From: Periconia sp. R9002
Taxonomy: Eukaryota; Ascomycota; Dothideomycetes; Pleosporales; Periconiaceae
Reading direction: 5' to 3'
DNA: 64,000 nucleotides
Assembly: GCA_023627715.1 (NCBI GenBank)
Contig: JAMAHW010000048.1
Coordinates: forward strand, 1 to 64,000
This document shows, one piece after another, positions 1-64,000 of this stretch; position 1 is the first letter of the stretch, and the number at the start of each line of letters is the position of its first letter. The notes beneath the pieces were generated by a model that was not told the origin of the DNA, ran no database searches, and saw only the letters and a program-made list of their open reading frames with translations. A program made the translations under genes and the position numbers.

Positions 1-390
1 TAGTTATCTGATTTATGAATAACGCCTGGTACACTAGCTACCCGATATGTGACCTCCCGCCGTGTCACCCCTCTGTATCTAGAACAGCAGTCCAAGTCAG
101 TCACGAGGACCAGCCGAAACACAGACACAAGGCAAAACCTACACATGGACCATCTTCTTCGCCTACTTGTATGCATGGCCGTTACAAGTGCTCACACGAC
201 CTCCTACTAAATCCGTCATTGGACTTCGAATGCCATCCTTCAACCAACACATTATGCACTCACGGCACTCCCTCCCTTACCAGTGACACGCAGGGCACTA
301 CACCGCTACCGCTGCAGTCCCTGCAGATGGCCAGAACCCCACCTCTTCCCTCCTGCCTTATCCTATCAAACATCGCCACCCCATCTGTTA
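1..390. other. gene-free stretch, probable 3' flank of XAP5
   Basis: No open frame here resembles a known protein. The stretch lies downstream of the minus-strand XAP5 gene and probably holds its 3' untranslated region and terminator. The neighbouring gene to the left is outside the window. Confidence 0.5.
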
Positions 391-1605
391 CTATGAAAAG
401 AAAAAGGAATTGCCTTGGTTGTCCTTCCGATGCGCCTTCGACAAGTCTTTTTCTGGCCTATACTCCTCCCAGACACTGGCGGGGAATATGTGCTTGTTCT
501 GTTCATACCACCGCCGATCAACCACTTTAGTTAGCGTGGGGTCATCTCCAAACCCCTCCAGTTCCTCGTCTGGGATGTCAGAGTCTTTGCCTTTGCCCTT
601 CTCAGGCCGATCAAGCGGGTTGAAAGTCGCCATATCTGCTTCTTCCCCAGCTACTGGCGTGGCTTTTGTCGGATGTGCCGAATAATCAAAAAGGAGCCCA
701 TTGTAGCCCTCCACCCGATTGAAGAGAAAATGGTAGAACTCATAATGCTGTGCTAAAGGTTAGCCGTTTGCAATGCAGATGGGTTTTGGGGCTACTTACA
801 GGTGGTAAAATCACTTCGCTCCTCACCAACATCAAATCATCGACGCTGACACGAGCCCAATCTCTCCTGCTCTTGTCACCGCCACCTGCGCTCAACTGCG
901 CGCCAAGTTTCCTCGCCCTGTCAAGAAAGAGCCATATATGATCACCCTTCTTCACCCTACAGCGGCCACCCGGGGTATTAGTACCATCGTAAAAGACAAA
1001 TGGTATCACGACCTCTGTTGCTTTTACGCTCTCGCGCATAGCGAGGAATTCCTGCCGGGCCTGCGCCGTTTGCTGTGCTTCACGCTGCAATGCCGATTTG
1101 GTCATTACTCTCGGCTTTACGCCTACTTTACTGTTTGCTCCTAGCTTTTTCTTCTTGAAAGTGGCTCCTTCTCCTTCGGAATTCACGTTGGAAGAATCTG
1201 CTGGCGTGCTTTCACGAGGCGTTGTGCTATCCTGAGATTCGGCATCCTGGTCATCATCCAAACCAAATGAAAGCTTTCCCTTTCCCGCTACTTTCCGTTT
1301 CTTCTTGAAAGATGGCTTCTGTGTAGACGTACTATACTTGTTAAATTAGCACCGCTTATATGACGGATACTCAGCTACACGGCTAACAAAGGGAGGATTT
1401 GAACACACCCATCTTGTGAAGAACCAGAAGCTGAGCCCCCGCGCTCTTTTAGTTCCAAAGCTTCAGCACGTCGCTTTCGGAAGTCATCAAGATGCATCAA
1501 ACCGACCGTTTGTGACTTAAGATGATCTTCCGCTGTTGCAGCCTGCGCCGTGAAGCGCGTGTTAGAAGGATTGGCACCATCGCTTGCAGGAGTGAATTTG
1601 TCCAT
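391..1605 (-). CDS. XAP5/FAM50 family nuclear protein
   Basis: Three exons (1605-1409, 1331-800, 747-391) give 361 aa. The introns of 77 and 52 nt have GT-AG ends and keep the frame. The N-terminus is a charged helix (MDKFTPASDG, then a FRKRRAEALELKERGG stretch). A Lys-rich, nuclear-localisation-like middle follows. The conserved C-terminal XAP5 domain includes VVIPFVFYDGTNTPGG, WLFLDRAR, the exon-3 start HYEFYHFLF and DRRWYEQNKHIFPASVWEEY near the end. XAP5/FAM50 proteins are nuclear factors linked to chromatin and splicing (Chlamydomonas/Arabidopsis XAP5/XCT, human FAM50A); the molecular role in fungi is poorly defined. The ATG at 1605 is the first in frame, and fungal members begin with this MDKF-type sequence. 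The gene is divergent from the UBA protein, with 344 bp between start codons. The family assignment is firm; exon 1-2 boundaries were chosen from splice signals and phase. Confidence 0.9.
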
Positions 1606-1949
1606 AGCACGTTGTAGTGGCACAAATCGACTTAGGATGAACAATCTTTGTTCGAGAGTCGTATAGTCTTGTTCTCAAATTGAGGTGGAAAGATAGAGGC
1701 ACATATGTATAGTTGGTGTAATTTCTGATCGTTGGCGATCTACTAGTCTGGTAAGTAGTGTAGACTAGCGGGAGGTCAAGCCTTCCCATCTGCAGCAATC
1801 TTCACGTGACTTCGCGTCCCACTTCCTAGTTCCAGATCCTTGAGCGTGCATGCACACAACGAACCCCACAACACAATTGCACCATCTGTGTGCTATTCAC
1901 TGAAGCAATCGCAAGTCTTTCGGGAGCTTGTTAATGCACATACGACAAC
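1606..1949. promoter_or_regulatory. divergent promoter region XAP5 / UBA protein
   Basis: This 344-bp interval separates two start codons that point away from each other, so it must contain both promoters. No distinct TATA box or recognisable operator was seen. Confidence 0.5.
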
Positions 1950-4196
1950 ATGAGGATTGTACAGGACTCCGAGGATGAAGATGACCTTGAAATGGAGGTT
2001 ATCGAGGACGCGCCTCGCGACGAGGCCTCTCATGAGAATGAACAGCGAGGCACGGGTTCTACGGGTATGTAACCGCGTTGTGAGGATTCAAGCGTCTTGA
2101 CTAAATGTGCGCCAGAATCCCTCAAACGCAACATAGAAGATGCTCATCGCGCTCAATTTCAATCTCCCAGAGACGCATCCATTGATCCCCAGGACGCGAC
2201 GCATTCTGTCGCGCTAGCCAACAAGCGAAGGAAGACGTCACTAGATCCGTCCACGACCGACTCATTCCAAATGGGATCAACCAAGCGTGATACACCAAAA
2301 AATAGTGACTCTATGAATCACACATTCAGTCTCCCGAACATTGAAAGAATATCCGGCGAACCAAAAGCCCAGTCAACGCTGCCTTCGCCAGATAAACTTT
2401 GGGACCTCCAGGGGACCATGCGCGAGGAGTGGCAATATCATGAACCGGGCATGTTTGTCGAAGTTTCAAGTACAGTTCCTAACGCCACAGCCACCCAGCA
2501 ACAGCTCCTGCGAGAAGTTCTCGATCCAGATTTCCTAGGGGTGGAAACAATAGTAGACATACCATATCAGCCCCCAAAATCATCTATCCCGTGGTCAGAC
2601 TATCTGAGGTCTTCATCTACCAAAGATCCACCAGACGAGTCTAGGACTACGAGCCACTCTGAGCAGCATCCTTCCCAAAACAATCCAAACCTGGCGTCTC
2701 TCGGCGATCCATCTGATATCACCAACTTGGAAAGCAGTCCAACCCTCGTCCCCGTATCGCGAGAGTTTGGTTCGCAGCAGAAGAGCAGCGTTTTGCCACA
2801 GGACGCCACTGATATAGACTCCGATTTCAAAGAAACGACAACTCCTCCCATGTCTCCCACTCGAGAAACGAGAAGCACTGTGCGCATGGATGGCAGCATC
2901 ACGCCGTCTCGATTAGAACGACATGACATTGCCACCCACACCGACTCCATCCCGAATCGTAATTCCCCTCGTCAGCAGCGGAATTCCAAAGTGGGGTCCA
3001 TTCCGATAAGTGAACCTGTAGAGGAATTCATCCCTGCTGAAATTCCCAAAGAGCAATATCTGCCGCGACCTTCACGATCTAGATCCACGAAGCTCTCTCT
3101 GGATGCGCCCATAGACTATTCAGTGAGGCCGGAGAAGGCTGCCCTACGTGCAAGACGAACGAGAACATCAAACGCGATGGAGAACGGGTCAGCCACAACT
3201 ACCCCCGAGAAAATTCGTCAAATTTGTGATATGGGATTCTCCCCAACAACTACCCAAAAAGCTCTTAGGCATCACAACGGCGACATGGTATCAAGTCTTG
3301 ATTGGCTGATCGCTTCGCGTGCGGCGGATGAAGACGAGCTGGCCCCTCCCAGATCATCAAAGTCGAAAAAGAAAGACAAAGGCGATAAAGCAGAGAAGCC
3401 GCTACGTTCCATTGATGAAGAGCATTCTCATGAATCACCCATTCACGAAACAGAAAAAATCGACGTAGTAACGGCGAATGACACCGAGAGAGATTTGAAC
3501 AATCACATTTCGGACGAATCAGCCGTCTCTCTACTATCCAAAAGTCCAAAAGTGCAGGTTGTTATACCTAACAAATCGAGGGGACAAGCGAGTCCTTTGA
3601 AGCGCGAGGCTGGACAGCAAACATCCTCTGTGCCTTTGCAGAGCGATGGATTGGAAGCAGATAACCGAAAAACGAAAAGGAGGAAAGTAGCCGCAGACCA
3701 CTCAGAGCCTCCCATTGAAGCTCCCTCTGACTCCTCTATCGTGGTGGCTGGACCGGCAAAAGAAAAGAGGAAGAGAGGTAGACCAAGGAAAGAAGAAAAG
3801 ACTAAACCTGCAGAAGACAAACAATCGGAGGACTTGCCAACCGAACAAGAGGATAGTGAGCTTGCTCTACAAGAGATTCAACCAAATGCCCAAATTGCGT
3901 CTGAGGAGCTTGAAGCCTCGGAAAAGCAATCGTGCCAAGCTTCAGCAGAACAAACATCAGCAGTGGAAGATGCAGATGAACCGCCCGACAAGAGATCCTC
4001 TAACATTACTGATAGCAACAAGCCGGGTAAACAAGCTACGGAACCGTCATCGGCATTGCCAGATCCTGTCCCGCGAAAACCTTCAGTAACGTCGGAAAAC
4101 ATACCATCGCCACACACCAAAGGCAAGATTACCTATCGTGTGGGTCTTAGCAAACGTGCACGAATTGCACCTCTACTACGGGTGGTGAAGAAATGA
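1950..4196 (+). CDS. UBA-domain and AT-hook nuclear protein (uncharacterised)
   Basis: Two exons (1950-2064, 2116-4196) give 731 aa. The 51-nt intron starts GTATGT, has a CTAAA-type branch point and ends in CAG; the phases match. The first exon is acidic (MRIVQDSEDEDDLEMEV). Most of the protein is Ser/Thr/Glu-rich and looks disordered. A compact UBA domain lies around residues 400-440 (PEKIRQICDMGFSPTTTQKA, then a GDMVSSLDWLI helix). An AT-hook core, RKRGRPRK, lies near residue 586. The C-terminus is basic (YRVGLSKRARIAPLLRVV). The domains suggest a nuclear protein able to bind AT-rich DNA and ubiquitin or ubiquitin-like chains. That is inference; I do not recognise a characterised orthologue. 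Confidence 0.8.
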
Positions 4197-5805
4197 AAAA
4201 CCATAGTGCTTAGGACGATGAATGAACCGGGTCTCGCATGGTCTGAAAAACACGACGCATACAAACGACAATGTTAGCAGTGATGAATGTCATATCATGT
4301 AACGAGAACAGTGATACCCCACAATAGTTATCCACCACAATACATTTCTTCAATTGCCAGGATGTGCAACTTAGCTATGGTTCATGCGCCGCGCGAAGCG
4401 GCTGATCAGCCCGACCCGCTCATGGGAACATCAAGAGCGAAGATGCTCGAGCGCTCACTATGCCTAGCGGCTGGCAAGTGACATCCCTTTCTATTAACGC
4501 GAACCCGTAATGCTCTTTCCTTTGCAATTTGCCGTGCTATGTTTAGGACTTGAATGTTACCACACACTGTTCACACGGCTTGTCGGGAGCGGATGACGTC
4601 GGGCACTAAGGTAGCGCAATGCTATCTCATGATGGGAGACAGGGCGTCGAAATACCCATGACACGTCCTTCTTTGCCGAGCTCGTGGCGCGTACCATCTA
4701 ACGCTGACCTGGAATTAGGGGTGTGTGGCACTTTTAGGCATGAGACAGTCGACCTAAGCCTCATATGGTGCTGGAGCAATCTCGGGAGTTGAACACACCA
4801 ATATTTTAGCACCTCACACCTGCCGAGCGATTCACCCTACGTTCAGGGCGAGACAGATCTGATCTAACTATTGCATACAAGTTGTTGTTTGCTGCATTGT
4901 CGATCCGCCTATCCCCATGCTGGTTTCCCCTGAGACTACTTCATCGCTTGCATCCACCTTATCCGAAAAATCGGAACGGCAGACAACGTCTTCTACTTTC
5001 ATCAACGGAATTAGGCATTGAATCAAGCGGGACCCTCCGGCGACCGTACTTGAGTCAAAAAATTTAAAGACTATGCGCTAAATTCATTTCCCCTTGATGT
5101 GCAGGGTAAGGCTAAGTTCTGTGTATACCAGCGTTATCTCCACCGTTGCAAAATCCCCCCCCTCCCCCCCTGAATTTTCTGTTCTCCCTTTTGCATGTAG
5201 CGGTTTTGGCATCGAACTTGATGATTCACAGGCAAAGAGACTATCGGTGAATGAATTCATACCACAGTCTGTCCTAGGCTTCGAAACGGCTCCAGAAATA
5301 TGGACGATACACATTGCAGGTTGTATAGATACACTCCGTAAAACAACCTTAATTTATCTACTCATCCACTTTCAGCATCATACACCACTTTAGGCCCCGT
5401 TTAGCTCCCTATACTATCGAAACACCCACTTTTCAAACGCTACGCCTCGGTTACACCACACTATGCTTAGTGCATTCGCTATTGCGACAACAAGCCGTCC
5501 ATTTCATGCTTAGTGCATCCTGGCTCTGCATTCAATTAGCATTGTAGCAGAATTAGAATAAATCCGTGCGGATAATAAAAGTAGATATATGTACATACCG
5601 TCAACCGATCTTCTCCCTTTTCTTCCCTTTACACATCCGTCCGTCTTTGCTCTTCGTTGACCAAGGCGCCAGTCACTCGTTCCATTTTCTGACCATTGAG
5701 TCCCATACTGGACTCTATCTAATTTCTTAATTTGTCCGTTTGTTACGGACAGTGTCACTCGTTCCTTTTCGATTTAATCCACTTCCTCGAGATCAACGTC
5801 GAAAT
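4197..5805. other. gene-free interval upstream of the deacetylase
   Basis: About 1.6 kb with only short frames lacking family resemblance. Near its right end are two 13-bp direct copies of ATGCTTAGTGCAT (5463-5475 and 5506-5518), two 12-bp copies of GTCACTCGTTCC (5672-5683 and 5754-5765), and a hairpin with 6-bp stem TGTCCG/CGGACA (5733-5751) just upstream of the deacetylase start. These are probably promoter or leader elements of that gene; nothing else was identified. Confidence 0.5.
5463..5518 (+). repeat. two direct copies of ATGCTTAGTGCAT upstream of the deacetylase
   Basis: The 13-mer at 5463-5475 recurs exactly at 5506-5518. Its outer arms are self-complementary (ATGC...GCAT), the form expected of a dimeric transcription-factor site. 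It lies about 290-340 bp before the deacetylase ATG. The function is inferred. Confidence 0.45.
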
Positions 5806-8142
5806 ATGTACTTCTCGACAATTATCGCTGCTACTGTGGCAGCGGCTCCAATAGTCGCCGCGCACGGTGGCGTTCCAGGCATGCCCAAGATCTTCGGTAT
5901 GGGAGCAGGTGCCTTGAGGGCTAGGGATACTGGATTCGCTGCCCGCCGTTCCGCTGCGCCGCCACACCCGCACAAGGTTAATAAGCGTCAGGGTGGTGTT
6001 GATGGCCAGTGTGGACCTGATGCCGGTGGGGCGACTTGCGCCCAAGGTTATTGCTGCTCGCCAGCTGGATGGTGTGGAAACACTGAGGACTACTGCGCTG
6101 CTCCGGTATGTTATTGGATCTACGACATCCTTCCATGAGTTCTTTTTCGCTGATTCTTGGGGTAGGATTGTTTGATCGACTACGGGTCTGGATGTGACGC
6201 TAATGCTATACCCAATGGTCAAGACACCAGGTCCTTGCCTCGACCTCAGCTCGGCTCCGTGGAGTACGGCGGTGAAGGCATTTATGCGTGCCAGGAACCT
6301 GGTACCATTGCCATCACCTATGATGACGGACCGTATATTTACACTGATGGTGAGTCTCAGAGAATTACATTTGGGTATTTGGCCGCTTGGAGTTGCTGTA
6401 TTGACTATTTTAAGCCGTCCTCGACACCTTTAAAAAGTATGGTTTCAAGGCCACATTCTTCGTCACCGGCAACAACAACGCAAAGGGAGCAATTGACGAC
6501 GCCTCTACGCCCTGGCCTGCGGTTATTACTCGGATGATCAATGAGGGGCATCAGGTTGCGTCTCATACTTGGTCTCATCAGGACTTGAGTGCGGTATGTT
6601 CTTCCACGTACAAAGTAGTATGAGGATACCACGTGATGTAGCGTTTTGAGACATCCATCACTCATTATATCACCCCTAGTTGAGTTAAGCTGACTTTTTA
6701 CCCGCGAATTTTAGATTACTCATGAACAGCGTATCGACCAGATGGTCCGCAACGAGATGGCTCTCCGCAACATTCTCCAGAAATACCCTACCTACATGAG
6801 GCCTCCATACTCAAGCTGTACTGCCGAAAGTGGTTGCGAAAAGGATCTGGCAGATCTCGGATACGTTGTGGTCTACTTTGACGTTGACACGACAGACTAT
6901 CTAAACACCACGCCCGATAAAATCCAGAACGCAAAGGACGTATTCGCCAGCTATGTCCAGAACAGCAACCCAGCAACGGATACTTTCCTTAGCATCGAGC
7001 ACGACATTCACCAGCAGACCGCTTTAAACCTCACTGGTTACATGCTCGAGATGATGGCCGCCAAAGGCTATCGCGGTGTAACAGTTGGAGAGTGCCTTGG
7101 TGACCCAGAAGCTAACTGGTACCGTGCCTCTTCTGGAAAGATTGTCACTTCTTCCTCTTCCAGGCCCACGGCTACCCAGTCTTCCGGTACCGTTTCGTCT
7201 ACTGCTCCTACCGCCACCCCCACCGGCACCTCTCAAGACGGTACTTGCGGTATCTCCAATAGCCTCACTTGCAAGGGATGGAACGAGGCTTCCACCGTCG
7301 GAGAATGCTGCTCTCCGGCTGGATGGTGCGGTTCTTCCCCAGCTCACTGCGGTGATGGCTGCCAGAGTGCATTCGGTGTCTGCGGCAACGGTAACTCGAC
7401 CACCGGTGTTCCCTCTTCCAGCGCCCCATCAGCTACTGCCAGCTCATCTTCAGTGCAGATTTCTTCTTCTGGCTCTGTAGTTTCCTCCTCGTCAAGCGCT
7501 CCTACTGCTACCCCCTCCAACCTCACCCCGTCTACGGATGGTACCTGTGGTGGTGAGTCCGGATTTACCTGCAAGGGATCTGAGTTTGGTTCTTGCTGCT
7601 CTCCGGCTGGTTGGTGCGGATCTACCGCTGACTACTGCTCTACTGGATGCAACGCGGCCTTTGGTACTTGCGAGGGCAGCTCTCCTTCTTCCAGCGCGCA
7701 ATCCACTTCGGCATCCAACTCCGCTGTTGTTACATCTAGCGCAGCTGTTTCCTCCGTTTCAGACTCCCTGCCATCTCTCTCAATCCTATCTTCCACATCT
7801 TCATCCACCTCCAGCTCTGCGCTCCCCACCTTCTCCCTCAGCGCATCTTCCTCCGCCACAATCCCTACCTCCACTACCATCATCTCCTCCGCAACCCTCT
7901 CCACTTCCGTCACCATCCCATCCAGCTCCGCCGTTCCCGCCACGGAACCCGCTACCCCTGAGCCTACGGCGAAAGTGAGCACCAACGGCCGATGCGGACC
8001 CCGTAATGGCGGTACTACGTGCGCGGGATACAAGGGCATTTTCAACCTTTCCCTCGAGTGCTGCGGTTTTGCTGGGATTTGTGGAGGCGACCTCCTTGCT
8101 TGCCGCATGGGGTGCCAGAAGGGGTATGGTAAGTGCTGGTAG
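5806..8142 (+). CDS. secreted polysaccharide (chitin) deacetylase with four CBM18-type modules
   Basis: Four exons (5806-6105, 6166-6349, 6415-6593, 6715-8142) give 696 aa. A signal peptide (about residues 1-19) and a Lys-Arg processing site (NKRQ) precede a CBM18 chitin-binding module (CCSPAGWCG, about 67-105). The NodB deacetylase domain follows with motif 1 TYDDGP (about 151), motif 2 HTWSH (about 210) and motif 3 RPPYSS (about 249), so the metal and catalytic residues are present. After Ser/Thr-rich linkers come two more CBM18 modules (about 396-440 and 496-540) and a degenerate fourth (about 644-694, CCGFAGICGG). The family removes acetyl groups from chitin; fungal members act on the producer's own wall or mask chitin from plant chitinases and receptors. 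The ATG at 5806 is chosen because it starts the signal peptide; the open frame extends upstream without one. Intron 3 (6594-6714) is about twice as long as the other two and is a putative introner-like element. Confidence 0.93.
6594..6714 (+). mobile_element. putative introner-like element (intron 3 of the deacetylase)
   Basis: This 121-nt phase-0 intron shares blocks in the same order with the FAD-oxidase intron at 21035-21158: TACAAAGTAGTAT (6609-6621), ACCACGTG (6628-6635), GTTTTGAG (6643-6650), GAGTTAAGCT (6682-6691) and a 3' end CCCGCGAATTTTAG against CCCGCAAATTTAG. The host genes are otherwise unrelated. The other introns of this gene (60 and 65 nt) do not show these blocks. Introner-like elements (near-identical multiplying introns) are known from Dothideomycetes; membership is inferred from two copies only. 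Confidence 0.75.
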
Positions 8143-9204
8143 AGAAGTGTGAGAGTAAAATCTTAGTTCTTTTCCTCGTTATCTTGATGTTACAGCGGGG
8201 AAGAGTAATTGTGTGTTTAGGGGTGGAAAAAGGAGGAGAGGGAAAAGGCGTTGAATGTAGATAAGATACGTCTGTATGTATGAATATCTATGCATGATTT
8301 TCTAGTGATTCATTCTTATAAGAAATGGCTTCTAACGAAATTTTGTTGCTCATTTCCACTTGCGATCTATAAATGAACTGCGAATTGCTCTTCTTTAGCT
8401 CTCTTAAGTCTTTTAATACGAGTGTGGTGAAAATCACATTCTAGAAGAACCCTTTGATTTACGTGTTCGCAGCACTACCATCTACCAACACTCCATCGTA
8501 AAACTCAACAGCTCCCCCGCGCGAACACAAAATCCACACACAGACTTTTATATAACATATCATAACCTACCAACATCTTATCGAACACGAGAGGTCAACT
8601 TCAACTAGATCCTGTAATACGCAACGCCTCTAAATAGCACTGTGACATATCCCATTTTCCGTCTCGGTATTTACAAACCAGGAGAATCTTAGCAAACACC
8701 CACTAATAGAGCTTTTTTCCTTAGGACTAGGATAGGGTAAATGTGGATTACTAGAAAGGGATAACGGGCTAGCTATAGACGAGACGGAATAATATATTTC
8801 GTGCATGCCAAGGATTATCCTAGGCGACAGATTTTGTAAAGGGCTGGCATGGGGTATTTTGGGGGTGTGGGGGAGAAAACCGGGGGGTTTAAGGTCGGCA
8901 TATACGAGTCCCATAGAAGAGAGTTGAGATGGGATTTGGAATGGTTACGGGGTTGGAAGAGGGTGCTCGATATTGAACAGCGTAATCACCAAGGTGTCAG
9001 ATTGTAATAGGTAGGCAAAAGAAGACACATCAATGGTGTCGGGGACGTGAATTTTATGCACCAATTATATACGTGCAAGAAGCGAAGAGGATATAAACTA
9101 TATACAAGAATCAATCGTTTTCCAGTGTCCCGTTAAACTCGTCGGGATTGTTTTGGTGAAGTCCCTTCGAGCAACCACACACACGCTATTCACTCAATAC
9201 CCAT
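8143..9204. other. gene-free interval between convergent genes
   Basis: This holds the 3' flanks of the deacetylase and of the pectate lyase, which are convergent. No frame with family resemblance or repeat was seen. Confidence 0.6.
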
Positions 9205-10176
9205 CTAGCAGGTCTTGATCTGAGAAGCAGTGTACTTGCAAGCGTTGCTAGGGCCCTTGGAGATGGAGCTAGGCTCGTTTCCTGGAGTGGTGCCCTTGAA
9301 CTCCTCGCAGATGTCCTTGACGCTGGTGGCGCAGGTGCCGCTGATGGTAGCAGAGTCGCCGAAGTTGGAGTTGATGCCCGCAAGGAGCTTGCCGTTGGTG
9401 GCCTTGACGTTCTTGATAATGACGTGGCGCTCGACGCTGTTCTTGCAGTTGCCGCAAGAGCGGTAGAGTTTGCCGAAGGTGTCGACGGTGAAGCCATCAA
9501 TGGTGACGGTTCCCTTGCCGTTGTGCTGGACCACTTTGTCCTCGGCGCCGGTGGCACCGCCGCCCTTCACGGAGGCGTTGCCGCTATGGAGATGGTGTTA
9601 GTGGTTTACTTGGGATATGTTTGCCAGCTTGAGGCTAATAAAGGCCTGAGAGGAATAACTTACTCTCCCTTGAGGCTCAGAGCATCCTCGCACACGGCCG
9701 CCCACCAGACATTCTCAATAGTGCATGATCTAGGAAAGGAGCAAAAAGTCAGCAGAATTCAGGTAGAGCTGTATGGTAGGGTTGAGAAGCATCAGGAGGT
9801 TCAACAACACGACACAATACAATAAAAATGTTATGCTAGACAATACATACCCCTTGCAATGAACACCCTCGATCTGGTCCTTACCAATGATGGCATTCTT
9901 GAGGGTGGCACCCTCATCGAGGATGAAGACAGCGTCCGAATCACCACCTTCGGCCTGGCCAGTGCAAGATACGCCACGGCCATAGGTCTTCATGCCACCA
10001 TCGAAAGTACCAGAGACTTTCTGGGCCGCCTTGTAGGTGACGGAGCCCTTGGAGGCAGGGATGGGGAAAGAAGCACGCTTAGCAATGGCGTAAAAGTTGT
10101 TGGGGTTGTTGGAGGTTGGAGTCGCGGAGACTGAGGTGGCAATAGCCAAGATGGAAGCAACGATTGAGGCCTTCAT
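9205..10176 (-). CDS. secreted pectate lyase, polysaccharide lyase family 3
   Basis: Three exons (10176-9851, 9729-9664, 9583-9205) give 256 aa, the usual size for fungal PL3. A signal peptide (about 1-18, ending SVSA) and a Lys-Arg site (IAKR) precede the mature enzyme. The catalytic parallel beta-helix shows family segments: [20 protein letters not shown], the exon-junction segment [24 protein letters not shown] and [15 protein letters not shown]. Multiple cysteines ([14 protein letters not shown]-terminal KTC) fit the disulfide-rich secreted form. PL3 enzymes cleave de-esterified pectin by calcium-dependent beta-elimination and are typical of fungi living on or in plants. A TATAAAG-like box on the minus strand at about 10366-10359 lies about 185 nt before the start. 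The 121-nt first intron is the same length as the introner-like intron in the deacetylase but does not share its sequence blocks. Confidence 0.93.
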
Positions 10177-13100
10177 TTTGAGATTGATGAGAATGGAATT
10201 CGAGGCTGGAAGTGGAAAACGATTGAAGTGGGCGAGAAGTGAAGGCGCTTTGTGAAGGAAATTTTGCGTCAAGCAAATCCGAACGAGAGACTATAAATGA
10301 ATGTGGTGATGATGCTCGGTGAAGAGTGAAGTTGCAATATAGAAGGCACTGCATACATCTTTATAGGTGGTCTGCATCGGAAACATTTTCGCTCCTATCA
10401 GAGTGGGGACTCCCTACCCGCGCGTGCATGAGAAAGACCCGACACTATTCCTCGAACAATCGTTCGGCCGCGTGAAACATCACAAACAAGGTCAGGACTG
10501 GACTTTACGTATGTCATTTGATGGTCGGAGGGTGCGCCAAAAGCGGAACGATTCTCAGCACTGACCCTTCTGGAGCAAGCCGTGTAGCGTCTTCATTGAT
10601 TGCGGGCGAGGATTTCGCACCCGTTTTCACATTATCTGGACATCCCCAAAATATTTTCACGATTTATTCGTCCCGCGATGCCAACTGCTTCTTGGCGCCA
10701 AGCTTGTGAGGCGCGTTTCACAGGTTGGAGCAAGAATCATCCTCCAATGAGAGGCGCGCATTCGAAACGAATGCTAAGAAACAACCTCCCCCAATCTAAC
10801 ATGACTGGAAATGGGGTTCCTAAATGGTTGCGCAATGCGGTCTTGGGTCGTGGCTACTAAACCTCTAGTTGTTAGGTTTTAGTTCTTTTTTGGTCATATA
10901 TGTTGCAGTAATATATTTTTATGCGGGGTGTGCGATGAAGATTAAGAACGTCCGGCCAAACTGATTCCGTCGACTGCTTCGTCGAACATCAAACTCAAAT
11001 GCTGTGTATGGATGTATAGATCCAATCGTCGAGCCGGAGACAGTGTTAGTTTTCGTCGATAGTCGCGCGATACCAGCCTCTTCTACTCTTTATTCGACGG
11101 GGTCGAGATCGGCGAACATAATTTCAAAACGATCTTCTTAGCATTTTACGATATGGAAATCTTCGAAAACGTGGGCCGACCCGTCCATTTCTAATGAGTG
11201 TTGGGTTGAACTCAGGGGCTCAATGGGGTCATGACTCAAGATTCTCGTTACCGTTGACCTTTGCATCGGTACACTGACCAGAAACAAACTCACTAAGTCA
11301 AAACGAGGAAAGATTCTCGACTTCATCTAAATTCTACGCATTGCACCACTTATCTCCACATTGCTTGGCGCCGCAGTCATTGTACTCTACGTCTAACACC
11401 CAGCGCAAGGCCTCTCCTCTCCGTTTGTCACTTAGTACAAAGTGTCCGAAAGGCCGAGTGAGGGTCTCAACTTCCGCGCAATCGGATTGGGAACAGGTTG
11501 TGATGTACGACACACAATATTGATCTCCACAGAGAAAAGAAAAAAGTTTGAACCGAAGAGCAGAGTATGGGAGAGATGTTTGCTTTTACCAGTAACCTTG
11601 CAAGTAAAAATGCAGTGCCCACAAAAAAGTCTTCGGACCGAGCAGGCACCAGTCGGGCGTAAACTAGACATCATCAGTTCTTGGAATCACGTTGTCGATA
11701 TACGAAAGTCGAAAGTATGCTAAAGATAGCAATTGATTGATTTTTCGTAGTTGAAATTGAGTTGCTGATTGAAATGTGAAAGCAATAACCGTACATTAGC
11801 GTTCGTATTTCCCCACATTACATACTTCGCACCAGTTGACTACAAGGTGCAAACATCAATATTTAATCTCAAAAACATCGAGAAAGCTCAGAACAGAGTA
11901 CATTGTTTTACTTGCTTGATCAGACTACACTCAAAAGTTCTGGCTATCGTAGATCGAAGTGCTGCTAGATCAAGGGTCCACCCCTTACCTCGATGTTCAG
12001 TTCAATGCATCGGCCCGGTGTATTTCCATCCACCAGCTCATCACAAGATTCTCGAAGCAATGACAGAAAGGGCAGGACAGATGAATTTAACATAGCAGGG
12101 TCATATAGGCAGTGGTATAAGTCATGTTTGGTTGACTAATCCCATTCCCAATGCGACACGAGGGCGAGTGCCAAGCGCTAACTTCAGCCGATGCTACAGG
12201 TCATCAGTCTCCGCTCAACCTCCCACTTCCACCCCTCTCTTTCATCACATTTGTAACGACACACCCACGCGACATGGTGTCGAATCTTTTTGAGTAATTG
12301 CTCAGCCATGAGTCTTGAGAAAGCGCACCGTTCAGCGCTCATCGTACGTGAAGCAGTGCCAAGGTGGTCACGCGACGTACCACTCCTAGATGTACCTTCA
12401 AGCGGTATCCGATGTGGAATCTCCGCGTCAGAGTATGGACTCTGAAAGATGCTCTGTAAAGATACAAAAGAATATCGGTAAACACAGTGTTCATATCAGA
12501 AAGAGTGTGTAGCTCTTGAGGAACCACGAAAACGATCAAGATGTATCATTCAATACAGCATCGGATAGCTTTGGCTCTGTTCACTAAATCAATCCGTAAG
12601 TCCCAAACAAAGTGTTTTCATGCGTTTTTTTTATGCTGATTAGGAATATTTCAGGTTAAGATGGCGATAAAATAAAGCATTTATGATGAGGAACCCCATC
12701 TTCATCCACGCAAAGCTTGCGAAGTCCAAGTGAGCAAGCAGGGCCATTCCGCGCACAAATTCCAGATACATGTCGAACACAACATTCCAAAGCGCCACGA
12801 TCATGTACTTGCTGCTTGTCCCACCCCACGCGAATATTGAACCATCGTGATTTCACCAGGCGCCATGGAGATTGAGTGGGATGTGTTACGCAACCTGTGT
12901 GTTGTCAATCACACCGCTTATCGTGCACGCGTTACGATGGTTGGACGCTGTGAAGCCACAATCCCACTCTTAGGACAACAATTGTTCAAATTCGACTACA
13001 AACCGTTGAAAAAGATCCATTGCGCAAGTATGGCTGGATAAAAGGTAGGTAAACAGGTGCATGGCAAGCAAGCGTGCAGTTGGCACTTACTTCCCTCATC

Positions 13101-13493
13101 ATAGGGGCGCTCGCTAGAAGAAAACGCTCGTTATCAGCGTGTGCGGGTACTGCCAAGGCCATCACCACGGGACAACACCGGTAGCGGCGACACACAACTT
13201 GAATTCTGACGTTCTGGATGACGTCCGAACTTCTCCTCAGCTTCATCCCCAGAGTTGCCACAAGAAATTCTCTCCACACATTTGCTGATCGCGTGGACAA
13301 TTTCTATCAATCAGAGCCCTCGACCTGACGTGTGGGCGTCGCGAGCCGAATAGCGTCATCGGGAAGAAGCGGCACTAAAAAAACCCAGACACAACCAAGC
13401 AATTCCGGCCTAGTATCATTGGTCGTCCCTCTCAACACTCATTTGTCGCATCAATAGTTGTTATTAGCTCGTGAAGTATATACCTCAACCGTC
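10177..13493. other. 3.3-kb gene-free divergent interval
   Basis: This lies between the starts of the pectate lyase (minus) and the A-T-R-SDR reductase (plus). All frames are short and resemble no known family; no tRNA, transposase fragment or long repeat was recognised. It must contain two promoters. The rest may be long leaders, an unseen non-coding RNA or decayed sequence. Confidence 0.5.
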
Positions 13494-16400
13494 ATGCCGG
13501 CCGCCGTTCCTTACTCTGATCCTTCTTCCACCTCACAGAACATGTCCATCATTGACACCACCAAGGATCTCTCTGCACTCTTTTCCAAACAAGCCCGCGC
13601 GACCCCTGACGCGGTTGCTTTAGAAGACGAAAACCATACATACACCTATGCGGAGCTCCACGATAAAGTCGTAGAACTCGCCGAACGACTCCGAAGCTAT
13701 GGCGTGGGTCGCGACAGCCTTGTTGGTGTCCTCTTACCCCGGTCAGCTGACTACGTGATTGCTTGTCTCGCCGCTCTTCACGCTGGCGGTGCTTTCCTAG
13801 TGTTAGAGCTAGCCTATCCTGCCGATTTGCTTGCCGACGTCGTCGAAGATGCTCGCCCTGCCGTAGTGGTGACCGTGCGCGCTGAGGTTGGCAAGATCAA
13901 GCCCAGCGTGCCTCTCATCACCGTCGATGAAGAATCTTCAAGCGCTGAAGCCTACCTGGAAAAGAAGGACTATCCCCCTTTGCCTGCCGAAACCGACTTG
14001 GAGAAGCTCAGTTTCGTTGCCTATTCTAGTGGCACGACAGGGAAACCAAAAGGCATCGCAAACCCCCATCGAGCAGCAGTACTCTCATACAACCTGCGAT
14101 TTCAACTATCTGATCTTAAACCGGGCGACCGTGTAGCATGTAATGTCTTCTTCGTATGGGAAATCATTCGACCCCTGCTGCGAGGGGCAACTGTTGTTAC
14201 AGTGCCGGATGAGAAGAGTTATGACCCTCCGGCTCTGGTAGACCTCCTTGCATCAAAGAAAATTACAGAGACTTTATTCACTCCCACATTGTTCGCTGCT
14301 GTTCTCGCCCGTCATCAAGCTCTAGGTCAACGACTCCCCAATCTCAAAACTGTCTGGCTCAATGGCGAAGTCGTGACTACAGACCTTGCACGACGAGCTC
14401 TTAAAACGCTCCCAAATACGCGTTTGCTCAATTGCTATAGCGCTTGTGAAACCCATGAGATCGCTTGTGGTTACATCAAGGACATGCTCGGCAAGATCGA
14501 TGAAGGTGCCATGTACTGCCCAGTTGGTCCCCCTCTTATAGACCCAAAGTATGTCTATATCCTCGACGATAGCGGCCAAAAGGTCGAAACAGGAACGCCT
14601 GGAGAACTTTTCATTGGGGGACACCTCCTTGCACGTGGTTATCTTAATCTTCCGGATACCACCGCCAAAGCATTCACTCCAAATCCTTTCAGCTCCAAGA
14701 CTGGTGCTCGAATGTATAGAACAGGTGACAAGGCACGTTTGCTCCCTTCCGGCCTGTTGGAAATCACAGGCCGTGTGGGCGCTATGATCAAGCTTCGTGG
14801 CTACTCAGTTGTTCCTGGTAAGGTTGAGAATGCAATCACAACCTACCTCGCCGCGACCAGATGCGCCGTCACCACATATGGCGAAGGTATTGACCGCCAA
14901 TTGGTCGCATATTTTGTGCGTGACAAAGAGGCAACTTCGGAACGGCCTCAAATCGAGATCGATAGTGATGGTCGCAGTGTTTCGTCCCGCCAATTCCTGC
15001 GATCGTATCTTGCTCATTACATGATTCCGCATATCTGGATCGAAATGGATGAGCTGCCCACGAACGATGTCTCCGGAAAAGTGGATCTAAAACAACTTCC
15101 TTCCCCGAAGACGAGAACCTCATCGCCAAATGGAACACGCGCCACCACATTTGAGCAAGACCCCATCACTATTGAACAAATTGCTGAGATTTGGGCCTCG
15201 ATTCTAGGTCTCAAACCGAGTTCTATTACTCCAGAATACAATTTCTTCGACCTTGGTGGGCATTCCTTGTCTCTTGCCGATTTAGCTGCACGGTTATCGA
15301 ACACCTTTGGTCTCAAAATTCCTGTTGCGCGACTTGCAGATCCAGCAACGCTTAATGGGCACCTAGATACTGTTCGTTCTGTCAGGCAAGGACATACGGC
15401 GGCCATACAAGCAGACCTCCCAGCCATCTTGCGTGCTGATGCAGTTCTCGACAAGGATATCCAGCCCTCTGCGACCGAGTTCAAAGCCATCAAGGATGCC
15501 AAGACCATCCTTCTGACAGGTGTGACTGGCTTCCTGGGTCCCTTCCTACTTCGAGAATTGTTGGATACGACAACTGCAAACATCATTTGTATGGTTCGCT
15601 TTAGTGACGCCTCGCAAGAGGAGCGTCCTGGTGGTGTGGCAAGAATTCGTAGGAATTTGCTTGACTTCGGTCTCTGGAGTGATGTAATTATGGAGAGGGT
15701 CGAAGTTCTACCTGGTAATCTAGCTCGCCGACGCTTCGGCATGGCCCCCGATGCCTTCGCCGAATTAGCAGGCCGAGTAGATGTGATTGTCCATGCTGCT
15801 GCTACCGTCAACCTTGTGTATCCGTACGCGGCCCTACGCCTTCCTAATGTGATAGGAACCAAGGAAATTTTACGATTGGCGAGCAAAGCAGGTGCAACAT
15901 TACAATACGTATCTACCAATGGTGTGTTACCTCCGGCGCAGGATCAACAAGGATGGCCAGAGGACGCCATGCTGGATGTTGAAGACGTACCGACTAAGCT
16001 TGCGGATGGTTATGGGCAAACCAAATGGGTGGCGGAACAGCTTGTTCTCGAGGCCGGCCGTCGGGGTTTACCTGTCAAAGTCCATCGCGCGGGTACTATC
16101 AGCGGACACAGCGAGACTGGTGCTTCTAACGCTTGGGATCTTCTAACTGCACTCATCGTGGAGTCTATTCGGATTGGCCACTATCCCGATGTCAAGGGCT
16201 GGCGTGCAGAAATGACACCTGTCGATTTCGTCAGCAAAGCTATCATTCATCTAGGCAACCAGACAGATGTAGATCAAGTTGTTTTCCACCTTGGAGATCC
16301 GACGCCTGTTGATATCAGCACGGTGTTTGCTGAGCTCAACGAGTTGGGTTACTCAACGCAACCTATTGAATTTAGTAAATGGATTGAGCTATGGGATGAT

Positions 16401-17402
16401 AAGCGGGGTTCTGCAAAAGGTGGAGACGGAGCTTTCACTATCGATATCCTCCGTAGCGGCATGCCGAGCATTGAATTCTTAAGGGACATCGTTGTTCTCG
16501 ACAACGCGAAAACTAGGCCTTTCCGCGCTGCAGTGGAGCGACCGAAGGTAGACAAGGTTCTGCTCGAGACTTACACACGCCACTGGTATGCTAGGGGCTG
16601 GCTCCCCAAACCTCCCACCTCCCAGAATGCATCGGGCGGTTCTGGTCAGCTTCCGCGAAGAGGTCCTCTGTACGGAAAAGTTGCGGTCGTCATGGGTGCT
16701 TCATCAGGAATCGGTGCGGCAACTGCAATGGCACTGGCGAGAGAAGGGTGTCACGTAGCGCTAGCCGCCCGTCGCATTGAAGCGCTCGAAAGCCTCAAGA
16801 AGCGGATGGTGGTCCGCGAGGGCAAAGTGCTTTTCCAAAAAACTGATGTTACCGACCGGGCTCAAGTGACAGCTCTCGTCAGCACCGTAGAAAAAGACCT
16901 CGGACCCATCGACATCTTCGTTTCTGTATCAGGCGTGATGTACTTCACCATGATGAAGAACATACAAACCGACGAATGGGACCGCACGGTCGACGTCAAC
17001 TGCAAAGGCCTCCTCAATGTCATCTCCTCCGCCGTACCTTCTATGCTTTCCCGCGGCAAAGGCCACCTCGTAGCCATCTCTTCAGACGCCGGCCGCAAGG
17101 TCTTCCCCGGTCTGGGCGTCTACTCCGCCAGCAAATTCTTCGTCGAGGCCACGCTGCAGAGTTTGCGTCTCGAGACTGCCGGCTCAGGGTTGCGCGTCAC
17201 GAGCGTGCAGCCTGGCAACGTTGCCACGGACCTTCTGGGCATGTCGACGGACCAGGAGGCGCTCAAAAAGTTCGGAGAACCGTCTGGTGCGAAGGTACTT
17301 GATCCTGAGGACGTGGCGGGTTCGATTGTGTATGCGCTCAAGCAGCCCGAGCATGTTGCTGTCAATGAGGTGTTGATTGAGCCCCGTGATGAGCCGATTT
17401 AG
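13494..17402 (+). CDS. NRPS-like A-T-R-SDR carboxylate reductase (NPS10/ATRR type)
   Basis: A single exon encodes 1302 aa, starting at ATG 13494. Domain order: adenylation (about 25-545; SSGTTGKPKG about 177, YSACETHE, YRTGDKARLLPSG, NDVSGKVDLKQL); carrier (FFDLGGHSL, phosphopantetheine Ser about 590); thioester reductase R1 (LTGVTGFLG about 671, YGQTKW about 839); and a C-terminal short-chain reductase R2 (MGASSGIG about 1064, YSASK about 1208). There is no condensation domain, so the enzyme should activate an acid, load it and reduce it, with R2 able to act on the aldehyde. This is the architecture of Cochliobolus NPS10 and of Aspergillus ATRR, which reduces glycine betaine to choline. At the A4 core the usual FDxxVWE is NVFFVWE, so the Asp that holds an alpha-amino group is missing, which fits a non-amino-acid or N-methylated substrate. 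Betaine as substrate is inference. Confidence 0.9.
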   Translation: MPAAVPYSDPSSTSQNMSIIDTTKDLSALFSKQARATPDAVALEDENHTYTYAELHDKVVELAERLRSYGVGRDSLVGVLLPRSADYVIACLAALHAGGAFLVLELAYPADLLADVVEDARPAVVVTVRAEVGKIKPSVPLITVDEESSSAEAYLEKKDYPPLPAETDLEKLSFVAYSSGTTGKPKGIANPHRAAVLSYNLRFQLSDLKPGDRVACNVFFVWEIIRPLLRGATVVTVPDEKSYDPPALVDLLASKKITETLFTPTLFAAVLARHQALGQRLPNLKTVWLNGEVVTTDLARRALKTLPNTRLLNCYSACETHEIACGYIKDMLGKIDEGAMYCPVGPPLIDPKYVYILDDSGQKVETGTPGELFIGGHLLARGYLNLPDTTAKAFTPNPFSSKTGARMYRTGDKARLLPSGLLEITGRVGAMIKLRGYSVVPGKVENAITTYLAATRCAVTTYGEGIDRQLVAYFVRDKEATSERPQIEIDSDGRSVSSRQFLRSYLAHYMIPHIWIEMDELPTNDVSGKVDLKQLPSPKTRTSSPNGTRATTFEQDPITIEQIAEIWASILGLKPSSITPEYNFFDLGGHSLSLADLAARLSNTFGLKIPVARLADPATLNGHLDTVRSVRQGHTAAIQADLPAILRADAVLDKDIQPSATEFKAIKDAKTILLTGVTGFLGPFLLRELLDTTTANIICMVRFSDASQEERPGGVARIRRNLLDFGLWSDVIMERVEVLPGNLARRRFGMAPDAFAELAGRVDVIVHAAATVNLVYPYAALRLPNVIGTKEILRLASKAGATLQYVSTNGVLPPAQDQQGWPEDAMLDVEDVPTKLADGYGQTKWVAEQLVLEAGRRGLPVKVHRAGTISGHSETGASNAWDLLTALIVESIRIGHYPDVKGWRAEMTPVDFVSKAIIHLGNQTDVDQVVFHLGDPTPVDISTVFAELNELGYSTQPIEFSKWIELWDDKRGSAKGGDGAFTIDILRSGMPSIEFLRDIVVLDNAKTRPFRAAVERPKVDKVLLETYTRHWYARGWLPKPPTSQNASGGSGQLPRRGPLYGKVAVVMGASSGIGAATAMALAREGCHVALAARRIEALESLKKRMVVREGKVLFQKTDVTDRAQVTALVSTVEKDLGPIDIFVSVSGVMYFTMMKNIQTDEWDRTVDVNCKGLLNVISSAVPSMLSRGKGHLVAISSDAGRKVFPGLGVYSASKFFVEATLQSLRLETAGSGLRVTSVQPGNVATDLLGMSTDQEALKKFGEPSGAKVLDPEDVAGSIVYALKQPEHVAVNEVLIEPRDEPI

Positions 17403-20400
17403 AAGAAGAAAAAAACGAGAGACGATGAGATGGTTCTAGGGCATGAGTAATAGATTAGAGATAGATGATAGCATGACTTAAAATGTAACTTAGCAAGCCC
17501 ATGATTATACAAGCATACATGTGCGTTGTTCACGTTAGTACACCTTCCTCCTAGTTGTTCACTTAAAAAATGAGACAAAAGACGAGGACATATCACGTTA
17601 AGGAGAGTGCTGCTCTCCGAGTTATCATTGTTATTGATTTGCTAGGTTTTCTCCGGGGTGCAAACAAAAAGTCATAACATCACAGGCGCTCCACTTACCT
17701 CCGTTCAATTCATCTGATATTCAGATAGGCATATCATCAGATCAAACCCTCGCACAACGACGACAATAATGACAAACGAAGGTTTGAGAAGAAGAAAAAA
17801 ATGACATTTGTAGATCAGGTTTGTTTGAGTAAGGAGGTTTTCGCGTTTGGATATTAAGTCTGGATCCTACTTTTTATTTTTTATTTTTCGAGGGGGGTGG
17901 AGGGGTTGGAGAGTAAGGTAAAAAAAAGTGTGTGCCTTAGGAAGAAGAAGAAAAGAAAATTTCCCCGTCATCGTCTCTTCACCGCTGTGAAAAGGTTAGT
18001 TGGTTTAAGTACTGCTCGCCACGGTATGGTGGTGGGTAGAGCTTTCACACAACTTAAAGAGTTTTATTGGGGAGGGATGTTGGCGTATAAACAGAGGTAA
18101 CGAGGCTCTAATCTTTTGTTATTCTACCCTTCAATAAGGTTTTCCTGTTAACTACAGTTACAGTCTGTCGTAGGGACTTTCCTAAACATACACAGACGTA
18201 GTATACCAATGATTTACGTACAAGCGCTGTTACAGGGTTCGAAATTTGACGTCTGCGACAGAGCATGACCTTCTGTACAGGTAACTGACTGGTACGGTCA
18301 GTTGACGGGAATGGCCGCGCGCGGTGTAATTAATTATCCACTTCGTATTGCTGTGGGCGTGCATGCCCAGACATGCAGTGATATCGTAACGACTTTCTTT
18401 CACGAACGACAATGCGTAACCGAAGGGCGCCATTGCCTTCGAAATGGGAACGCAATGGTCCAATCAGTGTTTGAGAGGGTTTCTTTGTATGGTGTGCATT
18501 GGTTGTGGTTTCCTTCGCGAGAGAAGGGGAGGTTAGAACGGGTAACCGAATGGCTCCGGTGCTTTGCTAGGGAGAAGAAATAAGTGTTAATGGGCTTTTT
18601 TTTGTATGTGCTACATCATTGTGATATACTGCTACCTCTAAAGAAAAGCGCGGTGGAGAATTGCTCACGTTACTCGACATCAGCCGCTGGACTTAGCCAG
18701 AATCCTTTTTTCCCCGAGGGGAATATGTCACGCACGCCAAGTGAGTAAAGTACTTTTGGACCAGACGTGACTTGAAGAGAATTGACTAGGCTTCAACGAC
18801 CATCATCGATCGATCGCAAACAATCAGGTAAGCACTTAAGCGACTTAAAAAAATCCATCTCGCGTTTGAAAGAAAAAAGGAAGCCGAATACTAGGCCTCC
18901 CGGATGACCGTTTCACTTACTCACCACCTCCCTCACCACCATCACACGATAACAACACAACACTCGCTTGTGCATATGTCCGAGCAAACAAAAAAAAGAG
19001 CGAAAGGATTTTAGGTTTTCCCCTATGGTCGCCCACATGCGTGTACCTGGCCTGGTTTCCTTACTCTCCTCCGCGACTGATCCGGTTAGTCGACAATTCT
19101 TTTTTCGTATTTATGTGTGTAAGCGATCCATCCGAAAGGCTGCTGCTGCCCTGGTGGTAATGCAAGATTCTGCATTGGATTTCGTTTCGGTTCTATTTTT
19201 CCTCCACCTCTGGTCCGTGTGACTGGAAAACAGAGAGAAAGATGGGGAAACGGAAATAAGGGTTGTATAGTAAGGTAGGGGATATGGGGTAGATACGTGG
19301 GGCAGCGGGATAGGGACAACTGAAAGGAACGATAGAAAGTATACCTTGTCCGGGGGGTTCCGCAACACTCACTGCACACACACCGACATACAGTAAAAAT
19401 GGTGCGCTGCACGGGGACTAATATCCATCGATATTCAGCCTATACGAGCTCGGCAGCAGCAACAACAAACAACGTCTACATATACGAGCTGAAGCCAAGC
19501 CTTTGGGTCCTCTTCCAACAACACACAGCCCCTCCGAATTAGTAAATTCCAGAGGATCCACAAATGGATAAAGGTGGCCATAAAACAAGTCTAGTGTACC
19601 CGTTCTCCGCACATTGTGGAGGTCTCGTATTGTTCGGTCGGAGGGACAGGGGGTGTGCGGTTGTTTATTACTTTAGTCTAGGGAAAGATTGCGCCCGGGG
19701 GTCGGCGATCATAGTGTAACTTTTTGAGCGAATCGGGAAATGTTTGGATGATATAAAACTAAAAATGGGGTATACTTTACAGAAGATCCGGAAGCGGACC
19801 GACCGACTTGCCCCCCAGCGGTACACACACATACTTAACATACATACCTTATGCATATTGACTGCATATACGAAGGGAGGAATGGGTTTATTTATTTGCA
19901 CCACGCAACGTTTCTCTTGCGAGCGGCCGTTTGGCTCGTATTTTTGGGGGGAGGAGAAGAAGGCTAAGCTGGACGAAGAAGTGATATGACGTTTTCTTAC
20001 TTGCGCCCTGCGAGCCTAAATGGACGGCGACGTGCTCGCGTGGAATGGCATTCAGGGGTTTGTACCTGGATTGAGGAGAGAGACGGTGATAAGTGACTTC
20101 TTGGCTCGGTACATTGTTGCATCAGTATGCAGATTTCGACCCGTGGACAGAAGATATCGTATTCGGTTGGACTTGGGTATCTCAGGTGCTTGTTGTTGTT
20201 TTGTGGGTTTAGAGAGGGGTTTGCTTGTTGATTGGTGCGATTGAGGTTGTTCATTTCAATTGCATGTCTTAATTTGGGTTCCATGGGATTCCCTTGGGGA
20301 CGGTTTGGGGCTCGCTTGAGTGCTCGAACACGTTTTCCGGCTTTTGAGAGTGCTGCCTTCGTGTATGCGGCTGTGGAAGCGATGGGATGGATATGTTTGA

Positions 20401-20536
20401 CGACGTCAGAGGCGCTGGGGTTCGTTGGAGATATCGAGATTTTTGTTGTCGAGGACCTTTTTGTGAATATATATACCAATGAGTCAAAGGCATTGATTGA
20501 CAGCGTCGAACCAAGTATCCTGCACTCAATTGCACT
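17403..20536. other. 3.1-kb gene-free interval
   Basis: This is the 3' flank of the A-T-R-SDR gene and the promoter of the FAD oxidase. It contains several A/T homopolymers and purine runs but no frame with family resemblance. A TATATATA stretch near 20467-20474, about 65 nt before the oxidase ATG, is the likely TATA element. Confidence 0.5.
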
Positions 20537-22145
20537 ATGATCATCCTTCTCTTTGCGGCGGTGTGCTCCGTCTTCGTCAGTCTAGTCCAAGCCGACACTT
20601 GTAGCTCAGTGGAGGCACTGGGCTACATCAATGTCACACGCCCTCTAGACCTTGCCTACATAGAAGAGCAGACGCAATACTGGTCTACGTCTTGCTCAGC
20701 CCTCAAACCCTCGTGCATCATCTTCCCCAAATCTGTAGAGGAAGTCTCGACAGTCGTCAAGATTCTCGCGAAGACCACCGAGAGGTTTGCAGTCAAGTCT
20801 GGGGGCCACAACCCAAACAACTACTTCTCCAGCGTCGATGGCGGTCCCCTGATCTGCACCGAACACCTTGATCAGGCCAATCTAAACCAAGCCACTGGTG
20901 TTGTCGACGTTGGTCCGGGCAACAGGCTCGACGGCATTGCAGCGAAGCTCCAGGGAAGCGGATGGACTTTCGTCGGTGGAAGAATCGGTAATACCGGCGT
21001 GGGTGGACTCGTGCTCGGTGGCGGTCTGAGCTACGTAAGTTTTTCCCAGATACAAAGTAGTATAAAACACCACGTGGCATGGTGTGGTGTTTTGAGGCTA
21101 TGAATACCCACTGAATCACCTCTCTTTGAATTAAGCTAATTCGTCCCCGCAAATTTAGATGAGTGCCCAGTACGGGTGGGCTGCAAGCCAAGTGATCGAG
21201 TACGAGATTGTCTTTGCAAACGGCACCATCGGGCACATCACCAAGGACTATCCAGATGTCTTCAAGGCACTCAAAGGCGGTGGCAACAACTTCGGCATCG
21301 TCACAAACTACAAGTTGCAGGCCCATCCCCAAGCCAACGTCTGGGGAGGAAACCTCGTGTACATTCGAACACCGGAAAAAGACAAGAAATTGTTAAAGGC
21401 CGTTCGAGACTTCACCGAGTACAACACGGACCCCAAAGCCGCCGTCATTGTCACCGCCGAGCGGACAAACGTGGACCTCGTAGATTCATGGATAATCTTC
21501 CTCTTCTACGACGGACCGACCCCTCCACCGGGCAAGTTCGACAACTTCACCGACGTGAACCCCGTCTTGGACACCACTCGTGAACGCACTTATGCCGACC
21601 TCATGGCGTTATCGAACTGGGTTGTCTTGAAAGGCGAGGTTGTAGACATTGCCACCGAAACCATCCCGCTCCCCAGCGCGGCGAACGAGGAAAAAGTCAT
21701 GGAAGGCCTTCACGCACATTGGCGCAACGTCAGCGACACGACGCTTCTAGAGCTCGGCATCGTCGCGTCCATAGCATGGCAGCCCTTCCCCAAAGCCATC
21801 GCACGAGAAGCTCGTAAGCGGGGTGCCGATCTCATTGATGCGGACGACTCTGTGGACCGAATCATCATTGAAATGAATTACGCGTTTACATCGCAGCTTA
21901 GCTACGATAGGATGGCGGATACTGCCGAGACGACGTATACAGGTGTTCGTGACAGGATTCTTGGATGGCAGGCTGATGGAACTTTGCCGGAAGCGTACTT
22001 GCCTCTTTTTATGAATTACGGATTCTTCCGACAGGATTACTGGGGAAGATTGAGGCCCGAGAGTAGGGCGGTAGCGAAAGCAGTGTCTCAGCAGGTTGAT
22101 CCGGATGGATTGTTCCAGACGCGGACTGGAGGTTGGAAGCCGTGA
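20537..22145 (+). CDS. secreted FAD-linked oxidase (FAD_binding_4 / BBE-like)
   Basis: Two exons (20537-21034, 21159-22145) give 494 aa. A signal peptide (about 1-19, ending LVQA) is followed by the PCMH-type FAD domain: VKSGGHNPNN (about 85-94, whose His is the expected covalent FAD site) and GGRIGNTGVGGLVLGGGLSY joined across the intron to MSAQYGWA. The second half has GGGNNFGIVTNY and ends in the BBE C-terminal strand region (MNYGFFRQDYWGRLRPES). The family oxidises alcohols, sugars or specialised metabolites with O2, giving H2O2; the substrate cannot be told from sequence. The Cys that gives a second flavin bond in berberine-bridge enzymes is not seen in the expected place (GGRIGNTG), so a single His linkage is likely. 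The 124-nt intron is a putative introner-like element. Confidence 0.9.
21035..21158 (+). mobile_element. putative introner-like element (intron of the FAD oxidase)
   Basis: This 124-nt phase-0 intron is colinear with deacetylase intron 3: TACAAAGTAGTAT (21051-21063), ACCACGTG (21069-21076), GTTTTGAG (21089-21096), GAATTAAGCT (21128-21137) and 3' end CCCGCAAATTTAG. It also has a perfect 10-bp inverted repeat, AAAACACCAC (21064-21073) and GTGGTGTTTT (21084-21093), around a 10-nt loop. The matching part of the deacetylase copy is eroded. A stable stem is a reported property of young introner-like elements. Confidence 0.78.
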
Positions 22146-22696
22146 AAGGTTTGATGATGCCGTTCAGGCATATCATAGATATTTTTCCGTGTGATACCGA
22201 GGTAGGAATAGATGTTTGTCAGGGAGATGGGAAGAAGTGAGTATTGGGGTGTAGGCTGGCGCTAATATCTTGAAGATTGGGATGATGATTTTCAGAATAG
22301 CATGTTCTGAGCCTATAATATTAATCATGTTAATTGTGCACCCAGTGTCAACTCCTTAACACCCGCATGAGACTTCTGTCCATAGAGAGCAATAACACGC
22401 GGTACACCATTATGAACCAATACTTTTTCCATCGTGAAAATCGTATCTTTAGCAGTATATATTCCACTTTCCCCTCACTATTTCATGAATTTATGATACA
22501 GAGCAGATAAAAAACTATTGATGTCATGTCACTCATTCATTGACAAACCCAATCCATCATACAGACACATTCACGTCTTCGCTCACAGTTAAAAGAAGCA
22601 GTACTACTGCATTCGTTATAAGCAACCGAAGTGTATAATTCCCACCAGAGAAGAGCTTTGACAGGAACGCACTAAACCTGTGACCCGGCCTAAAGA
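22146..22696. other. short interval between convergent genes
   Basis: This holds the 3' flanks of the FAD oxidase and DNA ligase. It is AT-rich; nothing else was recognised. Confidence 0.6.
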
Positions 22697-25600
22697 TCAA
22701 TACTCAAAGTCGTCATCCACACTCGGCCCCTTATTCTTAGTCACGCTCTCCTGCCTTTGGTACATCTCGGCAATCATGCGGCTACTGCTCGCCTGATCCG
22801 GTTTCTTATCATCTCTCTCCTTGATGAATCGAGGGAAGCGTAGACTAACGCCTTTGCCACCACCAGCCACCTCGTCGGCGGCGGCCTTGTAACGTGGGCT
22901 GAGCGTCAGATCCGCCGTCTTGACCTCCCAAACGTATCGCGGTTCAAACCATAGGTCGGGCTGGTCCTTGTTACCAGAAGAGTGTACGTAGAAGGGTTTC
23001 GGACGATCGATGACAATGTCCTTGAGTTGCGAATGAAGAGTTTCCAGAATGGCTTCGGAGAAACCGGTGCCGATGTTGCAAACGGTTTCGTAATTCTGGG
23101 TGTTTGGATTGTAGCATGCGAGGAGGAAGGCACCGTACCAAGATGTGCGTTTGCCTTTGCCAAAGTATGCACCCAGAACGACTAGGTCAAGAGAGTCACC
23201 GACTCCTGCGAGATAGTCTTTCTTGACTTTAAGCCAATTCTGCGACCGCCTGCTGGGCTCATATGAAGATTCTGGACCGTCCAACATCTTGACCATAAGA
23301 CCTTCACAAGAAGCCTTCACGCTGTCTTCCAGCAAAGTTTGGATCTCCTCCAGTTCATTAGTATTACCGTACTTGGCAAAAGCGAATTCGCCTTCGACAG
23401 GGACGAAGGCATCCAGAAGATGCTCACGTCGTTCGCGGAAGGATTTGTTGACAAGGGCCTAGGACTATCAGTCTATGCAAAAGTGGCACATGCAACTGTT
23501 GCTTACCTCTCCATTCAGGTATAATATATCGAATGCAAATACGCAGACCTTTACCTTCACATCTTCGACCTTGACGTCTTTCCGTTTCCGCGTCATGAGC
23601 TGCTGGAATGGTAGCACCTTCTTCTCTTCAGTATCCCAAGCAACCGTTTCGCAATCGAGCACGAAACTCTTCGTACCCTCCTTGACCCATGTCGGCAGCT
23701 TGGCCAAGATATCCGGGTATTTCTTGGAGAGGTCTTCTGAGTTACGTGAGAAGATGTTCGCGACACCTTTGTCACTCTTGCCTGCAGCTGGTGCGGCTGT
23801 TGCCAGCTCCATCTCTGCATCGTGCGCGACAAAATGAATTTGTGCCCTTTCGCCATCGTACTTGTACTCGCAAGTAAAATCTTTTCCTTCGAAGCGGTCA
23901 AGAACTTCGGTAATCGATTTGGTTGGCTTTGCAAGCATGGGCTTGAGAGGCACACCTGGCTGAAGGTGACAATTTTCACGCAGATTCATGATCCCATGTT
24001 CAAGCATTGCCGGAATGATGACTTCATAGCTTGGAAGCTCGCTAGAATCAAGTTAGCAGAGGCGAATCATATGTGTTGTGGTGTCACAAACCTGTAGACC
24101 GATTTCAAACTTGACTCGGCTTGCGCAATCTCAGCCGTCGAAGGTATCTTCTTGCCATTCTGGGAAAACTCATGAGTCAACACAGCCTGTGCCAAAGCCG
24201 GCAACACTGTTTTCTCTGCTAGACCAAGTCGAAGCTTGCCCTCCAGCGTCCGGACAATGAATTTAGCCTCGCTGGGCCCACCCTTATCTTGGTTGATGTC
24301 GATGTTTTTCCCGGCATTATGAGCGTCTGCAGCGGAAAGAAGCTTTTTGATACCATCCACCTTCTTCCCCTGCGTTCCTTGGCCTTCGAATTTGGCGATA
24401 GCCAGGAAAGCCTTGTGAACACCAGGTACGGTCAGAGGCTTCGGCTTGAACATGGTAGGTTGTTTAGAGCGACTTTTCGCGGCCACAAGACCCAAATCGC
24501 CAATCTCTTTCTGGTCGCTTTTGATGTGCTGCAGAGACCGACCGGTACTTTCCGAAATAGCCTTCATGATTAATGATTCGCCAATACCCAATTCAATGCC
24601 AGCATAATCAGCAGCGAGCTTGTTGATCATGAGTAGTACAGTAGGAAGAAGGTCGTTCGGACTCAAACGCAAAACTTGTCTCAGGAAGAGCGAGCATAGT
24701 GCAAGCATCTCTAATCGCTTGGTCGTCATTTCGATTTTCGAAAATGTAGTGCAGAGTGCTGCATAAGGGACCGGCTCGCCAGGTTTCCAGTCAGGATATA
24801 GATCCTTCGTAGTTGCGCTCGTGAGCGTAGTTTGCACCTTCTTTCGTGCCTTTGCTTTTGCTTCCGGAGGCTCCTCCTCAGAGCTGAGCACTTCATCCTC
24901 GTCCTTCCCATCTGACTCAACATCTTCAGCGAGTGCTGGAGACTTCTCGACCTCTTTCTCTGTTTTACTTTTCGCAGCTTTGGTATGCGCCACGGCCTCG
25001 TCCTCATCCGAGGGGTCTTCAACTTTTGTCTCGACAGGTGCCTTCTTCGTCTTCGACACAGGTTTCTCAGCCTTTTTGGCTGTAGCCTTCGTGTTTTTCG
25101 GCTCTGCTTTGCGCCGCTGCCTTTTGCTTGGAGGTTCTTCTTCTGAATCCTCCTCCTCTTCTTGAGCCTGCCTCTTCTTTCCAGCCTCGGAAGCTGCCGC
25201 ACTGCTATCAACCTCCATGTCGTCGCCATTGGCTTCCTCTTCCTCCTTCTTCACGTCCTCTTCCTCTGAACTGGACGCCTTCTCTGGTTTCTCCTCCTCA
25301 GACTCCTCATTTTTCACGGGCTTCGATTTGGTCGCAAACGAGAGCTTAGACTGCGTCGTCTTCGCGGGGGCACCGTTCGGTTTTCCGAAGAATTTCCTGC
25401 AAGCAAATCTCCAATTAGCAAAGCTACTAGATTGGCAAGATGCATCGATAGCTGGGGGGGCCACCGACGTCAAAGTTGTCTGAGAAGGTCTCACGTACCC
25501 GAGAGTAGCCTGCTTAGGCGCCATGGTAGCTAATTGATACGAGTTTCGCTGCGTGGTGTAGTGTCGTGAAAAAGAGACAAGTCGGCAGGTTGCACTAAAT

Positions 25601-25737
25601 GCTGTCCGCGGTGGTGGTAACACGGACGATGCAAGGGCAATCGATTGCGAAGAAAATAGAGACGACGAAATCCGACAGGACACAGGCGAAGTTAATGTAA
25701 TTTTTGAACAGGCAGAAGCATGGAGGAGCGCGAGCAT
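22697..25737 (-). CDS. CDC9: ATP-dependent DNA ligase I (two in-frame starts)
   Basis: Four exons (from 25737 or 25524 to 25499, 25396-24092, 24041-23507, 23458-22697). The downstream start at 25524 (context ACCATGG) gives 875 aa. It begins MAPKQATLG and joins KFF across the first intron, forming the PCNA-binding box QATLGKFF. A long acidic/Lys-rich tail follows, then the ligase DNA-binding domain, the nucleotidyl-transferase core with the AMP-accepting Lys in [13 protein letters not shown] (about 503), [20 protein letters not shown] and the OB-fold ([17 protein letters not shown]). The enzyme seals Okazaki fragments and repair nicks. An upstream in-frame ATG at 25737 (A at -3) adds 71 residues rich in Ser, Leu and Arg with no Asp or Glu, a typical mitochondrial presequence; yeast CDC9 uses two AUGs in the same way. 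An MCB-type ACGCGT lies at 25827-25832. The 102-nt first intron is a stop-free multiple of three. Confidence 0.95.
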
Positions 25738-26145
25738 ACTTTGCCAAAGATAGGCAAGGTGGCAGGCAGACGGGGGCAGTCGAGAGTGAATGTGCACCTA
25801 TGAACGGGCAAGCGGGCAGGCAGACAACGCGTCCATTCGGGCGCGCCTGCCTTAATCTCGCGTTCGCGCCGGTTGGCCAATTCACGTGCAAGGATGCTGA
25901 CATCATTCGATTTTAATGTTCGCCTCGACTCTCACAGACGAGTGGATTGATCGTCTGCATGATTTGATTGCACAGCGATTCTACGTTTCTTATCGTTCTG
26001 AAAAATCTTTAACGATTCTTTCCGGGGTATAATAGTTGCATATATTTTTTTTGTTTCTGCCAAACTGGCGAATCTGTTCTGGCAAAAAGCGCCCTCGGCG
26101 CCATCTACAACCACCGGTCCTACTCCATCACCACAATCTTCAAAC
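25738..26145. promoter_or_regulatory. divergent promoter DNA ligase I / MIX23, with one ACGCGT box
   Basis: This 408-bp interval lies between the upstream ligase ATG and the MIX23 start. It holds ACGCGT at 25827-25832, about 90 nt before the ligase ATG. This is the MluI cell-cycle box that drives S-phase genes, ligase included, in yeast. One six-base match is weak evidence, since the hexamer occurs elsewhere in the window. Confidence 0.4.
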
Positions 26146-26826
26146 ATGTCGCAACCCTCGTCGAGACCGGAACTCACTCCGCGCTTTTGTTTCAACCAAA
26201 CCGCGCTCCGAGGTACGCATTTACCTGTTCACGTCTTCCTTTCCAATCCCACTTGTCCATCTACAAATCGTCTAAAAACACCTCAAACTAACCCAATCTA
26301 CGTAGACTTCCTCCGCCTCTCCCGCAGCACAATAGACGATTCGATAACGCAGAACCTTAACGCGCTCATAACTCCCTCGTCAACAGGCTTCAACCCGACC
26401 TCGACCTCGACACGCTCCCTCACCCCGCCCTCCTCCCGCGCCATTCCCTCGCAAACTTGCAACTCATTCAAACACAACGTCCTCTTCCCATCATGGGCCT
26501 CACGCTCCGACGTGCTCGATTACTGCGCGGGGGTCGCCACGTCCCCGGACCCCGATGACCCGGATAGTGTCCTACGGCAGATCGAGGACGAGAAGGTGCG
26601 GGAGAGGGTTGTGGATGAGAGGTTAGATCCGTATAGTGGGAGGTATTTTCCGAGAGAGGCGCGGACAGAGAGCTTGGCGATGCTGATGCGGAATGAGAGG
26701 ATGGTGGAGAAGGTTGTACGGGCTAGGACGGGGAGCGTGGTTGCAGAGAGGTGTGTGGACGGAGGAAATTTGGAGGGCGAATTCGATGAGTGGAGGAGGG
26801 GACAGCAGGGAAGTGGACGGCGGTAG
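26146..26826 (+). CDS. MIX23 / caffeine-induced death protein 2 family
   Basis: Two exons (26146-26212, 26306-26826) with a 93-nt intron give 195 aa. Family segments are ELTPRFCFNQTALR in exon 1, joining DFLRLSRSTIDDSITQNLNA in exon 2, then SFKHNVLFPSWASRSDVLDY, RERVVDERLDPYSGRYFPRE and a C-terminal VAERC. The family is named after S. pombe Cid2 and corresponds to yeast MIX23, a small cysteine-containing protein of the mitochondrial intermembrane space that supports import. Conserved cysteines are at RFCFN, QTCNS, DYCAG and ERC. It is divergent from DNA ligase. Assignment to the family is firm; localisation is by analogy. Confidence 0.87.
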   Translation: MSQPSSRPELTPRFCFNQTALRGTHLPVHVFLSNPTCPSTNRLKTPQTNPIYVDFLRLSRSTIDDSITQNLNALITPSSTGFNPTSTSTRSLTPPSSRAIPSQTCNSFKHNVLFPSWASRSDVLDYCAGVATSPDPDDPDSVLRQIEDEKVRERVVDERLDPYSGRYFPREARTESLAMLMRNERMVEKVVRARTGSVVAERCVDGGNLEGEFDEWRRGQQGSGRR

Positions 26827-28154
26827 AGCCGCGCCAAGGAAGTGATTATGCCGATTGCAAGACTGGGTGGTGTTGTCTAATGACGTTGGAGAAACTGACG
26901 ATGTTGTCTTCATGTCTGGCTCGACGCTGGTTTGCATACATGTCCAGCTCGTCGAGCATCGTACTGGAGAGCCACGCAGTTGTTGTATTTTGTATTATTA
27001 TATGTACCATATGTAGGTAACTCACTCATAGAAAGCGCGTAACGATCGGACACGTTGGATCAATCCCTCAATAATGGAATATGAAAAGGCATGATAGAAC
27101 ACACATCTCATCGTCGCACGCGCGCTAGGCACATGTGAAAGCCCGCAGGCAGCATCAATGCCACATGGCACGCAATTCCAACCGGAAAGACTGGATCGAA
27201 AAAAGCGGATAAAAAAGCTTGATACAAGCAATCCCTTCACAGTTGTGCGTGCTCTTTCGTTCCTCGAACAACCCTGCGAACGATCCGTTCACGACAGGCA
27301 GACAGAAAATTTTTCTCTCTCCAGCGCAACGACGAACACAGCAATGCACCATCAACGCAATGCTTCACACACACACACATTCAAACAATCACAAGTTTGA
27401 AAAGTTTAAAAAAAATGTCCCACCCATCCCACAACTCCTCTCCATCTTTTCACGGAGCTTCTGTAGCAGTTGTAAAGGAAAGAACGGTTGGATGTTTCTC
27501 TACGGGGCCGGGAACGGAGGACTATCCACGGAGAAAAAGAAGTAACCCTCAGCAAGCCGCACAATGGCGGAGCCACGATAAGTAATTTACTGTAGACGTA
27601 GATTACCTGACTGATGATGAGGAGTGGGAAGAGGGGGACGGGGTGGGCGAGGATGTTATAGTTGGGGCGGGAGGGGTGGTGGTACGTGCGTTTGGTGTGG
27701 GTTAGGTAAGCGGGTGTAGCCTTTTTTTTTTCTGTGAGGGAGGTGCGTTTGAGGGTGGGGCTGGGGAGGAGGTTGGGAGTGGGTATGAGGGTTATTTTTA
27801 TTCTTTTTTTTTGCTTGGTCTAATGTTTATTGGTGGAGGGAGTTTGAAGGGCATGTTTTGTGAATTGTGGTTTTTACGGCTTTGAGAAATATCATTCAAA
27901 TATCATTTTCCATCGTGAGGCAATGTATTTACCTACGGTATCAAGTGTGAGATATCATAGCAGCTGACAAAATACACACATCACGATGGACATCAGAAAC
28001 AGAATATATAGGCATGGGCTTCGTGATTCATTTTCTATGTACACTACTGCCCAAACAGGGGGTCATACATCCAGATAGATCATTGATATGGGGTAGCAAG
28101 CCGTCGCTAGACAGCTCGCCACCTCACCAAGCTCGTGAACGTGCGAACGACCCT
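26827..28154. other. gene-free interval between convergent genes
   Basis: This holds the 3' flanks of MIX23 and of ribosomal protein uL1. It contains a short CA microsatellite (about 27367-27379) and G-rich/T-rich runs (about 27620-27820). No gene was recognised. Confidence 0.5.
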
Positions 28155-28989
28155 CTAGTAGAGACGCTTGGGAGGGCTCATGGTGGCCTTGATGGTCAAG
28201 CTGCCAACGTTTTGCCATCCCTTCTTCAACAGAGAGACGAGGTAGTTGATGCTCAACATGATGTTGGAGATCAACTCGTCCTCGGTCATGCCGACGTTGC
28301 CGATGGCGACACCCATGCAGAGCACCTTCTTGAGCTGGAACTTGATGGTGGACTTGACCTCGGTCATCTTGTTGTTCAAGTCCTCGTTGTGGGAGACGGG
28401 CGTGGGGAACTTGCCGGCCTTGGAAAGACCGGGGCCGAGGAGACGGGGAATCTGCTTGATCAAGGCGTCGGAGGCGATGAAAGCATCGTACTTGCGAGCG
28501 AGCTTCTTGATAAGCTTCTTGTTCTTGTTGAGCTTCTTCAAGTCGTCGGCGGACATGGCGTCAACGCCGTGGTGCTTGGCACGATCGATATCGTGCTGGT
28601 CACCAAGAACGCACTTGATTGTGTTAGCCAGAATTCGCGCGTATTCGAAGCCTATGAATACTCCACTTACGAGGGCCATGTTGGGACGGGGGACGGTGGG
28701 GAGCTTGATGGTTCCAGAGAAACGCTTGTCACGCTGGGGGTCGTAGTTCTTGAGGCCGATCTGGAGCTCTACGGTCTCCAAAAAGTTCCTCTTCTTGGTC
28801 TCATTGCTGTACTCGAGCAACTCCTTGACGTTGCTACGAACGCCTGCGACCTAAACATTCCAATCATTAGTCTGCGATCAAAGGCAAAAAAATCCCGTGG
28901 TCCGCGAAATGACGGCCTCAAATGGTCGCACGCGCAGTCGACCAGACAGGACGGATGGTGGTGGTGTAGCTCACAGAGATTTTCGACAT
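28155..28989 (-). CDS. RPL1: 60S ribosomal protein uL1 (L10a / RPL1)
   Basis: Three exons (28989-28975, 28850-28671, 28613-28155) give 217 aa, the exact family length. The first exon codes only MSKIS, a usual layout for fungal ribosomal protein genes with an intron right after the start. Segments [64 protein letters not shown] and [17 protein letters not shown] are those of eukaryotic uL1, which forms the mobile L1 stalk that guides deacylated tRNA out of the E site. The second intron (57 nt, 28670-28614) is a multiple of three without a stop and could be mistaken for coding sequence; removing it restores MALCVLGDQ as in other species. The first intron is 124 nt but unrelated to the introner-like pair. 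Confidence 0.95.
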
Positions 28990-29838
28990 GTTGATGATCT
29001 GATGTCTCCCTAGGGATTCTAATGAAGGTCCTTCGGTAGCTCTGTGGCGGGGATTGTTGGAGGAAAGAGAAAGAGAGTGTGAGATTAAGAAAAGTGGTGG
29101 TGGGACAAGTAAGCGAGACGGTGTGGCGCGCTAGTGTGGGAAATCTTGGCGTTGCATAACGAATGAGCCTTGAGACCCTCCCTGTGCTCGTCATGCGATT
29201 ACAAGAGGACTGGAGGTTTTTGAGAAACGAAGATGCCTACGTTTTATAAGTTGATTGTTTTACTGTGGGGTTTGTGAGAACAGGTAGTGTCAATAGCAGA
29301 TCGTGAAAGAGGTCTAGATTGAAGCATATTAAAGGTAACTTGCATTACTCGTACAGTGATTACAAGCCCATATGTATGAAATCATTCAATCGCTGTTGTA
29401 CACGCATTCGTTTTTCCCCTTTGAGTGAGGGAACCTGTTAGTTCCGCCTCCTCAAAGCCTCTCCATTTGCACCATTTGCCATGCAATAAGACCCAGACTC
29501 CATGCCATGATTCATAGCCGTAAAACCCCGAGAAAGAGAGAAAAAGCCTCAAGTATGTAGTGGAAAGTAACACACACATGCAATCGTAGTGTTGCAACGG
29601 GTATCGCATCAGAGGTGCCCAACGCCCGTTTAAACCCGGTGTGAAAATGGAAAGGATCAGTCAAATCAAGGAAAAAGGGTATGTAGATGCAGATGTGCCG
29701 CCACAAAGCCACCGAGGTGGAAATAATCAAGCCAAGAAACGAGATATGCCTAGACAAGGTGGAGAGTCAAAGACAGTAGACGCCAGCTTAGACAAAGCGT
29801 TGAGTGCATTTTGTTTTTCTGCTAGCACCGTTGCCCTC
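28990..29838. other. promoter of uL1 and 3' flank of CAF40
   Basis: This 849-bp interval lies between two minus-strand genes. No open frame with family resemblance was seen. The part next to 28990 must hold the ribosomal-protein promoter. Confidence 0.5.
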
Positions 29839-31135
29839 TCAGTGGAGTTGCAGCTGGTTCTGACCGGGCTCGACCACGTTGTCGGACAAGTTGATGAGAA
29901 GTTGAGCGAGGCAGCGCTTGGTGGCAGCATCGTCGCGAAGAACGGACGAAAAGGTTGCGTCGCGGAGAGGCTCAGGGAGGCATTGACGAAGAGCTTCACG
30001 GGCGCGCGCGTTGTCACTCAAACTGTATAGATTTAGCAGATGTACATTGGTTGTTGGGATGACGATGATGATGGTGAGCATTACCGTAGGAAACAGCGCA
30101 CAACGTGCTTGAGCAAACGAACAGTTTGCTGCTCCACCAGCTGATTGACCATGTTGCTAAGGACGGTTCCGACGGCGTAGAAACGCTCATAGGTCTGGCA
30201 GATGTAGGCAAGGCCGATGTCGTCGAGGAGTATCTTTTGTACGATGAAAATGGCAACAGTCTTGCTAAGCTCGGAGCCCGTCTCCATGATGCGCAAACAC
30301 AGCGGAATAATCTCCGTGGTCAAGAGGAAGTTGATCACTTCGGAGGAATCATTCTTGACGAGAGCGCCGATGACACCGAGCGACGTGAGACGGAGATACT
30401 CAAAGGGACGCGACTTGGAGGTGGTGTTTAGGAACGGATATAGGAATAGCGGGATGTGTGCTTCAGTGACTGTTAGCTAACGCCGGCTATCTAGCGTCTT
30501 TGATACTTACCACTCAAGAAAAGACCACGGGTTTCGGTGTGAGATGCGACACACTGGAGGAGGGCGAGAGCATTACAAACGCGGTTCGATGCTGCGGCGG
30601 TCAATTGGGAAGGGTTGAGTAGCGGGTAGACGGAGATAATCTCCTGCAACAGCGAAGCCATGACACCTGTATTTGTTAACCTGCTAGTCCCATCTCATGA
30701 CTATACTGTTCCAGGCACAAACGCACCATAAGAATGCCATAGGATGAGAGCGAGCTCGGGCACCTGCTCGCGCTTCTTGCTCAGCTCCAAGAGTGCTGTC
30801 TCGCGAGTGCCATTCTTCATCAATTGCGCGATCCAGTCCAGTACGCGACGGTTCTCCTCCGTGACGCCGACTTCACCGTTGTTCGTCTGCATGTCGTTGG
30901 CCGGACCGCGTGGGATGATGCCATTGCCTGGTAGCGAGGTTCCGTTGTTGGCGGCGATGCGTCCATAGTGTTGCTGTTGGGCTTGAACAGCAGCTTGCGC
31001 GGCTTGAACAGCCTGGGCTTGCTGGGCCTGAAGTTGCGTATGCTGGGCCACATGGTGGTTGGGATGTTGATGATGACCCTGCGACCAGTCACCGGGGTAC
31101 TGGTGCTGCTGCGGTTGCGTGAGGTAGTGTTGCAT
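29839..31135 (-). CDS. CAF40: CCR4-NOT subunit CAF40 / Rcd1 (CNOT9)
   Basis: Four exons (31135-30727, 30666-30511, 30460-30085, 30022-29839) give 374 aa. A Gln/His/Ala-rich, probably disordered N-terminus of about 90 residues is followed by the armadillo-repeat Rcd1 domain: [90 protein letters not shown] and [23 protein letters not shown]40/CNOT9 is a conserved surface of the CCR4-NOT deadenylase complex that docks RNA-binding and silencing proteins. The first ATG is at 31135; the frame continues upstream without an ATG, so a short upstream coding exon cannot be excluded. Intron phases are consistent throughout. Confidence 0.94.
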
Positions 31136-31769
31136 TGGCGCAGGCGAACGGGTACTCGAGAAGCTGTTGTGCGGAGGTAGTATCAATGGTGGTGTTGGCG
31201 GGATCGTGTTGAAGAGAAGGAGTAGGGATAGCGGACGCGGGTTTTATAATAGCGCGAGTGGAGGGTGGGGCACGTGGCGGGCGTTGAGCGGCTGCGTGAT
31301 CGAAGAAAATGGAAGCTGAGGTTGTATGTGCGCAGGTGAAAGGTAAAGGCAGCTGCTTGGATGGTGTTTGTCTACACAGCGCTTGCGAGGTGAGTCGGGT
31401 ACGGCGAATGGACCCCACTAGCTTGTGCGACTTGGCGGTGTGGTCCGAGCTTGTGCGTCCCCTGCCCTGGAGCTAGACCACTATTCACCGTTACTAACAA
31501 CCGCACATGTACCACACAATATGAACCAGCTTTCAGGTAAAAGATTCTACAAAGGAAACTCGTTAAATGTATTTAACTCCTATCGAAATGAAGCTTTCGC
31601 TTGCCCCTCTGGGTAACCGTCCGCTGAGGAAACGAAGAATGCCCTCATGTAAATAATTAACCCCGGGTGCGGGAGGTGGAATGTAGAAAGGAATAAAAAT
31701 CGGAGGAGAAAACAACCACATTTCTGTCAATGCAAATGCCGAAATCCGGAAACGCCTCGCTTGTCCCAT
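31136..31769. other. promoter of CAF40 and 3' flank of the KIN1-type kinase
   Basis: A 634-bp interval between tandem minus-strand genes. No frame resembling a known family and no clear repeat. Confidence 0.5.
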
Positions 31770-34700
31770 TCAAAGTCGAAGTTCAGACAAGATTGTCTGG
31801 GCCATGCTCTTGTACTGCCATGTACCTCCGTCCACCTTCTTGAACTGTATACCGTGCAACTGTAAGAGGGGAACCTTGACAATCAAAATCTCGAACACAA
31901 TAGCCATGCTGCTGCCTAGATCACTCTGAACGTGCGTGGTTGTTTCTCCAGCCGGCATCGAGCGTCCCGCTCGCTGCTGTCTGTCCTCTTTGTCGTCACC
32001 ACTTTCATCTGACTCGTCTGTGGTCGCGTAACTGCGGTCAACCCCCGAAGGACGGCTCTGACCAGATTTGGGTGTCTGTGGGATCCGATTCTGTTCTCTG
32101 AACTCTTCCCGTTCACGTTCCTTGCTGAACCCAGGGAAGCTAATCTTCCGGCGTTGGCTGGCACCGGTAGGAGGGTGAGCGGGAGAATCGGCGCCCTTCT
32201 TAACGTCGATGCTAGGAGCGTGGCGACATTTAAATCCGCCTTTGATTTCAGTATGGGTGATGCCAAGCTGATCAAGTACTCGAATGATGTCGGCTTGAAT
32301 AAATGGCAACGGCTTGTTGCTGGTCGTAGAAACGCTAAAAAGGCCCTTCAAGAATACAGGCTTAACATCACGTCCACGTTGCGTCTCCGCGGGAGTTTCG
32401 GCCAGTTCAGCATCTGTCTCTTCTGGGACGTTGGCCTCTCGGGCTTGCTCCCTTCGAGCGCGTCGGGCTTGGATACTTTCTCGACGAGCATGACCAAGTG
32501 ATTTTGTCCGAGATGTAACATTGTGTCGAGGGCTAGCAGATAAATCTTCCGATGCAGCATCGTTGTTCGCTCTAGATTGGGGAGTGTTAATACTCGATCT
32601 ATCAGAGCCACTGGTTGGGGGAGGGTGTTGAGAATCCTCCTGTGAGCGCCCTCTCCGGCTCAGACGCCGGCGGAGATCACCTACACCATTCACGCTGGAA
32701 GACCGACCAAGTCCTTTGAACTTGCGGGTGCTGCTATTGGTGCTGCCGGGAGTTGGAGGCGAGAGAAGTTCGGGTTGATGATTAGCATCAGATGGGCGTA
32801 GGGTAGACGGTGCATCGCCCCGAGTGCGCCTAACACTGAAGCTTTTACGAGGGGCACTGGTAGGCTCGCCAGGACCAGACACGGCAACAGATGGTGTAGG
32901 TAGCGACTGCTCCGCACGGTCTCGATCTGGAGTTCTGTGCTTACGAGTACTAAACCGTCTCAGAAGACCAGGTAGAGCGCCTTCTTTTTTCGTTTGCTCT
33001 GCCGATGGTGACAGGACCGCTGGGGAGATGGGAGGCTGTTTGAGATTGAGAGTCTTGAGCCCCTCGGTGACCTCGTCCTCGCCGTGTGTTCTGGCTCTGG
33101 GGCGAGACCTTCCTCCAGTTGGTTTCTCGCCGGCCATTTCATAAGTAGCCGAATTCGTATATGCGGCTTCTGGCGCTGGGAGATCGGGCATCTTGAGTGG
33201 TTTTTCATCTGGGGTTTGCGGAACTGCAATAGCACCTGGATTTGTTTCGACCCGTTCACGATCCCTCTTCTCCCGGACGAGGTAATACACGGATATCAAA
33301 GGACTAAAAGCATTGACGGGATCCACGCCACGCTGGATTTCCTCAGAAGATGAAGTGGGAAGGTGTTCTCTGCTCGACATGGAGTTTCGTCTCTTATAGA
33401 AATCGAACATGCCTCTTTTCTTCTCCGCCTCTGGTGTTTGTGCAACTGTTCTACGTGCAGCTGCACGTACTGCACGTTGATAATCTTCAGACTCTAAAAC
33501 CTGGGTGAGCTGACTCTTGATGTACTCGGGGGTTCCGAAATCGAAACCAGTCATTCGCTCAATAATGTCCTCGTCAAGGGGAAGTTGCAAAGGTTCTCTG
33601 TGGGGAAGGTAGTTTTCTGGCGGGCTGTTGAATCCTTTTGTCAACCAGGGGTGGTTCATGATCTCCCCGAGAGTGATACGTTCACTGGCATTCGTCTGCA
33701 GCATGCGGTGAATGAGATTGCGGCATTCTAAACAATATTAGCGGGACAAATTTTCCGTGTTGTGCAATATTTACCGTTCGACAGCCATGGAGGATAGTCC
33801 ACATGACCCTTCTTGATCTTTGCATGTAGTTGTGGCATGCTCTGGTCATCGAAGGGAACCTTGCCGCATACGAGGACATAAAGGACAATGCCAAAACTCC
33901 AGACATCAACTTCGGGCCCAGTGTACTGTTTTGCCTGCAAAAGCTCGGGGGCCGCAAAATATAGACTACCGCAGAACGTCTTGAGTAAATTCCGTGGCGA
34001 AAAGAGATTACTGAGTCCAAAGTCGATGATCTTGATGTCGCCCGTCTTGCTAATGAGGATGTTCTCAATCTTCAAGTCTCTGTGGACAATGCTGTTCCGA
34101 TGGCAGTAATCTAAAGCACTTGCGATCTGGCGGGCAAATTTGCGAGCCTGCTTCTCCTTGAGGCGACCGTGCGATATGATGTAGTCCAGCATTTGACCTC
34201 CGTTGACATATTCAAAGAGCATGTACCAGTGGTAGTTTGTCCTCACGACATCGCGCATTCCGCATATGTAAGGGTGATTCAAGAGACTGACAATGGCAGC
34301 CTCCCGTGCGGTTCGAACTTCTTTGGAGTGGTCGGCCCGCTCACGGTCGGCTTGGCTGTGGTGTGTGTCGGTCGACTGTCGGGGTACAATTTTGACAGCG
34401 ACCTATGGGGTGTTAGCAAGTTCAAAGAATGGAGCGTACACATGAGCCAGTGTAGTTCTTGGAAAACGTACCTGCTCTCCAGTTTCGGCATGCTTGGCCA
34501 ACTTGACTTTGCCCATGCTACCTTGGCCAATTGTTTTTCCCAAGGCCCACGAACCAGTATTGGGAGCACTAATGGCGGTCCGCCTCTTAGGCTGGGAGGC
34601 AGGCTGGGTCCCTGGCCTGCCGTTGTCGGCAGCTACTCCATTGATAGGCATTGCGGAAGCAGTTGATGCGTCGGAGGCATACCGAGCGTGACCTCTCCTG

Positions 34701-34987
34701 CTAGACTCGGGACGCGAAGGAGTGTTGCCGGCTCTGTCCCTCGAATCGCTGCGGCGGGAGCCCTGCTGATTGACGTTGCTCTGTTCGTAATCGCGGCGGG
34801 CAACGTTGGCCAGGTTGGGCTGCTGGGGGGCTGGGCGGCCGTGCGGTAGATGCGAATGATTACTCGGACGAGTTGTGGTGGACTGGGAGCGATGGGGACG
34901 GTCTGTGGAACCGGTCACAGGCTGCGGACGACGCGAGGAGCTGTGGGAGCGGACGACGGCAGGTGTGGAGGGAGCAGTGGCAGACAT
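31770..34987 (-). CDS. KIN1/KIN2 (PAR-1/MARK) type Ser/Thr protein kinase
   Basis: Three exons (34987-34472, 34402-33775, 33727-31770) give 1033 aa, the normal size for fungal Kin1. After a basic, Ser/Pro-rich N-terminus comes the kinase domain (about 150-420): [23 protein letters not shown] right after the first intron, HRDLKIEN (catalytic loop), DFGLSN, the activation loop [14 protein letters not shown] and the [19 protein letters not shown] segment. A long low-complexity region follows. The protein ends in a KA1-type domain ([33 protein letters not shown]). Kin1 kinases act at the plasma membrane in polarity, exocytosis and septation, with KA1 binding acidic lipids. The ATG at 34987 is the first in frame; upstream codons lack an ATG. 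Residues needed for catalysis (Lys of VAVK, Asp of HRD, Asp of DFG) are present. Confidence 0.95.
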
Positions 34988-36670
34988 GGCGACGGGGTGG
35001 AATGGTCTTGGTTTGCTTCTTCTCGCCAGCGGTGCGCAAGGAGCAGCGGAAGATCCGACAGCGAGACGCGCGCTGGGCAAACGAGGGGCGTGCCTGCCGT
35101 CGCAGCAGATTGCGGGCTGCTCTAAAGGCGGGGCAGCGCGCGAGGTGACGGGGACGGCGCCGTTACTGTTGCGAGATGGTGGAAATTGAAGTTGGGAAGA
35201 CGGGCTGTTGGAGTGGAGTTGGCAGCTAACTACCTAGACACGCCAGCCAGGCGACAGGGTAGGTAGGTAGGCTATCGTCGAGAGTGTATACAGAGGTCCA
35301 GGTCCTGCAGCTGGCAGGCAGGAGCAAAGACTAGGATAGGAGCGTGGTGGCAGCGCGGGCACAGCTAAGAATTCAAATGGGACCGACGGACAAGGACAGG
35401 CACGCACACTCATCAGACGCGTTGCATGACGCACCAGAGGGGGGAGCCTCAGGCATGCACTGCGCAGCTGTGGGGGTGGTGATGCGGGCGCGCTTCTCCA
35501 ACGTCGTCGTGGCAGTCTGGCGGATGATGTGATGGTATGGAACACGCGAATTGTATTGTACAAGAAAAGGGCTGGGTGGGATTACAGAATTGATGGATGT
35601 TGAGTGTTGGTGTTGGGAGATGAGAGATGGGACATGAAGTTGCAGAGTACAGTGCGTTGTCATGGGATGGGCCTGACAAGACAGGACAGGACCGGACGGT
35701 TGGGCGGCGGGCCAAGGTCTGCCTGTTTCCCTTTACACGAACTGCTACCTATCGCCCAGGCTTACATGTCTGTCTGTAATAACCCATTTACCGCCCTTGA
35801 TTCATCATCCATGGACCTCTGGTTTCTTCTTTCTGTCGCTTTCACTGCGCCGAACAATCGGTCCAAGGTACCAGTTACCCATTTCACCAACGGCATTACT
35901 TTCCTCAATGCCTGCGTCTTTACCTACATAATTACACTCAGCACCCAATGTCCATCACTCTGCGCTCCCGAGCCAATCCACCGTCCCCATCTATCTGCCA
36001 CTACCTTAAATCTCACCGGTCAGACTCCCTTCCTTTCCTTACCAAGCAAAAAAGAAACGCAGGAACGGCGGCGGAAATGGACGACCCGATGACCGGCTAT
36101 GAACTTTACCGTAAATCCCAGATCCCTCCAAACAAATAAAAAAAAAAGCTATTATTAATTATAACGTTACTCCCCAAACGCGGCCAAATCAATGTTAGCC
36201 AGGCACAAACACCCACCCACTTCTTGGCCCGCCCTGCTTTGCCATGGTTGCGGGCCTTCACAAAACGACGTCATCGTCCAAAGATAAGCGCCTCCAACGT
36301 CTTGGTTTCGACACCTTCTCAAACCTTCGTCTAGAGGATCCCCTAACTTTATATCGCCTGCTGTTTCACCTTGTTGCCGGGTTACCAGCTTGGATCCCGG
36401 CGGAGAGTTTTAGAGTCAAATGTTCGGTGACGACGTCCGATGGGAGGCACTACGTATTTTCTGCTTCTGCCTTTGCCCTCCCATGCCCCCCTGAATTTAA
36501 GAGCAGGGCTTTACCCCGGTTCTGCGTTACCTTGCACCGAACACCTGGTAAAAAGACACCGAGAAAAAGGAGGTTGTCTTGTCCGACTATAAGTACATAG
36601 GAAGCTCTCTCATGGGCATATCGTGTCTCTTTGATGCTGAACATGTATTGACTAATTAATCTATGATATC
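34988..36670. other. 1.7-kb gene-free interval, leader/promoter of the kinase
   Basis: This lies upstream of the KIN1-type kinase and beyond the 3' end of the GPATCH1-type gene. It contains a short GTAG microsatellite (about 35259-35272) and GC-rich sequence near the kinase start, suggesting a long leader. No gene was recognised. Confidence 0.5.
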
Positions 36671-38861
36671 TCACTCGTCGTCGTCGTCGTCATCGCCAAA
36701 GATGGCCTTGAACACATCCTCGGAAGCTCGCTCTTGGGCCAAAACCTCGTTCTTCTCCACGTCGACCTTTGCGTGTTGCTCTTCCCGTTCCTGCAGTACC
36801 TGTGCTGCAGGTACTTTCGTGGATGGCACATCTCCCGAAGGAGGCTCTGTTGCCGTCTCATTCATCCATGCCGGACGTTGCATCATGGGATTCCCTCGGG
36901 TCGCTGCTTCATGAATTATCTTGTTCATCGCATCGCGATTGATAGGCTCCTCCGTCTTCCCTTTGAAGCCGTATTCGGAGGACGCGTAGTCGGAGCCATG
37001 GGGTACCTCGGGAGGGGGTGGCACATTGAAGCGTTTGCACAAGAGCCGCGATGGGTAGAATGGAAAGCTCTGCCGCGTCATGGCGCCGTACATCCCCATC
37101 TTAGCTGCCTGCTCTGCTGGGTCTTCTGGCTTAGGCTCCGGCTTGCGCAGGAGTGTTTCGCTAGCTTTGTCAGGGTCCCCAGAACCGGGGTGGCTACACG
37201 AAGTTGAGGAGGTGAAGCGCGATGCCATGAGTCCTGTGGCTGGTCTGAAAGCAATGGCTGCTTGTGCAAAACCCTCCATCTCCTTGGCCCATTCGGATAT
37301 AGACATATTCGTAGGTCGCTCAGGAAGTTCATGTTTCTTCCCGGAGCGGAGCTCAAGGAACGCAACATATCTAGCCCGCTTCTTCAAGTCTTCGCTGTAT
37401 GGCATCCACCCCGTAGCTCCACTGGAAAGGGCTGCTTCTGCGGTGGCTTTGTCTAGCACAGGCACAAAAGACCACAGGTCTTTGGCTGGCTTCTTTTCCG
37501 AGGATGAATAACCCTCGGGAGCGGTTTGCCCCAAACCCTGCGGAAGATCCTTCTTTCCAGTAAGATTTACAATTCGATCTCGTGCTTCTTTTGAGAGGAA
37601 ATCAAAAACAGATTTGCCTGGTAGAGGAGTTTCACCCAAGAGCGATGCTCGCGCCTTGGCGTCGAGTGTGGAAGCCTTTGCAGCATCCGTGACTGAAGTG
37701 TAGTTCTCCCCAGTAGACGCAGGTGTGTTTGATTTGGTGGACTTCCATCCCGGAGGTGTTTTGGGTGGGGGGTATTTGCGTTTAGCTGTCAGATCCACAG
37801 CATGAATTGACAGAACAAACCCTCTCAGCGGAGGCTTCCCATCAAATGTTGACCTCGAAGCAGCTTTACCCGCAGCTTTTTTGATAAAGATATGTTTATC
37901 ATTGGCGCCAGGCTTGGCAAATTTGCTAGGCTTTTTGCTCTTCTTGTCTTTGCCCAGGGTTTTGTTGAATGAGATTTTCGGGCCCAACTCATAAGGGTCT
38001 TCGTCGTCCGATCCGGTATCGTTCAAGATGCCTACCCCAAAGGAAGATTTCTTAGAAGCTATCTTCTTCGTAGGCTGCTTTTTAGGCGCATCCAGAAAAG
38101 GGAGAGCAAGCATCGGTCGGTCATTGGCTTCTTTCTCTTCGGTCGCTCCGAGCCGTGCTTCCGATAGAAAGCCTAGTCCTTTCCGATTGATATCCTGGGG
38201 AGCAGCTGTCATGACTCGAGAGTCTGTAGGCGCAAAAGTATGTGCACCGGACATGGAATCTTCATCGTCGTCCAGGCGGACACCTCGATGAATCTTCCGT
38301 CCAACGCCTTGGTTGCGTCGCCAGCCCATTTTATGCGCTATTTTGACCCCCATAGTTTCCTCTTCAGTCATGAACAAGCCGAAGAAGGCATCGTTCTCCT
38401 GCTCCCCGACACGGCCGATAGTAGCAAAGGATTGCGCCGTTTCGAGCTCGCGAGACTCAGCCGCTTCCGCGAGATCCTCTGCATCCATATAATCTTCCGC
38501 TCGTTGCGCAGTATCCGCCGTCTTCCGGTTCGAGCGAGAGGAGACAAAAGCTTTGGGAGCCCATCCTTCTTTAGATCCAACTGTATTGAAATATCTTAGC
38601 AGAGTCAAGAAGTCAAATCCGCTAGAAATGTGACTCGATGACTTACCCTGCACTAAAACCACCAGTAAAAGCGCCGTGAAGCCTTCTGCGGCCGCGTTCG
38701 TCGGTTACGGTCTGTTTCCATTCTGGCACAAACGTCCCGTCATCGCTGTCCTTGTCCGGTGGAAGCTCTGTACCAAGGAGTACATAGCTGAGTTGACCGT
38801 TGACGCGATTCCGTTTCTGGGAGGATGTTGGAGAGTTGGCGCGAGGGCGTTTAAACGCCAT
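36671..38861 (-). CDS. G-patch domain protein, GPATCH1/TOUGH family
   Basis: Two exons (38861-38647, 38594-36671) give 712 aa. The 52-nt intron is placed so that [10 protein letters not shown] joins [13 protein letters not shown], the strongly conserved DUF1604 start of this family. A G-patch-like segment follows ([20 protein letters not shown], then KGLGF). The middle is Lys-rich; a further conserved region includes [17 protein letters not shown]-like sequence and [13 protein letters not shown]. The C-terminus has [12 protein letters not shown] and an acidic tail (FGDDDDDDE). GPATCH1 proteins associate with catalytic spliceosomes and help activate DEAH helicases; the role here is by family. 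The start MAFKRPRAN matches fungal members, although a further ATG lies upstream in the same frame. Confidence 0.9.
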
Positions 38862-39585
38862 CGGAGTATTGTATGCCAGAAATGATTGAGTAACGCGGGA
38901 CGTAGATTCAAGCTTCAACTTTCGCATTGATGATGTTTGTGATTACATAAGTGAGTCATGATGCGACGTGATTGGTCGCGCAGTCCATTACACGGCACTG
39001 GGCTTTCTCTTACTTTGTAGGTGACAGAAGAAGTGGAAAACCTTTGAATATGATCTAGCTGGGTACGCAAACAGCGGGAGAGAGAATATAATTGTGACTT
39101 TTTCTTTTAACTTTGAATGTTGAAAGGTGATACCTACTTGCTAATACAATCTGCTCAAAATCTGATTATATCATACCATTTACCAAAAAAACGGGTATAT
39201 ATACACATACATTCCAAAATTGTATAATTCGGCGATTTGCATAGATGTCTCACATTTTTGGTCACCAGAGAGGCTTTGTCCGTCGGTCTGAGCTACTCAT
39301 TGCTATCATTTCTATCATAGCAAGAGCACTGATACAAACATTTGAAGGTAGTATTTGCCATCAATCAAGCCGTCAATTATGCGGAACTAGAGGAGACGAA
39401 GTATGAAAATTCGATTTGTTAAACGCCTCTTATGGTGAATAATGAAACGCAAACTCCAAGATATGCTTTTCTCTGGTTTTCAATCAAAGCAGATTAACGG
39501 AAACGCCCTGGGAAGAATCGTACAAAATACACACTATACTAATATGTCACTTTGTGACAGCGTAAAGTAGATCCATCTGTGAGGT
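38862..39585. other. interval between tandem minus-strand genes
   Basis: This holds the promoter of the GPATCH1-type gene and the 3' flank of LEO1. It is AT-rich around 39120-39260. No gene was recognised. Confidence 0.5.
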
Positions 39586-41012
39586 CTATTCATCCTCATC
39601 CTCGTCATCTTCAATGACCCTTCGTTTCTTGCTCCGCACACGAACGTCGTCATCGTCTTCTTCGCTATCTCCACCCCGGTCCCTCTTGGGACTTTCCCTC
39701 CTGCGGCTCCTAGGCTCTTCCGTGATGCCATCGTCGTCGTCATCATCGTCCTCCACAACCTCTTCTTCGTCACTCGCGGCAATGAAGTCATCATCCTCGT
39801 CATATTCGTCCTCTTTGTTACCGCGACCACGCATGCCCTCGTCATCATCGCTCCATCCACGGTTTCGTGAAGCTTTGGCGCGTGGCTTCCTAGGACCACC
39901 GCGTCGTCCAGACTCACCGCCTTCCAGTAAGTCAATATCCAGGCCAGAAGAGCGATAGCCACCACGATTTGTAACCCGGTGGCTGCGCTCCATCTCCCGC
40001 ATTTCGTGCTTCTCTCGAGCGCGCTGCTGCTTGAGGCGTTCCTTGTGTGAAGCCTCTTCTCTTTGACGCTTAAGCTCGGGATCTTCATTCACGTCGATAA
40101 ACGAAATGGCTTGGTCCGCATTATCTCGGCCGCGTGTTGCGGCTTTGGCCAGATCATTCTGGAGTTTTTCCAACGCAGCGTCTTTGGTGGACATCGTCGG
40201 GACGATAGAGATGGCGGTAGTGAACTTGTTCGTCACACGCATGACATTGGCTTCCTCATATGGCGCCGTCAAATATGTATAACTCTCCTTTGCATCGCGG
40301 TCTTTGCGGGAAGCTTTTATGGGGACTGGGACACGAGGGTTCACTTGCGGAGGAGCCAACATGGTGGGATTGACTTCGTATTGGGTTTGTGGATCGTTTG
40401 CGAGCTGGAGCGTGAGCGAGCCATCAGACCAGCGCAATATCCGGGCATTAGACTGGAGCTTTGTGTGGTCTGAAGGTGACCGCCGCCATCGCACAGTAGT
40501 TGTAGCAGTGTTGAAAGCAGAGAAGTGATCGGAGGGGGGTAGCTTCGAGTGGTGGTCCGTAGTCGGCGGCTGGAAGGTTTTGTGATCAAACGCGGTGGGC
40601 TCGATGGTGAGGAAAGGTGGGACTTTGAGCAAGTAAAGCTCACCGTCGCTAGGCTCGGGTATAGCATGTCGCGCAATCTCAGGCTCCATGAAATTGAATG
40701 ACTGTTCCTCATAAGTTTCCTGTGTCGCAGCCGGTGCGCGATCAGCGCGATCCTCATCGTCGCCCGAATCTAGGTCTTCGTCGTCAAGCTTGCGCTCCCT
40801 GTTAAGTTTACATGTCAGTGTTGAATAGCATCAAGTCCGCGCAGTGTGACATACCCAGGCTCCTCTTCAGGCTCATCGCCATCGCCAAATAGATCGTCGT
40901 CATCTAGCCCTGCATCGTCGGCTGCAACCTCTGCTCCATCTTCAGCGGGCTCAGCTGCGTCCACGAAATCTTCCTCCGCAGATAGATGGCCAGTCGCGTC
41001 GTCGTCACTCAT
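39586..41012 (-). CDS. LEO1: PAF1 complex subunit LEO1
   Basis: Two exons (41012-40855, 40798-39586) with a 56-nt intron give 456 aa. The acidic N-terminus (MSDDDATGHLSAEEDF) is followed by the Leo1 core: ARHAIPEPSDGELYLLKVPP, FLTIEPTAFDHKTFQPP, ARILRWSDGSLTLQLAN and TYLTAPYEEANVMRVTNKF. A basic coiled segment (RQREEASHKERLKQQRAREK) and an alternating acidic/basic tail finish the protein. Leo1 is part of the PAF1 complex, which travels with RNA polymerase II and promotes histone H2B ubiquitylation and H3 methylation. The gene is divergent from MOB2 with 376 bp between start codons. Length and charge pattern are typical. Confidence 0.95.
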
Positions 41013-41388
41013 GGTTGCGTCGCGTGTTTAGGTTTTGATGAGGAAGTTGATGATGATATTTCGTGTGCGGAGAGTCTCTGAAGACTCAGCGCAATTGAGA
41101 TCGAGGCGCGGGGGTTGTAGTAAAGGTGGTTATGGAAGGCGTGGTCGAAGTTCCAAGCAGGAGCTTAGGTACAATAGCGGCCGTAGTGCGCTAGTCCCAG
41201 TTCGGAGCCTAGCCCCAGATTTTTGGAGCCGCGCCCGCGGCGAAGGGGGGTGCTCTGCAAGGCGGTATCACGTCCTACCTTAACGACACGACACTTTCCG
41301 ACTCCTAACTCGCCTCACGCCCTCCTCCGGACAGTCAAGGGACGCCTCTATCGAATTTTACGCCAAAGTCTGCGAGGATCCAGCAACC
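41013..41388. promoter_or_regulatory. divergent promoter LEO1 / MOB2
   Basis: A 376-bp interval between two diverging start codons. No distinct element was identified. Confidence 0.5.
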
Positions 41389-42867
41389 ATGACTTCGTTT
41401 TTCAACAACATGTACGTATAACAGGGCCGCGTGCTCGGGTCGGGCATAACTATCAGTGCAACTGTCTGGTTCAATTCCAATAAGCTATCAGCCTCCCTGC
41501 AGTAATGCACAAGCCCCTCTTTGTTTCACCAGCTTTTCTCTATTCCTTGATTATGCTCGCTATTTGTCACTTTATCCGTTCATATTCAGTCTGTGCCGAA
41601 TCCTTTCTGTATAGAGCTCCGAAGCAGGGCCCCCAACACACCACGCTTCCACTTGGCTACCTACATGCTTTTATATCCAGACACTTACGTTTTCGCTGTA
41701 TAGGAAAAACCTGGCTGGGCGCTCGAGCAGCAAGGGACCCCAAGGAAAATCCGGCAACGGGACACCTTCACCGACCTCCTCGTCTCCGTATTCATCTTCT
41801 GGTCTCCCTTCCAACGTCCCCCCTCTGCCCCAGTCCCCCGCATTGAACTCCTCCATGTCCTTCGAAAGCCAGGCTGGCCCCGAAAGCTCTATGCCTTCCA
41901 TGTCTCGCCGGCCACCTTTCTTCTTCCGCGAAGAATACTCCGGGCTCATCGTCAAGGGCAACTTCATGACGCTGGCTGCGAAACCCAAATTGGTCGAAGA
42001 AGGCGAGTGGCTGGCCCACCAAGGTATGACCACCACCACCACCACCCCCCCTGCTCATATTGTAAATAAAGTCAATACTAATCATGTGACCAGTCGTCGA
42101 GCAATACCGTCTGCTTGAACAGATGATCAACGTGATCAAGGTCCCCGACGAGAGGACAGGCAAATCATGCTGCAACCCAGAGGTTTGCCCCACCATGTCA
42201 GCAAGTGGGTAAGTGGTCTTCTCTCTCCCCCTTCAGCTCGCGTGGGCATTCATCTCAACTAACTCACCACAACAGCCACACCTACACCTGGCTCGACAAC
42301 AACAAAAAACCCATCAAAATCACGGCCATCGCCTACATCAACCTAGTGCAGAAATGGATCGTCGGCAAGATCAACGACCCCACCATCTTCCCCACAGACA
42401 CCACCTCGGCGCCCTTCTCCAACTCAGCTTCCGCCTACCCCTCGGGATCCATGAGCACCACGTCGACGCCCCAGCCGCTCGGTCCGTCGAGCGTCAACGC
42501 TCCCCTGAGCCAGCTCGCCGGCCGAGACTGGCTGGGCAAGAGCTCGGGCTTCCCTGAGAACTTTGAGAGCGACATCAAGAGCATCTACCGCCAGATGATG
42601 CGGTGCTACGCTCACATCTACCACGGCCACTGGCTCGATCCCTTCTGGCACGCCAGCGCGTACAAGGAGCTCAACACGTGCTTTGTCCACTTCATCAACG
42701 TCGGCAAGCTGTTCAACTTGATTAGCGACAAGGACGTCGAGCCCATGCAGCCCCTCGTCGATCTGTGGCTTGCAAAGGGCTTGTTGCCGCCTCCACCTCA
42801 GGCTCAGGCCGGTGCTCAGCAGCCTTTGAAAGAGCAGGGTGCTCCTCCTGCGCAGCCTGTTGCGTAA
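41389..42867 (+). CDS. MOB2-type kinase activator
   Basis: Four exons (41389-41411, 41704-42023, 42094-42208, 42276-42867) give 349 aa. Exon 1 codes only MTSFFNN plus two bases and is followed by an unusually long 292-nt intron; phases match across all junctions. After a Ser/Pro-rich N-terminus the Mob1/phocein fold runs from REEYSGLIVKGNFMTL, through WLAHQVVEQYRLLEQMINVI, CCNPEVCPTMSASG (zinc Cys pair), HTYTWLDNNKKPIKITA, a Ser/Pro insert, and RCYAHIYHGHW (zinc His pair). Mob2 proteins bind and activate NDR-class kinases (Orb6/COT1/Cbk1) in polarised growth; choice of MOB2 over MOB1 rests on the REEY...VKGNF and CPTMSA segments and on the long N-terminus. Exon 1 placement is supported by the MTSFF start seen in other fungal Mob2 proteins and by phase, but not independently tested. 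Confidence 0.88.
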
Positions 42868-43636
42868 ATCAACTTTTTGCATGGGTAGTCTTCGGACTAC
42901 CTGGGGGTTTTGGGTGAAAAGGACTCTTGTTAGTTAGTGAATGTTCTGTGCGTAGTGTATCCCCCCGTTTTGGAGGATGGGATGCCTCGCCAGAAATAAA
43001 TGACGGCAACGAATGCATATGAGAAGCGGCGTTAATAGGTACTTCTTTGGCTCAAATTTGCTTGCCTGGTGGTTATATAGAATCTAAGAATATCCACAAT
43101 CACTCACACCTTCTGCTTCGTGATACGCCATAACGGTGCTAGATGCACATGTGAATCACGTCATTGGACATACATTTGGCATCATCCCTGTATAAGACTC
43201 GCTGAATTGACATTGGTACTTTTATCGCGTCTTGGTCGACCCCGCAATGTGTTGCACAGATATAGGATATAGAATACTATGCCCGTGCTTCTTCTAAGGA
43301 AATGAGACTCAAATTGGATGATAGTAGCACTATAAAGTAACCAGAGACTGTTTCCGTTGGAACCACCAAAACAACCCGGAACATTGGATGATGTAGTTGA
43401 TCATGACAGTTCACAAACTCCAGTAAGTGGATGAGAAACAAAGGGAGAGTGTCCTCCGCTCCACCAACCATCCGATTTGATAACAAAGACACAGGCGCAC
43501 GCAAACACACACATATTCGTAGAGGTTTCGGTCGTGAGAGAGGGATTTCGACGTTCAGAGATTATATTGCCTGGGCCAGACTCCTCCTGGCAGACCTTAA
43601 GATGCCGCTGCGTTGCAAGCAGAATCAAGGATCGAT
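42868..43636. other. interval between convergent genes
   Basis: This holds the 3' flanks of MOB2 and ARF1. No gene or repeat was recognised. Confidence 0.55.
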
Positions 43637-45562
<1,926 letters not shown>

Positions 45563-47046
45563 TCAAGTCCAATGCGGAACTTGCGTCTTGTCACCAGCTG
45601 TGCCGTCCTCTGTGCTTCCACCACCATTTTCGATCTTCTTTGGTGTGGGCCTCTTGAAATGAGCCTTGAGAGGCTCCCAACTTTCGGCATTGTAATCCTC
45701 CTGCACTTTCTTGCACTTCTTCAAGCCCCATTCCGTGACCCCAACCATTAAACAACTCTCAAACATGAAAGCCATGCTGCCTTCCCCTACTTTCGCAGGC
45801 TTCAACTCTACATTGGAAGCTTTCTCGTGTGTATTGGCATCCGGACCGTGCCCAGACATCACATTATGGAGTGACGCACCGGCAGGTTGGAAGCCACCGC
45901 CAGTTTTGGCGTCGTACTGACCCTGGATCAAGCCCATGAATTCTGACATTGTGTTGCGGTGATACCATGGAGGTCTGAAAGTGCCCTCGGCGACTAGCCA
46001 TCTGGGAGGGAAAATGACAAAATCGGCGACAGCAGTACCGGGATGATCGGATTGTGCTGTCAACACCGTAAAAATAGAAGGATCCGGGTGGTCGAAAGAG
46101 ATACTCCCAATAGTATTAAAGCGTCCCAAATCGTACTTGTAGGGATAGTAGAGACCATGCCATGCTACAACGTCAAAAGGTGAGTGCATCTGTTTAGCCT
46201 GGAAGAGGTGTCCGGCAAATTTACTCAGTATATGCCATTCTGACTCTGTGTCTTCGTCAAAGTCAGCAGTTGGGGCTTGGAAATCACGCGCGTTGGCCAA
46301 ACAGTTTGACCCAATTGGTCCTAATTCCGGTAGTTGAAAATGTCCCTGGTAGAGTTCCAGAATATAGCCTCGCACAGGCCCGTAAGGAAGTGTGACTCGA
46401 TATTTAATCCCTCTAGGGATGACGCAGATCTCGTTGGGGCGTACCAAGATGCGGCCCATTTCAGTCCGAATATCCAAAACGCCGTGTTGAAGAACAATCA
46501 GGAAGTCACCATCGGCAGAATAGAATGCTTCGCGTTCGTCCATATCCTTTCCTGCGGCAAAAATGTAAATGCCCAGGCCAGACTTCATTGTAGGGTCACC
46601 AGCACCAGCAACCAGGTGTAGCGAATGCACCCAGTCGACGGTCTCGTCGAGATCGAAGGGATCCCATCGTAATTGGTTAGGGATGTGGTGAATCTTCTCG
46701 TACGGTTTGTTCTCAGGGTTTGTGTTGTACGTTGATGATTCGCGAGGTTCAAAGTTGCTGTGTCCGCACGAAGGGAGAATACGGTAAAGCCATGTTTGTT
46801 GGTTCTCATGACGCGGGGCGGTAAAGGCAGTGCCGGATAGCTTCTCAGCATACAGGCCATATGGTGGTTTCTGTGGAGAATTTGCGCCAATGGGTAAGGC
46901 GCCTTCTATTGCTTCTGACCTAGCTAGCAGTCAGTGGAGACTAGCACATAACGTCGTGGTAATGAAGAATATACACACTCATGGTAAGAGTTGAAGCCAT
47001 TCAGATACCGATACTTTTCGCTGTGGGCGAATTCTGACGAAGGCAT
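45563..47046 (-). CDS. hmgA: homogentisate 1,2-dioxygenase
   Basis: Two exons (47046-46979, 46919-45563) with a 59-nt intron give 474 aa. Exon 1 begins [20 protein letters not shown] and ends YHE, continuing [20 protein letters not shown], the standard N-terminus. The iron ligands expected from the human enzyme are visible: His in WYHRN, Glu in MSEFMGLI and His in SGHGPD. The enzyme opens the ring of homogentisate to maleylacetoacetate with O2, the step lost in alkaptonuria and the source of pyomelanin when blocked. It shares a 674-bp promoter with fumarylacetoacetase. An ATG at 47227 in another frame lies upstream and overlaps the start; if transcribed it would act as an upstream ORF. Confidence 0.96.
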
Positions 47047-47720
47047 CGTGGGTGTCACAGTAGTCCGGGTTATGGAATTCTTCCAGATTACGTTTGGTCA
47101 ATGGTATCGAGCTCTTTTGGATTTTTTCGCGTAGCGTCAGTCTCTTGAATAAAGAGTGCAACGGCCTCTTGGGAGGGTGCAGCGGGGTGTGCGGGTCTTC
47201 ATAGACACCCTGCTCTTCCGCAGCCATAATAGCTGTTGCGCGGTAAGTAGCGGAGTAGGCACAAAGCGGAGAGAGTGATGCGTGATCGGATCAACGCAGA
47301 CAGGTCGGCTGAGGGCTTGATAGAACGGCTGTTTCCGCTCCCACGTGACGGCGGAACGGCTCCGCTCGCTCTCCGCGTTCATCCAGCTTCCGTGACCAAC
47401 CGATGGACACGAGGATGGAGGACATCCAACACGTAAGTGAGAACGGCTGGCCTCTTCGGTGTATACGGGGCCGCTTTACATTGTTTTCCGAATGCCTCCC
47501 GTCCAATAGCAACCTTGTCAAATCTCCATAAAGCGCTGCTATTTGCTGAACGTTGTACGCCAGCCCACTGTGTGTACATATTGATCGCAGCTGTAATGGC
47601 CCGATGGCAGAGACGTGGGAGGCAGTCCCTCACCTTTCAACCTATCTCTCCATCACAAATTGCGACGAGATTAAGAAGCTGTTTGTGAATCCATTGACAA
47701 CAAGTCTACATCAATCCAGT
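47047..47720. promoter_or_regulatory. divergent promoter hmgA / fahA
   Basis: A 674-bp interval between the start codons of two enzymes of one pathway, so joint induction by aromatic amino-acid or phenylacetate breakdown is likely. CACGTG occurs at about 47343-47348. No inducer-protein site could be assigned. Confidence 0.6.
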
Positions 47721-49081
47721 ATGCCTTCACTCAAGTCTTGGTTCAACATTCCCCACGGCTCGCACTTTTCGCTTGCCAACATTCCATTCGGCGTCATCTC
47801 CACCGCGTCATCTCCAACACCCCGTGTTGCAGTTGCAATAGGAGACTATGCTTTGGATCTCGATGCATTCGCAGCAAATAATGGCTTTGCGGCGCTCTCT
47901 ACCATTCAACCGCATCAAGCAGTGTTTTCTCAACCGTCACTGAATGCTTTTGCTGCCCTTGGTCGGCCTCTCCACGCTGTTGTCCGAAAGTACATCCAGA
48001 GCGTTTTCTTCGAAAACACACCTTATCCGGAACTCTTGAAGACCAATGAATCTCTTCAAAAACAGGTTCTCATTCCTCTCCAGGAAGTGAAATCTCATCT
48101 TCCATTCAAGATTGGTGATTATACTGATTTCTTCGCCGGCTACCACCATGCCTATCACTGTGGAGTCATGTTTCGAGGAGAAAAGGATGCGATGCAACCA
48201 AACTACAAGCATCTTCCTGTAGGTTATCATGGGCGTGCATCTTCGGTCGTGGTGTCGGGCACGCCGATTCGTCGCCCTCATGGTCAGATTCTCGAAAACC
48301 CAGCAGCAGAGAAGAAAGTTCCCATATTCTCGCAGTGCAGGAAACTGGATTTTGAGCTCGAATTGGGTGCTTTTGTGTGCACACCAAACCCACAAGGAGA
48401 ACCGGTATCCGTTGACCATGCCGAACAAAACCTATTTGGCCTAGTCATGATGAATGACTGGTCGGCGCGTGACGTGCAATCTTGGGAATACATTCCCCTG
48501 GGCCCTTTCAACGCGAAAAACTTCGGCACGAGTATTAGCCCGTGGGTAGTCTTGATGGATGCTCTTGAGCCGTTCAAAGTGAAAGGGATCGAGAATGATG
48601 CAGATGTACTTCCCTATCTCAAACAGAAAGGGGATGAAACAGTCTACGACATTCAGCTACAAGTCGATCTCAAAAGTAAGTCATTGTTGTCTCGTGACTG
48701 GAAATTGTTGTTACTGACATGAGTGTATCAGCACGTACTGGAAATTCTGCTACAATCACCAAGACGAATGGACGCCATCTCCTGTGGTCTTTCCCTCAGA
48801 TGCTTGCACATCACACCATCACTGGCTGCAATCTCCAATCTGGCGACTTGCTTGGATCCGGAACCATAAGTGGCACGTCTCCATCTGAGAGGGGCAGTTT
48901 GTTGGAGCAAAGTGAAAACGGAAAGCAGACTGTGAAGATTGCAAATGGTGAAGAGAGGACGTTTATCCAGGATGGCGATGAGATCACATTTACGGGCGTC
49001 TGTGGGACCGATGGTGAAGCTTTGGTTGGATTCGGTCAATGCACTGGCAAAATTGAGCCTGCTCTTGACTTGGGGTTTTAA
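47721..49081 (+). CDS. fahA: fumarylacetoacetase
   Basis: Two exons (47721-48675, 48732-49081) with a 56-nt intron give 434 aa. The start MPSLKSWFNIPHGSHFSLAN is the usual one. Catalytic and metal residues are in DYTDFFAGYHHAYHCGVMFR, LDFELELGAFV (Glu pair) and MMNDWSARD (Asp); the C-terminus has LLGSGTISG and DEITFTGVC. The enzyme hydrolyses fumarylacetoacetate to fumarate and acetoacetate, the last step of tyrosine/phenylacetate catabolism. It is divergent from hmgA and followed on the same strand by the CYP504-type P450. The frame extends upstream of 47721 but only the ATG there fits the family N-terminus. Confidence 0.96.
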
Positions 49082-49633
49082 TGGCCGGGTGAGGGATTTT
49101 CAGGGCAGAAAAAGACTTAGGGAATCGAGCTCAACTCTCGAATAACTATGGAATTGAACAATTAGCCACGTAATTGTATGTGACAACAAATATCAGCTGA
49201 TTTAAAGAGCCAAAGGGACCACCCCAGCTGTGCTCTCCGCACCCCGCATCACGCTAACGGTAGTCTAAGGGCGATCCTCGCGGCACAGTTCCGTCGTATA
49301 AACTTCCACCACTTCTCTATAGCGGAATGAGGACCACCCCGCCCTGTCTTGAATTTTTATCGAGTTTCGGTAAACGCTCGGTCAGAAGCGTGTCTTCTGT
49401 GCGCCATTCATGTTCAACTTTCAAGGGCTGGCGTCATCTAATGCACGATCAGCTGTCGCTATCTTCACTCGCATGTTCCGTTCTGAACGGTTGGCAGTTA
49501 CGTTTTTTCTATGAATCCTTCCCAGCACGATGGGTGCCCTTAGTTATAAATAAACTCCCTCCTCTTCCTCTCCTCTCTCCACCCAACACCATATAAACTC
49601 TTTCTGTTCATTCTGTCGCATTTCCGCCCAAAC
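49082..49633. promoter_or_regulatory. interval with TATA box of the CYP504-type gene
   Basis: This 552-bp interval follows fumarylacetoacetase. TATAAATA at 49545-49552 lies about 82 nt before the P450 start and is followed by a pyrimidine-rich leader, a typical strong fungal core promoter. Confidence 0.55.
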
Positions 49634-51374
49634 ATGACACTACCCGTAATTGTTGCGGCAGCTGCCATCATCACCTACTTTGCATACCGGGTGCTCTATG
49701 GAACTGATACTCCCCACATCAAAGGCATTCCCGAAGTACCCGGACTACCTCTTTTCGGTAGTCTTCTTCAATTCGGAACAAACCATGCAAAAGTCGCTCA
49801 GAATCTAGCAAAGAAGTACGGACCTGTGTTTCAAGTGCGCTTGGGGAATCGAGTCAGTCTACCGATTTCTTCCATTCACCCAAAACAAACGAGAACAGGA
49901 CGACTGATGATGGCCTAGAGGATCGTCTTTGTAAACTCGTTCGAGTCGGTCAAGCATTTCTGGATAACAAATCAATCTGCTTTGATCTCTCGTCCCACTC
50001 TCCACACCTTTCATACCGTTGTCTCGTCCTCTCAGGGTTTCACCATTGGCACGAGTCCATGGGATGAATCCTGCAAGAACCGTCGTAAAGCAGCCGCAAC
50101 AGCCCTGAACCGCCCCGCTGTACAATCTTACATGCCCCTCATTGACCTCGAGTCCAACGTCAGCATCAAAGAGCTACTTCACGACTCCAAGGGCGGTGAG
50201 ATCGATCTCGATCCGCGCGCGTACTGGCAGCGATACGCACTAAATACGAGTCTAACGCTCAACTACGGGTACAGAATTGACGGAAACAAAGACGATAAGC
50301 TGTTGAAAGAAATCACGGATGTGGAGCGGGGTGTGTCGAACTTTAGAAGCACAAGCAACAATTGGCAAGATTACATACCGCTGCTGAGGCTGTGGGGTGG
50401 GCAAAGTAAGGAGGCGGTCAGTTTCCGGGAAAGGAGAGACGTTTACATGGATCGGCTTCTCAGGACGTTGAAAGAAAAGATAGAGGCGGGGACAGACAAG
50501 CCTTGCATTACTGGCAACATCCTTCGGGACCCTGAAGCCAAACTTAATGAAGGTAGAATGCCTCCATTCATACCGTCTTAATGATACCCAAAAAAATCCT
50601 AACTCTACTTTTAGCTGAGATCAAATCCATCGGCCTAACCATGGTCTCCGCCGGTCTCGACACCGTCCCTGGCAGTACGCACTCCCCTCCCACCTCCCAC
50701 CCCCCTTAAAAACTAACCCCCCAACCCTCACAGACCTCATCATGGGCATAGCCTACCTCTCCACAGCCCACGGCCAAACCATCCAAAAGCGAGCCTACTC
50801 GGAAATCCAACGCGCCTACCCCAACAACGACGCCTGGCACGCGTGCATCCACGAAGAAAAAATCCCCTACCTAACCGCCCTCTACAAAGAAATCCTCCGC
50901 TACTGGACCGTCATCCCCATATGCCTCCCGCGCGTCTCCGTCAAGCCCATCGAGTGGCAGGGCGCCACCGTCCCCGCGGGTACAACCTTCTACATGAACG
51001 CCTACGCCGCCGACTACGACGAAACGCACTTCAAAGACCCGCACACGTTCAACCCGGACCGCTACCTCGATGTTCCCGACGGCGCTGGGACCCCGCATTA
51101 CGGCTACGGCGCCGGCAGTCGCATGTGTGCCGGCAGTCATCTTGCGAACCGCGAGTTGTTTACGGCGTTTGTGAGGTTGATTAGTGCGTTTGAGTTTACG
51201 CCGCCGAAAGATCCCCGGGACGAACCCGTCATGGATTGTCTCGAGGCGAATGCGATTCCTACGAGCTTGACGCTTGAGCCGAAGTATTTCAAGGTTGGGT
51301 TCAAGCCCAGGGATAGGGGGTTGTTGGAGAAGTGGATTCGGGAGAGTGAGGAGAAGACGAAGGATTTGATATAA
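49634..51374 (+). CDS. cytochrome P450, CYP504 family (phenylacetate hydroxylase type)
   Basis: Four exons (49634-49852, 49919-50552, 50615-50674, 50734-51374) give 517 aa. A membrane anchor (about 2-20) precedes PEVPGLPLFGSLL. The I-helix reads SAGLDTVPGN, the K-helix ALYKEILRYW (ExxR), and the haem loop YGYGAGSRMCAGSHLANREL with the Cys ligand. The AGLDTVPGN and GSRMCAGSHLANRE segments are those of CYP504. CYP504A (phacA) 2-hydroxylates phenylacetate, and CYP504B (phacB) 6-hydroxylates 3-hydroxyphenylacetate to homogentisate; subfamily cannot be decided by eye. Its place next to hmgA and fahA supports a role feeding homogentisate. Exon 3 is only 60 nt. Confidence 0.92.
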
Positions 51375-52182
51375 CTTTTCGTGTGATTGTTTATGTGGGG
51401 ATGGTGGTCCCTTGCTGCTCCTCCAACTTATCCATGTATGTCTGTAGTGTACAGAACATCTCCCGATCTTTAAGCATTGTATGAATCACACCCACTATGA
51501 TAGACATACTACACATATGAGCACCTGTACAGCATTCATGAGCCATACTTCTTAACTAGCATCATTTTTATTCAAACAAATCGTACATACCCACCCATTC
51601 ACGTACAATGCAACCTCTCTGAACCCAGAACCGGAAAAAAGAGTTTCAGACAGAGCATGACACAGCACGATACAGTACAAACCCCCAACCTCCTAAATAT
51701 CAGATTCCCCATGACATAATCCTTTTGGGTGTGTGTGTGTCAAACACAAAACCAACATGTGCAACCCTTGAGCACATCCATGTATCACATGAAACCCAAA
51801 TGACAGACATTCTCGCCATGTGTAAGAAACCAGGGAGTATCAGTCACCAAACAACAAAACGTGGGTAAGGAAAAAGTCTTTCACTGAAACATGTTAATTT
51901 CGCGAGAACGAAACATGCACTAATCAGCAAATAACAATCAAGTCAATTCATAAAGAATCCCATTTCCATTACTAAAAAAAAGACACCTACAGCAATGCAA
52001 ATAACCCAAAAAAGTCTAACATTTAACTATATACAAAACAAGAATAGAAATGGTATAATGTTTCCAACGCAAAAACCACCAAGAAGTTTTATTGAATCCC
52101 GAAAACCCTTCTATTACCCGAGTCGGAAAACGCCACAGTGAATCCATTCATGATCCATTAACTGAAAGGGGTCGATCGGGGT
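51375..52182. other. interval between convergent genes
   Basis: This holds the 3' flanks of the P450 and the SOD-like protein. It is AT-rich after 51540 with a short GT run near 51730. No gene was recognised. Confidence 0.55.
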
Positions 52183-53607
52183 TTACAACAGGACAGCAGC
52201 GAAAGCCACCAACAAGGCACTGGTACCAGCAACGAGCTTGGATCCCGCGCCGGTGGAGAGAGCAGGGCCGGTGGGGGTACCAGCAGGGCCGCCCGAGGGG
52301 CCGTTGGGAGAGAGGGGACCACCGGGAGTGCCAGGAGCGCCGGGACCACCAGCACCTCCAGCAGTGCCATTGGTACCGTTGGTGCCGTAGATAGGGCCGC
52401 CGATGCCGCCGGAGGGGAGGGGCTGGCTGGTGCCGTCAGGCTTGACGAGCTTGCCCTCGAAGCTTGCGCACGCGACGCGCTTGCCGTCCTTATCGTGGAT
52501 GACGATGGACTTGTCGCCGACGAAGGCCGGGTCGTTCTTGTTGGTGGAGAGGTAGGGCTCGGCGAAGGATTCCTGGTACTTGGAGGCATCGACGGTGTTG
52601 TACTTGCCGCTCAGGTCGCCGACTTCGCACGTCTCCCTCTTGCTCGAGTTGCACTTGCCCGTGGCCTTGTACGGGTTGAGGTGGCCGCCGGTGGAGTTGC
52701 AGTCGCGGGCGCTGACGGGCTTCTCGTGAATGTGGTAGGCGTAGGGAGCGCCGGGTCCCTTGAGGCCGTTGAATTCGAAGTTCAGGTCGGTTCCCTTGCC
52801 ATCTTTGCCAGACTTGACCTCGAAGAATCCGTCAATGCCATTCTGGTCGAGCCAGTCAATTTGAGCACGGTAGACGACGCCCTCTGGGTTGCCATTGGTC
52901 ACTGGAGCACCTGTTCCGTTGTTGGGAGTGGAGGTGGGAGGAGATGTGTCGTCTTTGCCGCCGCTGATCTTGACAAAATTGCCGCAGGCAACACGAGTGT
53001 TGTTGCCGTTGTGGATGACGAAAGATTTGTCACCGACAAATGCCTTGTTCTTGGGGTCGAGGGACATGTATTGATCGGGGAAGCTTTCAAAAATGTTAGT
53101 CAGGTGGAGGCCTGGATGGAACACATGTGGCTTACCTATTTTCATTGGTATTGGCTTCAACTTTGATCGGACGATTTCTGCCACTCAAATCGCCAACCTC
53201 ACACAATTCCCCCTTGCCTTCCTTGCAGTTCGCAGTGCCGACTCCGTAGGGATCGAAATGACCGCCTGTGGTTGCACAGTCGCGACCGACGAGGGGTTTC
53301 TCGTGGATGTGGTATGCTATTCACAGTTAATGGCAACTCTGGATGAGAAAAGGAAAAAGAACTTACCGAAAGGTCCGCCCTTGGACATTGCTACACCATT
53401 GAATTTGAAGTTGAGATCAACCGTCTTGCCGCCGTTACCAGTTTTAAGTTCAAAGAAACCCCAGACGCCAGTTTGGTCAACAAAGTCAAAGTCCGTCCTG
53501 TAGTGGGCACCTTCTGGGTTGTTTTCAGCCTTAGGGGTAGTAGCAATCGAGGTAGCAGAAGCGGTTGCCGCCACCGCGAGCACGGAGGTTAGGGTTGTGG
53601 AGCGCAT
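52183..53607 (-). CDS. GPI-anchored protein with two tandem copper-only SOD domains
   Basis: Three exons (53607-53367, 53316-53136, 53083-52183) give 440 aa. A signal peptide (about 1-19) is followed by two similar SOD repeats. In each the copper ligands are visible: HIHEKP (two His), TGGH (third) and VIH (fourth), with CEVGDLSG and the catalytic Arg in TRVACGNF or KRVACASF. Neither repeat has His between TGGH and GDLSG, so the zinc site is missing, as in Candida SOD5-type copper-only enzymes. A Gly/Pro/Ser-rich stalk and a hydrophobic C-terminus (LVAGTSALLVAFAAVLL) indicate a GPI anchor. Such enzymes turn extracellular superoxide into H2O2 at the wall. Both introns lie in repeat 1; repeat 2 has none at the matching places. 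Two domains in one chain are unusual compared with single-domain SOD5. Confidence 0.88.
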
Positions 53608-55989
53608 ATTATGGAAGATTAATTTGCGATTATACGATAGGTTGTGGGGGAGAAATGATTGAAAATTAGACTCCTTCAAGGGTTATTGCGTTGATGCTTG
53701 AAGATCGCGGCCGGTGAATTTCAGGATCCAATTGGAAGATTGCAAATGAAGCGAATGTATTGGTGAATGGTTAACTTGGTTGTGGAACCGTTGGTAGAAA
53801 GGTTGAATGTTGTAGGAGCGAATGGGTTGATGAGTGAGTGAAGAATTGTAAATCGGCCGCGATCGAGGCGGGATATATAGTTGGGTGGTTGGCAGTCGTA
53901 CTCGGGGGCTGTTTGCGGTGTTGTGCGTGGGACAGAAGGTAGGACCCTGGCCTGTGTGCGTTCATCTTTCCCATACCCGCATGAATCCGTGCACACATCC
54001 CCAGAAACGAGCCAGAACATACTCAACTTTTAGAAACACAGTATGCGCAATTGCCAGTTCAGGCTGTAGAGCATCTTAGCCTGGGGCTGTGATTGGGTGG
54101 GTGGTGTAAACAGAAGCGCATGTAAGCCAGGGGCGGTGCACAGTCGGGGTCATTACTAGCCAGACATTGTTCCAAATGAAGACTGTGCGTTTGGGCCGCA
54201 GCGGGCTTGTAAAGAGGCAGCGGATGGAGATGATGGTCTCCAAGCGATTAGCCGAAGAGGGATATGTGTGTGAACGTTTGTTTGTCAAGGGCATGCATGT
54301 GTCATTGTTTCGAAACCTTACGGTCAGCCAACCAATGTTCGTCGTCGGTAGCGAGATGATTTCCACCGGCGTTTAATATCTACGAGACGTGTGCCTCTGC
54401 ACTGGGCACGGCGCCTCGTATGGTACGGTGGGCAGTATGTTGACCGCTTCACCTCGAATAAGGTCGTGTTGCTGCGCCGTACGGTTTCGAAACCGACCAT
54501 GGCCTGTCTCCATTTGCTGTCATAGTGTGCCATCTATACCATTTGTGCCATGGCGGCGGCTATCGTCGTTGGCATATTTCAGCCCTGCATTACTTGCTGT
54601 CAAGAGCCAAGGCTGAGGGTGGTAGCTGAAGAGTCGCGCCCACGGACCTCGAGGACCCGCAACAACAGGCGGGAACAGATCCGAGCTCCGAATGACCGAC
54701 TGCCCACATGCGAAAAGCAGAGAATAAACCAAGAAAAGCAAGTAGAGTGTAGCTGTTTCGCTTTGAAAACTGTCCGTATCCTTCGTCATGTCAGTCTTTT
54801 GCGGGTTGGATTTAGCGTGCCCTAATCCCTAAAAGGACTAAGCGGCACCCAGCCCCAGGAATATCATTGGTCTTAGCGCGCCCAAAATATCCCAGCCCCC
54901 ATCCTGCCATCCATCGCCCGCCATCCCATGAAAAAGCTACTTGTATCCACACGGCAAAAATATCACGAAAACATGTCTTCGACCGGAACGTGCGCCCCTC
55001 ATCCTTAGCCTCGGTACATCGCTGAGTGAGGCTCAGTTTATTCTCCGTCCGTCATCTAATTACCCATACCACTGAGCAGCCCATTCACATGCACTGTTAC
55101 ATTTTCTAGCAGTTAAAATGCGTTGCATCACCTAATTCAATTAACCCTAGCGATAAGCAGTAGTAGAATCTAGCATAAGTACTCCTTTAAACTTCTTCTT
55201 CTGGAATATCGAGCCCTTAGCATATCGGCTATGTTTTAGAGGGCCGGCCCTAACATTGTTCTTGGCCAATGACACAGTCAGACATGGTTATATTAGCAGC
55301 TGAATAGCAAAATATGTTTGTGACACACACACACAACTTGCTTAGAATCCATGTTCAGAGTCAGTTTCTAGGCATAGACAATGTCAAGAGTAGTCATAGC
55401 ATGTAGAAACACAGCAAGCATCTGATCTATACATCCAAAGCATGGGTACTAAATAGGTATCTACAAGGTTCCTTCTCCGATTTTCTTCTCTCGAGGCTTT
55501 GGACATACTATTCGGCCACCCATAAGTCACTATAGCTCATTTCCTTTACCTATTATCCATTTTCGCATCTCTTCTCATCTCACCAAGTATCCACATCTTC
55601 AGCCTGTTCACTTCCTGCCAGACAATTCGAAGGCATTGACTCCTCTGGTGAAACTCTCCACTCATCATCTCGTGCGTATATATTTTTACATTTCCAGAAT
55701 CTAGTCGTTATACCCGTTTCCGGCCACCTTATCCACCTGGCTCGTGTGTTCAGCTCTCCACAACGCCGCCCATGCCACTTGCTTACCTCATAGCCGCACC
55801 TATCGCTGGGGTGCTGACGTGGTTTGTCGTTTTTATGTATCAGGACTGCGCCCTTCAGGAAAATGCAATGTCTCGTTGTGCGCTCAAATTGTTCATGTTT
55901 CTTGGCGGACTCGGAGGAGGAAAGCTCGGAGATTGCCATGATTGAATCTGCCGATTGCAACTATGAAGTCTTACACTATAGGTGCTCCC
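53608..55989. other. gene-poor interval, promoter of the SOD-like gene
   Basis: About 2.4 kb. A TATATAT box on the minus strand near 53873-53879 may serve the SOD-like gene. Farther right the sequence is AT-rich and contains a perfect 12-bp palindrome AGGGCCGGCCCT (55240-55251). No frame resembles a known family; the right part looks like decayed repeat sequence. Confidence 0.45.
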
Positions 55990-56290
55990 CATAAAAACAT
56001 ACCCCCCCCCCTTATCTAGCGCTCTTATAAAAATCAGTAATTACATCACTCTACATATACTTTACCTCATATTACATATACACTAGGGGCTACTCTATAT
56101 ACTCCTATTAGACCCCCTCCTTATAAAACACCCTACGGTTGTCACTTTTAGGGTAAAGTATACTAAAATTTAACATATGTATACTATTTCTAACATCTAT
56201 ATACTATATCTAACAGGTTCTTACCTATTCTAGTAAGCCCTCTCCTTTTCAATCACGCTAAGGGTAGGGGGGGGGGGGCATATTTTTACG
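55990..56290. mobile_element. MITE-like element with imperfect terminal inverted repeats
   Basis: The left end CATAAAAACATA then ten C (55990-56011) matches the reverse complement of the right end, CGTAAAAATATG then twelve C (56267-56290). Both continue to a shared TAGCG, giving arms of about 30 nt. The three mismatches in the first 12 bases are all C/T or G/A transitions, as RIP would cause. The interior is AT-rich with no coding frame. No clear target-site duplication was found, so exact ends and transposon family are open. Confidence 0.6.
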
Positions 56291-57674
56291 AAAACCATAA
56301 TAATATTTCAAGGCGTTTGCTTAAATGTTAGCGTTTTGAATCAGGAGTTCGACTGATCTTGGTGTCTTCGATTGTTAGTTGGTTCTAACATGTCTCATTG
56401 TTATTGAATCTCGTAGTCCCACAGGTATGTTCACTGCATTGATTCGAACCTTCGACGAACCGCGTTAAAACCCGACTATGACGCCTCATTGAATCTTTGC
56501 TACTATCATTCATTGTAAACAGGTGCTTGAACCCCGCTCTCTTTGATGAGAAAACTGACATCATAATTATAGTTCGTTGTTTCGTAGCCTGTGCAAACTC
56601 CCGTCGAGATGTTTACTCAACCACAGACAAATTTTTCCCAATTCATGGCCGTCTTTTGATTGTTCATTTATATTCTTCACGTTGCCATAGAACTAAAGAA
56701 TATAAACCACACACATCTCGAATTCCACATCAATCCAAGGTGCATAAACATCGAAACATGAATTCTCGCTAAGCAAAAGTGGATAGCAACAGAATTGTTA
56801 TAATGGATTCCCGAGCACGAGTGCTTTTATACCGAGCACATCGTATGTCGGGGGATTAAACAGCCCTACACACTCTGCTCTGCGTACACTTAAAATGTGT
56901 ACGGCAATCATCTTCCAAGTGCAGAGCTTACTTCTACCATCATAGATTATTAGGCAAGCAGCTCGTCGCAACCAATTTACTCGGAGGAATCGACAGTTAT
57001 AAATCCTTGCCACACACAGGCGTAATTGCAGGTGCACATCTGTCTTTACGCTTCATTGCGATCTTTTGCCAGAAGCCGAAATCGGGGTTCGGGGTCCCTC
57101 AACCAACAATTTGAACTTGTTTTTGTCCTTGAACTACTTAGTGTTGGGTGTTCTCGGTACTTCGGTGTTTGATTATGAATTCCATATAGGTGTTGCCTTA
57201 CCCCTCGCGTTTTCAAGTCGGAATGCCGAGGGCAATGTCACCAGCGCATCATTAAATTCATTCATGCGGTCTAGCACGTACTACTTTTGTTTGAAAGCAA
57301 TCTTTACAAATTCAAAGCGCAGTTAGTGTGAATCGAGATTTCATAAGAATTTGTAAGCATTTTTGCTTGGGAGGATTGATTTTGGTAGAGAGGGTCGTTG
57401 GTAAGCAGCGGGTTTGATCTCAAAGTGGATCTCGTCCGTTGTTGGGCCAAGACATTGATTGTCGCGCTTGGTGTCTTCTCGGGCGAGTAATTGGTGAGGT
57501 ATCTCTTCTAGGTTCAAGTGTTATGTGAACTCAGGCGTCGAAAAATGGATGTATAAAAGCGATGATAATCGCGAAAAATCATAACAATAAAAAAATCAAT
57601 ACAATCAGCGCGCGGCATACTATTACCACCTCTCCACCATCCACATCCATACTCCCGATAACTTGAATCCAGCG
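56291..57674. other. gene-free interval upstream of the MAPEG gene
   Basis: About 1.4 kb of AT-rich sequence with no frame of recognisable family and no convincing tRNA. The right end must contain the MAPEG promoter. Confidence 0.5.
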
Positions 57675-58286
57675 ATGGCGAGTCTACTATTCGAAAAGAA
57701 TATTTCATATTTCATGGTGAGTTCAGATCAACACGCATGTTCCTTCTGTCTCCATTACATCAAACTAATATATCCATCACAGGTTCCAGTCGCACTATTC
57801 CTCGCACTGGGACCACGACTATACTCAGGAATCGCAGGGCCTGGCAAAAAACTATTCGACAGACACCGCCCAAGAGACTTCACCGAGACCCTCAAGAAAG
57901 CAGACATAGACGAAGAGGTACGCATTATTTCCCGTCGAAGATCAAAATCTGCATCGTCTTGTACGAAAAAGCCCACAACTAACGATACATTCTAGCTTCG
58001 CGGCCGTTTACTCCGCGCTGAAGGATGTACATCGAATGGATTTGAAGCTCTCCCTCTCTTCGCTGCTGCGGTTACAGCGGGCAATTCGGCGGGTGTACCC
58101 GCGCATACTATGAATTTGCTTTCTGTTGGGTGGATATTGAGTCGCGTGGTGTATACATATGTGTATATAGTGTACCAGGGACGGGAGAAGTTGGCGTTAG
58201 AGCAGGCGCCGATGAGGTTCAAGGTCTGGTCAGTTGGCGCAGGCCTCTGCATGTCGATGTTTGTTGTGGCTGGGTTGAGGGTTTGA
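57675..58286 (+). CDS. MAPEG family membrane protein
   Basis: Three exons (57675-57716, 57783-57917, 57996-58286) give 155 aa, the normal MAPEG size. Exon 1 is only 14 codons. Hydrophobic helices are PVALFLALGPRLYSGIAG, the region around FEALPLFAAAVTAGNSAG, a helix near NLLSVGWILSRVVYTYVYIV, and the C-terminal SVGAGLCMSMFVVAGLRV. The RLLRAEGCTSNGFEALPLFA segment corresponds to the family's conserved R..A..NGLE.FP.F motif. MAPEG proteins are small four-helix membrane enzymes, often glutathione transferases or peroxidases; many fungal ones have unknown substrates. The 3' end faces the next gene with 113 bp between stop codons. Confidence 0.87.
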
Positions 58287-58399
58287 ATGATGCTTGGGTT
58301 TTGATCAGAGTGTATCTTCTTAACGCGTTTCGAGATACATCAAATACTTCACATCTATTTCGCAGACACGTCGTTTTTAAACCAAGAAAGTTGGTTTTC

Positions 58400-60320
58400 T
58401 CAATTACGAATTAGATAACAGATTGACAGAAGAGATGCTACAATTGTAGGAACGATAGCAACCACAAAACGACTGCCTCTTGTCGTGCTAATAGCCAAAG
58501 AAAGCGAGACCCCGATTATTGCTCCGACACTTGCTAAACATAGATAATCCAGCCAAGGAATAGGGTATAAAGCTGTCCAGCGATGCGAGGGGGTGGATTG
58601 CGCCCACACAGACTTCATGATTAACGTGCCAACCACGAATGCTATGGGCTCAAGAAGTGCAAAAAGCCACCATTTTTTGCGACTAAGCCAAATTACAAGT
58701 CCTTTCCTCTTCGATTGGCGTCGGACAGGGATAGGTTTTGGGTATGAGATACGGCCTCCACCAGCATCTCGAACAGATATCTCTATCTGCTTTTCGTCCT
58801 TTGGTGCATGGATATTAAGATGTAGTTCCTTTTCCATGGCTGCGGCAAGGCTAATGACGGATCTATGTTTTCCGTCAACGGCGGGTCGGCTGTGGTTTAA
58901 CATGATCCGTCTTGCGCGTATAAACATGATTAACGTGCCGATGCTCCACAGAAGAAGCAGGATAATGACAAGGTATAGCTGGATAAAAGAGAACCCCCAG
59001 GCGTAGTCCTGTAAGTGGTCAATCTAGGGAGGATTTCAAAGACTTGGAAGGCTGAGTAAGTGAATACCTTGGTCGGCGGACATCTTCCATTACCCTCCCG
59101 TTCCATATGCGCTTCGTCGTAAATGTTGTTTAGATACAGCCAAGTGTAATTGTGTTTCTTTCGAGGATCGTGTGTATCGTAATATATAGTGATATTGAGA
59201 GTCGGGGGCGGTAGGGACACGCTTCCCAGCTTAGAGGTTTTGTCTTGAGGGATTGAACCATAATTTTCAATATCTTCACCAACGTTAATTTCTGCCGACA
59301 AAATTTCATAATCCTTGCATCTCCTTGTGGAGTGAAGATATCAAACTTACAGAGATTCCAGTCGTTAAATTCGCGGCGTTCTCCGTTGTTGGGAATCGGG
59401 TCGCCTAAGGTCTCTTATTAAGTCGCCTTTAGACAATAGGATGACGCTCACCTTCTTCAGCTCGGTAAGTAACATTAAAATTAGTTGTAAGGTTAATTCG
59501 ATTTCCGTCATGAATTGTATACAGCAAAAGCTCAAATTGACTGAAGACAACGCTGTTGTTTGCATTATCTTTCATTTCAGCTGTAACATAGGTAGTATAT
59601 CCGGCCATTGCGCTGGCCAATGTGGGAAATGATAGCGCAAAAAGCATGCTAATTGCTACAAAAGTAGTGGCTATGCGAGAATGTAGCCTCTTGCAAGTTA
59701 CGAAATCGCGTAAGACTTGGGTTGTAGAAGTTATACTTGGACTATCTTCCAGAAAGATGGCTCGAAAGGTACTGAATGTCACCTATTTTCAGTCGATTAG
59801 ATCTCACAACAACTTATTGCGCCTCAAACCTATAAAAATGCGTACCGGGGTTTTTTCCATACTCGTAGTTACATACAAAGCAAATGCTCGCCAACTGATA
59901 AAGGCCAAAACAGCTTGACCTCCGCGACCAACAACCTGTTACATATCAATATAGAGAATACAGGAGCGTTAAGATTATAACAGTGCATACTACGTTCCAT
60001 AATATATCAATGATCTTAACCTCCTCAAATGTCAATTTCCAAAAGGGCAGAGTTATCCTGAAAAATCCGGTACCAGTCCAGGGGGTATACTTTTCAGGGA
60101 AAAGCGTGAATGTGTCCTCTATCACACAAGCTTTAGTCAGGGAGCGGCCTCCAGAATTAACCGAAAGCATGACCAGAAGAGTGATTAAACCGCCGATGAG
60201 ATAGCCTAACAGAATCTCAAGGCCCCAAAAGTCATGGAAATGTTTCGAAAAGAAGGGCTTGAAGTCTCTAGCTGCACCACTGAAGCTTCCCTTAACAGTT
60301 TGCCACCACACAGAAGGCAT
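58400..60320 (-). CDS. uncharacterised fungal polytopic membrane protein
   Basis: The best model has six exons: 60320-59991, 59935-59846, 59782-59452, 59404-59351, about 59273-59068, and 59008-58400 (about 540 aa). Several membrane helices are visible (ILLGYLIGGLITLLVMLSVN, ATTFVAISMLFALSFPTLAS, FIQLYLVIILLLLWSIGTL and two near the C-terminus). Segments VVGRGGQAVLAFISWRAFA and MAGYTTYV recur in a widespread family of fungal hypothetical membrane proteins as I recall it; N-glycosylation sites lie in the loop before DYAWGFSF. No function is known to me. The fourth intron is uncertain: the nearest ordinary acceptor (59-nt intron) produces an immediate stop, whereas a GAAG acceptor giving a 77-nt intron with a TTAAC branch point keeps the frame. 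A disabled splice site is possible. Confidence 0.7.
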
Positions 60321-61864
60321 AGTTAAGGAGCAGGTCTTCAAGATGTTACTCAGGGGTAGTTCGCAGCAGCATGTTTCTTGAATGCCCCGTTAGTTTTGGC
60401 GTCGAGCAGTGTGAAGCGGTTCCTGGAATGACTGAAGGTTATGGCGAAGATAACTGAATATTGCGGGGCGAGAAATAAAACTAGTAGTGTTTTCCTTGAG
60501 ATTTGTACATTGTTGACTCGGGAACTGAGACAAAACCTGCATAGAACGTGCATGAAAAGCATGCAGGTCATCCCGTATCCGGAGCTGATATTGTCCGCCC
60601 CCATCGTCCCCGCTTACATTACACTCAGAAGTCTTCGTAAATGTATAGTGACTATTGTGGAGATTTTTTTCTATTGAATGACAGTGTTTAACAGAGTTTG
60701 AGACCAGCGATATGACCTTGTGCTCCACACAGTATCCATATTTTAGCCGCGAAAAGTTGACATCCACCTTGAGTATTGACACAGCCTGGGGCCGATATGT
60801 GGGAGCACGCGTGTCATACCGAGAAGCATACGCGGCGGAAACATGTCACTGGTCCTTCGTAGTATTCCTTTTTTCTCTCTCTTATTCTCAAATTTTATGT
60901 ATGACTATCACCAGTCCCATCGCCGGATGATATTTAACGTCATAGTTGACATGCCCCTTCTCAAAAAATATTGGACCGTATGATGTTTGTGATCTCGAGT
61001 ACCAGTGCATATGTGTAGATAGCCCATGGAAAGCTGTTGATTATTGTCCACCCAAGCAACATTTGCCTGTACCGGGTATTATCAAATTTCGAGATTCAAC
61101 CATTCATCGAATGCGTCTTCTGGATGAGGTGGCGGATTGATACGGTTGTAAGTTATGATTGGTTGGGCGAGTCTTCGCCCCCAAAGGCTGCCAACCGATT
61201 GTGAGGTGTGAACGGCTCCAATCTGTTGTACACCGTCCTCTGACCCACTTTGTATTGCATATCGGTGGATACACGATGAACTCTGCAGGCTTATTTGAAA
61301 AAACTTCAAAAGATAGTGGGTTGGAGAACGGACGTATTTGCCTGCATGGGTAAGATGCAAATCAGAGGTATAGACTAGCCAATAGGGTGGAGACAGGGTG
61401 TTGCTATGCTCACCAGTGCTCAAGGGGTTCAAAGTTATGGAAACACTAGGTATCATTGTCTGGGGAGACTAGTTCACACCTGTTACTGGACCGAAAGACA
61501 ACGGGAAAGTGCAAACGGCGTTTCTTCAAGGCCTGGGGTAAACATAGTACGAAACAAAAGTAAGAGTTGGAGCGCCTCGTTATGGAAGACTTCTGCTTCC
61601 ATGACTGCACCCTCCTCACTGGGAAAAACCGACATTTTGACGTTGTACTGTATAAAGGTGACAGGGACTAACTGGAACAACTGCCTAGTGCGACCGGTAT
61701 GCTCGCTAGCTACGATAATGGCTAGAACTGGGTAGGTATGCATAACCCACACTGATGAAAGCCTAGAACAACTATTTATATTGCGAATACGACGTCGCAC
61801 GTGAAACTGGATATCTTCAAGTACTACTGCTCTAACACCTCAAGTGCTTTCAAACAACTCAAAC
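60321..61864. other. divergent interval between membrane protein and monooxygenase
   Basis: This 1.5-kb stretch holds two promoters. A minus-strand frame of about 105 codons (61483-61800) and others are open but resemble nothing known and lack coding features. No mobile element was identified. Confidence 0.45.
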
Positions 61865-63295
61865 ATGAGATTTAAGCAAGTGCCAGACAACCATTCTTCA
61901 GTGTCAATGAACGTGGGCATTGTTGGCGCCGGCATTGCAGGTCTGGGGGCAGCCGTCGCACTCACCCGCGCGGGGCACCATATCGAGATATTCGAGAAAT
62001 CTAGCTTCAAGAACGAAATTGGCGCAGCCATTCTAATGACACCCAATGCCACGCGCATTCTGCGGGAATGGGGTTTCGATTTTGAGCGGGCTGGACCGGT
62101 CGACTTCAAACAGTTTCGCTTCATAAAGGCTGAGAATGGGCAGGTCGTCCACCGTGAGGACTTTTCAGCTGTCGAGCAAGATTTTGACGGCCGCATGTGT
62201 GCTTTTTCTCGCGTGGATTTGCATCGTGGCATTAGAGAGCTGGTTGAGGGACTGGGAATCAAGATTCATCTGGGCGCGGCGGCTGAGGAACTAGATATAG
62301 AAACGGGGACAGTGGATATAACGGGCCAAGGGAAAGTGAAGAAAGACTTCTGGGTGTTGGCGGATGGGTGCCATGTGAGTGAAAATCCTGATTTGAGATA
62401 CCATCGGGACATTTGTATTAATACTGGCACATGTGCTCAGAGTCGTTTTGTGTCCTTGATCGCTCAAGAGAACATTCCAACACACAAAGTCGGAAAATCA
62501 GTCTGTCGCTGGTTAGCCCCTATGTCGAAGGTCACCGAGCATCCCGAAAATGCAAAGCTATGGAATAACCAACCACCGGGTTTCTGCACCTTCTTCAACG
62601 AAAAGATTTTGCTCGTCACTTATCCATGTCGAGGAGGCGAGCTTCTCAACTGCGCCGTATTCCATGACACCAGACCCGACGAGCTAGAGAAAGATGGATG
62701 GCACGGCGAAACGACTCTTGAAAAAGTCCTCGAAACTTTGGAGGGTACGAGCGATGGAGTGAGACATCTACCCATGACAGTCAGTCAACTAAATCTTCGA
62801 GTCTATACCGTCACACAACGGCCCCCCAGCTCAAACATTCATCGCGGCAACTTTCTCTGTATTGGAGACACCACACATCATATGCTCCCCACACACGCAC
62901 AAGGCGGGGGGTCGGCTTTAGAAGATGCCGCTACTCTGGAGATCTTCTTCGGACCGTCTTGCTATTCCCACAACCCTGGCAATCTCGAAAACCGTCTGGA
63001 CACATACCAGAAATTCCGCTGTCCGCGGAGTGCCACGACACAAATCCTTTCCTCGACATTTCCACACATTACGATGGAGGGACTGGCAAAGAAAGAAGAA
63101 GAAATTCGCAATTTCTATCAGGGCGAGCTAGTCGATTGGCCGAGGGGGTGCGGACCCTGGAGCAAGGAGATTAGGGATTTCTTCTATGCTTTTGATGTGT
63201 TTGGAGAGGCGGAGAAGGCAATGGATGCAGAGCATAGAGGAATCAGTCTTGAAGAAGCTGGTGTATGTTGGTTCGGAAGTCCGGGAAGAGAATGA
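61865..63295 (+). CDS. FAD-dependent monooxygenase (salicylate hydroxylase-like)
   Basis: Two exons (61865-62374, 62441-63295) give 454 aa. FAD-binding motifs are present: VGIVGAGIAGLGAAVAL (about 18-34) with acidic IEIFEK after it, VLADGCH joined to SRFVSL across the intron (DG motif), and FLCIGDTTHHMLPTHAQGGG (GD motif) followed by SALEDAATL. This is the single-component aromatic hydroxylase family, which uses NAD(P)H and O2; substrates range from salicylate to polyketide and alkaloid intermediates, so the substrate is open. The 66-nt intron starts GTGAGT and ends CTCAG; it is a stop-free multiple of three, but removing it gives the expected DGCHSRF. The ATG at 61865 is first; a second Met at about residue 15 would start just before the FAD motif. 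It stands at the edge of the window with no visible partner genes. Confidence 0.9.
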   Translation: MRFKQVPDNHSSVSMNVGIVGAGIAGLGAAVALTRAGHHIEIFEKSSFKNEIGAAILMTPNATRILREWGFDFERAGPVDFKQFRFIKAENGQVVHREDFSAVEQDFDGRMCAFSRVDLHRGIRELVEGLGIKIHLGAAAEELDIETGTVDITGQGKVKKDFWVLADGCHVSENPDLRYHRDICINTGTCAQSRFVSLIAQENIPTHKVGKSVCRWLAPMSKVTEHPENAKLWNNQPPGFCTFFNEKILLVTYPCRGGELLNCAVFHDTRPDELEKDGWHGETTLEKVLETLEGTSDGVRHLPMTVSQLNLRVYTVTQRPPSSNIHRGNFLCIGDTTHHMLPTHAQGGGSALEDAATLEIFFGPSCYSHNPGNLENRLDTYQKFRCPRSATTQILSSTFPHITMEGLAKKEEEIRNFYQGELVDWPRGCGPWSKEIRDFFYAFDVFGEAEKAMDAEHRGISLEEAGVCWFGSPGRE

Positions 63296-64000
63296 GAAAG
63301 GATGGCGTTATTTGTTTTGTGGGTTTTTAACAACAATCATTGATAACCTGCTCACTGAAAGCAATTGAAACATCGTATGTGTGCATGTGTATCGCACAGG
63401 CTAAGCTTCAAGGTAAGACTCGTGGGAGCTTTTGATTCTACCGCGTGATGGGCAATGGATTTCATCATCGTCCACCTAGGATATGAAGTTGTATATGTTT
63501 GATTCATGAGCATTACATCGCAATGATTCTGAACACCGCACAAATCCAGTTTGACGCAGGTAGAAGATATCCGAGAGATTATCGAAAATGGGTGTTTGTC
63601 AATCATTAACATTGATAAACTTGATAGACTCCGATTCCACCCACTGAGCATGAAATATGGTATATCGGGTCTAATAGTAGTCGCATCTGCCAAAAAAGTG
63701 CAACATCCAACGGTAGGGCTCGGAGGGGGATGTGGAACTTTTCCCGGCAAAATCTAGATTATATCAGACCTCGGCGATTAACACGCGTACGATTTCATAC
63801 CGCACGTGGAAATTGATCACTAGACTAGAGCGCATCCAATACGAATTGCAGAGAGAACACCGCGCTATTGCCATAGGTGGAAAATTTTTTTGTCAGGATG
63901 TATAGATCCTAACTTGCATTCAACGTTATCATAACTACACTACCATATTGATGACGATTCGTCCCGACAATCACCCGATCTCTCGTGGATGCAGGCAGAG
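63296..64000. other. gene-free right end of the window
   Basis: This is the 3' flank of the monooxygenase. Frames present do not resemble any known family. Confidence 0.5.

Follow-up and report, generated by a model that had tools for sequence, protein, structure and literature searches.

A family of introners in Periconia sp. R9002 that probably multiplied as small DNA-transposon-like elements

Two introns in unrelated genes of Periconia sp. R9002 are members of a family that comprises more than a hundred small elements of mobile appearance and falls into two branches, I and M. We consider it probable that the main mechanism of this family has been the insertion of DNA-transposon-like elements (MITE-like, about 120 nt and non-autonomous); the plain claim that it is an introner family is held with greater confidence still. 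Branch M clearly makes 3-bp target-site duplications (TSDs), and branch I shares its inverted-repeat geometry.

Two related introns in the window

The window is the whole stretch of 64,000 nt that was analysed (positions 1 to 64,000 of contig JAMAHW010000048.1, forward strand). The features discussed below are as follows.

6594..6714, + strand: copy a, branch-I introner of 121 nt; intron 3 (by an earlier count) of a polysaccharide deacetylase gene, phase 0
6608..6616, + strand: 5' subterminal inverted repeat of copy a, GTACAAAGT; direct reading, symmetric register of the family
6689..6694, + strand: GCTGAC of copy a, presumably the branch-point motif, frequent in branch I; direct reading and alignment
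6693..6702, + strand: 3' subterminal inverted repeat of copy a, ACTTTTTACC; direct reading, family register
6715..8142, + strand: deacetylase coding sequence downstream of copy a; open frame
20537..21034, + strand: exon 1 of a FAD oxidase gene; spliced protein match
21035..21158, + strand: copy b, 124-nt introner from a diverged subgroup of branch I; intron of the FAD oxidase gene, phase 0
21064..21073, + strand: 5' arm of the 10-bp stem of copy b, AAAACACCAC; direct reading and fold prediction
21084..21093, + strand: 3' arm of the same stem, GTGGTGTTTT; direct reading and fold prediction
21135..21140, + strand: GCTAAT of copy b, a branch-point-like motif; direct reading and alignment
21159..22145, + strand: exon 2 of the FAD oxidase gene; spliced protein and homologue alignment

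The preliminary description had proposed that copies a and b are related. Their global alignment, with 92 of 128 columns identical and a score of 99, bears this out and rules out chance similarity, since the score lies far above those of 1,000 dinucleotide shuffles (mean 13.3, maximum 32; with the splice ends held fixed, mean 14.6, maximum 35). The shared blocks named there are all present and colinear, the introns lie where they had been placed, and the host genes are indeed unrelated. Both introns appear to be in phase 0 and in sense orientation, as judged from the encoded proteins: the Pfam domain Polysacc_deac_1 (PF01522) spans the spliced junction of copy a, and the junction of copy b, at GGGLSY^MSAQYGW, is gapless in all 120 homologues listed. 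The spliced FAD oxidase, of 494 aa, is 93% identical to a Periconia macrospinosa protein. The introns had also been called about twice the usual length; at 121 and 124 nt they fall slightly below twice the median of 69 nt, taken from 15 intron-like matches to a strict motif within the window.

Fold prediction returns the 10-bp stem in copy b as it had been described, but this stem, which had been stressed, is no feature of the family. The whole-intron fold of copy b is no better than shuffles (z −0.43), z for eight copies ranged from −2.53 to +0.70 with one below −2, and RNAalifold on 26 copies gave no conserved fold (−1.7 kcal/mol). Within the window, the branch-I profile found no third copy (next match E 0.81), and an Rfam search returned no match.

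Branches of the family and their genic copies

A genome search with copy a alone as query gave 41 matches, and a 29-base pattern from the 3' part occurs at 87 places; in each of five pattern searches, this one included, the reversed control gave 0 matches. The refuting condition set beforehand, that the genome has no further copies, clearly fails. Because many further copies exist, and in unrelated host genes, we conclude that the name introner-like element family, used from the outset, is right. Branch I, which includes copies a and b, has elements of about 121 nt with the form GTAYGT...GCTGAC...TTTTAG and 25 close 5' ends, mostly lying between an exon that ends in G and an exon that starts with GT. 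Branch M consists of 123-nt MITE-like elements, with 123 close 5' ends. The interiors of the two consensus sequences are nearly identical, the differences being the ends and a 5-nt indel. Branch-I length is near constant (median 121 nt, 29 copies), the repeat spans splice site to splice site, GT-AG is intact in 29 of 37 I rows, and a 26-copy alignment remains similar to near both splice sites. Mean identity between I copies is 81%, and some copies have diverged.

In a tree, I and M occupy separate sides except for two poorly typed rows (support 72/96), and copy b groups with C20:351228 (support 100/96). C73:117046 and C10:336852, typed at first as I, were both put on the M side and stand outside the 29 GT-AG copies counted. 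Among 109 places, 29 lacked an assignment of both ends, and the TSD counts exclude them; seven of these are still among the 30 genic copies. Genic copies of M include C5:331914, C13:577587, C27:13532 and C43:131942.

At 12 of the 21 junctions scanned, a Pfam domain above its curated cut-off runs across the junction. A CNNM/Mam3 gene carries one I and one M intron, and at each of these two junctions, as at that of copy b, all 120 listed homologues are gapless. Another CNNM fragment, which starts at the exon border on C21, was uninformative, the 80 letters taken upstream of it being unrelated. At loci of at least 2 kb, a splice-and-frame test was passed by 17 of 34 I rows versus 6 of 31 M rows: branch I is richer in genes than M. 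When the frame test was applied to both strands of these rows, 10 I rows were sense and 4 antisense, and 4 M rows were sense and 3 antisense, that is, M had no strand preference. Two I hosts have intron-less paralogues in the same genome, on C17 for the host on C56 and on C2 for C5:16726; the latter paralogue reads RW-IGKLIG versus RW-VGKLVG in the spliced gene, with no extra residue.

Target sites and inverted repeats

The triplets flanking M elements are identical in 21 of 43 copies against 9.7 expected, a number reached in none of 5,000 re-pairings. Triplet positions 2 and 3 are each correlated across the element (8 and 0 of 5,000 re-pairings, respectively). Position 1 shows no correlation because it is nearly always T (35/43 and 37/43 on the two sides), which may reflect a fixed preference; nor is there any correlation at the eight positions tested next to the triplet. 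Matching triplets are found in 13 of the 22 least diverged copies. Six matches are other than TGT (TGC three, TAT two, TGG one), and 22 of the 43 copies are without an exact match. A longer TSD was rejected: when 4, 5, 6 or 8 bases were compared, none of the 43 copies matched exactly.

Empty sites were obtained for one of 17 M copies tested. The joined flanks of C86:128884-129006 match C162 (92%) and C161 (89%) over 160 of 160 nt, with equal length on both sides. The filled junction reads CGG[TGT]..element..[TGT]TCTGG, versus CGG[CGT]TCTAG and CAG[CGT]TTTAG at the paralogous sites; the 60 letters around each junction align without gaps, and the triplet is present once in the empty sites.

In branch I, splicing itself demands GT and AG, so that only the last exon base (−1) and the downstream GT are free evidence. 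In the 29 GT-AG copies, G at −1 was found in 22, downstream GT in 24 and both in 18, as against 12, 3 and 2 of 28 strict intron-like controls and 71, 15 and 5 of 221 relaxed controls (Fisher p about 1e-18 for GT). GGT therefore stands on both sides in 18 of 29 intact copies, and 11 are without full GGT/GGT. Position −2 is G in 20 and A in 6 of 37 I rows, unlike an AG protosplice site. At the presumed TSD positions copy a has GGT (5') and GAT (3'), sharing two of three bases, and copy b is without a recognisable TSD (CGT and GAT, one of three). The search for I empty sites gave none with a single GGT: the paralogues on C17 and C2 show clean absence with no GGT at the junction. The searched motif is present in 112 of 120 homologues of the copy b host, and in these the junction encodes Y-M, which leaves no room for GGT. 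For the I copies without GGT/GGT, and for the M copies without a triplet match, decay is an explanation only if they are old.

The two branches share a subterminal inverted repeat, GGTACARAGTC, which in both was best at register 0 of 13 tested when branch I was cut as GGT-element-GGT. Of 26 positions, M matched at 12.4 and I at 11.3 in this register (null 6.6 and 6.7), and the other 12 registers gave at most 9.1. Copies that keep at least 9 of the 11 inverted-repeat pairs number 23 of 37 in M and 8 of 29 in I, and the spacing from the inverted repeat to the presumed TSD in I is 13 nt, the same as in M. The outer 11 nt of the two element ends show no clear inverted repeat. It is this geometry, common to I and M, that would place the presumed I duplication on GGT.

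Mechanism, rival explanations and known systems

The duplications of branch M, together with the inverted repeats, point to DNA transposition as the route of intron gain. We infer that a transposase acting in trans would recognise the inverted repeats and make cuts staggered by three bases, and that landing in coding sequence would make a new intron. For M, a target G followed by the duplicated TNN and the GT of the element would give GTNNGT, with the element bringing ATATAG, and splicing would leave one G-TNN behind. For I, the duplicated GGT would be split: its GT would open the intron ahead of the AYGT of the element, the last G of GGT would turn the TTTTA of the element into AG, and splicing would leave one GGT. 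In both branches the mRNA would thereby return to its pre-insertion sequence, which is presumably why the host tolerates a copy. Branch I seems to derive from the same element as M, with ends that serve better as splice sites. That the G-TNN target preference itself builds the M splice site, and that I arose by reshaping of the ends with one GGT serving both, is a proposal to which we give even chances. If true, M insertion alone would yield a GTNNGT...ATATAG intron that splices back to the exact target with no later evolution; a plain-MITE form, an accidental-intron form and a specialised introner would stand side by side in one fungal genome; and the reverse-splicing exception claimed for ascomycetes would be left without basis.

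In the search for an autonomous partner, transposase PF13359 gave no match, its control giving signal in 1 of 14 genomes, and PF02992 gave none, but there the control was silent too. No long end pairs were found by eye among the lists of 5' and 3' end patterns (95 and 36 places). A 420-bp M element on C191, considered as a longer element, proved to be an M copy split by another AT-rich repeat. An exact 25-mer had 0 occurrences in viral contigs.

Reverse splicing would insert excised intron RNA into another transcript or an R-loop and then into DNA, GGT reflecting a protosplice preference. The G at −1 and the downstream GT could be such a target preference, copy b is without a TSD, the genic copies appear to splice in sense (their splice test covered the sense strand only), sense exceeds antisense in the frame test of I, and authors on other ascomycetes favour this route in the published passages considered. 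It does not, however, make the correlated variable triplets of M or paralogous empty sites with a single triplet; position −2 in branch I is not that of an AG protosplice site, and M has no strand preference, with 25 of its 31 rows failing the splice-and-frame test. We regard it as unlikely. Slightly less so is a mixed origin, in which M is a plain MITE and I derives from an intronised M-like copy spread by reverse splicing or gene conversion. The separation of I and M in the tree, save the two poorly typed rows, would fit this, as would copy b and other I copies without a TSD and the failure to find an I empty site with a single GGT; against it, I keeps the inverted-repeat register of M and the 13-nt spacing, and 18 of 29 I copies show GGT at both borders. 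Old introns alike by chance, or MITEs inside pre-existing introns, could account for the divergence of some copies (81% mean I-I identity), but this reading is largely refuted for the family, and very improbable, given the near-constant repeat from splice site to splice site, the alignment score far above shuffles and the paralogues of two hosts that are without the intron.

We therefore retain DNA-transposon-like insertion as the preferred explanation. The multiplication of new spliceosomal introns is an old question, and for algae and other protists one documented answer lies in DNA transposons; DNA-transposon introners of algae were reportedly described by Huff in 2016, and introner-like elements of Dothideomycetes are said to go back to van der Burgt in 2012. 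Cut-and-paste superfamilies with a 3-bp TSD include PIF/Harbinger, CACTA, Academ and Zator, the TSD of PIF/Harbinger being TWA. Like MITEs with a 3-bp TSD, the present elements are short, have many copies and carry a TSD; unlike them, their inverted repeat is subterminal and their TSD is TNN or, presumably in I, GGT, not TWA, and the comparison yielded no superfamily assignment.

The copies resemble fungal introner-like elements (Collemare 2015, PMC4457414) in that unrelated genes of a Dothideomycete carry spliceosomal introns that are nearly identical. They differ from the published ones, as far as the passages cited describe them, in the TSDs of the sister branch, in the symmetric inverted repeat of both branches and in having no conserved RNA fold, stable predicted structures being reported for the classical fungal elements. 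A TSD (here in M), an inverted repeat and, here by our model, a TSD-derived splice site and an unchanged mRNA length are shared with introners of algae and other eukaryotes, as these are described in part of that work (Gozashti 2022, PMC9860276). Unlike those, judged by their descriptions, the present family is fungal, would have its 3-bp TSD split between the splice sites, and includes, in the same genome, a MITE-like sister branch of nearly the same interior. The sister stwintrons of Hypoxylaceae and Xylariaceae (PMC12403724, PMC8469720) are likewise multiplying fungal introns with near-terminal inverted repeats; the passages cited describe them as nested introns that have neither a TSD nor an exon bias, whereas the introns of the present family are single and exon-biased, and M has a TSD.

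Ascomycete introners have been reported, in the published passages considered, without TSDs and terminal inverted repeats (TIRs), and the relevant part of a large survey did not find the DNA-transposition mechanism in ascomycetes, its stated exception. The present family appears to be a counterexample. Its inverted repeat, together with the TSDs and empty sites of M, speaks against a general ascomycete exception, and the family suggests that a plain MITE and an intron maker differ by few changes at the ends. It also offers one genome in which the transposition model is testable site by site.

One observation lies outside what the transposon model explains: phase 0 accounts for 17 of the 23 genic copies of I and for all 7 of those of M, compared with 34.5% of GGT sites in the same frames.

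The repeat family and its two branches

Both introns that the preliminary description proposed as members of an introner-like family are present in the window:

6594–6714, copy a: 121-nt intron of a polysaccharide deacetylase gene
21035–21158, copy b: 124-nt intron of a FAD oxidase gene

They are related as claimed: 92 of 128 alignment columns are identical and the score is 99, while 1,000 shuffles scored 32 at best, or 35 when splice ends were retained. After splicing, the FAD oxidase shares 93% of its residues with a protein of Periconia macrospinosa and 88% with one from P. digitata; by this one protein the fungus, a pleosporalean, lies close to Periconia. The stem described in copy b is indeed predicted, but the fold of the entire intron is not significant (z −0.43); among eight copies one reached z −2.53, and no RNA fold was conserved across copies.

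We searched the genome (42.9 Mb, 267 contigs) for further copies. Copy b gave 11 matches and copy a at least 41 (40 scored among 102 first candidates), while a pattern of 29 bases taken from the 3′ part, searched with up to three mismatches, found 87 places and its reversed control none. A profile search of the fetched loci (298,039 letters, partly overlapping) gave 109 places, of which 91 scored at least 60 bits. The further copies that the preliminary description required therefore exist, and this is a genuine introner family.

Both ends were recognised in 80 of the 109 places, which divide into 37 copies of an introner branch, I, holding copies a and b (GTAYGTTCTTCCAGGTACAAAGTAG ... GCTGACTTTGTACCCGCGAATTTTAG), and 43 of a MITE-like sister branch of 123 nt, M (GTTGAACTCCAGGTACAGAGTCG ... 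GACTTTGTACCCACGATATAGG). With up to three mismatches the 5′ ends occur genome-wide 25 times for I and 123 times for M (controls, none). The consensus interiors (28 I and 37 M copies) are near-identical; the branches differ in the outer ∼10 bases and by an indel of 5 nt. Tree building with 86 copies left 33 of 83 inner branches open and separated I from M with support 72/96, two poorly typed rows excepted.

Three M copies (C41:52423, C7:687162 and C92:49698; contig and position) form a third M subgroup with a different 3′ interior (CTAGTTACATTTAACTAACTTTGTACCCGCGATATAGG), two of them with TAT on both sides. At C7:729556–729793 (L022) an M copy is directly abutted at its 3′ end by an I copy, as if the latter had inserted at the M border. 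A second repeat, AT-rich and bounded by TTTCAGGTGTAACGGGGTCA and GGCCCTGCTACACCTGAAAG, interrupts the M copy at C191:17720–18139 (L093), which retains TGT on both sides.

Target-site duplication and a common inverted repeat

Identical triplets flank 21 of the 43 M copies, as against a mean of 9.7 on random re-pairing, with 21 reached in none of 5,000 trials. Triplet positions 2 and 3 are correlated between the sides and positions outside the triplet are not; position 1 is T in 35/43 and 37/43 copies on the two sides, and being nearly always T cannot show a correlation. No longer duplication (4, 5, 6 or 8 bases) was seen in the 43 copies. Of 17 M copies whose two flanks were joined and compared with the genome, one, C86:128884–129006, gave empty sites: its flanks match two other loci over 160/160 nt at equal length, with 92% and 89% identity. 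The 60 letters around each junction align without gaps, with a single CGT in the empty sites versus TGT on both sides of the copy, and cuts at GTGTGT and ATATAG restore the empty-site arrangement. One frame is open across this splice in the 329-base locus, in which a Pfam scan found no domain.

We then compared the first 26 bases with the reverse complement of the last 26, cutting M at its duplication and I as GGT-element-GGT. Matches averaged 12.4 (M) and 11.3 (I), against 6.6 and 6.7 in scrambled controls and at most 9.1 in the remaining 12 registers. This subterminal repeat, GGTACARAGTC, starts at base 12 and runs inwards; at least 9 of its 11 pairs are kept in 23/37 M and 8/29 I copies. 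Because the register is common to both branches, the presumed duplication of I would coincide precisely with G|GT at either splice site, 5′ and 3′.

Copies within genes and their splice sites

Thirty copies (23 I, 7 M) have an open reading frame of at least 33 codons on each side of the spliced junction, a threshold that lets in some chance frames (e.g. on C21, C127 and C12) and that 20 loci of 329 bases are too short to meet. Among loci of at least 2 kb, 17/34 I rows and 6/31 M rows pass this splice-and-frame test. A Pfam domain above cut-off spans 12 of 21 junctions in 20 scanned proteins: Peptidase_S10, CBS (by whole-protein score only), Methyltransf_25, ABC_tran, Abhydrolase_1, adh_short_C2, MFS_1, Response_reg, Hydrolase, Peptidase_M20, PHO4 and Polysacc_deac_1.

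A CNNM/Mam3 gene on C43 carries an I intron at FVGMLL^VKMLITYD and an M intron at KSHMVL^VSDFPGE; its best named relative is from Paraconiothyrium brasiliense (80%), two unnamed sequences ranking higher. At both junctions, and at that of copy b, all 120 listed homologues are gapless within 8 residues. Judged from these alignments, M copies too can therefore presumably serve as introns. The two introns (L042; I, 131667–131787; M, 131942–132051) are separated by ∼155 nt, and sequences weakly resembling the family occur within 2 kb, at 130303, 133295, 133440 and 133577.

GT-AG borders occur in 29 of 37 I rows. Of these, 22 have G at exon position −1, 24 a downstream exon starting with GT, and 18 both; the corresponding counts are 12, 3 and 2 among 28 strict-motif controls and 71, 15 and 5 among 221 relaxed-motif controls, all of them intron-like motifs and so candidate introns only. 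Copies a (GGT/GAT) and b (CGT/GAT) themselves count against GGT recruitment. The junction codons of copy b encode Y-M in 112 of 120 listed homologues (the remaining 8 gave no match to the search motif), which excludes GGT there; old age and drift, or a different arrival route, may explain this copy.

Absence of the intron was sought within the same genome, using the joined exons of 12 genic copies and then 17 more I joins. Each set gave one paralogue cleanly lacking the intron: for the C56 copy, a PHO4 gene located on C17 (72% identity), and for C5:16726, a C2 locus (76%; RW^VGKLVG versus RW-IGKLIG), whose match upstream of the junction covers no more than 13 nt. A single GGT was seen at the junction in neither.

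In branch M, a target G, the duplicated TNN and the element's GT would together create a GTNNGT donor. G precedes the duplication in 21/43 M copies, and 15 combine that G with an AGG end and a T after it; C5:331914, where TGG flanks the element on either side and the frame is open, illustrates such a donor. In three genic M copies (C27:13532, C41:271563 and C43:131942) the 5′ triplet is TAA, giving GTAAGT, and the 3′ triplet differs; perhaps, and this is a guess, the donor was bettered after insertion.

Phase 0 is found in 17/23 genic I copies versus 34.5% of GGT sites (p = 1.3e-4), an excess for which the proposed mechanism does not account. Over both branches it is found in 24/30 genic copies, even though phase 1 is the one that GGT codons for glycine would favour.

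Mode of spread and comparison with other fungal introners

Introner-like elements have been described in Dothideomycetes (Collemare 2015, PMC4457414, in the text available). The accessible part of Gozashti 2022 (PMC9860276) presents ascomycete introners as an outlier without terminal inverted repeats or target-site duplications, and fungal introners as having been interpreted as RNA-based. The available portions of the stwintron papers of 2021 (PMC8469720) and 2025 (PMC12403724, which cites the Gozashti survey) report inverted repeats but no target-site duplication, whereas the present family has an inverted repeat and, in M, the duplication. Literature searches, which did not reach most subscription papers, bioRxiv preprints or supplements, listed no fungal introner with target-site duplications, and so far we have found no other described there as of DNA-transposon type.

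On the observed basis of a repeat family, the M duplication, the empty sites of one M copy and the symmetric repeat in both branches, with the flank bias of I and protein continuity at the junctions, we consider the family most likely to be of the DNA-transposon kind. Branch I would descend from an M-like element via changed ends and spread by DNA transposition, with a transposase presumably acting in trans, and its copies would be spliced in vivo.

Elsewhere in the window, a long ORF (13458–17402) looks like an NRPS-like reductase that has an adenylation domain and terminates in a fused short-chain dehydrogenase.
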